A program made the position numbers and the translations under genes. Shown one piece after another: positions 1 through 41,989 of a stretch of DNA of 41,989 nt; the stretch's first letter is position 1; each line of letters opens with the position of its first letter. Origin of the DNA: Gemmatimonadota bacterium (GTDB lineage: Bacteria > 4572-55 > J002); the NCBI GenBank assembly GCA_003697105.1, contig RFFQ01000040.1, positions 1 through 41,989 of the forward strand. Direction: 5' to 3'. The notes below the pieces were generated by a model that was not told where the DNA came from, did no database searches, and worked only from the letters and a program-made list of their open reading frames with translations.

Positions 1-89
1 TCGACCTCGCGCCGCGCACCACATTGCAACTGAATGCCGGCATAGGTATCCGCTATTTTATTCCCGTCCGAATGGTACGGCCGCAATGA
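1..89 (+). CDS. C-terminal tail of a probable outer-membrane beta-barrel protein (partial)
   Basis: A reading frame enters from the left edge (in phase from base 3) and stops at TGA 87-89 after 28 visible codons. The tail contains LQLNAGIGIRYFIPV, alternating polar and apolar residues with the glycine-rich GIRYF-PV pattern often seen in the last strands of outer-membrane barrels. It ends in RPQ rather than an aromatic residue, which is not the classical barrel ending. The piece is too short for a family call; it could be the end of any exported protein. Confidence 0.35.
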   Translation, partial: DLAPRTTLQLNAGIGIRYFIPVRMVRPQ

Positions 90-152
90 CGTTAGAATTT
101 TCTATTCAGATGATACACGATCTATTTCCCCGCCCATATTAAGGACGCTACC

Positions 153-569
153 ATGAAAATCGAAGTTAAAAAAGAAAATGATATTTACCTGATCCGCCCC
201 TTGGAGCACAAATTGACCGGGGCGATGTTACCGGTTTTCAAAGACACGATGGCTCAATTTTACAAATTGGAAAATGAAACCATTCTGTTGAGCTTAACTC
301 ACGTTATTTTTATGGATCAGGACACCGTACAAATGTTAGTCGAGTATATCAAGCGGTTTCAAGTGAATCATCACTTTGTGATTTGTGGATTAACCCCACC
401 CGTGAAAGCCATTTTTGCCTCCCGGCATTTAGAGGAACAAGTGCTTGTTTACGGGCGAGAGGAGGACGCGCTTGCCGCATTAAACCCAGAACATGCCCAT
501 GAGGATACCCTGCGTGAACGGCTTGAATCTCAATTTGGGCGCTTACTCAAAATCTTTCGGAAACATTAG
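153..569 (+). CDS. STAS-domain protein (anti-sigma-factor-antagonist-like)
   Basis: The 138-residue product fits a single STAS domain: an N-terminal strand pair (IEVKKENDIYLIRP), a central strand ending in LSLTHVIFMDQDTVQMLVEY, where STAS proteins carry the D-S phosphorylation region, then a VICGLTPPVKAIF strand-helix and a charged C-terminal extension. STAS proteins are switched by phosphorylation of a Ser or Thr in that central loop. Here the loop reads MDQDTVQM, so T is the only evident acceptor. The start has an AAGGA ribosome site about 8 bases upstream. The gene ends 4 bases before the HerA-like gene, and two Ser/Thr kinases lie 2 kb downstream, so a phospho-switch in the same operon is a reasonable inference. 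Family call fairly sure, partner unknown. Confidence 0.7.
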   Translation: MKIEVKKENDIYLIRPLEHKLTGAMLPVFKDTMAQFYKLENETILLSLTHVIFMDQDTVQMLVEYIKRFQVNHHFVICGLTPPVKAIFASRHLEEQVLVYGREEDALAALNPEHAHEDTLRERLESQFGRLLKIFRKH

Positions 570-573
570 ACAC

Positions 574-2205
574 ATGCCAACAGGACATCCACTCGGCACC
601 ATCGTTCGGGGATCGCTGACCGGTGGGCTTGAAATGAAACTGAATGCGGATCAATCCGTGGAAGATATTCGCGCCGGTAAGTTTGTGGTGGTACACGGTG
701 ACCGCCATGAATTTTTTAGTATGATTACTGATGTCCAACTGGATTCCACCCAACCTCAGGCGTTGCTCAACCCTCCCGATTCCCGTAACGACCTGCTGTT
801 TCAAGTGTTGCAAGGAACGACGCTCTTCGGGACGGTGAAACTTAAACCCATGTTAATGCTGGCGCGAGATGAAGCCGATGCCGAACATGAAGCGCGTCCG
901 GTTAAAACCATACCGGTGCATTTTGCCCCCGTTCGGGATGCCAGTGAAGAAGATGTCGGGCGGGTATTTGGTAGTGAAGCCGAAGGAGCACATTTTTTTA
1001 ACATCGGTACCCCCTTGGATATGGAAACACCGGTTTGCCTGAACCTCAAGCGCTTTTGTGAGCGCAGTAACGGCATTTTTGGTAAAACCGGCACAGGAAA
1101 AACGTTTTTGACCCGCTTGGCGCTCTGTGGCACGATCAAATCCGATCTCGCCGTCAATTTGATTTTTGATATGCATAGCGAATACGGCTTTGAGGCGTAT
1201 GCAGAGGGCGGCGGCGGTGGCGTTGTGAAAGGGTTAAAACAACTATTTCCGTCCAAAGTCGCCGTATTTAGCCTCGATCCGGAGTCGGCAAAAATGCGCA
1301 ATATTACGCCAGATTGGTTTGTGGAAATTCCATACGACCAGATTCAACCGGATGATGTGGCAACACTGGCAAAAGAACTCAATCTCACCAGTACGGCAGT
1401 CGAAACGTCATTCCTGATTTTTAACCGCTATAAACGCAATTGGTTAACCACCTTACTCGATCAATATCCCGAAAATTTAAAGGAATTTGCCGAAGATTTG
1501 GGTGCGAATGCGAACGCCGTCGGGGCGTTGTACCGTAAGCTTAAGCGATTGGAAAGTCTGCCGTTTTTAAGCCGCCGCGTGCCGGAAGATGCGGTGCAAA
1601 AAATCATGACGTATTTGGATCGAGGGCGGAATATCGTCCTTGAATTTGGGCGACAAAGCAGTATGCTCAGCTACATGCTCGTCGCCAATATCCTCACCCG
1701 GCGTATTCACGAGTTGTACATCGAAAAAGCGGAGAAATTTCTTGCTACAAAGCGCCCCGAACACAAACCCCGCCAATTGATGATCACTATTGAAGAAGCT
1801 CACAAATTCCTAGACCCCGAAACCGCCAAACAGACCATTTTCGGCACCATCGCGCGGGAAATGCGGAAATATTTTGTATCCCTGTTGATCGTCGATCAGC
1901 GCCCGTCGGGGATTGACCCAGAAGTCCTTTCCCAAATCGGGACACGCATCACCGCATTACTCAATGATGAAAAAGATATTTCTGCCGTGATGACCGGCGT
2001 CAGCGGGTCTGAGGCGTTGCGAAATGTCCTTGCCAGTTTGGATACGCGGCAACAAGCGCTCATTTTTGGTCATGCCGTGCCAATGCCGGTCGTTATTCGC
2101 ACCCGCAATTATGACCATCAATTTTATAAAGAAATGGGACATCTGGAAGGTGAACATTTGCAAAAACAAGCCGAAAAAAACATCGCCGAACTTTTTGGGG
2201 AATAA
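574..2205 (+). CDS. HerA-like ATPase (DUF87/HAS-barrel, FtsK-HerA superfamily)
   Basis: The 543-residue protein starts with a HAS-barrel-like segment (about 1-120), then a RecA-like ATPase: Walker A GKTGTGKT with K176, Walker B LMITIEEAH with E407/E408, and an arginine-rich segment around IAREMRKYF and DQRPSGIDPEVLSQIGTRI. This is the order found in HerA/DUF87 ATPases, hexameric motors that in archaea work with the NurA nuclease on DNA ends; some bacterial HerA relatives work in anti-phage complexes. I chose ATG 574 because the frame extension to 493 would run inside the STAS gene and adds unrelated sequence. No clear ribosome site is seen, so translational coupling to the STAS gene (4-base gap) is likely. 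No NurA, Sir2 or nuclease gene is adjacent. Confidence 0.85.
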   Translation: MPTGHPLGTIVRGSLTGGLEMKLNADQSVEDIRAGKFVVVHGDRHEFFSMITDVQLDSTQPQALLNPPDSRNDLLFQVLQGTTLFGTVKLKPMLMLARDEADAEHEARPVKTIPVHFAPVRDASEEDVGRVFGSEAEGAHFFNIGTPLDMETPVCLNLKRFCERSNGIFGKTGTGKTFLTRLALCGTIKSDLAVNLIFDMHSEYGFEAYAEGGGGGVVKGLKQLFPSKVAVFSLDPESAKMRNITPDWFVEIPYDQIQPDDVATLAKELNLTSTAVETSFLIFNRYKRNWLTTLLDQYPENLKEFAEDLGANANAVGALYRKLKRLESLPFLSRRVPEDAVQKIMTYLDRGRNIVLEFGRQSSMLSYMLVANILTRRIHELYIEKAEKFLATKRPEHKPRQLMITIEEAHKFLDPETAKQTIFGTIAREMRKYFVSLLIVDQRPSGIDPEVLSQIGTRITALLNDEKDISAVMTGVSGSEALRNVLASLDTRQQALIFGHAVPMPVVIRTRNYDHQFYKEMGHLEGEHLQKQAEKNIAELFGE

Positions 2206-2284
2206 AGATGGCGCATCACATGGTAACTTCAGCCGGTTCAGGCTGACGTATCCCCACAACAGTAAGCACAGATAACCGCTCATT

Positions 2285-2695
2285 ATGCGAACTTCAATCC
2301 GTATATCTACCCATCAGCGTACCGAAATGATTGATATTACCCGGCAGGTGGAACAGGTGGTGCATTCTCATGGTATTCAAAGTGGCGTCTGCATCGTTTT
2401 TGTACCTCATACCACTGCCGGCATCACCATTCAGGAGAACGCCGATCCCGATGTCAAACGGGATATGTTAATGGAGATCAACAAAATGGTGCCGTTTGAG
2501 GATGGCTATCGCCATGCGGAAGGGAATTCGGCGGCGCATATCAAAACGGCACTTTTTGGTAGTTCGGAATCGATCCTCATAGATCAAGGTGACCTACTCT
2601 TAGGGCGCTGGCAAGGCATCTATTTTTGTGAGTTTGATGGTCCGCGTCAACGAACCGTTCACATTAAACTTATCAAGGATAAGGAGGGGGAATAA
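2285..2695 (+). CDS. yjbQ: YjbQ family protein (UPF0047)
   Basis: The 136-residue product carries the conserved YjbQ core: HTTAGITIQENADPDVKRD, the HAEGNSAAHIK motif with conserved His residues, and LLGRWQGIYFCEFDGPR near the C-terminus. Length is normal for the family. Members form small trimeric barrels; E. coli YjbQ has weak thiamine-phosphate synthase activity in suppressor tests, but the physiological role is unsettled. An 80-base gap separates it from the HerA-like gene and holds a weak hairpin (TCAGCC/GGCTGA at about 2226-2246) with no U-run. The next gene begins directly after the TAA, which implies co-translation with the kinases. Confidence 0.92.
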   Translation: MRTSIRISTHQRTEMIDITRQVEQVVHSHGIQSGVCIVFVPHTTAGITIQENADPDVKRDMLMEINKMVPFEDGYRHAEGNSAAHIKTALFGSSESILIDQGDLLLGRWQGIYFCEFDGPRQRTVHIKLIKDKEGE

Positions 2696-3562
2696 ATGGA
2701 ATTACAAGTGGGAAACCGATTCCTAGACCGGTACGACATTCTTGAACTCATTAATCGGGGTTCACTCGGGAATATTTATAAAGCAAAAGATCGGCAGAAA
2801 AACCAGTATGTGGCGATCAAAATGTTGCAATGTACGGAAGCAGGAAGTATTATCCCGTGGCGGAGACGGGTTTATCGCTTTGTGAAAGAACACCGGATAC
2901 TATCCCGTTTACAGGGTAGCGAACATATCGTCCAGCTATACGATTTTGGCGAATGGGGGGAAGATTATTATCTCGTGCTGGAATATATCGAGGGTAAACC
3001 CCTCAGCCATTGGAAGGGGAAACATTGGGACTTTCCGCTCCTGACCCACGTCATCCGGCAATGCTTGCAAGGACTCGCCACAATGCACAGCAAAAAAATG
3101 ATTCATCGCGACTTTAAGCCCAGCAATATCATGGTAACGGGGCTAAATGAAAAGGATGAGCCCGATCTCGCTCAGGTGGACGCCAAGGTCATCGATTTGA
3201 ATTTGGTCAAAACGGATACTACTCAGGGAGAGACGGCTTCGGATGAGTTAGTGGGGACTCTGTTCTACATGGCACCCGAGCAGTTTAAGCGCGAACACAT
3301 TGATGCCCGGAGTGACCTCTATTCCGTCGGTGTGGTGATGTACGAAATGGCAACGGGGCATTACCCGATTCAAGGAAATAATGCTATTGATTTGGTATTT
3401 CAGTTAGTCGGTAATGGCCAGCCGGAGCCGATCTCCTCGTATCGACCGGAAATCCTCTCGGAGTTAGACCAGCTCATCCTCAGGTTATTGCAAAAAAATA
3501 AAGAAGACCGACCAGAGAGTGCGTCTGAGGTGATTGACATCCTAAATTCCATTGGGATATGA
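2696..3562 (+). CDS. Ser/Thr protein kinase with altered DFG motif
   Basis: The 288-residue protein is a single Hanks-type kinase domain without a membrane segment. Visible elements are the glycine-rich loop (NRGSLGNIYKAK, with the first Gly of the usual GxGxxG replaced), the ATP-anchoring K42 in VAIKM, catalytic HRDFKPSN (D139), and the P+1/APE region YMAPEQF. The Mg-binding DFG is D167-L168-N169: the Asp is kept but Phe and Gly are changed. It may still be active, since D139, K42 and D167 are present. It starts on the base after the yjbQ stop and is followed 12 bases later by a second kinase with canonical motifs, so the pair may form an active/regulatory couple. Function beyond kinase is not inferable. 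Confidence 0.9.
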   Translation: MELQVGNRFLDRYDILELINRGSLGNIYKAKDRQKNQYVAIKMLQCTEAGSIIPWRRRVYRFVKEHRILSRLQGSEHIVQLYDFGEWGEDYYLVLEYIEGKPLSHWKGKHWDFPLLTHVIRQCLQGLATMHSKKMIHRDFKPSNIMVTGLNEKDEPDLAQVDAKVIDLNLVKTDTTQGETASDELVGTLFYMAPEQFKREHIDARSDLYSVGVVMYEMATGHYPIQGNNAIDLVFQLVGNGQPEPISSYRPEILSELDQLILRLLQKNKEDRPESASEVIDILNSIGI

Positions 3563-3574
3563 CGTGGTATCGTT

Positions 3575-4402
3575 ATGAATCTTGAGGATTGCCTTTTTGA
3601 AGAACGCTATCATATCATGTCTAAAATCGGTCAAGGCGGGATGGGCATAGTCTATAAAGCCATTGATACGCAAACCCAGCAACCGGTTGCCCTTAAATTT
3701 TTGCTCTTCGAGTTTGAAACCAACCGTCGCAAACGCTTTGGACGCGAGTTTCAAACCCTTGCCCAACTGAACCACCCACATATCCTCCGGGTGTTCGACT
3801 ATCGGGAAGAGAGCCTCAACGGTCCATTTTTTGTAATGGAATTTTTGGACGGCGAGCCGCTCTCCAATCGCGCCGTACGACCCCAATCCGTTACAGACAT
3901 TGTAACGTGTGCCCAACAGCTTTTTCAGGCACTGGCGGAAATTCACCGGCATGGGATTATCCACCGCGATTTAAAGCCGGCGAACGTGATGCGGCTCATG
4001 CCATCGGAACACCTTCACCTCAAATTGATGGATTTTGGGTTGGTCAAACACGATGATTTCACGGAGACCTTAACCCAATCCGGGGAAATTGTCGGCACAC
4101 TGGCGTATATCTCCCCAGAACAGGCAACCGGACGCCCCCAAGATCATCGCTCCGACCTCTATTCTGCCGGGGTGTTGCTGTATGAACTTATCGCCGGACG
4201 ACCCCCCTTTGTCGCCGATTCGTTTATGTTGATCCTTCTTCACGCCCAAGATACACCGCCCCCTTTGACGGAGTTTCGACCGGATATACCACCCGAACTG
4301 GCGCAGGTAGTCCATCGTCTATTAGAAAAAGAGCCGGAGGCGCGGTTTGCTTCTGCGCAAGAGGTTGTTGAAATCCTTTCGGCAATTCAGAAAAGGCTAT
4401 AA
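3575..4402 (+). CDS. Ser/Thr protein kinase, canonical motifs
   Basis: The 275-residue Hanks-type kinase has a complete motif set: IGQGGMGIVYKA glycine loop, K41 in VALKF, HRDLKPANVM with D132, DFG at D153, and YISPEQATG. It resembles PknB-type catalytic domains but has no transmembrane helix or PASTA tail and ends soon after the C-lobe. Its stop codon overlaps the ATG of the next gene (TAATG at 4400-4404), whose product is a membrane protein with an SH3 domain. That neighbour may provide the membrane and sensor part that this soluble kinase lacks. This is inference from gene order only. Confidence 0.95.
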   Translation: MNLEDCLFEERYHIMSKIGQGGMGIVYKAIDTQTQQPVALKFLLFEFETNRRKRFGREFQTLAQLNHPHILRVFDYREESLNGPFFVMEFLDGEPLSNRAVRPQSVTDIVTCAQQLFQALAEIHRHGIIHRDLKPANVMRLMPSEHLHLKLMDFGLVKHDDFTETLTQSGEIVGTLAYISPEQATGRPQDHRSDLYSAGVLLYELIAGRPPFVADSFMLILLHAQDTPPPLTEFRPDIPPELAQVVHRLLEKEPEARFASAQEVVEILSAIQKRL

Positions 4403-5373
4403 TGGGACTGGATTTTCTCAATACATACGAAAAAGAACATCAGGCACAGGAGCAACTCCGGCAAGCCGCCGAATCGTTTGCCGCTACGCTAAAGGAACGA
4501 TTGTCCGAGCGACGGTTGATCCTGCAAAATAGCCCGTTCCGCCAGACGGTAAACGCCCTGATTAACGAGATCGAACACCGCACCGGTTGGACATTCCAGC
4601 AAACAGAGATCGAATCCCGCCATGCCGTTATCGATTTGAAGACCCATACCCCTATTTTTGAACATTTTGCCTTGACCGGTCAACGCAATCCGGTCTTTGA
4701 AGCCATCCAACGTCAAGCAGAATACCTGACGGACACGGTTTTACATCATCGGGAAACCACCCTGATTTATGGGGTCCCGGAAGTCGGCTGGCAATTTCAG
4801 AGCGAACAATCATCCATCCATCTGGAGATCATCGGCGATTTTGACGGTTATGAAGTACGTTGGTGGCAAACAACATTCGGTGAGCCGGAATACCGGCTCC
4901 GGGACAGCCGCCGGTTTGACCCGCTAACACTTTCCAAAGCGGATGTAGAAGATTGGTTTGAGCGGTGGTTTGATCTCCACACCGGGGGACCCGAACAGCG
5001 CCAAAACCGGCGGCGGATCGCCCTAAAAGGGCTTTTTTTCATCCTAATCTTAGCGATGCTTACCGGTGGCGCCTATTGGTGGACCGCCGGTTTTACCCGA
5101 TACCCGAAACTACCGGCAAAATGGTCACCGCTCTGGACATGGCATCATAAAACGCAACCGGTGTTAATGACCATTACAACCACTCATTTACGAAGTGGCC
5201 CCGGCACACAATATCCGGCGGTCACGCCACTCCCGGCGAAAACCCCATTGCTTCCGGTGGGTCACCTCCCGCCCGAAAATGGATGGGTTGCGGTAAAATA
5301 TCAAAAAGCAGATGGCTTTTGGTTGCAGGGATGGGTACCGCAATCCATACTTCAACCCCAGAAACAGGACTAA
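4402..5373 (+). CDS. Single-pass membrane protein with C-terminal bacterial SH3 domain
   Basis: The 323-residue protein has three parts. Residues 1-205 are soluble and charged, with an N-terminal helical stretch (HQAQEQLRQAAESFAATLKE) and no family I recognise. A basic stop (RQNRRR) precedes one hydrophobic helix at about 209-228 (FILILAMLTGGAYWW). The C-terminal 60 residues form an SH3b-like unit: TTHLRSGPGTQYP, then GWVAVKY and WLQGWVP, as in periplasmic SH3 domains thought to bind cell-wall or envelope ligands. With no signal peptide, the N-terminal half should face the cytoplasm and the SH3 unit the periplasm. The ATG overlaps the stop of the canonical kinase, so the two are translationally coupled; a sensor or scaffold role for the kinases is inferred. 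Confidence 0.7.
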   Translation: MGLDFLNTYEKEHQAQEQLRQAAESFAATLKERLSERRLILQNSPFRQTVNALINEIEHRTGWTFQQTEIESRHAVIDLKTHTPIFEHFALTGQRNPVFEAIQRQAEYLTDTVLHHRETTLIYGVPEVGWQFQSEQSSIHLEIIGDFDGYEVRWWQTTFGEPEYRLRDSRRFDPLTLSKADVEDWFERWFDLHTGGPEQRQNRRRIALKGLFFILILAMLTGGAYWWTAGFTRYPKLPAKWSPLWTWHHKTQPVLMTITTTHLRSGPGTQYPAVTPLPAKTPLLPVGHLPPENGWVAVKYQKADGFWLQGWVPQSILQPQKQD

Positions 5374-5376
5374 CAG

Positions 5377-6624
5377 ATGATGATGACTCACCGTGTTGTC
5401 ATTACGGGAGTGGGCGCGATTACTCCGGTCGGTTTAACTGCCTCCGAAAGTATGCGGCAATTGTGCGCGGGGTGCTCCGGTATTGCCCCGATCACTCACT
5501 TTGATGCCTCGGCGTTGGCATCACGTATTGCCGGTGAAGTCAAAAATTTTGACCCGACCGGTTATCTGGATCAAAAAATCGCCCGGCGGATTGGACGGTA
5601 TGCCCAGTTTGCTATTGTTGCCGCTCAGGAAGCCCAAACCCAAGCCCAATGGGATATAACTCAGGAAGAACCCACCCGCGTGGCATCCCTGGTGGCATCC
5701 GCTATTGGGGATTTTCCCTTGCTGGAGCAACAGATGAAGACCTTTTTGACCCGTGGTCCGGGGAAAATGAATCCCTTCACCGTGTCGCGGGTGAGTTCCA
5801 GTATGGCAGCGGGGAATATTTCGTTGCATTTCGGGGTGCAAGGTGCTAGCTACGGTGTCTCATCGGCGTGTTCCACGGGTAGTCACTCGCTGGCGACAGC
5901 ATGGATGCTACTCCGGTTGGGCTTGGCGGATGTGGCGGTGGCAGGCGGCACCGAAGCGGCGATTTCGGCATCGTTTCAGGAATCCTACATCACAATGCGC
6001 GCCCTCTCCACCCGCAATGATGCGCCGCAACAGGCAAGCCGCCCCTTTGATAAAGACCGCGATGGGTTTGTAATTGGTGAGGGGTGTGGTGTCCTGATTT
6101 TAGAGACGCTGAAACACGCGCAACGCCGGGGGGCACCCATTCTTGCAGAACTCGCCGGCGTGGGAATGACCTGTGATGCCTATCATTTAACTGCAAATCA
6201 TCCCGAGGGACGCGGCGCGGCACAAGCGATGCGCATGGCGCTTCAAACCGCCGGACTGGCACCGGAACAGATCGATTATATTAATGCGCATGGCACATCC
6301 ACCCCAATGAATGACCCGATTGAAACTCAAGCGATCAAAACGGTGTTTGGTGAGGCGGCATACCGGATACCGGTTAGCTCAATCAAATCCATGATCGGGC
6401 ACTGTATCGGCGCCTCTGGGGCGATTGAAGCGGTGGTCTGCGTAATGGCACTCCAACAGAACATCATTCCCCCCACGATCAATCTGGACGAACCGGATGC
6501 CCGGTGTGATTTGGATTATGTGCCCCATCAGGCTCGTCATGCGGATTTAAACTTCGTCATGTCGAACTCATTTGCATTTGGCGGGCAAAATTGTGTGCTT
6601 ATTTTTCGCAAATTTACCGGATAA
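5377..6624 (+). CDS. fabF: 3-oxoacyl-[acyl-carrier-protein] synthase II
   Basis: The 415-residue thiolase-fold condensing enzyme elongates acyl-ACP with malonyl-ACP in fatty-acid synthesis. All catalytic parts are visible: nucleophile C165 in SSACSTGSH, the first His in NAHGTSTPMND, and the second in KSMIGHCIGASG, plus the C-terminal NSFAFGGQN. The N-terminus VVITGVGAITPVG is typical. Three ATGs in a row (5377, 5380, 5383) make the exact start uncertain; AGGA lies 7 bases before the first. It follows the SH3 gene by 3 bases, so it may be read with the kinase cluster. No acpP or fabG is beside it. A role in a special condensation pathway instead of bulk FAS II cannot be excluded. Confidence 0.93.
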   Translation: MMMTHRVVITGVGAITPVGLTASESMRQLCAGCSGIAPITHFDASALASRIAGEVKNFDPTGYLDQKIARRIGRYAQFAIVAAQEAQTQAQWDITQEEPTRVASLVASAIGDFPLLEQQMKTFLTRGPGKMNPFTVSRVSSSMAAGNISLHFGVQGASYGVSSACSTGSHSLATAWMLLRLGLADVAVAGGTEAAISASFQESYITMRALSTRNDAPQQASRPFDKDRDGFVIGEGCGVLILETLKHAQRRGAPILAELAGVGMTCDAYHLTANHPEGRGAAQAMRMALQTAGLAPEQIDYINAHGTSTPMNDPIETQAIKTVFGEAAYRIPVSSIKSMIGHCIGASGAIEAVVCVMALQQNIIPPTINLDEPDARCDLDYVPHQARHADLNFVMSNSFAFGGQNCVLIFRKFTG

Positions 6625-6641
6625 TTCGCGACGAGTTGATC

Positions 6642-7463
6642 ATGTTTTTATGGCATAATCCCCTATTTGTCAAAGAAGTTCGTAGCCGTATTCGTGGGCG
6701 TGGAGCATTCATCATCTTGACCGTTTATGGCGCGTTATTGGCGGCACTCATCGCCTTTATTTATTACGAAGATGTGCTCCGGTCACACGCTTGGGGTACG
6801 ATTACAAGCGGTCGAGATTTGTTTTACGGACTTTTTGCGATCCAACTAACGGCGGTCTGCGTGATCAGCCCCAGTTTGACAGCACCGAGCATGACCCTCG
6901 AAAAGGAAAAGCAGACATTGGAAATGTTACTGATGACGCATCTAACGGCGGCTCATATTATGTCCGGTAAATTGCTCTCAACCCTATTATTTGGCTTTTT
7001 ATTGTTGATTTTATCCCTGCCGTTTGCCTCCATTGCCTTCATTTTGGGAGGTGTCGCACCGCAAGAGGTGATCGCCGCTTACGGGTTGATGTATATCGAA
7101 ATGATCGTTTACGGCTATATTGGTTATCTTTGCTCGCTTTTTTTCAACCAGACCAAAACAGCCACCTCCGTTTCCTTTTTGATTGTGTTGGTATTAAGTT
7201 TAGGGACGTTGGTTTTGGGGGTGATGCTTGAGGAGTTTGACCTGCTCTCGAAAGCGGCAGTTGTAAGTTTTATTTTTCCAATAACCCCCGTCACCACCGC
7301 CGTTTCACTCCATGACCCCAATGTGTTTTCCTCGGATTTGAAAGCGGTCTGGGGACCCCATGTTTCCTTGTGGATGGTGCATCTCGGTTATTCGGTAGTA
7401 GTCCTGTTGAGCGGTGTGGTGTGGGGTCTGCTTCGTTTCCACCGGCTTGCCCGCGCACGATAA
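6642..7463 (+). CDS. ABC-2 type transporter permease subunit
   Basis: The 273-residue protein is very hydrophobic, with about six membrane helices, and begins FLWHNPLFVKEVRSRIRGRG, the amphipathic FxKExR start seen in ABC-2 permeases of the ABC-2_membrane_4 kind. The EKEKQTLEMLLMTHLTAAHIMSGKL segment after the second helix is the characteristic coupling region, which contacts the ATPase. I placed the start at ATG 6642, 17 bases after fabF; an earlier in-frame codon would overlap fabF and add a non-conserved lead. No ATP-binding subunit lies next to it, so it is an orphan permease whose ATPase must be encoded elsewhere. Substrate unknown. Confidence 0.8.
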   Translation: MFLWHNPLFVKEVRSRIRGRGAFIILTVYGALLAALIAFIYYEDVLRSHAWGTITSGRDLFYGLFAIQLTAVCVISPSLTAPSMTLEKEKQTLEMLLMTHLTAAHIMSGKLLSTLLFGFLLLILSLPFASIAFILGGVAPQEVIAAYGLMYIEMIVYGYIGYLCSLFFNQTKTATSVSFLIVLVLSLGTLVLGVMLEEFDLLSKAAVVSFIFPITPVTTAVSLHDPNVFSSDLKAVWGPHVSLWMVHLGYSVVVLLSGVVWGLLRFHRLARAR

Positions 7464-7480
7464 TCCGGCGAAAAAACTAT

Positions 7481-7510
7481 TTGACAGAAAAAGTGAAAAT
7501 GTGATATGTT
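7481..7510 (+). promoter_or_regulatory. Sigma-70-like promoter before the HEPN gene
   Basis: A perfect -35 TTGACA (7481-7486) is followed after 18 bases by TATGTT (7505-7510), 4 of 6 to consensus. The start point would be near 7517, giving a leader of about 40 bases before the ATG at 7557. Confidence 0.55.
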
Positions 7511-7556
7511 GTGGGAACTTCACCTATCGTTTATCCCCAATAGATAGAGGTCAAGA

Positions 7557-7979
7557 ATGTCCGCCACCATTCCATCCAATTGGCTTCGTTTTGCCAAAGA
7601 GGATTTGCAAGCCGCTGAAGTGCTAATGCGCGGCGAGCAATTCAATCAAGCTTGTTTTCATGCCCAACAATCGGTTGAGCGCGTGTTAAAAGCGTTACTC
7701 CAAAGCAAAGGGATGCCCATCCCTAAAATTTGCCTGATCACGGAATTGCTGGAGATGTGTTATCCGGTGGATGAAAACCTGAAAAGTTTTGAAGTAGATG
7801 CCCAATGGATGGATAAATACTACCACTCTACGCGCTACCCGGATGCGGACCCAGCAACCCTACCTGCGAATCCACCTCAACAAGAAGAAACAGACCGGGC
7901 GTTACGAATCGCCAAACAGATTTTTGAGTACGCCCTAAAACGCCACTTTAAAGAACATAAAATTATTTTGTTATACTAA
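7557..7979 (+). CDS. HEPN domain protein
   Basis: The 140-residue all-helical protein matches the HEPN domain: WLRFAKEDLQAAEVLM at the start, the FHAQQSVERVLKALL helix, and a DKYYHSTRYPD motif in the second half, typical of HEPN proteins that pair with minimal nucleotidyltransferases (MNT). In such pairs HEPN is the toxin or RNA-binding half. No MNT gene is present on either side, so this is a solitary HEPN. It has its own promoter and a GAGGT ribosome site, and lies 9 bases before the aminoacyl-transferase gene. The catalytic R-x4-6-H of RNase-type HEPN is not obvious here. Confidence 0.82.
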   Translation: MSATIPSNWLRFAKEDLQAAEVLMRGEQFNQACFHAQQSVERVLKALLQSKGMPIPKICLITELLEMCYPVDENLKSFEVDAQWMDKYYHSTRYPDADPATLPANPPQQEETDRALRIAKQIFEYALKRHFKEHKIILLY

Positions 7980-7988
7980 TCCCACTTC

Positions 7989-8690
7989 ATGAAATCGATT
8001 CCTCCCATCCAACCGACCTTAAGTGTGCCCCGCACATGCGGCTATTTTTCGGATCGGCAGTGGGTGTTTGAAGAATTCGGGTACGAGTTTGTTCGCCCGC
8101 AAGTACTCGATGAGTTATTGGCGGCAGGATGGCGGCATTTTGGTATCCATTTTTTTCGTCCGCGATGCCCAGCCTGCCAAGCCTGCCAACCGATCCGGAT
8201 ACCGGTTAAAACGTTTTCCCCCAGCCGGAGCCAACGCCGGGCACTCCGTAAAAATACGGATGTGACCCTAGAAATTGTTCCCCCCGAACCCCGCTTAGAT
8301 ACCTTTCATCTGTATGCCAGGCATAACCAACAGCGGTTTAAAACCAATGCTTCCCCCGAATTTTATCTGTGGGGATTGACCGACAATGTTTGTCAAACCA
8401 AGGAATTTCGCTATAAATTAAACGGGCGTCTGATTGCCGCCGGTTTTATTGATGAAGGTATTACCTCGCTTTCCTCCATGTATTTTGTATATGAACCACG
8501 CTATGCCAAGCGCAGTTTGGGGGTGTTCAGTATTTTGAAAGAAATTGAATATGCCCAAAAGACAGGACGAGAATATTACTATCTGGGGTATTACATCGAG
8601 GGGAACTCCCACATGTCCTATAAAAATGCCTTCAAACCCAATGAAATTTACGATTGGGAGACCCAAAGTTGGTGGGAATTCCTAGAGTAA
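7989..8690 (+). CDS. bpt: Aspartate/glutamate leucyltransferase or arginyl-tRNA-protein transferase (Bpt/Ate family)
   Basis: The 233-residue product transfers an amino acid from aminoacyl-tRNA to the N-terminus of proteins beginning with Asp or Glu, marking them for ClpS/ClpAP (N-degron pathway). Seen here are CGYFSDRQW near the N-terminus, the Cys cluster CPACQACQP with IRIPVKTFSPSRSQRR, and the GNAT-like C-terminal half with SSMYFVYEP and a GYYIEGNSHMSYKNAFKPNE stretch. These are hallmarks of the Ate1/Bpt family, and length is normal. Leu versus Arg specificity cannot be decided from sequence by eye. No Shine-Dalgarno is visible; the gene follows the HEPN gene by 9 bases. No clpS or aat is in the window. 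Confidence 0.9.
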   Translation: MKSIPPIQPTLSVPRTCGYFSDRQWVFEEFGYEFVRPQVLDELLAAGWRHFGIHFFRPRCPACQACQPIRIPVKTFSPSRSQRRALRKNTDVTLEIVPPEPRLDTFHLYARHNQQRFKTNASPEFYLWGLTDNVCQTKEFRYKLNGRLIAAGFIDEGITSLSSMYFVYEPRYAKRSLGVFSILKEIEYAQKTGREYYYLGYYIEGNSHMSYKNAFKPNEIYDWETQSWWEFLE

Positions 8691-8701
8691 ATCCCCAAAC
8701 G

Positions 8702-9493
8702 TTAGAGGTTAGCTTTCACGAATCCACCATCCACCAATAGCGATGTTCCCGTGACATACGATGACAACGTAGAAGCGTAAAACAACACCGCATTGGCAAT
8801 CTCTGCCGGTTGTGCCATCCGTCGCATGGGGATTGCCGACGTGAACATGGCGAGGGCTTCGGCTTCACTCACACCCTCGGATTTACATTTATCTGCCACC
8901 AGCTCTTGAACACGTTCGGTTAAGGTATAACCGGGGCAAACATTGTTGATGCGGATATTTTCTGCGGCGTATTCATCCGCCAATGATTTCGTCAAGCCAT
9001 GCACCGCCGGACGGATGACATTGGACATCAGCAAGCGCGGGATCGGTTGGTAAACGGAGACCGAGGTGATATTGACAATCTGTCCCCCGCCAACTCGCTG
9101 AAAATGGGGAATGACCCCCCGAATCAAGCGAATTACGCTCATTAGAGTAAGATCGACACCTTTTTGCCACTGTCCATCACCGGTAGCCATAAATGGTGTC
9201 GCCGGCGGACCTCCAGCGTTGGTCACTAAAATATTGATTTGATTAAATCTATCGACGGTCTGTTGGATCCATGCCTCAATTTGATCCGGTTGGGTGACAT
9301 CCACCGGTAAGGACCAAACGGTCGCACCGGTACGCTCCCGAATGGTAGAAGCGGCAGTTTCCAACCGCTCCGGATTGCGAGCACACATGGAAATTATTGC
9401 GCCGGCTTCGGCTAATTTTAACGCGCAGGCATACCCAATGCCTTGACTGGCGGCGGCAACTAAAGCCACTTGATTGGTTAATCCTAAATCCAT
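8702..9493 (-). CDS. SDR-family oxidoreductase, FabG-like subgroup without the YxxxK motif
   Basis: The 263-residue Rossmann protein has the SDR layout: VALVAAASQGIGYACALKL nucleotide loop, NAGGP (the NNAG motif), NITSV with the catalytic Ser region, PGYTLTERV and a C-terminal YVTGTSLLVDGG. At the position of the catalytic Tyr-x3-Lys it reads S-N-V-I-R (in LLMSNVIRPAV), so both residues are replaced. That is the pattern of a known subgroup of FabG-like SDRs whose coenzyme motif and catalytic tetrad both deviate. The start at 9493 is chosen for a strong GGAGGAG ribosome site 8 bases upstream; a longer frame exists but lacks such a site. It is divergent from ribD and convergent with the transferase gene. 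Substrate unknown. Confidence 0.85.
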   Translation of the reverse strand: MDLGLTNQVALVAAASQGIGYACALKLAEAGAIISMCARNPERLETAASTIRERTGATVWSLPVDVTQPDQIEAWIQQTVDRFNQINILVTNAGGPPATPFMATGDGQWQKGVDLTLMSVIRLIRGVIPHFQRVGGGQIVNITSVSVYQPIPRLLMSNVIRPAVHGLTKSLADEYAAENIRINNVCPGYTLTERVQELVADKCKSEGVSEAEALAMFTSAIPMRRMAQPAEIANAVLFYASTLSSYVTGTSLLVDGGFVKANL

Positions 9494-9582
9494 ACGTTCT
9501 GACTCCTCCATGTTTTTGTGTGTTGGCGATTCAGCGAATAGGATATCCAGTGTAACGTAACTCCTTGCAAAAGGCAATAAAA

Positions 9583-10704
9583 ATGAATCCGATTGATGAA
9601 AGCTATTTGCGAATGACGTTTGAACTGGCACAGTGTGCCAAAGGTCAAACATCACCGAATCCGTTGGTGGGGTGTGTAATTGTGAAAGACAATCAAATTG
9701 TCGGGAAAGGGTTTCATGCCCAAGCCGGAAAGCCTCACGCGGAGATAGAAGCCTTGCACATTGCCGGTGAAGCGGCAAAAGGGGCAACGGTGTATATCAA
9801 TTTAGAGCCATGCTGTCATTTTGGGCGGACACCCCCTTGTACACAAGCCCTGATCCGGCATGGGGTAAAACGAGTGGTGGTCGCTATCGCCGATATTGAT
9901 GAACGGGTTGCTGGCAAAGGGATTGCCGCCCTCCGTGCCGCCGGAATTGAAGTAGAGCACGGATTTTTGCAAGAAGAAGCCCGGCAATTAAATGAGGTGT
10001 ATTTGAAACATAAATCCACGGGTCTGCCGTTTGTCTTATTGAAATTGGCGATGTCACTGGATGGAAAAATTGCCACCCGCACCGGACATTCCCAATGGAT
10101 TACCAGTGAGACCGCCCGCCGTCAAGCCCACCGCTACCGGCACGAATCCGATGCCATTTTAGTGGGGATTGGCACGGTGCTCGCCGATGACCCCATGCTC
10201 AATGTGCGGATGGTTGAAAAAAGCACACCACACCATCCCGTGCGGATTGTTCTGGATAGCCGCGCCCGGCTACCCCTGACCTCCCAGTTAGGGCAAACTG
10301 CCACGGACATCCGGACGATTGTGGCGGTAACATCTAATGCGAATCCCGCGCAGATTGAGTCCTTGCGGCAACACTCGCTGGAGGTGTGGGAGTTTCCGGC
10401 AACATCAACGGGACAGGTTGCCCTGGAACCCTTACTCCGACGAATGGTAACCGATCAGTTATGTAGTTTGATGATCGAAGGGGGGGCACAGGTGGCAACG
10501 GCGTTTTTACAAGCCGGTTTGGTGGATAAAGTCGCGGCGGTGATAGCACCTATCTTAATTGGCGGCGACGGGTTACCGGCGGTGCATTCCTTGGGCGTGG
10601 ATACCGTCGAACACGCTTTAAAACTGGTAAACACGCGGTTTGAACCACTCGGCACAGATCTATTAGTGGAAGGGTATCTGGAGACAAAAAACGTCTCCCC
10701 GTAG
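9583..10704 (+). CDS. ribD: Bifunctional riboflavin deaminase/reductase
   Basis: The 373-residue enzyme catalyses two consecutive riboflavin steps: deamination of diaminohydroxyphosphoribosylaminopyrimidine, then side-chain reduction with NADPH. The N-terminal deaminase shows zinc ligands HAEIEAL and PCCHFGRTPPCT; the C-terminal reductase begins near LKLAMSLDGKIATRTGHSQWI and ends with MIEGGAQVATAFL. ATG 9583 is preferred over a TTG six codons upstream because family members begin close to the DESYLRMTFELA helix; the ribosome site (AAAAGG) is weak either way. ribD is separated from ribBA and ribH by about 4.6 kb and has its own terminator. No riboflavin synthase alpha (ribE) is in the window. 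Confidence 0.95.
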   Translation: MNPIDESYLRMTFELAQCAKGQTSPNPLVGCVIVKDNQIVGKGFHAQAGKPHAEIEALHIAGEAAKGATVYINLEPCCHFGRTPPCTQALIRHGVKRVVVAIADIDERVAGKGIAALRAAGIEVEHGFLQEEARQLNEVYLKHKSTGLPFVLLKLAMSLDGKIATRTGHSQWITSETARRQAHRYRHESDAILVGIGTVLADDPMLNVRMVEKSTPHHPVRIVLDSRARLPLTSQLGQTATDIRTIVAVTSNANPAQIESLRQHSLEVWEFPATSTGQVALEPLLRRMVTDQLCSLMIEGGAQVATAFLQAGLVDKVAAVIAPILIGGDGLPAVHSLGVDTVEHALKLVNTRFEPLGTDLLVEGYLETKNVSP

Positions 10705-10760
10705 CGAACTCCCACCACCACCATAAAGAAAGTACTGGCGAACGGAATCCGATAAACTAA

Positions 10761-10793
10761 GGGGTGAGTCAAAAGAATGACTCACCCCTTTTT
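10761..10793 (+). terminator. Intrinsic terminator of ribD
   Basis: A perfect 10-bp stem (GGGGTGAGTC 10761-10770 with GACTCACCCC 10779-10788), an 8-base loop and five T residues after the stem. It lies 57 bases after the ribD stop. The next stretch to 10990 holds only small imperfect repeats (for example palindrome GTTCCGGAAC near 10803) and no gene that I can support. Confidence 0.92.
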
Positions 10794-10990
10794 AAGGTAT
10801 CGTTCCGGAACATAATAGGTAAATTCTTCTGTGATATTGGTGGGAGAAAGGTCTCATCACGGGTTGAAACCCCGGGCGAATGGTGTTGAAAACCCATTAA
10901 CTGGATTTGGATATAAAATCGCCCCATGTTCAAATCCAAGGTCTGGTAAATCCCGTAAAAATATCAGAAGAGCTTGAAGAGCCTAAGGGT

Positions 10991-11275
10991 CTAATCCAAA
11001 ATTGCAAAAATGTTACTCTCACGAATAACCAAATAATCAACATCGTCCAGTGTAATTTTAGTATCACCATATTTGGAGTATAAGACTTTCTGTCCTACGG
11101 CGACTTCGACCGGAATATGGATGTCATTTTTGCGGCGACCGTTACCCACAGCGACAACTTCGCCCATTTGCGGTTTTTCTTTGGCACTATCGGGGATGAA
11201 TAAGCCGCCCGTTGTTTTTTCTTCAGTTTCGATAGGTTTAATCAGCACGTTATCATATAGGGGGCGAAAATTCAT
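10991..11275 (-). CDS. groES: Co-chaperonin GroES
   Basis: The 94-residue Hsp10 caps the GroEL folding chamber. The sequence is typical over its full length: FRPLYDNVLIKPIE start, the mobile loop TTGGLFIPDSAKEKPQ with the GroEL-binding hydrophobic triplet, GEVVAVGNG, GQKVLYSKYGDTKI and DYLVIRESNIFAIL. A GGAGGAG ribosome site sits just upstream, preceded by an operator and promoter described separately. groEL does not follow: the 286 bases downstream to ribD contain no coding sequence. groEL is normally in the same operon, so here it must be elsewhere or the gene is an extra copy. Confidence 0.97.
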   Translation of the reverse strand: MNFRPLYDNVLIKPIETEEKTTGGLFIPDSAKEKPQMGEVVAVGNGRRKNDIHIPVEVAVGQKVLYSKYGDTKITLDDVDYLVIRESNIFAILD

Positions 11276-11323
11276 GGTTACTCCTCCTTCAGTTTGCGTT
11301 TAACTTATTGATAATGTATTGAA

Positions 11324-11350
11324 TTAGCAGTCTAAATACACGACTGCTAA
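11324..11350 (-). promoter_or_regulatory. CIRCE-type operator (HrcA site) of groES
   Basis: TTAGCAGTC (11324-11332), nine bases, GACTGCTAA (11342-11350): a perfect 9-bp inverted repeat with the exact 9-base spacing of CIRCE. The consensus arms are TTAGCACTC and GAGTGCTAA, so there is one symmetric change (C to G) in each arm. The site begins about four bases after the expected groES start point, as usual for HrcA repression. Confidence 0.88.
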
Positions 11351-11360
11351 AGCAGAGAGT

Positions 11361-11389
11361 AAATTAGCACACCCGAACTTAAAATGCAA
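11361..11389 (-). promoter_or_regulatory. Putative groES promoter
   Basis: Read on the minus strand: TTGCAT (11389-11384), 17 bases, TAATTT (11366-11361). Both hexamers are only partial matches, but spacing is ideal and the predicted start point falls just before the CIRCE operator. Confidence 0.5.
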
Positions 11390-11418
11390 GCCTTTTTTAA
11401 ACACTCCTAAATCTGCCG

Positions 11419-11446
11419 TTGACTTTGCTTCGTAAAATGATAATAT
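11419..11446 (+). promoter_or_regulatory. Putative hisS promoter
   Basis: TTGACT (11419-11424), 16 bases, TAATAT (11441-11446). It would start transcription about 40 bases before the hisS ATG and is divergent from the groES promoter. Confidence 0.5.
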
Positions 11447-11494
11447 ACAGCGAATCTTAGAAACCCACAACTTGAAAATTAAGGAGTCGATGTT

Positions 11495-12856
11495 ATGGGA
11501 CGTGATGTTGTCAAACCCAAAGGGGCACGCGGTACGCGGGATTTCCTACCCGATCAGATGATCCGGCGTCAAATGGTTATCAATACGATCAAAACGGTTT
11601 TTGAAACATACGGTTATGAGCCGCTGGAAACACCCGCCATCGAAAATTTGGAAGTACTGACCGGAAAATACGGCGATGACGAAAAATTGATCTATAAGAT
11701 CATGCGGCGTGGCTTGGATGCCAATAATTTACCGCCACTCCATGAGATGGCAGATTTAGCTTTACGCTATGACCTAACCGTGCCACTTTGCCGGGTGGTG
11801 GCGATGTACCAACACCAATTACAATTGCCGTTCAAACGTTATCAGATCCAACCCGTTTGGCGAGCAGAACGCCCGCAAAAAGGGCGATACCGTGAATTTT
11901 ACCAATGCGATGCAGATGCGGTGGGCACGGCATCTATGTTGGCTGATGCCGAAACCTTGACCCTAATCCATGATGTGTTTCGGACGCTAGGCTTCAAGCA
12001 ATTCCGTATCCGGCTCAATAACCGTAAAATTTTGACCGGAATTGCAGAATATGCCGGCGTGGACGCTACCAAAGCGATGGATGTCTGCATTGCAATCGAT
12101 AAATTGGATAAAATCGGTATGGATGGTGTGATCGGGGAATTACAAAAACGCGGCATTGCTCCAACTGCCATTAATAAAATCATGCCTATTTTGGAAATTA
12201 ATGGCACTAATGACCAAATTTTAAACGATGTAGCCACCTTGTTGGAAAACACACCTACCGGCAGTCAAGGTGTCGCGGAAACACAGGAGCTTATCAACTA
12301 CCTGCAAGCGTTGGGTATCCCAGAAGCCAACTGCGGTATTGACCTTTACATGGCACGCGGTTTGACCTACTATACGGGTCCAATCTATGAAACCATTGTG
12401 GAGGAGCCAAATATCGGAAGTTTAGCCGGTGGGGGACGGTATGACAAACTGATCGGTATGTTTTTAGGACAGGACATCCCCGCGACCGGAATGGCACTCG
12501 GCATTGAGCGTATTATTGATGTGATGACAGAATTAGAGATGCTACCCCCAGCAAAAACTACGGTACAAGTGATTGTGCTCCCATTTAACGCGGAGGTACA
12601 ATTAGAGGCATTACACCTTATCCAAGAGTTACGAACGGCAGGTCTGAATAGCGAATATTACTATAACTTAAATGATAAAATGGGTAAAAAGTTTAAATAT
12701 GCGGGAAATAAAGGGATTCCGGTAGGGGTTGTGATTGGTCCCGACGAAATTCAGCAGGGAACGGTGGGAATTAAAAATTTACAGACCAAGCAACAAGAGA
12801 CCGTGTCCCGTACCAAAATGATCGCGGTTATCAAAAATATGCTGGATCGCGATTGA
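11495..12856 (+). CDS. hisS: Histidyl-tRNA synthetase
   Basis: The 453-residue class II synthetase charges tRNA-His. Visible signatures: GTRDFLPDQM at the start, motif 2 region FQIQPVWR-type (YQIQPVWRAERPQKGRYREFYQCDAD, seen across 11846-11920), the histidine-binding LTYYTGPIYE, and motif 3 GMALGIERI. The anticodon-binding domain follows from about residue 355 (VIVLPFNAEVQLEALHL). The GSLAGGGRYD stretch and length fit the HisS type found in Bacteroidetes-like lineages. An AAGGAG site lies 8 bases before the ATG. It ends 2 bases before the uridine kinase ATG, so the two are co-transcribed. Confidence 0.97.
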   Translation: MGRDVVKPKGARGTRDFLPDQMIRRQMVINTIKTVFETYGYEPLETPAIENLEVLTGKYGDDEKLIYKIMRRGLDANNLPPLHEMADLALRYDLTVPLCRVVAMYQHQLQLPFKRYQIQPVWRAERPQKGRYREFYQCDADAVGTASMLADAETLTLIHDVFRTLGFKQFRIRLNNRKILTGIAEYAGVDATKAMDVCIAIDKLDKIGMDGVIGELQKRGIAPTAINKIMPILEINGTNDQILNDVATLLENTPTGSQGVAETQELINYLQALGIPEANCGIDLYMARGLTYYTGPIYETIVEEPNIGSLAGGGRYDKLIGMFLGQDIPATGMALGIERIIDVMTELEMLPPAKTTVQVIVLPFNAEVQLEALHLIQELRTAGLNSEYYYNLNDKMGKKFKYAGNKGIPVGVVIGPDEIQQGTVGIKNLQTKQQETVSRTKMIAVIKNMLDRD

Positions 12857-12858
12857 CC

Positions 12859-13521
12859 ATGCCTATCTTGATTGGTATTGGAGGGGGTTCTGGTGCGGGA
12901 AAAACCGTTCTCGCCCAAGAGATTCAACGCCAAATTAGCCCATCATACTGTGTGATTCTCCCGTTGGAATCGTATTACCGGAATTGGGACGATCTACCTG
13001 AGTTCAACGGTTGGAAAAATTTCGACCATCCCGATGCCTTTGATCAGGATACATTAATATACCATTTGCGGGCGTTGTCTATGAACGCTACCATTCAACA
13101 ACCCGTTTATGAGAATCACCGGCGTATTGGCTACCGAACCTTTTCGCCAGCCTATCTCACTTGTGTTGTGGGGTTGCATATATTAAATTTGGCGGAGTTT
13201 CGAGCCGTTTTGAATCTGAACATTTATGTAAACACACCGGACCCCATTCGATATAAACGCCGGTTGCAACGGGCACGGCAGGAATGGGGGCTTTCCACTG
13301 AGCAGGCACGCCTCCAATATGAACAGATGGTCTATCCAATGTACAAACAGTGGGTTGAACCCAGCCAAAAGTACGCGGACGTGATCGTCTCCGGTATAAC
13401 ACCGGTGGCGGAAACTGCCCGACACATTCTGAAACGGTTGCAAAAATGTGACGCCAAAATACCACATTTGCAAATAAAACACAACATTGGCGGGAAATCA
13501 TACCCAGAAAATATAAATTAA
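12859..13521 (+). CDS. udk: Uridine kinase-like P-loop kinase
   Basis: The 220-residue protein has the uridine kinase order: P-loop GIGGGSGAGKTVLAQE, a LPLESYYRNWDDL segment (equivalent to the DSYY substrate loop), NFDHPDAFDQDTLIYHL, and the lid region YVNTPDPIRYKRRLQRA. It would phosphorylate uridine/cytidine for pyrimidine salvage. In most family members the substrate loop reads QDSYY; here it is LESYY, so specificity may be shifted. ATG 12859 is used; a TTG two codons earlier overlaps the hisS stop. The C-terminal 25 residues are basic and not conserved. Confidence 0.85.
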   Translation: MPILIGIGGGSGAGKTVLAQEIQRQISPSYCVILPLESYYRNWDDLPEFNGWKNFDHPDAFDQDTLIYHLRALSMNATIQQPVYENHRRIGYRTFSPAYLTCVVGLHILNLAEFRAVLNLNIYVNTPDPIRYKRRLQRARQEWGLSTEQARLQYEQMVYPMYKQWVEPSQKYADVIVSGITPVAETARHILKRLQKCDAKIPHLQIKHNIGGKSYPENIN

Positions 13522-13525
13522 CCTA

Positions 13526-13554
13526 CTGAAAAATAAAAACTTAACCAGTATAAT
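13526..13554 (+). promoter_or_regulatory. Sigma-70-like promoter for the structured RNA upstream of mce
   Basis: CTGAAA (13526-13531, 4 of 6 to TTGACA), 17 bases, perfect TATAAT (13549-13554). The expected start is near 13561, immediately before the first hairpin of the candidate RNA. Confidence 0.55.
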
Positions 13555-13560
13555 TACTGT

Positions 13561-13749
13561 GGTATGAAGGTTGCTCATGTATAGAGTTACCTTTTCTCCT
13601 CCCTAAACTTAAGGTGAAGGCGCGATAGTTGATTCTGGTTTAAGTTACAGGTTTTCCTGCCTCCTTTTCCTGTAAACTTTAACCCCTGTTTTCCGTTTTC
13701 CCCCTACGGAAACACCTCGACACCAGAATTCGACTATCGCGTTTTTTTT
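13561..13749 (+). ncRNA. Candidate structured RNA with C-rich loops, ending in its own terminator
   Basis: About 189 bases without a reading frame fold well by eye. Hairpin 1: AAGGT 13567-13571 with ACCTT 13589-13593 (inner CTC/GAG). Then the single-stranded TTCTCCTCCC. A long closing stem joins CGCGATAGT (13621-13629) to ACTATCGCG (13733-13741) and continues with ATTCTGGT (13632-13639)/ACCAGAAT (13722-13729), about 19 bp with one bulge. Inside it are AAGTTACAGG (13642-13651)/CCTGTAAACTT (13669-13679) and TTTCCGT (13690-13696)/ACGGAAA (13706-13712). Eight T residues (13742-13749) follow. Every loop is C-rich (CCTGCCTCC, CCCCC), complementary to Shine-Dalgarno-like GGAGG. It could be a free sRNA or a leader of the downstream epimerase gene (ATG 13784). 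I recognise no known riboswitch or 6S/SRP signature. Confidence 0.6.
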
Positions 13750-13783
13750 ATTTTATCTCATTATGTTATAAGGAGTTATGATT

Positions 13784-14197
13784 ATGGCATTTCTGAATAA
13801 AATCGATCATATCGGGATCGCGGTGCGAAGCATCGAGAACAGTTTGAAGCTATATGTAGATCAATTGAAGATGCCGTTGGTACACCGGGAGGATGTCCCC
13901 GAACGCGGGGTACGGGTGGCATTTACTCAAATCGGCGAAAGTACCATTGAATTATTGGAGCCAACACAACCGGAATCGACGATTGCAAAGTTCTTGGAAA
14001 AACGGGGGGAAGGTTTTCATCACATCTGTTATGCGGTTGATGATGTCAATGCAACCTTGAAAGCACTCGAAGCGGAAGGCGCCACATTGATCGACAAAGA
14101 AGCGCGTCCCGGTGCCGAGAACAAACTGGTGGCATTTGTTCACCCCAAATCGATGGGCGGAGTACTGGTCGAATTGGCGCAACCCATGCCCAAATAA
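13784..14197 (+). CDS. mce: Methylmalonyl-CoA epimerase
   Basis: The 137-residue VOC-fold metalloenzyme interconverts (R)- and (S)-methylmalonyl-CoA in propionate metabolism. It shows both halves of the fold: NKIDHIGIAVRSIENSLKLY with the first His ligand, ESTIELLEPT with a Glu ligand, EGFHHICYAVDDV with the second His, and GVLVELAQP at the C-terminus. ATG 13784 is chosen because it lies 8 bases after AGGAG (13771-13775); the ATG two codons earlier is too close. No mutase (mutA/B) or propionyl-CoA carboxylase gene is nearby. It lies 34 bases downstream of the candidate RNA terminator and is convergent with the tsaC/sua5 gene (2-base gap). Confidence 0.95.
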   Translation: MAFLNKIDHIGIAVRSIENSLKLYVDQLKMPLVHREDVPERGVRVAFTQIGESTIELLEPTQPESTIAKFLEKRGEGFHHICYAVDDVNATLKALEAEGATLIDKEARPGAENKLVAFVHPKSMGGVLVELAQPMPK

Positions 14198-14199
14198 GA

Positions 14200-14829
14200 T
14201 TACGCCAACCATTGTGAGGCGACTTTAACCGCTCCGGAACGTAAAATCCGGGGCGGTTTTTTCGTTACATCAATCACGGTAGAAGGCATGGCTGAAGAGG
14301 ATTTTCCGGCATCCAAAATCAAATCAATTTGACCATCAAGTTGGTCAAGAACATCGTGGGCAGTTAGCGGAGGCGTTTCTCCAGAGAGATTGGCACTGGG
14401 CGCAGTCAAAGGGCAATTGCAAGCACGAAGTAATGCTAATGCCACCGGGTGGGGCGGAATGCGAATCCCAATGGAATCGCCCCCACCCCGCAATATCGGG
14501 GAAACCGCCGGTTTTGCCGGAAAAACTAGAGTTAATGCTCCGGGCCAATATTCTGCCATGAGCGGCGTTGCACCGGGAGGGATCTCCGTGACAAATTCAG
14601 CCAGAGCATCTGTACTGGGGAGTAAAATCAGGATTGGCTTATTTGCGGGGCGATTTTTAATCTCAAACACTCGCTGGATGGCACGGTCATTCTGGGCGTC
14701 CGCCGCCAAGCCATAAAGAGTTTCCGTTGGGAAGGCAATCACTCCCCCATCTTGGATAATTGTTGCTGCCTGCGCAATGATATTCGGGTCAGGGTATTGT
14801 GGATGAATGCTTAAAAGAGGCGTGCTCAT
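14200..14829 (-). CDS. tsaC: L-threonylcarbamoyladenylate synthase (Sua5/YciO/YrdC family)
   Basis: The 209-residue enzyme makes threonylcarbamoyl-AMP from Thr, bicarbonate and ATP, the first step of t6A formation at position 37 of ANN-decoding tRNAs. Family marks are GGVIAFPTETLYGLAADA, the KNRPANKPILIL loop with conserved Lys/Arg, the TLVFPA strand, GIRIPPHPVAL and PLTAPSANLSGE. The short length with no C-terminal Sua5 domain fits the TsaC type. A structured minus-strand RNA with a strong terminator lies between it and ribH, ending about 95 bases before its ATG, so attenuation is possible. Other t6A genes (tsaB, D, E) are not in the window. Confidence 0.94.
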   Translation of the reverse strand: MSTPLLSIHPQYPDPNIIAQAATIIQDGGVIAFPTETLYGLAADAQNDRAIQRVFEIKNRPANKPILILLPSTDALAEFVTEIPPGATPLMAEYWPGALTLVFPAKPAVSPILRGGGDSIGIRIPPHPVALALLRACNCPLTAPSANLSGETPPLTAHDVLDQLDGQIDLILDAGKSSSAMPSTVIDVTKKPPRILRSGAVKVASQWLA

Positions 14830-14923
14830 CTCTCGAAATTCTCCGGCGTTGGCATTGACATATTCCGCTTATTAATCAAGCACGAACCTAAAATCCCTCA
14901 GGATGAAAGTCAATAACCAAACT

Positions 14924-14955
14924 AAAAAACCCCCGAAGTTTTCACTTCGGGGGTT
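14924..14955 (-). terminator. Strong minus-strand intrinsic terminator
   Basis: A perfect 12-bp stem (ACTTCGGGGGTT 14944-14955 with AACCCCCGAAGT 14928-14939), a TTTC loop, and on the minus strand a run of six T residues (14929-14924). It ends the candidate RNA that lies to its right and sits 95 bases before tsaC. Confidence 0.93.
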
Positions 14956-15067
14956 CATGGTGTCGCTCACCTTGTAGCAACAACAGGGGGCAGGTGACAC
15001 ACTGGTTAAGGGGGGGTCACCGTGTATCAGCTTGAACCGCCCACGCCCACTGTTACTACGATGTGAC
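14924..15067 (-). ncRNA. Candidate pseudoknotted RNA between ribH and tsaC
   Basis: This stretch has no reading frame but dense pairing (given in + coordinates). An outer stem joins GTAG 14974-14977 to CTAC 15056-15059, AACAG 14982-14986 to CTGTT 15050-15054 and GGG 14987-14989 to CCC 15046-15048. Inside are two interleaved helices: GGTGAC 14993-14998 with GTCACC 15016-15021, and GGTTAAG 15004-15010 with CTTGAACC 15031-15038 (one bulge). Loops of 5, 5 and 9 bases give textbook H-type pseudoknot geometry. The RNA would end at the 14924-14955 terminator. The strand is taken as minus because of the terminator and the GG-N10-GC element upstream. It may be a stand-alone sRNA or a leader/riboswitch of tsaC; no known class was recognised. 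Confidence 0.55.
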
Positions 15068-15078
15068 CTTTTCCTAAA

Positions 15079-15094
15079 GCGAAGAATATGCCAA
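15079..15094 (-). promoter_or_regulatory. Possible sigma-54 (-24/-12) promoter of the pseudoknotted RNA
   Basis: On the minus strand TTGGCAT-ATTCT-TCGC: GG at 15092-15091 and GC at 15080-15079 with exactly 10 bases between, the spacing required for sigma-54. The -12 part is TCGC instead of TTGC. The start would fall near 15067. No good sigma-70 pair was found at this place. Confidence 0.4.
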
Positions 15095-15117
15095 CTTTGA
15101 TAAATAACATAACCTAT

Positions 15118-15129
15118 TGTTATATAACA
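15118..15129. promoter_or_regulatory. Perfect 12-base palindrome, possible operator
   Basis: TGTTATATAACA is a perfect palindrome, flanked by AACC (15111-15114) and GGTT (15130-15133). It lies about 25 bases upstream of the -24/-12 element, where an activator or repressor of the RNA could bind. Confidence 0.3.
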
Positions 15130-15240
15130 GGTTACTACATTTTAATTTATCTAGTAGGACTTAAAAATGGGCATAACTCCCATAAAAATAAGCCCACGGA
15201 AAGTGTCAAATGGGTGACATTTCCCACGACAACTTTATAA

Positions 15241-15270
15241 ACCGCTTTTCAGCGATAATAAAAAAGCGGT
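15241..15270 (-). terminator. Inverted repeat after ribH, possible operon terminator
   Basis: ACCGCTTTT (15241-15249) and AAAAGCGGT (15262-15270) form a 9-bp stem with a 12-base loop, 56 bases beyond the ribH stop on the minus strand. The T-rich part is inside the stem and only TTATAAAG follows, so termination is uncertain. Confidence 0.35.
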
Positions 15271-15325
15271 AGGGGTAATGGTACCTTTACCACTAATTAT
15301 ATTTAAATGGTAGCGAATTAAAGAG

Positions 15326-15799
15326 TTACACAGTTAAGCGCTCCATCAAATTGACCATTTCCAAAGCGGTAAGTGCCGCATCCCAACCTTTATTACCGAC
15401 TTTTGTACCTGCCCGTTCAATCGCTTGTTCGATGGTATCTGTGGTAATTACCCCATAGGTGACCGGTATGTCGAATTGGAGAGCGGTTGTTGCAATACCT
15501 TTGGTGACTTCTGACGCGATAAAATCAAAATGGGGTGTTGCGCCTCGGATGACCGCTCCCACACAAATAATCGCATCATATTTACCGCTTTTTGCCATCT
15601 GTTTTGCCACCAGCGGGATTTCAAACGAACCGGGAACCCACACCCCAGTAATATCACTTTCCGCAACACCGTGCCGCAAAAGACAATCAATGGCCCCCTC
15701 CATTAATCTTTTGGTGATGAGTTCATTAAATCGCCCCATCACCAGACCAAATTTTTTGCCTTCACCAGAATATTGACCTTCGATTATATGAATTGCCAT
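15326..15799 (-). CDS. ribH: 6,7-dimethyl-8-ribityllumazine synthase
   Basis: The 157-residue enzyme condenses 3,4-dihydroxybutanone 4-phosphate with the ribitylaminouracil to form the riboflavin precursor. Seen are [30 protein letters not shown], the [23 protein letters not shown] loop with the catalytic His (H in TPHFDF), [16 protein letters not shown], and [15 protein letters not shown]. It follows ribBA by 12 bases, with a GGAGGAG ribosome site inside the gap. It receives the butanone phosphate made by the first domain of its neighbour. Confidence 0.97.
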
Positions 15800-15811
15800 A
15801 AGAAACTCCTC

Positions 15812-16942
15812 CTATTCAAAAGGTACTGAACTTACGATTTCCAAACCATACGCATTTAAACCTACCCGCCGTTGTTGCGGGTGGTTTGTTAAGAGCCGGA
15901 TCGTGGAGAGTCCGAGGTCTGCCAGAATTTGCGCTCCAATGCCGTAATCCCGCATATCCATGTGCAATACGGATTTGAGTTCATACGGCTCGAAAGCATC
16001 AATTTTTTTAGCATAGTCCACCATTTTATTGACCAAATATTGTCCTCGTCCTTCCTGTGGAATGACAAACACCAAGACGGCATACTCTTCTTGCGCTAAT
16101 CGTTCCAGTGCCCGTACTGCTATATTTTGCCCATGTTCGGACATACCATCTAGCATAGCGAGCAGAGGCGACGAAGAGTGTACCCGAACGAGGACATCTT
16201 TTTTGCCCCGGACATCACCTTTCACAAATGCCAAATGATACTCATCTGTTAATGTCGTCCGGTACACATGCAGTGTGAAATCACCAAATCGAGTGGGGAA
16301 AGGTTTATAAAAGACCCGTTCGATCAGTTTATCTTTTTGATAGCGGTACGAGATTAAATCGCGGATGGTAATCATCTTTAATTGATGTTTTTCGGCAAAT
16401 TTTAAGAGCGCCGGAACGCGTGCCATGGTGCCATCATCATCCATAATTTCGCACAACACACCGGCCGGATAATGTCCGACGAGCCGAGCCAAATCAATTG
16501 CGGCTTCCGTATGCCCTGCACGCCGAAGTACACCCCCTTCAGCGGCTTGTAATGGAAAGATATGCCCCGGGCGCGCTAAATCTTCCGGTTTAGTCTGGGG
16601 GTCAACCAATGCTTGGATCGTGATGGCGCGGTCGTGGGCGGAAATGCCCGTGGTCGTACCTTTGATCGCATCCACGGAGACCGTGAAGGCCGTAGAACGT
16701 TGGGCAGTATTATTGGAGACCATCTGTTCCAATTCCAATTCTTTCAGGCGTTCCGCGGTCATCGAGACACAGATCAAGCCCCGGCCATGAGTTGCCATAA
16801 AATTGACTAATTGCGGGGTAATACATTGTGCCGAACAAATCAGGTCGCCCTCATTCTCCCGGTCCTCATCATCCGTGACAATAATTAATTTTCCGTCTCG
16901 AAAGTCCTCAATAGCCTCTTCAATCGTATTGAACCCAAACAT
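15812..16942 (-). CDS. ribBA: 3,4-dihydroxy-2-butanone 4-phosphate synthase fused to a degenerate GTP cyclohydrolase II domain
   Basis: The 376-residue protein has an intact N-terminal synthase (about 1-205): [42 protein letters not shown]. The C-terminal half has the fold of GTP cyclohydrolase II ([46 protein letters not shown]), but the zinc site is gone: where active enzymes have HSECLTGD and a downstream CDC, it reads [11 protein letters not shown] (254-264), and no Cys occurs after residue 205. It should make the butanone phosphate but not open GTP. Similar RibBA variants with an inactive second half (RibBX) are known in Proteobacteria. A true GTP cyclohydrolase II must be encoded elsewhere. 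It lies 27 bases after the DUF4175 gene. Confidence 0.93.
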
Positions 16943-16969
16943 AAACCATCCTTTTTCGGGTTGATGTGG

Positions 16970-19900
16970 TTAATATTCGCCGGAGAGCGTCCGGAAATAG
17001 GATTTGATAAGTTCTTCGTACTGTGGTGGATAGCCTTCTTGAATTGCCCGAAGCAAGTCTTCTCGTAAGGTACTTTTGGGTTCGCCTTTATCGGGCGGAA
17101 GTACCGGAGGACTCGTACGTTCCACCTGTTGACCGGTTTTAGACTTCCGGCGTTTGCTGTAATCCTGCTTGCGAAGGCTTCGTTGGGTATCTAACAGACG
17201 GGTCATGATCTTTTGTTGGCGGTCTAGTGTTTCCTGATCGATGTTCTGCTGCTGCAGGTCTTTCATAATCTCATCCATTTCTCCGGCGAGGTCATCGATT
17301 CGACCCAGAATATCTCCATGCTCTGCCATCTCTTTTGCCAGTTCTTCAACACTTTTTTTCACCGCTTCTTGTTCTGCCGCCAGCCGTGCCATTGCCGCTC
17401 GGGCTTCTGCGCTCAGTTGTCCGTCTTGTCCCATCATCTGCTGCAAACCTTGCATACCTTCCCCAATCTGTTGCTGTTGTCCCGCCATATTTTGCAATTG
17501 TTGCATCAGTTGTTGCATTCCACTGGCAGATTGCCCACCTTGCATCTGTTGTTGCATATTTTCAGCAGATTTCATCAGTTCGATGATAGCGGCATTCACA
17601 CTGGCGGTTGCCTCCCGGACAAAGGTAATGGCGTTCCGCCCGCGCCGTTCCACAAGTTGGTTTTGAGTTTCATCCATTTTATCCAGAGCTTCCCCCAGAT
17701 GTTTCCCAATCGCCGGACTGATCATCATACTCTTTTTGGACATTTCAAAAATTTCATCGGTAACCCGGGCGGTGCCATTTCGCAAAATCTGTTGCCAATC
17801 GGCTAAATCGGTATATGTGTCGTAAGTACGCCCTTGTAACCGTTGAATCTCATTACCTAAATTTTCCTCCTCATCGGAGATATGAAGTAAGTCTCGGATA
17901 GCATCTTGCAGACCTGCCATCATCTGTTGCATGCTTTGCATTTGCATTTGTTGTTGCATGTCTTGCAGTTGCTCACTCAGGTCTAGCAATTGACGCATAA
18001 TTTCTTGCTGGGTTTGTTGGGCTTCTTGGGGTTCACCCTGTTGCATCTGCTGGCTACTCTGCTGCATTTGACCGGACAGTTGCTGGTGTTGCATTTGCTG
18101 GGCAAGTTGTTGCATTTGCTGGGCGAGGTCTGATAAGCCGTTTTCTTGCATCATTTGGGCAAGTTCTTCCAATTCCTTTTGTAAGGCGTCGGTCTCTTCC
18201 GCAATTCGCTCTTGATCTTGAGCTAACTCATCTAACTGATTTTGATCGCCGTTTTTTTCTGCTTCTTGCGTACCTTCATTGACCTCATTTTGCTGGCGGG
18301 TCAGCTCCTGTGCTTTTTGTACGGCGGCATCCATTTTTTGTTCCATTTGGATTTGCTTGAGCAAGCCCAACGTGCGTTCGAGCCGTTCCATATATTCTTC
18401 TTGGGTCAAGCTCATATTTTCCATGGCTTTTTGAATTTCGTTCGGATCAAGCTCTTGCATCGCCTCTTGCAATTTTTCCATCGCTTCTTTCATTTCGTCC
18501 GTGGCGATCTCTTCCATCAACTGCTGAACTTCTTCCATTTTTTCCAGCATTTCTAGGGTGGCGGCTTCATTCTGTTCCAGCTTTTCGACCGTTTCTTCCA
18601 ACGATTTGGAAAGTTCCTCAACTTTTTGGGCGAGTTCTTGCTGTTTTTTCAATGCATTTTCCACACTTTTTTTCTGCTCGTATGTCATATCTGGATTTTT
18701 TAAGAGTTCCCGAGCCACATCATCCAGTTGTTCTTTAATATCACGGCTTTCTTCCAGAATTTCTTCGGCATCATCAATTTGATCATCTTGTTGTTCGGCA
18801 ACTTCATCATAAATTTCCATGAGGGATGGGACCCGTGCCGTATAGGTCGGGCTAACCGACCGTTTCGGTCCCGAAACAGTATCATTGTCGTACACCTCAA
18901 CATAATAGATGATAACATCTTCCGGCAGAAGCATAAATTCATTTAAGTCCCACGTAAATTGGTGTGATACCTCCGTTTTAGCTTGACCATCGGTCAATGG
19001 CATCATCTGCTCTTGACCATCATCATTGAGTTTATATTTTAAGTTGATATGGCGTATTCCGTAATCATCCGCCGCCGAAATCCAAACCGGTAGTCTCAAA
19101 TCATTGGTTAAATCAATATCTTGCTCCGGTTCAATGATGCGCACCACCGGATATTCATCCTCCAACACATTAATTTTATATTGAACCGGATTGACACTTT
19201 CCGCATTCAGATAATCCATTAGTTCAATATGGTACGATGTTTCCTCGGTGATAAGAATTTGACGCTTAGCCGAGCGGGCGGTTTGGAGTTTCATTGCTAA
19301 TTGTTCTCCGTTGGCAAAGACAAGAGCCGCCCGGCGGAGCGGATTGTTGGATGTCACGGTTACCCACACCATTGTACCTTTGATGGCGGTAATGTCACCG
19401 TTATTTTCCTCCACCACTTTTTCTGGAATACCGGTGTAGGCCGGGTAAAAATATTCCAGTTTGATGCCGGTGACCAGTGGAAATTCATTGACGGTCACCT
19501 GATAGATGGGGGACGTTACGTGATCCGCTTGCACCGTATAGAAAAAACTCCGTTCAACGCCCTCAATCGTACCGGAAAACAACCGGTCATCCTCCGAAGC
19601 CAACTCTAGCTGATTTTTTAGGGTAGCCGGTGTACGCCCGTATCGCACGCTGACGGTAGCCGGCACTACATTGCCAATCTCAGCGCTCACCGGAACGGAT
19701 GCGCCCCGGACCACCTCGGCATTACCCGGCAATACACGCAAAATTTGAGGTTGGGGTTTTTGGTCTGGCTGTAGCGCAGGATTTAAAAACAGTGCCCACG
19801 ATTGGCGAAATTGATGCGGGAACACCGCTCCAAAAATCAATAAAAACACCAACACCGCGCTCAAATAGCGTCCGTATTTCCAGAGTGATTGCGTATTTAC

Positions 19901-20341
19901 GATGCGCTTAAAATCAACGTTTTCCGTAGCGTGCACCGATCTTTGGAACGCGGCATCGAGCAAAGCAGAGGAATACGGGTTCGATTCAGCTTGCCGCACC
20001 CGCCATAACTGTAACGCATTGATAACATTGTTCCCTAACGTTGGAAAATGATGTTCCACCCGTAAGGCAATTCGTTCTAATGACCGGTTTTGAAGCAGAG
20101 GACGCACTAAAAAGGTAATCAAGGCATAGCTAACCCCACTAAGGGTAAGCCCTAAATAGAGGTAACGCAACAAGGAGGGTAAGGGGAAAATCGTGTTTAC
20201 AATCAAAGCAAACCCAGTAAAACAGCCAAAGACTAGCAGCAACAACACCATTCCGCGGACTGACGTGATGGCAATATCATACCGGCGTACGGCGGCTAGC
20301 CGCTGAATAAGAGTGCGGTACAGGGTTTCATTTTGATGCAT
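16970..20341 (-). CDS. Large membrane-anchored DUF4175-like protein with Q-rich coiled coil
   Basis: The 1123-residue protein starts with two membrane helices (about 30-50 and 59-80) and a third near 155-172, then an extracytoplasmic part of beta-rich repeats (about 175-510; for example VRYGRTPATLKNQLEL, GIKLEYFYPAYTGIPEK). Next come long coiled coils (about 515-1000) with runs such as EELAQMMQENGLSDLAQQMQ and several Q/M-rich blocks. A basic tail ends the protein (SKRRKSKTGQQ). Architecture and length match DUF4175-type proteins of the Bacteroidetes-like superphylum, whose function is unknown and whose genes often sit near MoxR/DUF58 genes, absent here. The start has GGAGG upstream. It is the first gene of the operon with ribBA and ribH; whether that link is functional is unclear. 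Confidence 0.8.
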   Translation of the reverse strand: MHQNETLYRTLIQRLAAVRRYDIAITSVRGMVLLLLVFGCFTGFALIVNTIFPLPSLLRYLYLGLTLSGVSYALITFLVRPLLQNRSLERIALRVEHHFPTLGNNVINALQLWRVRQAESNPYSSALLDAAFQRSVHATENVDFKRIVNTQSLWKYGRYLSAVLVFLLIFGAVFPHQFRQSWALFLNPALQPDQKPQPQILRVLPGNAEVVRGASVPVSAEIGNVVPATVSVRYGRTPATLKNQLELASEDDRLFSGTIEGVERSFFYTVQADHVTSPIYQVTVNEFPLVTGIKLEYFYPAYTGIPEKVVEENNGDITAIKGTMVWVTVTSNNPLRRAALVFANGEQLAMKLQTARSAKRQILITEETSYHIELMDYLNAESVNPVQYKINVLEDEYPVVRIIEPEQDIDLTNDLRLPVWISAADDYGIRHINLKYKLNDDGQEQMMPLTDGQAKTEVSHQFTWDLNEFMLLPEDVIIYYVEVYDNDTVSGPKRSVSPTYTARVPSLMEIYDEVAEQQDDQIDDAEEILEESRDIKEQLDDVARELLKNPDMTYEQKKSVENALKKQQELAQKVEELSKSLEETVEKLEQNEAATLEMLEKMEEVQQLMEEIATDEMKEAMEKLQEAMQELDPNEIQKAMENMSLTQEEYMERLERTLGLLKQIQMEQKMDAAVQKAQELTRQQNEVNEGTQEAEKNGDQNQLDELAQDQERIAEETDALQKELEELAQMMQENGLSDLAQQMQQLAQQMQHQQLSGQMQQSSQQMQQGEPQEAQQTQQEIMRQLLDLSEQLQDMQQQMQMQSMQQMMAGLQDAIRDLLHISDEEENLGNEIQRLQGRTYDTYTDLADWQQILRNGTARVTDEIFEMSKKSMMISPAIGKHLGEALDKMDETQNQLVERRGRNAITFVREATASVNAAIIELMKSAENMQQQMQGGQSASGMQQLMQQLQNMAGQQQQIGEGMQGLQQMMGQDGQLSAEARAAMARLAAEQEAVKKSVEELAKEMAEHGDILGRIDDLAGEMDEIMKDLQQQNIDQETLDRQQKIMTRLLDTQRSLRKQDYSKRRKSKTGQQVERTSPPVLPPDKGEPKSTLREDLLRAIQEGYPPQYEELIKSYFRTLSGEY

Positions 20342-20538
20342 GTAACCTCCGAATAGTCATGAAAATATAAAGACAACTCTAAATTTTTCAGGAACTTAGG
20401 CTAATAAGTTTATGGGATATTTCAGGTAAGCTGCTGATGATAAACCGGTTAAGACAATTACCACGGGGTTCTATCTTAAATTGGTTAGCATGGTCGGAGT
20501 CTCAAAAGCGAGGTAAAAGTACAAGGTAACCCTAGTAC

Positions 20539-20560
20539 TGTCAACAAAAAAGTGTTGACA
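20539..20560. promoter_or_regulatory. Inverted repeat carrying two divergent -35 elements
   Basis: TGTCAACA (20539-20546), six bases, TGTTGACA (20553-20560). The right arm contains the TTGACA of the HU promoter; the left arm is TTGACA read on the minus strand, with a weak -10 (TACTTT) 17 bases further on, pointing at the DUF4175 gene. The remaining 20342-20538 shows no gene or other clear structure. Confidence 0.5.
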
Positions 20561-20584
20561 AAACCGCGTGGGATATGGTATTGT
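20555..20584 (+). promoter_or_regulatory. Promoter of the first HU gene
   Basis: TTGACA (20555-20560), 18 bases, TATTGT (20579-20584). The start point would be near 20591, about 45 bases before the ATG. Confidence 0.65.
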
Positions 20585-20635
20585 GCGGTGTCGAATTTAT
20601 CTAATTTTAATAAAAGAGGAGGTGACACAGACATA

Positions 20636-20908
20636 ATGAAGAAACAAGATTTCGTCAGCAAAGTGGCCGAACAAACCGGGTTGACCAAAAAGCAATCCGA
20701 AGCGGCGGTTAACGCTGTACTGGATACCATCAAAGACGCCCTTTCCCAAGGAGAAAAAGTGTCGTTTGTTGGGTTTGGTACGTTCATGGTGGTTGAACGA
20801 AGCGCCCGTAAAGGGAAAAATCCCCGAACCGGTGATACCATCGAAATTCCGGCGAAAAAAGTTCCGGTATTCCGCGCGGGTAAAGCACTTAAGGATTCGG
20901 CGGCGTAA
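20636..20908 (+). CDS. HU/IHF-family DNA-binding protein (copy 1)
   Basis: The 90-residue nucleoid protein shows [21 protein letters not shown], the beta-arm base [15 protein letters not shown], the DNA-intercalating arm [14 protein letters not shown] and [13 protein letters not shown] dimers bend DNA and compact the nucleoid. I set the start at ATG 20636; an upstream in-frame extension would begin inside the promoter. The AGGAGG site is 13 bases upstream, longer than usual. A second HU gene lies 216 bases downstream with its own promoter, so the two may form different homodimers or a heterodimer. Confidence 0.95.
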
Positions 20909-20919
20909 CCTAATGATGG

Positions 20920-20949
20920 TTGGCGAGCAGATGGTATACTGCTCGCCAA
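20920..20949 (+). terminator. Perfect 11-bp hairpin between the two HU genes
   Basis: TTGGCGAGCAG (20920-20930), 8-base loop, CTGCTCGCCAA (20939-20949), starting 11 bases after the stop of HU copy 1. The stem is strong but no T-run follows, so it may act as a weak terminator, an mRNA-stabilising end or a processing site. Confidence 0.5.
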
Positions 20950-20975
20950 AACTCATGTAACAAATAAAAAAGCTC

Positions 20976-21004
20976 TTGACAGGAGACCTTTCCCGAAGTA
21001 GCTT
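20976..21004 (+). promoter_or_regulatory. Putative promoter of the second HU gene
   Basis: Perfect TTGACA (20976-20981), 17 bases, TAGCTT (20999-21004, a weak -10). A leader of about 115 bases follows, containing a small TCTGA/TCAGA repeat near 21011-21023. Confidence 0.45.
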
Positions 21005-21124
21005 CCCCCCTCTGAAAATCAGATATATCTATTTCGATCCATCTGAAACATCGATTTGAGAGTTGGGACGATAAAAATCAGCATGATTGCCGTTTTTAAT
21101 GATAGGTTTTAAGGAGTGAAATCA

Positions 21125-21403
21125 ATGACAAAAGCCGAACTGGTCGATCAAGTATCCGAAGAAACCGGATTTACCAAAAAAGACAGTGCTGACATTGTAA
21201 ATGCCTTTTTAGATATTGTCATCGATACGTTGAGCAAAGGTCAAGGGATTGAAATTCGGGGTTTTGGTAGCTTCAAAGTCAAAAAACGAGACCAACGCGT
21301 TGCCCGCAATCCCAGAACAGGAGAGTCTGTGATTGTCCCCGCGAAATCAGTACCGGTGTTTAAGCCCTCAAAAGATTTGAAATCCATGGTTAGTCAACTT
21401 TAA
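21125..21403 (+). CDS. HU/IHF-family DNA-binding protein (copy 2)
   Basis: The 92-residue paralogue of the preceding HU has TKAELVDQVSEETGFTKKDS, GFGSFKVKKRDQRVARNPRTG, PAKSVPVFKPSKDLK. Its arm carries RNPRTGESV and it differs from copy 1 at most surface positions, so it is not a recent duplicate. ATG 21125 has AAGGAG 8 bases upstream. It heads a short transcription unit with the COX24-type gene and tRNA-Arg. Confidence 0.94.
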   Translation: MTKAELVDQVSEETGFTKKDSADIVNAFLDIVIDTLSKGQGIEIRGFGSFKVKKRDQRVARNPRTGESVIVPAKSVPVFKPSKDLKSMVSQL

Positions 21404-21426
21404 ATGATGTGAAGGAGGTAGGAACG

Positions 21427-21519
21427 TTGCCCTGCGGAAGAAAACGAAAACGACATAAAATCAATACGCACAAACGTAAAAAACGCTTACGTAAGAATCG
21501 CCATAAGAAGAAGAAGTAA
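21427..21519 (+). CDS. AURKAIP1/COX24-type tiny basic protein, TTG start
   Basis: A 30-codon frame starting with TTG and ending TAA (21517-21519) encodes a peptide that begins MPCGRKRKRHKIN, continues THKRKKRLRKNRH and ends in four lysines. This is the COX24/AURKAIP1 (mS38/bS22-like) pattern, a ribosome-associated basic mini-protein annotated in Bacteroidetes-type and actinobacterial genomes. The start is fixed by a near-perfect Shine-Dalgarno AAGGAGGT (21412-21419) 7 bases upstream; no ATG is available. It lies between HU copy 2 (23-base gap) and tRNA-Arg (16-base gap), consistent with a translation role. Its small size makes it easy to miss. Confidence 0.88.
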   Translation: MPCGRKRKRHKINTHKRKKRLRKNRHKKKK

Positions 21520-21535
21520 GATGAATTAAAGCGGT

Positions 21536-21612
21536 GCGCCCGTAGCTCAGTTGGATAGAGCGTCAGATTCCGGATCTGAAGGTCGTGCGTTCGAATCGCG
21601 CCGGGCGTACCA
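21536..21612 (+). tRNA. tRNA-Arg (anticodon CCG)
   Basis: The 77-base cloverleaf is complete: acceptor GCGCCCG/CGGGCGT (first pair G-U), D stem GCTC/GAGC, anticodon stem TCAGA/TCTGA with loop TTCCGGA giving anticodon CCG (codon CGG), T stem GTGCG/CGCGC around TTCGAAT, discriminator A and an encoded CCA. Confidence 0.97.
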
Positions 21613-21623
21613 CTCACACAATA

Positions 21624-21657
21624 AACCCCCTAACCCAACAACCGGTTAGGGGGTTTT
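21624..21657. terminator. Bidirectional terminator after tRNA-Arg
   Basis: AACCCCCTAACC (21624-21635) pairs with GGTTAGGGGGTT (21644-21655), 12 bp, followed by T residues on the + strand and TTTATT on the minus strand. It serves the HU/tRNA unit and, from the other side, the TPR/PD40 gene. Confidence 0.92.
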
Positions 21658-21697
21658 GTATTAGCGTCATTTATCCGTTGGTATGCCTTACCGTATA

Positions 21698-24016
21698 TTA
21701 GCGGGTCATTTCAGCACCCAATCGCATTTTTAGCTCTTCCACCGCCGGCGGTAGATAGCGAATCACCCAAATATCAGCATTCCCATCCTGTGTTGCCGTG
21801 TATGCCAACCAATGTCCATCCGGTGACCAAGCCGGATGATCCACGGTTTCCGCCGCCAACCGCAGTTGTTGAATAACCCCAGAGTCACGTTCCCACATGT
21901 AAAACTGACCGTCAGCGGCAATCCATAACTGATTGAGGGTCGGATGCCATGCCAGCGCCGTAATTGCAGAAAAAGAAGCCGTTATGTGCTGGCGAGTTCG
22001 ATCCACAAGCGGAACAACGGTTACCACCGGCTTACCTGCCGGATACGAAACCACAGCGAACCGGTCTCCTTTCGGATGCCACGCCGGATGGGATTCCACA
22101 GAATCGATAGGGGTTAACCGGATGAGGCTTCCATCCGCAACCCGAACCGCTTGGATGTGGGGCAACGGATTCCCTTTAGTGGTGAAGGCAACCAGCGTAT
22201 CGGCGGCACTCCATGCTGGAACTCCTTTAATGTCTAAGCGATGCGTCAACGGTTGAGGGAATACTGGCACGGTAGTTAAATCCGCCAACCATAAATCAAT
22301 CGATTGATGTTTATCCGAGATAAAAACCAGTTGGTCACCACGATGCGATACCACTCCCGCCCACTGATTCGCGGTCTCCTCCGGGAAAACGCGATCCGGT
22401 TGCGGCACATCAAAAGGGGTTTGCCACAAAGCGATCCGGTTCTGCCGGAACGAGGTAAAAATAAGCGTCCGGTTATCCCCGCGCCAGGTGGGGTAGAGAT
22501 CATTCGCCTCATCTGTAGTAACCCGAAACTGGTAAAAACGCTCCCGTACGGTCTGAAAGATAGGTTCTACCAACGCGGGATCGCTTTCTAACGCGGAAAG
22601 ATAACAGACATAGGCGGAGTCATTGCCGAGTGCGTCATAGGCTAAACCCACCTCATAAAACGGTTCCCCAAAGGACGGGCTGTTTCCGAACCGTTTCCCT
22701 TGAAACAGTGTAGCCACGCATTCGGAGAGTCGCTGCTGCTCCAAAAACTGTTGAGCTTGAACCGCATAAAATGTAGCAATATCATGATGCCAACGAGGGC
22801 TGATCTGGTACGATTTTTCAAAACAAATCACGGCCTGATCCGGTTCTGCCCGTTGAAACGCCGCACGACCGGCATCGTAATAGGCAAACCCCACCTGATC
22901 CCGCCAAATATCGCTGTTACCAGTGAGGGCTAAAAGCAAATGGAAACAGCTATCGGCAAGTGCATAATCGGTGTGAGTGGTGTCCAAATAAGTCTTACCC
23001 GCATTCAAATACGCCCACGGCACCCACTCCTGCCGGACGAGGGTACTATCCAGCGTATTGATTGCCTGCTCAAAACAAAATTGGGCGATGTCCAGCCGTT
23101 TTTGTGCCGGATTCAGGTAAATTGTACCGCCTTTCACATAGGTTTCCGCCGCAAGTTGTCGCCAACGAGGGTTCACACTTAGTGTTAAGGCTCGCTTCAA
23201 AAAACGATCGGCCTGCTGGACATCACGGTGCTCGAAAGCCCATTGCCCAGCACTGAGAAATCCGGCGGCGAGTTCTTCTTTCCAAAGCGCATCCTCAAGA
23301 GACAACGTCTCCAAATGAGAATCCAGCGTATCAAAATGCGCTAAGGCTTGGGCGATATTCCCTGCTTTGTATTGGCTACGCCCTAGAATCAGGTGCATAC
23401 CACCGGTTGGGGATTCGCGTTCTGAAAAGAATTTTTGTGCCTCATCAGCGGTTTTCATCGCGAGTGCCAGTGAATCTTGTTGCAAGTAGCGTACAGCAAT
23501 ATACCAATAGGTCCATTTGCTGGTGGGCGGTTCTGCCAGAATGTTATGGACCCAGTTGTGCCCATCCGGCATGTCCATAACGGCATTAATTCGCTCCTGT
23601 AGTTGCCGCCGGAGCTGAAAATTATCGGAAGTGTACAAAAAAGCTTTATCCAGATTCAATATAGCTTTATCAAACGCCTGTAATGCAAAATAGCTGTGGG
23701 CTAATGCCTCATAAACCTCAACCCGAAAGGGATCGATTTGCCGTGCGGTATGAAAATGCTCTAGGGCGGCATGATAGTCGGGCGGTTGGCGACGGATCAA
23801 GCAGTTGCCCCATTTCAGGTGAATGGCAAACCGGACGGAATCTGGCAAATGGGGGTCTGCCAATGCCGTCTCAAACTGAGAAATCATTTGCCCACAATCC
23901 GTCATGGAATCCGTCCCAGCGAAAGCCGGATGATGGGGTGCCTGTGCAAACGCCATTTCTCCCCCCACCAACAGCCCCAATAGAATCAACCCCGGTATAT
24001 ATTGCCGTATCATCAT
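21698..24016 (-). CDS. Exported TPR and PD40 beta-propeller protein
   Basis: The 772-residue protein begins with a signal peptide (RQYIPGLILLGLLVGGEMAFAQ, cut likely after AFAQ). Residues about 50-480 are TPR-like helical repeats (for example HFHTARQIDPFRVEVYEALA and QAVICFEKSYQISPRWHH). Residues about 490-760 hold five or more PD40/TolB-like blades: PTWRGDNRTLIFTS, GDQLVFISDKHQSIDLWLAD, HPAWHPKGDRFAVVSY, HPAWSPDGHWLAYTATQDG. The combination fits periplasmic scaffold or sensor proteins. The start (24016) is set by the signal peptide; a frame extension of 24 residues upstream contains the -10 element and is unlikely. It has a strong promoter of its own. It is not tolB: no pal, tolA or tolQ is near. 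Confidence 0.85.
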   Translation of the reverse strand: MMIRQYIPGLILLGLLVGGEMAFAQAPHHPAFAGTDSMTDCGQMISQFETALADPHLPDSVRFAIHLKWGNCLIRRQPPDYHAALEHFHTARQIDPFRVEVYEALAHSYFALQAFDKAILNLDKAFLYTSDNFQLRRQLQERINAVMDMPDGHNWVHNILAEPPTSKWTYWYIAVRYLQQDSLALAMKTADEAQKFFSERESPTGGMHLILGRSQYKAGNIAQALAHFDTLDSHLETLSLEDALWKEELAAGFLSAGQWAFEHRDVQQADRFLKRALTLSVNPRWRQLAAETYVKGGTIYLNPAQKRLDIAQFCFEQAINTLDSTLVRQEWVPWAYLNAGKTYLDTTHTDYALADSCFHLLLALTGNSDIWRDQVGFAYYDAGRAAFQRAEPDQAVICFEKSYQISPRWHHDIATFYAVQAQQFLEQQRLSECVATLFQGKRFGNSPSFGEPFYEVGLAYDALGNDSAYVCYLSALESDPALVEPIFQTVRERFYQFRVTTDEANDLYPTWRGDNRTLIFTSFRQNRIALWQTPFDVPQPDRVFPEETANQWAGVVSHRGDQLVFISDKHQSIDLWLADLTTVPVFPQPLTHRLDIKGVPAWSAADTLVAFTTKGNPLPHIQAVRVADGSLIRLTPIDSVESHPAWHPKGDRFAVVSYPAGKPVVTVVPLVDRTRQHITASFSAITALAWHPTLNQLWIAADGQFYMWERDSGVIQQLRLAAETVDHPAWSPDGHWLAYTATQDGNADIWVIRYLPPAVEELKMRLGAEMTR

Positions 24017-24069
24017 GACATATCCCCAATCGATTAACTTGAAAAAAAACAATAAATTACACGCAATTA

Positions 24070-24098
24070 ATTGTACCGTAAATCCCAAATGCTGTCAA
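24070..24098 (-). promoter_or_regulatory. Strong sigma-70 promoter of the TPR/PD40 gene
   Basis: On the minus strand TTGACA (24098-24093), 17 bases, TACAAT (24075-24070). It is the best promoter match in the window and starts transcription about 47 bases before the ATG. Confidence 0.75.
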
Positions 24099-24201
24099 CA
24101 GGTTTGTCAGGGTGGGCGTGGTGGGATGAGTCTTCGCACCAGATGCCCTTCTTTTCTGAAACGGCACCTGTTGGCATCCTTTTAAAATAGCCAAATTTTA
24201 C

Positions 24202-24230
24202 TTGCCTTCTGTAGGGGCATGTGATATAGT
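24202..24230 (+). promoter_or_regulatory. Promoter of the subtilisin-like protease gene
   Basis: TTGCCT (24202-24207), 17 bases, TATAGT (24225-24230, 5 of 6). The leader is about 35 bases and contains a GAGGT ribosome site before ATG 24272. Confidence 0.6.
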
Positions 24231-24271
24231 TCTAACCCAAATTTTGACCCCTATTCACATGAGGTAATTTT

Positions 24272-27200
24272 ATGCCTAAAACGATGCAACGAACGGTACT
24301 TACAGTACTTTCTCTACTATTGGTACTTGGATCGCTTCACGCCGCGGAGATTCTTCCCGGTAAGATGGTAGTTAAATTCAAAGACCCGCAACTCCGCGCC
24401 ACAACCCTCGCCGAACTCAACCCCCTCACAGCGGCTCCGGCGTTCCCCCACTTTAGCTCTCGACACCCGCTAGCCCGTATTTACACGCTGACCTTCCCGG
24501 AATCAACGGATATTGAAACTCTGACCGGGCGCCTCGCCACAGATGCCAATATCGAATATGCAGAACCACTGTACGTCCATCACACCTATCGATTAAGCCA
24601 GCCAGCGGATTTACGGCAGTGCCGACCCAATGATGAATATGCGAATCTGGACCCCGAAGACCCCGAATACCAGTGGGCGTTGGATAAAATGGAAATGTTC
24701 GAGGCGTGGTGTACCACCACCGGTGACCCCAATGTTCTGATTGCGATTATCGATACCGGAATGGATATGGATCACCCCGATCTGGTGGATCAGTATTATG
24801 TAAATCCCAATGAGATTGAAAATGGCATTGATGATGATCAAAATGGACTGGTGGATGATCTGACCGGCTGGGATTTGGTGGATGGGGATAATGATCCTCA
24901 AGGTACGGCAACACATGGCACAATGGTGGGCGGAATTGCCAGTGCCGTGACCAATAACAGCATCGGTATTGCCGGTATCGGATACAGTTGCGCCTTGTTG
25001 CCAATCCGGGCGGGACAAAGTACAGACATCACATTTGGCTATCAAGGGATACTCTATGCGGCAGTGATGGGCGCCGACATCATCAATTGTAGTTGGGGGC
25101 GGTCCGGACGCTACAGTCACTTTGAAAATGATATTTTGCAAACGGTTACGGAGATGGGGTCTCTCGTCATTGCCGCCGCCGGTAATGAGGGAACAGACGC
25201 ATTGCATTGGCCCGCCGCCTATGAAAATGTGCTCAGTGTAGGAAATACCAATGAAAACGATGTACTGGTCAGCAATTCCAATTATGGCACGTGGTTGGAT
25301 GTGTGCGCGCCGGGAGCCTCGATTCGCACGACTCACGTAAACGGTGGGTACACCACCAGCGGGGGAACATCCCTTGCCGCCCCCCAAGTTGCCGGTCTGG
25401 CGGGGTTGGTCAAAAGTCTGCATCCAGATTGGACACCCCAGCAGATTGCCGCCCAAATTATTGCCACCGCAGACCCGATTGACTCGTTTAATCTGGAACA
25501 ACTTGCCGGAAAACTGGGTTCTGGACGGGTGAATGGACGCCGTGCCGTAACTGAAACTACCGAGTTTGTCCGCTATGAACACTACCAGATTAATGACCCC
25601 GACGGTGATGGCGTGGTGGAACGCAATGAACTGGAACAATCCCTAGAACTTGCCGTTACCTTGCGTAGCCTGCTCAGTGATGTTCCTAATGTGACCGGGA
25701 CACTTACCACAAACGATGAATTTGTGAGCATCACGGATGGCTCGGCGACGTTTGGCACACTGGTTCAAAATCAATTGCAGAGCAATGACGCCGATCCTTT
25801 CCAAATAGTTGCTTCTGTTACCACTCCCAACCACCACCGGGTTGAGTTTGAGCTGGAAATCACGGCAGATGGAGGCTTTCACACGACGGATCGATTCGCG
25901 ATCTACCTCAAACCTTCTTATCGCCAACACCGGGTCGGTGCGATTGATTGTGCCGTTTCGGATCGGGGTGTAAGTGGTTGGGGTTACCTTGCCAGTAACG
26001 ATCTGGAAGTGATCGGTATGCGCTATCCTCAAGACCGCCCATGGGATTTTGGGTTTGGGGGTTCTTTAGTTGTCGGAGCCAGTGTGGATTGGATGGCAGA
26101 AGGCTATGGGAATAATACAAGCGACCCCAACGCTTGGACAACAACCGCCGATGGAAGTTTGATCCTTTCCAGCTCTGAACAAGCCGATGAAAGCGGCATT
26201 GCGGTATATGAGGCGGAAAGTGCCGCCGGCGAGAGTTATCGCGTCACACAAACCACCTTCGCCTGGGCAGATGCACCCAACAATGATTTTGTGATTTACC
26301 GCTTTCGCCTCCGCAACACGGGTGAACATCCACTAACCAACGTCCACGCCGGTTATTTTTGGGATTTTGATGTCCCCGGCGATATTTACGGTTTCTCAGA
26401 AAATCTGGCAGATTTTGATGAGGCGCTGGACGTGGGCTATGCGTACCATGCCACCCGGGATACCTTACCCTACGCCGGTTTGCAACTGCTCAGCGAGACG
26501 GCGTATGCCTTCCGGGTGATTAGTAATTCCACAGATGTGTACCCGACGGGTGATATTTCCGACCGGAAATTATATGAATATCTGGGGGTGAACGAGCCAA
26601 TCATCCAAAGCCAGCCCATGGATTTGAGCTTACTGCTGGGAGTGGCTCCCTTTGACTTGGCGGTTGGAGAAGCAAAAGACCTCGCGTTTGCCTTTCTTGC
26701 CGGGGATGACCTCGCCGATCTGCAAGCGAACGCTCAAGCCGCCCGCGAGATTTATAGCACACTGACCATCCCAGATTTGGTCGTCACGCCCGAATCGTAT
26801 GATTTTGGGGTCGTGCCGGTCGGCGAAAATCGCACTGCCACCTTTACCCTACGGAATGAAGGCACCGCCGACCTCACAATTGACCAAATTACGATTACCG
26901 GCACTCACGCCACAGCATTTGAGCTGACTCGCGGCGGAAATACCACCCTCCTAACGCCCAACCAATCCGCCGAACTGGACGTTCAATTTAGCCCGATCCA
27001 ATCCGGTATGCACAATGCCCAAGTGGTGATTCAAGTGGGGAATAGCTCGGAGGCCATCCTGTTGGGCGGCATCGGTTTGAGCGAGAATGAAGCCGTTTTG
27101 CAAATTGAACCGGAACAACTCGATTTCGGCGCCGTTTTACTGGGCACGACCGTTACCAAACAGTTAGTTCTTACAAATGCCGGTAATACGGATTTAAGCA

Positions 27201-27703
27201 TTCAAAAGATGACGATCCGTGGTGCGAATTTTCGGGATTTTGAACTGGTTAGCCCGCAAACATGGATAATTTCTCCCAATCTGTCCGCAACCATTACCCT
27301 CGAATTTACACCACAAACCGAGGGTTCAAAGTCTGCCCTGTTAGAAATTACCAGCAATGCGTTTTCCAGTCCTGACGAGGTGAATCTGAGCGGTGATGTC
27401 GCCATTTTTGAGGGACCGTGCCCGAACCCGCACTCCCGTACCGAACATGGGGCACGCCCGGTCATTTTTGAGTATCTTGATGCCGCTTCCACGGTACAAC
27501 TTTTTACACTCGATGGCGATCTCGTCCGGGAAGCCGGACCGGCAGATATTGATACGGGGCTTACGTGTGACGGACAATCGAGCTTGGTCTGGAAATGGGA
27601 TACCACCAATGCGAACGGCACTCCGGTTGCCCCCGGAGTGTACGTTTACGTGATTTCTGTTTCCGGCACTATCAAAACCGGCAAAGTGGCAATCTTACGG
27701 TAA
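24272..27703 (+). CDS. Secreted subtilisin-like (S8) serine protease with HYDIN-like and FlgD-like domains
   Basis: The 1143-residue protein has a signal peptide (1-24, ending SLHAAE), an inhibitor-like propeptide (about 25-110), and an S8 catalytic domain with the full tetrad: D161 (IIDTGMD), H215 (THGTMVGG), oxyanion N305 (AAAGNEG), S367 (GGTSLAAP). Acidic loops (DDDQNGLVDD; PDGDGVVERNE) suggest calcium sites. A long beta-rich middle follows, then two choice-of-anchor-D/HYDIN-type repeats (about 836-930 and 944-1040; YDFGVVPVGENRT, LDFGAVLLGTTVT). A C-terminal FlgD-like Ig domain (WDTTNANGTPVAPGVYVY) ends in KVAILR, a layout typical of surface-sorted proteins in Bacteroidetes-like phyla. 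Likely an extracellular nutrient protease. Confidence 0.95.
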   Translation: MPKTMQRTVLTVLSLLLVLGSLHAAEILPGKMVVKFKDPQLRATTLAELNPLTAAPAFPHFSSRHPLARIYTLTFPESTDIETLTGRLATDANIEYAEPLYVHHTYRLSQPADLRQCRPNDEYANLDPEDPEYQWALDKMEMFEAWCTTTGDPNVLIAIIDTGMDMDHPDLVDQYYVNPNEIENGIDDDQNGLVDDLTGWDLVDGDNDPQGTATHGTMVGGIASAVTNNSIGIAGIGYSCALLPIRAGQSTDITFGYQGILYAAVMGADIINCSWGRSGRYSHFENDILQTVTEMGSLVIAAAGNEGTDALHWPAAYENVLSVGNTNENDVLVSNSNYGTWLDVCAPGASIRTTHVNGGYTTSGGTSLAAPQVAGLAGLVKSLHPDWTPQQIAAQIIATADPIDSFNLEQLAGKLGSGRVNGRRAVTETTEFVRYEHYQINDPDGDGVVERNELEQSLELAVTLRSLLSDVPNVTGTLTTNDEFVSITDGSATFGTLVQNQLQSNDADPFQIVASVTTPNHHRVEFELEITADGGFHTTDRFAIYLKPSYRQHRVGAIDCAVSDRGVSGWGYLASNDLEVIGMRYPQDRPWDFGFGGSLVVGASVDWMAEGYGNNTSDPNAWTTTADGSLILSSSEQADESGIAVYEAESAAGESYRVTQTTFAWADAPNNDFVIYRFRLRNTGEHPLTNVHAGYFWDFDVPGDIYGFSENLADFDEALDVGYAYHATRDTLPYAGLQLLSETAYAFRVISNSTDVYPTGDISDRKLYEYLGVNEPIIQSQPMDLSLLLGVAPFDLAVGEAKDLAFAFLAGDDLADLQANAQAAREIYSTLTIPDLVVTPESYDFGVVPVGENRTATFTLRNEGTADLTIDQITITGTHATAFELTRGGNTTLLTPNQSAELDVQFSPIQSGMHNAQVVIQVGNSSEAILLGGIGLSENEAVLQIEPEQLDFGAVLLGTTVTKQLVLTNAGNTDLSIQKMTIRGANFRDFELVSPQTWIISPNLSATITLEFTPQTEGSKSALLEITSNAFSSPDEVNLSGDVAIFEGPCPNPHSRTEHGARPVIFEYLDAASTVQLFTLDGDLVREAGPADIDTGLTCDGQSSLVWKWDTTNANGTPVAPGVYVYVISVSGTIKTGKVAILR

Positions 27704-27751
27704 ATCAATAGACGTTTCATATTCATTCCATCATGCAACATGAGGTTAAAT

Positions 27752-29974
<2,223 letters not shown>

Positions 29975-30011
29975 CTCATTTTTAAGGGAAGATTTGGAGG
30001 AGGAAATCCAG

Positions 30012-31361
30012 ATGTTTAATTATCACGAAGCAATGCGCCGGGCACTGGCGTATCCGGGACAGGTAAAGTATGAACTGGATTCGTATGATTACTATTTTCA
30101 GCAGGAATTGGATCAAACCCCGATTCCCAATTTTCACCTGAACAAGAAAATTCATGCGGTCTATCCGGTGTTTGATGAAAAATACACCCTGTTTAAGCGC
30201 TTCAGCGAAGGGCTTTTCCGTATTTTTGAAAAAGTAGCAGAAGAACGCTTTCAGGAGATCACCGCCGGGAAGGATGATTTCGGATTTTCGGAATTTGAAC
30301 AACGGTTGGTCAAAGTGCGCCCTCGTTCCGGACGGTTGATCCGCCATTTGCGCTTTGATGCCATCTATTCCCCGTCTTACGAAAAGATCGTGATCTTGGA
30401 ATGCAATCCCGAAAATCCCGGCGGGATGTGGGATAACGACTTTGCCGTCAGTTGCATGGCACGCAATATGTCCAAGCTGTATCAAGGAATTTTTGCACCG
30501 GACGGAGACTGGTCAAAAATCAATTACAACAAACAAAAAGATATGCTGATCAATTCCATCGTGGACGCCCACCAGACCATGTTTGGCAAACCACCGGTGA
30601 CCATTGCCATCGGGCTATTCCCAGAAGATGACGGGCACTTTATCGCCCATTGTCAGGCGCTTTACATGCGACAAAAAGGCTTCAACGCGATTGTGGTCAA
30701 TCCGGCGGAACTGCGCTACCATGAGGGCAAAGTGTACGCCCCAGATAATACCCCCATTGATGTTCTTTTCCGTGGATTCCTGATTTTTGAAGCCAATAAT
30801 CACGCCCATGAACTGGATCAATTTTTGGCGGCATACGAAAATCAAGATTTATGCGTGGTCCCGCCGATGAGCGATGCGCTGGTCAATTCCAAAACCTTGA
30901 TCGCCGAAATCCCAACGCGCTACCGCCACCTGCTCACCGATGAAGAATATGCCCTAACCCAAGAGTTTTTCCCCGAAACCCACGTCCTTACCCCAGATAA
31001 TTACGACCGATTTATGAGCGACCTGATGAACTGGGTCATTAAACCGGGCGAAGGTTACGGCGGTTTTGGCGTGTTAGTGGGGCGGGAATCGTTCGATAAG
31101 GAATTGCCAAGCAAAGCGGATGTTGCCAACGGGCATTGGGTCGCACAGCGCTATTACCCGCATGAAACCATCAAAGCACCCTATTATCATTATGAGAACG
31201 GCACTGTCTCGATTGAGACAATCAATGTGGTTATCGGTACTCTTTGCATCTTGGGCAAATATACCGGTACCTTGGTCCGCGGGGCGTTAGGGAACGTAAT
31301 TAACACCCATCAAGGGGCCGAAATTTTGACCCCATTTGACCCCGACTATTGGGTAAAATAA
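30012..31361 (+). CDS. ATP-grasp-fold ligase, probably circularly permuted
   Basis: The 449-residue protein shows ATP-grasp-like motifs in permuted order. An acidic, metal-type loop ILECNPENPGGMWDNDF comes first (about residues 130-146), and a glycine-rich lysine loop WVIKPGEGYGGFGVLVG (K344) comes late, as in glutathionylspermidine-synthase-like and DUF404-type ATP-grasps. It then continues WVAQRYYPHETIKAPYY and ends LVRGALGNVINTHQGA. Such enzymes join a carboxylate, activated as acyl-phosphate, to an amine. The start is ATG 30012, with GGAGGAGG 8 bases upstream; a longer frame overlaps icd. A terminator follows the gene. I do not recognise a characterised orthologue; substrate unknown. Confidence 0.7.
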   Translation: MFNYHEAMRRALAYPGQVKYELDSYDYYFQQELDQTPIPNFHLNKKIHAVYPVFDEKYTLFKRFSEGLFRIFEKVAEERFQEITAGKDDFGFSEFEQRLVKVRPRSGRLIRHLRFDAIYSPSYEKIVILECNPENPGGMWDNDFAVSCMARNMSKLYQGIFAPDGDWSKINYNKQKDMLINSIVDAHQTMFGKPPVTIAIGLFPEDDGHFIAHCQALYMRQKGFNAIVVNPAELRYHEGKVYAPDNTPIDVLFRGFLIFEANNHAHELDQFLAAYENQDLCVVPPMSDALVNSKTLIAEIPTRYRHLLTDEEYALTQEFFPETHVLTPDNYDRFMSDLMNWVIKPGEGYGGFGVLVGRESFDKELPSKADVANGHWVAQRYYPHETIKAPYYHYENGTVSIETINVVIGTLCILGKYTGTLVRGALGNVINTHQGAEILTPFDPDYWVK

Positions 31362-31395
31362 CACCGGTGCAAGTGGATTGGATTGCTTGGCGATT

Positions 31396-31429
31396 AAAAG
31401 GGCATGGAATCCCGTCCATGCCCTTTTTT
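31396..31429 (+). terminator. Intrinsic terminator after the first ATP-grasp gene
   Basis: AAAAGGGCATGGA (31396-31408), 6-base loop, TCCATGCCCTTTT (31415-31427), 13 bp, with six T residues (31424-31429). It lies 34 bases after the ATP-grasp stop. Confidence 0.93.
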
Positions 31430-31430
31430 A

Positions 31431-31459
31431 TTGAAATCTGATGCCCCGTGTGCTAAATT
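31431..31459 (+). promoter_or_regulatory. Promoter directly after the terminator
   Basis: TTGAAA (31431-31436), 17 bases, TAAATT (31454-31459). It starts one base after the T-run of the preceding terminator and would drive the fusion gene at 31509. Confidence 0.6.
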
Positions 31460-31508
31460 CAACGTCACCTGTCCCATTGTTGGTCTCTTCCCTCTAAATA
31501 GGTCGGTT

Positions 31509-33971
31509 ATGCGCGGAAAAATCATTTGTAGCAGTCACAACATCAATCGGGAGGCATTTATCCATCGTTTTCGCGATTTGATTGCCTCCACGAACCATTT
31601 TGACCCCAAAGTACGGCGCACCAAAAAAGTACTGCTCATCACTGCCGGCTGGCAAACGGCAGAGTACGAAGAAAGCCACCTCAAACGTGCCCTCAACCGG
31701 ATTGGTATTGAGTCTCGATATGATGCCCACGGGTACGACATCAATATCCAAAATCTGGCGATTTACCATCAATTTAACCGGTTCAAAGCCCATTCCAGCA
31801 AAATTTATCAGGAATATCACGAAAAACAGGAGACGATCAAGCACATCAAAGAATTCTATCGCACCAAAAATACCGGCATGATTGAAACCTATTGGGAACA
31901 GGTCGATTTGGTGCGAAAGTACTTCCCCGACATGAACCTGCGCGATATTCTGGGATACAAAATCGATCAACCGCGCGGTGATTTGACCGGTTTGCCACTG
32001 CCAGAGGTGCAAAAACTCTATTTTTGCCAGCAAGTGCAAAATACCTTGCGGAATGTGATTCAATATGACGAGATGATGGTCAACACGATTGAGGAGATTG
32101 AATCCTATTTTGTGGCACATTCCAACGTCAAACAAGATGCTCTTTACCAACAAATTCGGAATGATCTGCAACAGCGCATCCTTTCCAGTAACTCGATCTT
32201 CATCTTTGGGGGACACACGACGGTGCTGATGAACCGCCTCCGCTTTTTTGACTTGAAGGAGACGTTGATCGAAGCCCTCAACCGCGGGACAAACTTCTTT
32301 ACGGTCGGTTCCGGGGCGGAAATTTTATGCGATAAATTGATCCTGTACAATAACCATCCGGATCGCCGCACGCCCCGCGAAACCTTCGAGTTTCATGATA
32401 ACGGCTTAGGATTAATCAGCCATCTGCAAATCCTACCCCCCAACGTTTCGCAAATCAATATTGAAGACGCCGACCTGCGCACCCATATCGCGAATCGATT
32501 TAATAGCCATACCTGCGTCTTACTGGATAAAGATTCCTATCTTTACATAGAAGCCCGCCCGGAGACGAACCAATACGAAGAAACAACGACAGAGCAACGG
32601 TACATTGCCCTCGGTGAGACCGATTATCTCTACATTTTTAATAAATCCGGTGAGTTGGAGCGGAAACATGCCGGCGAGGAACTTTTCCCGGGCAAATCGC
32701 GACGGATTACAACCTCGCTGGTCCATCGCGATGCCTCACCCCGCTTGAAAGCGTTGATCAGCCGGGTGCACCATGTCCAGCGAATCAAATACGGTAACAT
32801 CAACGAGGTTGTCCAACAATTCATCCAAAATGAGACCTTCCCCCTTACTGATGGCTATACCACAACATTTTTCTATTTTGATCCCCATCATACCGTCAAA
32901 TCGGTCTATCTCTACAGTTCCATTGGGCACGATGATGACGATCTGGTCTTTTACCAGTACAAAAATACGGGGATTTTTTACCTGCCGATGAAATTTCAAC
33001 CGGTTTCACGGTTGGAATATAAATTGATGTTAGATTACGGGAATCAGCAGTACCGGGAGATACTAGACCCGTACCATTCGCACTGGGCATACGGGCCGTT
33101 TGGTCCGAAATCCGTTATGGTTACTCCGGATTACCGGCGTGCGGCGATGGCAGAATATCATGAGACACACCCTCACGGCACACTGGAGGAAGTCATTTTC
33201 CCCAGCCGGATAATGGGGGATCAACGACAATTTCAATTGTACACCCCGCCGGATTATCAGCCGGATACCCCTTATCCGCTGGTGATCTTCCATGACGGGT
33301 ATGATTATCTTCAGTTTTCGGCCCTCAAAACCATTTTGGATAACTTGATTCATTACCAGTTGATCCGTCCGGTTGTGGCGGTTTTTTCCAAGCCGGTACA
33401 CCGCTTTGAGGAATACGGCGCGAATCCAAAATATGCCCAGTTCATGGTAGAAGAGGTGATAGCGCACGCCCGCCAACGGCGGAACATATCCTCCAATCCC
33501 GTCGACATTTGCACGGTTGGAGCCAGTTTAGGGGGTGTCGTCTCCCTGTATCTATTCGATCAATATCCCGATGTGTTTGGCGGAGTGATCGCGCAATCCG
33601 GCTCATTTTTTATGAATCAAGAAGGATTCGGCTGGGCAAAAGACCGTGCCCCCCGCATCGTCAATTTTGTGGAACGCTTTACGGTCACCCCTCCCCAGCA
33701 CGATCCCAAAATTGTACTGACCTGCGGGCGATTTGAAGGGCTAATCTACATCAACCGGGTTATGGCAGAACGGCTAGACCAACTGGGCTATAATTACCGG
33801 TACATCGAAAACAATGATGGGCATACCTGGGTGGGTTGGTCTGATTTGATGCCTACGGCCCTCCGCAATATATTCGGAACGTTGACCACCGCCACCGGCG
33901 ATCTCATCACACCGGCGGGGATCATCAGCCTTAACAGCGAGGTACAACTGCCAATGGTGCAGTTTCACTAA
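31509..33971 (+). CDS. Fusion of an S51/cyanophycinase-like domain with an enterochelin-esterase-like domain
   Basis: The 820-residue protein has two enzyme-like halves. The first (about 35-400) follows the S51 peptidase plan: VLLITAGWQ, a long helical insert, SIFIFGGHTTVLMNRL, a nucleophile-elbow-like FTVGSGAEIL (S268), GLGLISHLQIL, and DKDSYLYIE. The elbow deviates from the usual GTSAGA. The second has an E-set-like segment (about 435-540, FFYFDPHHTVKSVYLYS) and an esterase-D/Fes-type hydrolase: LEEVIFPSRIMG, LVIFHDGYDY, nucleophile S673 in GASLGG, acidic E743 candidate, H772 in DGHTW. The start is ATG 31509, downstream of the terminator and promoter; earlier starts lie in the terminator. 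No signal peptide, so cytoplasmic. Likely cleaves a peptide or ester made by the flanking ATP-grasps. Confidence 0.7.
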   Translation: MRGKIICSSHNINREAFIHRFRDLIASTNHFDPKVRRTKKVLLITAGWQTAEYEESHLKRALNRIGIESRYDAHGYDINIQNLAIYHQFNRFKAHSSKIYQEYHEKQETIKHIKEFYRTKNTGMIETYWEQVDLVRKYFPDMNLRDILGYKIDQPRGDLTGLPLPEVQKLYFCQQVQNTLRNVIQYDEMMVNTIEEIESYFVAHSNVKQDALYQQIRNDLQQRILSSNSIFIFGGHTTVLMNRLRFFDLKETLIEALNRGTNFFTVGSGAEILCDKLILYNNHPDRRTPRETFEFHDNGLGLISHLQILPPNVSQINIEDADLRTHIANRFNSHTCVLLDKDSYLYIEARPETNQYEETTTEQRYIALGETDYLYIFNKSGELERKHAGEELFPGKSRRITTSLVHRDASPRLKALISRVHHVQRIKYGNINEVVQQFIQNETFPLTDGYTTTFFYFDPHHTVKSVYLYSSIGHDDDDLVFYQYKNTGIFYLPMKFQPVSRLEYKLMLDYGNQQYREILDPYHSHWAYGPFGPKSVMVTPDYRRAAMAEYHETHPHGTLEEVIFPSRIMGDQRQFQLYTPPDYQPDTPYPLVIFHDGYDYLQFSALKTILDNLIHYQLIRPVVAVFSKPVHRFEEYGANPKYAQFMVEEVIAHARQRRNISSNPVDICTVGASLGGVVSLYLFDQYPDVFGGVIAQSGSFFMNQEGFGWAKDRAPRIVNFVERFTVTPPQHDPKIVLTCGRFEGLIYINRVMAERLDQLGYNYRYIENNDGHTWVGWSDLMPTALRNIFGTLTTATGDLITPAGIISLNSEVQLPMVQFH

Positions 33972-34016
33972 ACACGATCCAGCCTTGAACCTAAAACGTA
34001 CAAAAAAGGAGGAGTT

Positions 34017-35246
34017 ATGCGTCACGTTGTCTTTTATTCGCCTCATTTTGGGGAAAATACGCTGCGGTTTGTGTGGCCCATCCGGCGCCACATGCCGGAT
34101 GTGAATCTCATCGGCATTGGACAAGACCCTCCCGAGTATATTGAGAGTTTAGGTGGGGCATTTAACGAATTTTATCGTGTGGAGGATGCCACCCAGCAAG
34201 ACCAACTGGAAGCAGTGATTCGGGCACTCTCTACCGACCGCCAAATCCACGCCTTGCTCAATATTCAGGAACAACTCCAGATGCTCATCGCGCGGGTACG
34301 GGAACGGTTTGGTATTCCCGGTATCTACCCGGAGACCATGCACAAATTCCGTGATAAAGCCCACATGAAGCGGGTCTTAAAGGAAAATAATATCCGCTGT
34401 GCAGATTATCGGCGCGTGAATTCCGAAGCCGAAGCCCGCCAATTTGCGGAAGAAAACGGCTATCCCTTTGTCCTCAAGCCACTCAAAGGAGCGGGATCGG
34501 TGGATACGTTCGTGGTGTTCAACCAGTTGGAATTTGATAATTATCTGAGACAGATGGATATTACTCCAGAAACACCGGCAATTATGGAAGAGTTTATCCT
34601 CGGTCAGGAAGGCTCTTTTGATACGTTGACCTTGAATGGGGAAATCAAGTATTATGGCATCAACCACTACTACCCCACCCCGCTGGATGCCATGCGCAAC
34701 CCTTGGATACAACCGATTTACATTTTTAATCATGAATTGGTGGATAGCCCCGAACTGGAAGATGTCCGGGAAGTGGGACGCCGCGTGATTGAGGTGTTTG
34801 CACCGGGGACATCCATCACCCACATGGAGTGGTTCCGGCGCCAATCGGATGGAAAAATTTATGTCGGGGAAATTGCCGCACGTCCCGGCGGAAAACCGAT
34901 TATCGATCTGCATAATTTCGCCCAAGATATCGACTTATACCGGGCTTGGGGCGAACTCATGATCAATCACCGGGTTGATTTAAATGCGGAGCGAAAATAC
35001 AGTGCCGGCTGCGCCCATTTGCGGGCACAAGGTCCTAAGGGTGGGCGCATTCGCGAAATTCACGGTGTCGAGCAGGTACGGCAAGCAGTCGGGCGCTATA
35101 TCGTGGATGAACTGATCCCGCCCATCGGGAGCGAGAAAACCGAATCCTACATTGGCGAAGGGCACTACTACTGCCGCGGAAAACGGTTCGACGAAGTCTT
35201 CAGTGCGCTGCGTTATATCGTGGAAACCATCCGAATCTACTGTTGA
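34017..35246 (+). CDS. ATP-grasp ligase (carbamoyl-phosphate-synthetase-like fold)
   Basis: The 409-residue protein has a standard ATP-grasp order: an N-terminal Rossmann-like part (VVFYSPHFGENTLRFVW), a central helix with HKFRDKAHMKRVLKENNI, the ATP lysine K154 in FVLKPLKGAGSVDTFVV, the acidic hinge AIMEEFILGQEGSFD, and the metal site VGEIAARPGG. It matches amino-acid ligases such as those joining amino acids in dipeptide or siderophore-like products, and is unlike its permuted neighbour. A GGAGGAG site 4-5 bases before ATG 34017 supports the start. It follows the fusion gene by 45 bases with no terminator, so they are co-transcribed. Substrates unknown. Confidence 0.8.
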   Translation: MRHVVFYSPHFGENTLRFVWPIRRHMPDVNLIGIGQDPPEYIESLGGAFNEFYRVEDATQQDQLEAVIRALSTDRQIHALLNIQEQLQMLIARVRERFGIPGIYPETMHKFRDKAHMKRVLKENNIRCADYRRVNSEAEARQFAEENGYPFVLKPLKGAGSVDTFVVFNQLEFDNYLRQMDITPETPAIMEEFILGQEGSFDTLTLNGEIKYYGINHYYPTPLDAMRNPWIQPIYIFNHELVDSPELEDVREVGRRVIEVFAPGTSITHMEWFRRQSDGKIYVGEIAARPGGKPIIDLHNFAQDIDLYRAWGELMINHRVDLNAERKYSAGCAHLRAQGPKGGRIREIHGVEQVRQAVGRYIVDELIPPIGSEKTESYIGEGHYYCRGKRFDEVFSALRYIVETIRIYC

Positions 35247-35288
35247 TGGGTACAGCGAAGCACCAGACATCACCAAACTCAAATTTCA

Positions 35289-36188
35289 ATGACAAAAATC
35301 ATCGCCCTTTTCAGGTATTATTGGGGTGGCTTGATCCACCGGCTGGGTGAACATCACGCCTTTTTGCTGAGTGGCGGGTTAGCATTTTCGATCTTCATTT
35401 GCATCCTCCCCACAGTGTTGATCATATTTTCGGTGTTAGGGCAAATTTTAGAAACATCCTCCATGCAGGAATATCTCAACACCCTGATCGAAAATATGAT
35501 CCCGTATCCCGAATACGCCGAAAGGGTGGAAGATATCCTCGCTGAGCGCATCACGGAAGTCATTCAACAGAAAAAAATAGCCGGAATTGTCGGAATTTTG
35601 GGTCTGTTGATTGCCGCCAGCGGGCTATTCAGCAGTATGCGCACGATCTTAAACCGGGTGTACCAGATCGAGGAGACCAAGCACCCCCTTGTGGGAAAAT
35701 TACGCGATTTAGGGATGATCGCTTTGGTGATGGTCTTTATGTTTTTCTCTATCGCCATCCTGCCGGTTTTAGAAGCATTGAAGGAATACACCCGTCGTCT
35801 GGAAATCCTCAACATTACGCGTAACTTATTTATTTTCAAGATATTTGAATCCGGGACGGTGCAAACCTACCTCTTTTCTCTGCTTTCTTTTTTGATCATC
35901 TTTGGCGTGTTGTACGGTATTTATACGTTGATTCCTTACGGAAAACTCCCCCGGCAGGTGGTGTTGGTGAGTGCATTTTGGACCGCCTTGTTGTGGGAGG
36001 TCGCGAAACAACTGTTTGGCTACTATCTGGCAAATTTTGCCATGTGGGGTAAATTGTATGGTACATACGTGCTATTTGTGGTGGTTGCCTTTTGGATTTA
36101 TTACTCCTCGTTGATTTTCATTATCGGAGCGGAGTTGGGGCAACTTTTTCGGGAGCGGCATTTCGGGGAGGGCGCGGCAATGCCGTAA
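35289..36188 (+). CDS. YihY/BrkB family inner-membrane protein
   Basis: The 299-residue protein has six hydrophobic helices and the family marks HHAFLLSGGLAFSIFICILP, AASGLFSSMRTILNRVY, and near the end TYVLFVVVAFWIYYSSLIFIIGAEL. It was once misannotated as ribonuclease BN; members are membrane proteins of uncertain role, perhaps transport. It lies 42 bases after the ATP-grasp gene without a terminator between, so it could export the cluster product, though this is only a neighbourhood argument. It is exactly convergent with the deacetylase gene (stops adjoin at 36188/36189). No ribosome site is visible. Confidence 0.9.
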   Translation: MTKIIALFRYYWGGLIHRLGEHHAFLLSGGLAFSIFICILPTVLIIFSVLGQILETSSMQEYLNTLIENMIPYPEYAERVEDILAERITEVIQQKKIAGIVGILGLLIAASGLFSSMRTILNRVYQIEETKHPLVGKLRDLGMIALVMVFMFFSIAILPVLEALKEYTRRLEILNITRNLFIFKIFESGTVQTYLFSLLSFLIIFGVLYGIYTLIPYGKLPRQVVLVSAFWTALLWEVAKQLFGYYLANFAMWGKLYGTYVLFVVVAFWIYYSSLIFIIGAELGQLFRERHFGEGAAMP

Positions 36189-37124
36189 TCAGTCCATCAG
36201 CGTTTCCAGATGCACCTGTACACAATCGGCTAACGCGTGTACATCGTAACCGCCTTCCAGCACGGAAATTAGCCGGTTTTGGCACAAATCGGCGGCAAGT
36301 TGTTTAACGATCCGGGTCATCTCTCCAAAAAACGGTGTGGTCAAATTGATGTGCGCCAGCGGGTCTGCCTGATGGGCATCAAAACCTGCCGAGATGAGGA
36401 TAAATTCCGGTTGAAAGGTTTCCGTCACCGGTACGATCTTTTCCGAGAACGCCCGCCGGTACACCTCATCCCCAGAAAAGGCAGGTACCGGTATATTAAG
36501 GGTAAACCCTTTGCCTGCTCCGATTCCCACCTCACTCGCCGCACCCGTGCCGGGGTAGAGTGGATATTCATGGATACTCACAAAAAACACGGAGGGGTCA
36601 TCCTCAAAAATGTGTTGGGTGCCGTTACCATGATGCACATCCCAATCGATAATCAAAATCCGCTCCAGATGGTATTGGTGCTGAAGATACCGCGCCGCCA
36701 CCGCCACATTACCAAACAAGCAAAAACCCATTGCCTGATGCCGTTCGGCGTGGTGTCCCGGCGGACGCACCGCACAAAAGGCATTATCCACCTCGCCCGC
36801 CATAACGGCATCCACCGCATTGAGCACCCCACCGGCAGCAAGTTTTGCGACCTCATAGGAAAAATGATTGGCATACGTGTCACTATCAAAAAAGAAGGCT
36901 TTATGCAAAGCCGTGTTCTTGACCTCATCAATGTAATCCGGGTCGTGAACACGGCTCAACCACCGTTTTTCCACCGGTGTGGGGTCAATGGGATGCAATG
37001 CCTCCGACAATCCGGTAGATTTTAATCGATTCACAATCGCGCGGAGGCGTTGCGGGCATTCAACATGCCGGTAGGTGTATTGATGCTTCAAGTAGTCCGG
37101 GTGATAAACAAAACCGGTTTTCAT
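36189..37124 (-). CDS. Histone-deacetylase-family metal hydrolase (AcuC/HdaH-like)
   Basis: The 311-residue arginase/deacetylase-fold protein hydrolyses an acetyl-amide with a zinc ion. Active-site parts are all present: RPPGHHAERHQAMGFCLFGN with the His pair, DWDVHHGNGTQ with metal Asp and His, SAGFDAHQADPLA with the second metal Asp, and LEGGYDV with the catalytic Tyr. Start HPDYLKHQYTYRHVECPQR is typical. Bacterial members act on acetoin-related proteins, polyamines or other acetyl-amines; which one is not decidable here. It follows lpxB by 8 bases on the same strand, with AGGCGGA before its ATG. Confidence 0.92.
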   Translation of the reverse strand: MKTGFVYHPDYLKHQYTYRHVECPQRLRAIVNRLKSTGLSEALHPIDPTPVEKRWLSRVHDPDYIDEVKNTALHKAFFFDSDTYANHFSYEVAKLAAGGVLNAVDAVMAGEVDNAFCAVRPPGHHAERHQAMGFCLFGNVAVAARYLQHQYHLERILIIDWDVHHGNGTQHIFEDDPSVFFVSIHEYPLYPGTGAASEVGIGAGKGFTLNIPVPAFSGDEVYRRAFSEKIVPVTETFQPEFILISAGFDAHQADPLAHINLTTPFFGEMTRIVKQLAADLCQNRLISVLEGGYDVHALADCVQVHLETLMD

Positions 37125-37132
37125 GTATCCGC

Positions 37133-38311
37133 CTATTTCATTGCTGAAGAAGAATGGTGTTTGATGACGTGTCCGATAATCTCTGCCGTGCGGGACGATG
37201 CGCCCATTTCCCCTAATTTCTCGCGGATACGGGCTAATTTAGCTTGAATTTCCTTCCGGACACCCTCATTTTGCAGGATGTTGAGCGCCTCTGGAACGAT
37301 GTTTTCTGGGGTAGCATCCTGTTGCACAAATTCCGGGACAATACGCTCTTCTGCCACCACATTCACTAAACCGATATTGGGGATTTTCACCACTCGCTTA
37401 CCAATTTGATACGATAGCGGCGATACTTTATACAATACAATTAGCGGTGTCCCAAATAACCCGCTTTCCAGCGTTGCCGTACCGGAACAGCAGAGTAACA
37501 AATCAGACCCGCCCATCACAGGATGGGTGATGTTCCAATCATAATTGATTTCGGGTAAGTGGCGTTCATTCCAGCGGTCTAGGATAGGGGTGATCGCTTC
37601 GGAGGGGATGGTTGGGGCAACCGCAAGTACTACTTGAATCGGCAAGGTATCATGGATTTGTTCCACGGAATCCAACATCACGGGTAGAAGCCGCTCAATC
37701 TCCTGTTTACGACTCCCGGGCAATAATCCAATGACCGGTTGTGCCGGATCGAGGTTGAAATGTTTCATTAATTGATGCCGGTGGGTGCGGTCGGTAAAAT
37801 CGATCTCTTCCAATAGCGGATGTCCCACAAATTCGGTATCCAGACCGGCGTTGGTATATAAATCTACCTCGAACGGAAAGATAACGATCATCTTATCCAC
37901 CAGTTTGGCGATGCGGGGGATCCGGGCGGAATTCCATGCCCACACTTGCGGGCTGATGTAGTAAATGATCGGGGGGCACTGTTCCGCCAGACGCAAGCGC
38001 AAGCGCTGGGCAAACCGGAGGTTGAAACCGGGGTAATCTACCAGTAAGATGGCATCCGGTTGGCGTTCCTGAATGGCATGTTGCAACCGTACCGCGACCC
38101 GTAAGATAAATGGCAGATGTTTCACCACCTCCACGAAGCCCAAAAATGCCATTTCATGGCAATGGTAGATCAGTTCCACACCGGCGGCACGCATTTCATC
38201 CCCGCCCACGCCAAACACTTGCAAGTCGGGGTCTATTTTTTTAAGTTCACGGATGACATTCGCCGTGTGTAAATCTGCGGAGGCTTCGCCAGCAATTACA
38301 AATAGGTTCAT
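37133..38311 (-). CDS. lpxB: Lipid-A-disaccharide synthase
   Basis: The 392-residue GT-B glycosyltransferase joins UDP-2,3-diacylglucosamine and lipid X in lipid A synthesis at the inner membrane. Visible are VIAGEASADLHTANVIREL, FGVGGDEMRAAG, the AFLGFVEVVKHLPFI helix, IYYISPQVWAWNSARI, PVIGLLPGSRKQEIERL, and SGTATLESGLFGTPLIVLYK. Length is normal. ATG 38311 follows AGGA by 7 bases; a GTG lies one codon earlier. It shows that the organism has an LPS outer membrane. Other lpx genes are not in the window. Confidence 0.96.
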   Translation of the reverse strand: MNLFVIAGEASADLHTANVIRELKKIDPDLQVFGVGGDEMRAAGVELIYHCHEMAFLGFVEVVKHLPFILRVAVRLQHAIQERQPDAILLVDYPGFNLRFAQRLRLRLAEQCPPIIYYISPQVWAWNSARIPRIAKLVDKMIVIFPFEVDLYTNAGLDTEFVGHPLLEEIDFTDRTHRHQLMKHFNLDPAQPVIGLLPGSRKQEIERLLPVMLDSVEQIHDTLPIQVVLAVAPTIPSEAITPILDRWNERHLPEINYDWNITHPVMGGSDLLLCCSGTATLESGLFGTPLIVLYKVSPLSYQIGKRVVKIPNIGLVNVVAEERIVPEFVQQDATPENIVPEALNILQNEGVRKEIQAKLARIREKLGEMGASSRTAEIIGHVIKHHSSSAMK

Positions 38312-38379
38312 CACAATATCCTAATACGATTCATTCAATACCCAACGGGTCGTTATAAGCCTTCATACCAACACAAAAG

Positions 38380-38413
38380 CGATAGCTTGGAACAAGCCAT
38401 CGTTTTTATTTTT
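38380..38413. terminator. Bidirectional hairpin terminator upstream of lpxB
   Basis: CGAT-A-GCTTG (38380-38389), GAA loop, CAAGC-C-ATCG (38393-38402), then TTTTTATTTTT on the + strand and TTTTG on the minus strand. It separates lpxB from minus-strand transcription coming from the DUF499 gene. Confidence 0.65.
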
Positions 38414-38570
38414 CATCTGGTGGAGGGATCGCCGCCTTCCAGAAATTCAGTCTCCTCAGCACCAACACATCAAAAGCCCTTTATTTACAATACCTTGAGA
38501 GCTTCCGATTGCCGTTCTCCACGTCTCTATGCGGGAAATGTTTTCTCCACATTTTCCCCAAACAGAGAAT

Positions 38571-38594
38571 GGACGCGGGTTCGATTCCCTCTGC
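38571..38594 (+). pseudogene. 3'-end fragment of a tRNA or tmRNA gene
   Basis: GGACGCGGGTTCGATTCCC (38571-38589) is the T-arm core of tRNAs and matches the common 3' end of tmRNA (ssrA), which typically reads GGACGCGGGTTC. Here the T stem has one mismatch (GCGGG/CCCTC), no CCA follows and no 5' half is present within 300 bases. It is therefore a remnant. Such 3' ends are classic attachment sites for integrative elements. Confidence 0.5.
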
Positions 38595-38861
38595 CATATC
38601 AAACGCGGTGTTGTCATAACCCAAGTCTTCAGTTTCACGACTACAACCTTAACCTAACTACTACGTCCTCATAGTCCGGGTCTTCGCAGCGAGAGTATCG
38701 ACGCCTCTCGAGGGGACAAGGGTTTCTTCGGGTTGGTTATCTTTCTCCTTTCCCTCAATCGGTACATCTTGATTTTCCTGTCTCGCTTTTCATTAAATCC
38801 CTTTCTCTGCCATGTCTCAGGAACGTTTTGCAGTGTTTCCAATTTATCCGAAACAACAAGT

Positions 38862-41800
38862 TTACTCCTCCTCAAAACCGAAGGAGTCGAAGCGAAGTGT
38901 CCGGCAGTTTTCTGTCACATCACGAACGGTCTTATCGGAGGCCCCGTCCGGCAATCGGGCCTGAATCTCAAGCGTTACCTCGACCTCAGCGCCGACAAGT
39001 TTTGTTAAATGCTGAATCACCTCATCGGCGATACGCCCGGCATCACGGCCGACGCGGAGAGAATCCAACGTCACTGATCCATAAAATCGGCGATATACCG
39101 GCGTTACGGGGGTGACACTGCGGTCTCCCGGTTGCACAGCGCCCTGCGCTCCGCTGTCCGGGGGAAAACCCGCTTCACCCGGTTGTCCGGAAGATGTTGT
39201 TTCCCCGCCGGCAACGGCAGATGTTTCCCGGCGGGCGGCGTCTTCGCGGATTTGCCGTGCCGCCACGTCCGGCTTGACCAGAAGCGTCCCCCCCTCGGAT
39301 TGGATGTTTACGGCTTTTCCTGCATCCAGGGCACGATACCGCCCGGATTCTTCGTCTTTGCCCTGGGCATAAGCAAATGTATCTGCTTCCCATGTCAACC
39401 GGGATACACCTTCACGGATCGCCCCCACCAGAACATCCGGATCACGAAGGCGGGGAAGGTACAGGTACGTTGCGAAGTCCTCGATGAGTTGTTTCACCGC
39501 CACATCATCACCGCGCCATAAAGGCACGCGATCCAGTTCCAGGCGGAGCCGGATGCCTCCCATCTGAACGAGGAGCATCTCCTCATTTTTCAGTTTTTTA
39601 CTGGCCCTCAAAGCAAGCGAGTCGGTGCCCTGTAAACGGATTTCCGTCCAATCCAGCGCGCCACGAAGTTCAGGTTGTCCGGGTGCAAGCAACCACTGCC
39701 AGGTTTCGGGGATTCGGGCCTTGACCGTCTCATCGGCTGCCTTGCGTTTCGTTTCGGCCTGTTTGGACTGGAACGGATCCAGATTCAGTTGTTCTCTTTC
39801 GTCCCAGATGGACTTCCACGCCAGGTACTGACGGATGGCTGTCTGCAATTCCTTCAGGCGGGTTGCATCACCGGCCAGAAAAACAAGCGTGTTCCGGTAA
39901 TTACGCGGACCGGCTCCGCGATTGTTCAGAACGTTTTCCGCTTCGACGCGTGCCTGACTGTCATGTTGCCCTTTGGTATGTGGATGTTCAGGGCCAAGGA
40001 TAACCAGGCGTGCTTCACGCTCGTCGGGAATGTCACTGCTGCCCGAGCATGCATGCACCCGATGAAAATCGCCCCGGCTCCGGGCCTCTTCCCGCAACCT
40101 GCGGACAATTTCGTCCTGCACATCATGTTCGTGAAACTGGCCAGCCCGATCTTCGGCCAGACGGGTCACCGTCGGCTGCGTTGAGTACCAGTACCGGCGG
40201 CCGTCCACATACAAATAGGTTGCCCGGTCCGTCAGCCGCCGCAGGGCGTCTCCGAATGTCGCCACCGTCTCTCCGGGCTGGACACATCCAAGTTTGACCT
40301 GCCGGTCGTCAATGCCGCGGTTGGCAGCCCGCTGCGTCGGAGCGGAACCGACATAGATGGTTCGAGCCACCCGGCGGCAGGCAGAGTATCGTCCGAGGTT
40401 GGGCACCTCTCTGTCAAGAGAGAGCGGCAACGAATGTTCGCCGTCCACGTCTTTGGCGATAACCGGAGTCCACTGGTCGTCCAGATAGCGCGTCAATTCA
40501 AATTGCACGGCCGGGTCATCAATGGGGACCGTTGCCGGCATGATCAGCAGATTGCCATCCTGCCGCTCCCATAATGAATGGATCACGGTAGCCATTAATC
40601 GGAGCACTCCCCGTGTTCGCTGAAATTTATCCAGGGTTGACCAGTCGGTGTACAGCCGGTCAAACAACTCCGGGTGGATGGGGTAGGCCATCTTGATGCG
40701 TCGTTCGTACTCCGCCTCCCGGCATTCCGACGGGAACTCATTGTGTTGCGTTCCATACATTTCCACGAACGCGCGCGCCACCGCGTCTCGGGCGACAAAC
40801 GCCTGCTTGTCCGTAATGGGCTCGAACAGACGCCGCCGGACAATCTCAAACCCCTCATCCGGACTTGCCGGACGCCAGCTTGATTCCACCCGGCCGATGG
40901 CGTTCTTCAACCGCGACAACGCCCTTTGCCCCCAGTCACCGCCAATCTCATTGTCCGAGGCGGGGATGCTCACCACCAACAACGTATCTTTCGCCGTTTT
41001 GGCCGACTCGCTCAGAGCTTGGGCGAAGGTGAATTGCGTATCAAACGATCCGGCGGGCAGGTCGCTGCCTTCATGCAATTGCCGGGCGTAAGCCACCCAT
41101 TCATCGATAAGGATCAGGCACGGTGAGTACCGGTTGAACAGATCCTTGAGCCGGTCACCCGGGTTGGTGGCATTCTCGTCATCTTCCCGGACCATTTCAT
41201 AGCCTTCCCGGCCACCGAGCTGCCAGGCGATTTCACCCCAGAGCGTTCGCACAATGGTGCCGTCATCCTTCCGGATCGGACTGCCCGGCGAAATTTTCGT
41301 GCCGACCACCACTGCCCGGTTCACAGAAACGGGAAGATCACACGCTGCCTGGTCGAGAATCTGCTCAGTGCCAGGCAGTTCTGTTACAGGTGTACCGGAA
41401 AACAGGTGATACAGAGCCAGCATGCTGTGGGTCTTGCCGCCGCCGAAATTGGTCTGCAGTTCGACCACCGGATCTCCGCCCCTGCCGGAAAGGCGCAAAA
41501 CAGCATTGCTCAGCAACTTCCCCAGTCCTTCGGTAATATATGTGCGACGGAAGAATTCCGTGGGATGTTGGTATTCCGATGTCGCTTCACCCAGATATAC
41601 CTGCCAGAGATCGGCTGCGAATTCCGCCTGGCTGTATTTTCCGCTGGCCACATCTTTATGCGGCGTGACAACTTTGCGCCAGGGTTTAAGACCACTCTGC
41701 GGGCTCCCTTCAGTTGGCCGGATGGAGCTTTTCCGCATTTCATTGCGGCGTTGTTCGTCGAACCGCACCCGCAGCAGGGCCATCTTCTGTGTTTCGAGCT

Positions 41801-41989
41801 CTTTGGCCTGGGGAGCGGAAACCGCGGTCAGCAGCCGTTCCATACTGTCCAGCGCCCGGTACGTATCGTCGCCGGAAAACCGCTCCTGATGCGCCCACTT
41901 GTTCCGCACATCCCGCAATTCGCTGACCAGGGATCTTTCGGTGCGGCCGAGAATATTTCGGAAGACGTCATTCCACGCATCCCACATCA
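38862..41989 (-). CDS. Swt1-HEPN and DUF499 ATPase, N-terminus cut by the window edge
   Basis: At least 1041 residues are visible; the first Met at the edge is probably internal. Residues about 10-55 form a Swt1-type HEPN segment with the RNase-like motif R-N-K-W-A-H (RVRNKWAH-like: VRNKWAHQERF) and DDTYRALDSMERLL. Then comes a DUF499 P-loop ATPase: Walker A TNFGGGKTHSMLALYHLF, Walker B PCLILIDEWVAYAR, sensor-like LLVVSIPASDNE. The C-terminal RFYGSVTLDSLRVGRDAGRIADEV tail is characteristic of DUF499 proteins. This family is found next to DNA methylases (DUF1156) and other restriction/defence genes, and BrxC of BREX is a related ATPase. GC content is higher than in the rest of the window (38 of 60 bases at 40201-40260 against 27 of 60 at 12001-12060), supporting transfer. 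Confidence 0.85.
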   Translation of the reverse strand, partial: MWDAWNDVFRNILGRTERSLVSELRDVRNKWAHQERFSGDDTYRALDSMERLLTAVSAPQAKELETQKMALLRVRFDEQRRNEMRKSSIRPTEGSPQSGLKPWRKVVTPHKDVASGKYSQAEFAADLWQVYLGEATSEYQHPTEFFRRTYITEGLGKLLSNAVLRLSGRGGDPVVELQTNFGGGKTHSMLALYHLFSGTPVTELPGTEQILDQAACDLPVSVNRAVVVGTKISPGSPIRKDDGTIVRTLWGEIAWQLGGREGYEMVREDDENATNPGDRLKDLFNRYSPCLILIDEWVAYARQLHEGSDLPAGSFDTQFTFAQALSESAKTAKDTLLVVSIPASDNEIGGDWGQRALSRLKNAIGRVESSWRPASPDEGFEIVRRRLFEPITDKQAFVARDAVARAFVEMYGTQHNEFPSECREAEYERRIKMAYPIHPELFDRLYTDWSTLDKFQRTRGVLRLMATVIHSLWERQDGNLLIMPATVPIDDPAVQFELTRYLDDQWTPVIAKDVDGEHSLPLSLDREVPNLGRYSACRRVARTIYVGSAPTQRAANRGIDDRQVKLGCVQPGETVATFGDALRRLTDRATYLYVDGRRYWYSTQPTVTRLAEDRAGQFHEHDVQDEIVRRLREEARSRGDFHRVHACSGSSDIPDEREARLVILGPEHPHTKGQHDSQARVEAENVLNNRGAGPRNYRNTLVFLAGDATRLKELQTAIRQYLAWKSIWDEREQLNLDPFQSKQAETKRKAADETVKARIPETWQWLLAPGQPELRGALDWTEIRLQGTDSLALRASKKLKNEEMLLVQMGGIRLRLELDRVPLWRGDDVAVKQLIEDFATYLYLPRLRDPDVLVGAIREGVSRLTWEADTFAYAQGKDEESGRYRALDAGKAVNIQSEGGTLLVKPDVAARQIREDAARRETSAVAGGETTSSGQPGEAGFPPDSGAQGAVQPGDRSVTPVTPVYRRFYGSVTLDSLRVGRDAGRIADEVIQHLTKLVGAEVEVTLEIQARLPDGASDKTVRDVTENCRTLRFDSFGFEEE

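Follow-up and report, generated by a model that had tools for sequence, protein, structure and literature searches.

Peptides can be made by pathways whose only ligases are ATP-grasp enzymes, and these pathways, to which bacilysin and the E-64-type inhibitors owe their synthesis, escape NRPS-based genome mining. Enzymes of the same superfamily are also able to make esters, thioesters, and phosphorylated products. The described systems closest to the locus studied here are the L-amino acid ligases (RizA, 4wd3; BL00235, 3vot; BacD, 3wnz; ATP-grasp dipeptide synthases), the GspS-like permuted ATP-grasp enzymes (3n6x; CP_ATPgrasp_1/2), cyanophycin metabolism (cyanophycin synthetase together with cyanophycinase of peptidase family S51), the Fes/IroD and CE1 feruloyl esterases, and the amidoligase gene systems reportedly surveyed by Iyer, Aravind and colleagues in 2009, which likewise have ATP-grasp ligases clustered with peptidases and hydrolases for small peptides. 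The present gene set belongs with the ATP-grasp, NRPS-independent amide pathways and is not a member of any characterised pathway; a literature search returned no description of it, and an earlier account may exist, for example in the 2009 amidoligase survey.

The window, that is, the whole 41,989-nucleotide stretch of contig RFFQ01000040.1 (Gemmatimonadota bacterium, GCA_003697105.1) that was analysed, carries three intact ORFs at 30012-35246, all on the + strand, with the following features:

30012..31361, + strand: CPG, a circularly permuted, glutathionylspermidine-synthase-like ATP-grasp ligase of 449 aa (RxD/ExN motif before the K344 loop; 3n6x, E=8.5e-9)
31509..32798 (border approximate), + strand: N-terminal S51/cyanophycinase-like domain of the fusion protein, with a long helical insert (Peptidase_S51, 8.4e-6; active-site comparison)
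32799..33971, + strand: C-terminal Fes/CE1-type esterase of the fusion protein, with a complete triad (Esterase, 2.7e-19; fold match)
34017..35246, + strand: AGR, an ATP-grasp enzyme of the L-amino-acid-ligase type, 409 aa (K, E, E, and R conserved; 4wd3, E=5e-30)

Alignment with homologues placed the start of CPG at 30012 (M21 of ORF 29952), where the ATG is preceded by GGAGGAGG, and that of the fusion at 31509 (M36 of ORF 31404), and the ATG of AGR is preceded by AGGAGGAG. These ORFs and starts bear out the single-strand arrangement and the lengths of 449 and 820 aa given in the preliminary description. Gaps of 147 bp (CPG-fusion) and 45 bp (fusion-AGR) separate the genes, and a scan for promoters (13 vs 9.8 expected) and terminators (10 vs 8.3 expected) returned background counts, so operon structure is not settled by that scan. 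Because homologues in other phyla share 50-64% identity with the window proteins, the trio represents real, conserved genes.

CPG scored below the curated cut-offs of both related Pfam families, CP_ATPgrasp_2 (E=1.8e-4, 21 bits against 32) and CP_ATPgrasp_1 (15.5 bits against 23.1), and judged from these scores it is a divergent relative of the CP_ATPgrasp families, not an assigned member. A profile of eight CPG-family sequences matched 3n6x, a putative glutathionylspermidine synthase and the nearest solved relative, over the whole domain, and R114, D116, E130, N132, and K344 are invariant in all eight. The RxD...ExN motif precedes the K344 loop and aligns likewise with 3n6x, which confirms the permuted order that had been suspected from the K344 loop. 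CPG thus shares its motif order with the GspS-like enzymes, whereas it falls below their Pfam cut-offs and is a stand-alone protein; its partners differ from those known for GspS-like enzymes (amidase, alpha-E, transglutaminase). Homologues in Candidatus Cloacimonetes 4572_55 and bacterium SJ803 are 59-64% identical to CPG. Its predicted structure had a pLDDT of 38, and in the model of the fusion just the esterase half and a portion of the helical insert were good, with a poor S51 half; the fold assignments of CPG and of the S51 half therefore rest on sequence profiles.

The third gene had been called a classical ATP-grasp, and the matches of AGR to Pfam ATP-grasp (1.7e-7) and of its family profile to the L-amino acid ligase 4wd3, its nearest solved relative, over nearly the full length agree with this. 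The ATP-grasp site lysine, both glutamates, and the arginine are invariant among AGRs. Similar to the L-amino acid ligases, AGR keeps the lysine, acidic residues, and arginine of the ATP-grasp site; unlike them, it is a distant relative of which up to three ancient types stand beside S51, esterase, and X (a further ATP-grasp enzyme described below) or CPG, and L-amino acid ligases are not known to occur in such an arrangement. The window genome encodes a second AGR elsewhere. Two more distant AGR-like genes were seen in other settings. At locus L035 (G000:C48, 4973-9181), one such gene (8009-9181, - strand) immediately precedes three co-oriented genes of the RAMP superfamily (type III CRISPR-like). 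On a Peptoclostridium acidaminophilum plasmid (L109, 5998-7963), another adjoins a small esterase gene; S51 is lacking there, and genes for an amino-acid permease and DAHP synthase lie nearby.

The preliminary description read the 820-residue protein as an S51/cyanophycinase-like half joined to a Fes-like esterase half, and both assignments held. The protein matched Peptidase_S51 (PF03575) with 26 bits, above the cut-off of 23.9, and a family profile including stand-alone relatives matched the cyanophycinase-like 6nqc (E=0.0018). When the true S51 active site was mapped by profile alignment with 6nqc, the window protein was found to have VGSGAE at the nucleophile elbow, with the catalytic Ser replaced by Gly, and LPPN where the His is gone. 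Nucleophile Ser and catalytic His are absent from all four known fusions, which carry VG[STA]GAE or close variants instead; stand-alone copies have the Ser in 29 of 31 cases (WSAGA and variants) and an LPH/FPH His in most. Since both residues are lost in every fusion, the fused S51 half is probably not a peptidase, and the peptide cutting earlier ascribed to it is not upheld; a working S51 peptidase in the window was rejected because of this lost active site. That the fused lineage has lost this site is a definite prediction which can be checked. Among the S51-esterase pairs, L066 (G255) has also lost the S51 Ser and L067 (G118) has kept it; at both loci a distant X-like ATP-grasp of 353 aa overlaps S51 at stop/start, and a type I phosphodiesterase lies downstream.

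The C-terminal half matched enterochelin esterase (2.2e-23) in addition to Pfam Esterase, and comparison of its predicted model assigned it the CE1/Fes fold of alpha/beta-hydrolases. The triad S673-E743-H772 (S708/E778/H807 in the 855-aa ORF) is complete, and S/E/H are conserved among homologues. Fold and triad are therefore shared with Fes/IroD and CE1 feruloyl esterases, whereas the esterase here is fused to or adjoins S51 and is accompanied by ligases. Siderophore turnover was considered and rejected, since at the examined loci with the fusion or S51 no genes for making, binding, or importing a siderophore were recognised. A search of plasmids gave 13 esterase matches, of which the four inspected adjoin siderophore-receptor, NRPS, or other unrelated genes and not S51, and found no S51 relatives; no relatives were found in viral contigs. 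The cyanophycin pathway, which also combines ATP-grasp ligase chemistry with an S51-fold protein, was likewise rejected: a cyanophycin synthetase is missing from the window trio, AGR matches that enzyme at just 3e-6, the window ligases have no Mur-ligase domain and only weak ATP-grasp similarity to the synthetase, the fused S51 half lacks Ser and His, and the esterase is central.

Full-length fusions are rare. They were found in the window genome, in Candidatus Cloacimonetes 4572_55 (same class), in bacterium SJ803, and in Calditrichaeota CLD3, at about 50-52% identity. The expectation that the trio is conserved together was mostly borne out: CPG, fusion, and AGR are present in four of four fusion-bearing genomes and are contiguous in two (window and SJ803), the only ones where CPG is physically linked. 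SJ803 has the window order CPG-fusion-AGR, followed by a methyltransferase, a MazEF-like pair, and two more AGRs. Fusion and AGR are adjacent in 4572_55, with CPG elsewhere, and in CLD3 separate contigs carry the fusion, CPG, and a tandem of three AGRs. CPG (presence threshold E<1e-40) is present in four of 386 genomes spread over the domain, precisely the four that carry the fusion; the naive p is about 1e-9, although these four genomes represent only two clades.

Used as a query, the fusion retrieved its two halves as separate, adjacent genes in other phyla, and the S51 half alone retrieved 19 further loci, all with an adjoining esterase (one just a fragment). Being separate neighbours elsewhere and fused in the window lineage, S51 and esterase appear to be functionally linked (Rosetta-stone). 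Most often the genes run S51 - esterase - X - small esterase and are flanked on either side by AGR ligases, which number up to three per cluster; X is a divergent ATP-grasp of ~415 aa that weakly resembles D-Ala-D-Ala ligase and RimK. In one large phylum, 17 of 347 sampled genomes have X, and precisely these 17 have S51; they are distributed over nine families, and in three of them the two genes are unlinked. The naive p is about 3e-29, a value that genome relatedness makes too small. The recurrence of an S51/esterase/AGR core in other phyla supports the earlier proposal of a conserved system of ATP-grasp ligases and hydrolases. If housekeeping ATP-grasp and esterase genes with no functional relation had merely come to lie together by chance, this could account for the differing flanks at each locus, for the non-adjacent CPG of 4572_55, and for the scattering of all three parts in CLD3; such a chance neighbourhood is nevertheless very improbable and strongly disfavoured given the shared gene order of SJ803, the two exact co-occurrences (4/386 and 17/347), and the linkage repeated in other phyla.

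Many clusters consist of S51, esterase, and X with no AGR within the fetched stretch, and X may therefore be the one ligase that a minimal unit requires. In the window's own genome, a second ATP-grasp pair, an X-like ligase (E=1e-44) and directly after it a CPG-like permuted ATP-grasp (E=4e-22), follows an M42 aminopeptidase at L026 (G000:C65, 6549-8931). A GCS2/YbdK-type carboxylate-amine ligase (L142, 7934-9040), a further ligase type, directly adjoins an S51-esterase-X cluster.

A maximum likelihood tree of 41 AGRs resolved three strongly supported clades (A, B, and C) in the split clusters, where S51 and esterase are unfused, and clusters with three AGRs mostly hold one of each. Read from this tree, A, B, and C are three ancient AGR types that recur together. 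A fourth clade, made up of the window-type AGRs, is the sister group of B and was triplicated separately in Calditrichota. Sets of several AGRs thus have two separate origins, and this suggests that ligation takes place several times in succession. Genetically linked to the S51-like protein and the intact-triad esterase are several ATP-grasp enzymes with intact catalytic residues: CPG and AGR in the window, and X with up to three AGR types in other phyla.

We propose, with a probability of roughly 0.5, that these genes encode a cytoplasmic, NRPS-independent, multi-ligase pathway to a small amide-linked metabolite, in which the Fes-like domain would carry out an ester step. The ligases would activate carboxylates as acyl phosphates and couple them stepwise to amines, and their product would be a short, amide-linked, peptide-like metabolite made without an NRPS. 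The Fes-like domain may hydrolyse or, less likely, form an ester bond, either in the product or in an intermediate, and the degenerate S51 half might act as a binding or scaffolding module for the substrate of that domain. The S51 enzyme of other phyla is probably an active exopeptidase that would trim or recycle the amide. The chances are about even that this cross-phylum cytoplasmic pathway is represented in the window trio by its FCB-lineage (4572_55 / Calditrichota) version. A more specific proposal is offered tentatively and is somewhat less probable, namely that an undescribed NRPS-independent pathway of several phyla uses a fixed team of three to four different ATP-grasp ligases to make one conserved peptide-like metabolite, and that the window holds a rewired version in which X was replaced by a permuted ATP-grasp and S51 lost its activity and was joined to the esterase as a module.

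Degradation is the typical activity of Fes and S51 enzymes, and many clusters pair two esterases with S51, as would be expected if the locus served catabolism or salvage. The esterase (with the S51 peptidase outside the fusion lineage) would then break down an ester or isopeptide taken up by the cell, and the freed carboxylates would be re-activated by the ligases. This explanation is improbable, since the system is ligase-heavy, keeping three ancient ligase types together along with X or CPG, and no dedicated uptake gene is conserved beside the trio-type genes at the examined loci. The ligases might alternatively modify a macromolecule (a protein tail as with RimK, a lipid, or the cell wall), with the hydrolases reversing the modification and no free metabolite being made. 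Protein-tagging ligases exist among ATP-grasp families, X is weakly similar to D-Ala-D-Ala ligase and RimK, and the examined loci have no conserved exporter or transporter; however, over the full length AGR is most similar to ligases of free amino acids (4wd3, 5e-30) and CPG to a glutathionylspermidine-synthase-like enzyme, both being small-molecule ligase types, and the genes have no conserved neighbour that could be the target protein, so we regard macromolecule modification as unlikely, though less so than salvage. As to the pathway to a small amide-linked metabolite, enzymes of known superfamilies that are held together in bacteria otherwise sharing little point to a metabolite of general function. 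With its exact co-occurrence patterns, conserved catalytic residues, and natural fusion, the pathway lends itself to a direct test by expression of four to six genes in E. coli.

Genes flanking the trio members differ from locus to locus, and no conserved precursor-making enzyme, exporter, or regulator was found at the examined loci. BrkB and icd had been suggested as transporter and source of 2-oxoglutarate, respectively; neither they nor the histone deacetylase-like gene, LpxB, and the subtilase of the window have a homologue at any other fetched locus, and both roles were rejected on this ground. In several genomes of one phylum (L134, L138, L140, and L145), S51-esterase-X lies divergent beside SUF iron-sulfur assembly genes, as judged by eye from protein sequences. 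At the edge of the window (38862-41987), a DUF499 protein with a Swt1-like HEPN domain matches the NCBIfam model 'anti-phage-associated DUF499' below its cut-off; its gene is a candidate for a role in defence and has no relation to the trio.
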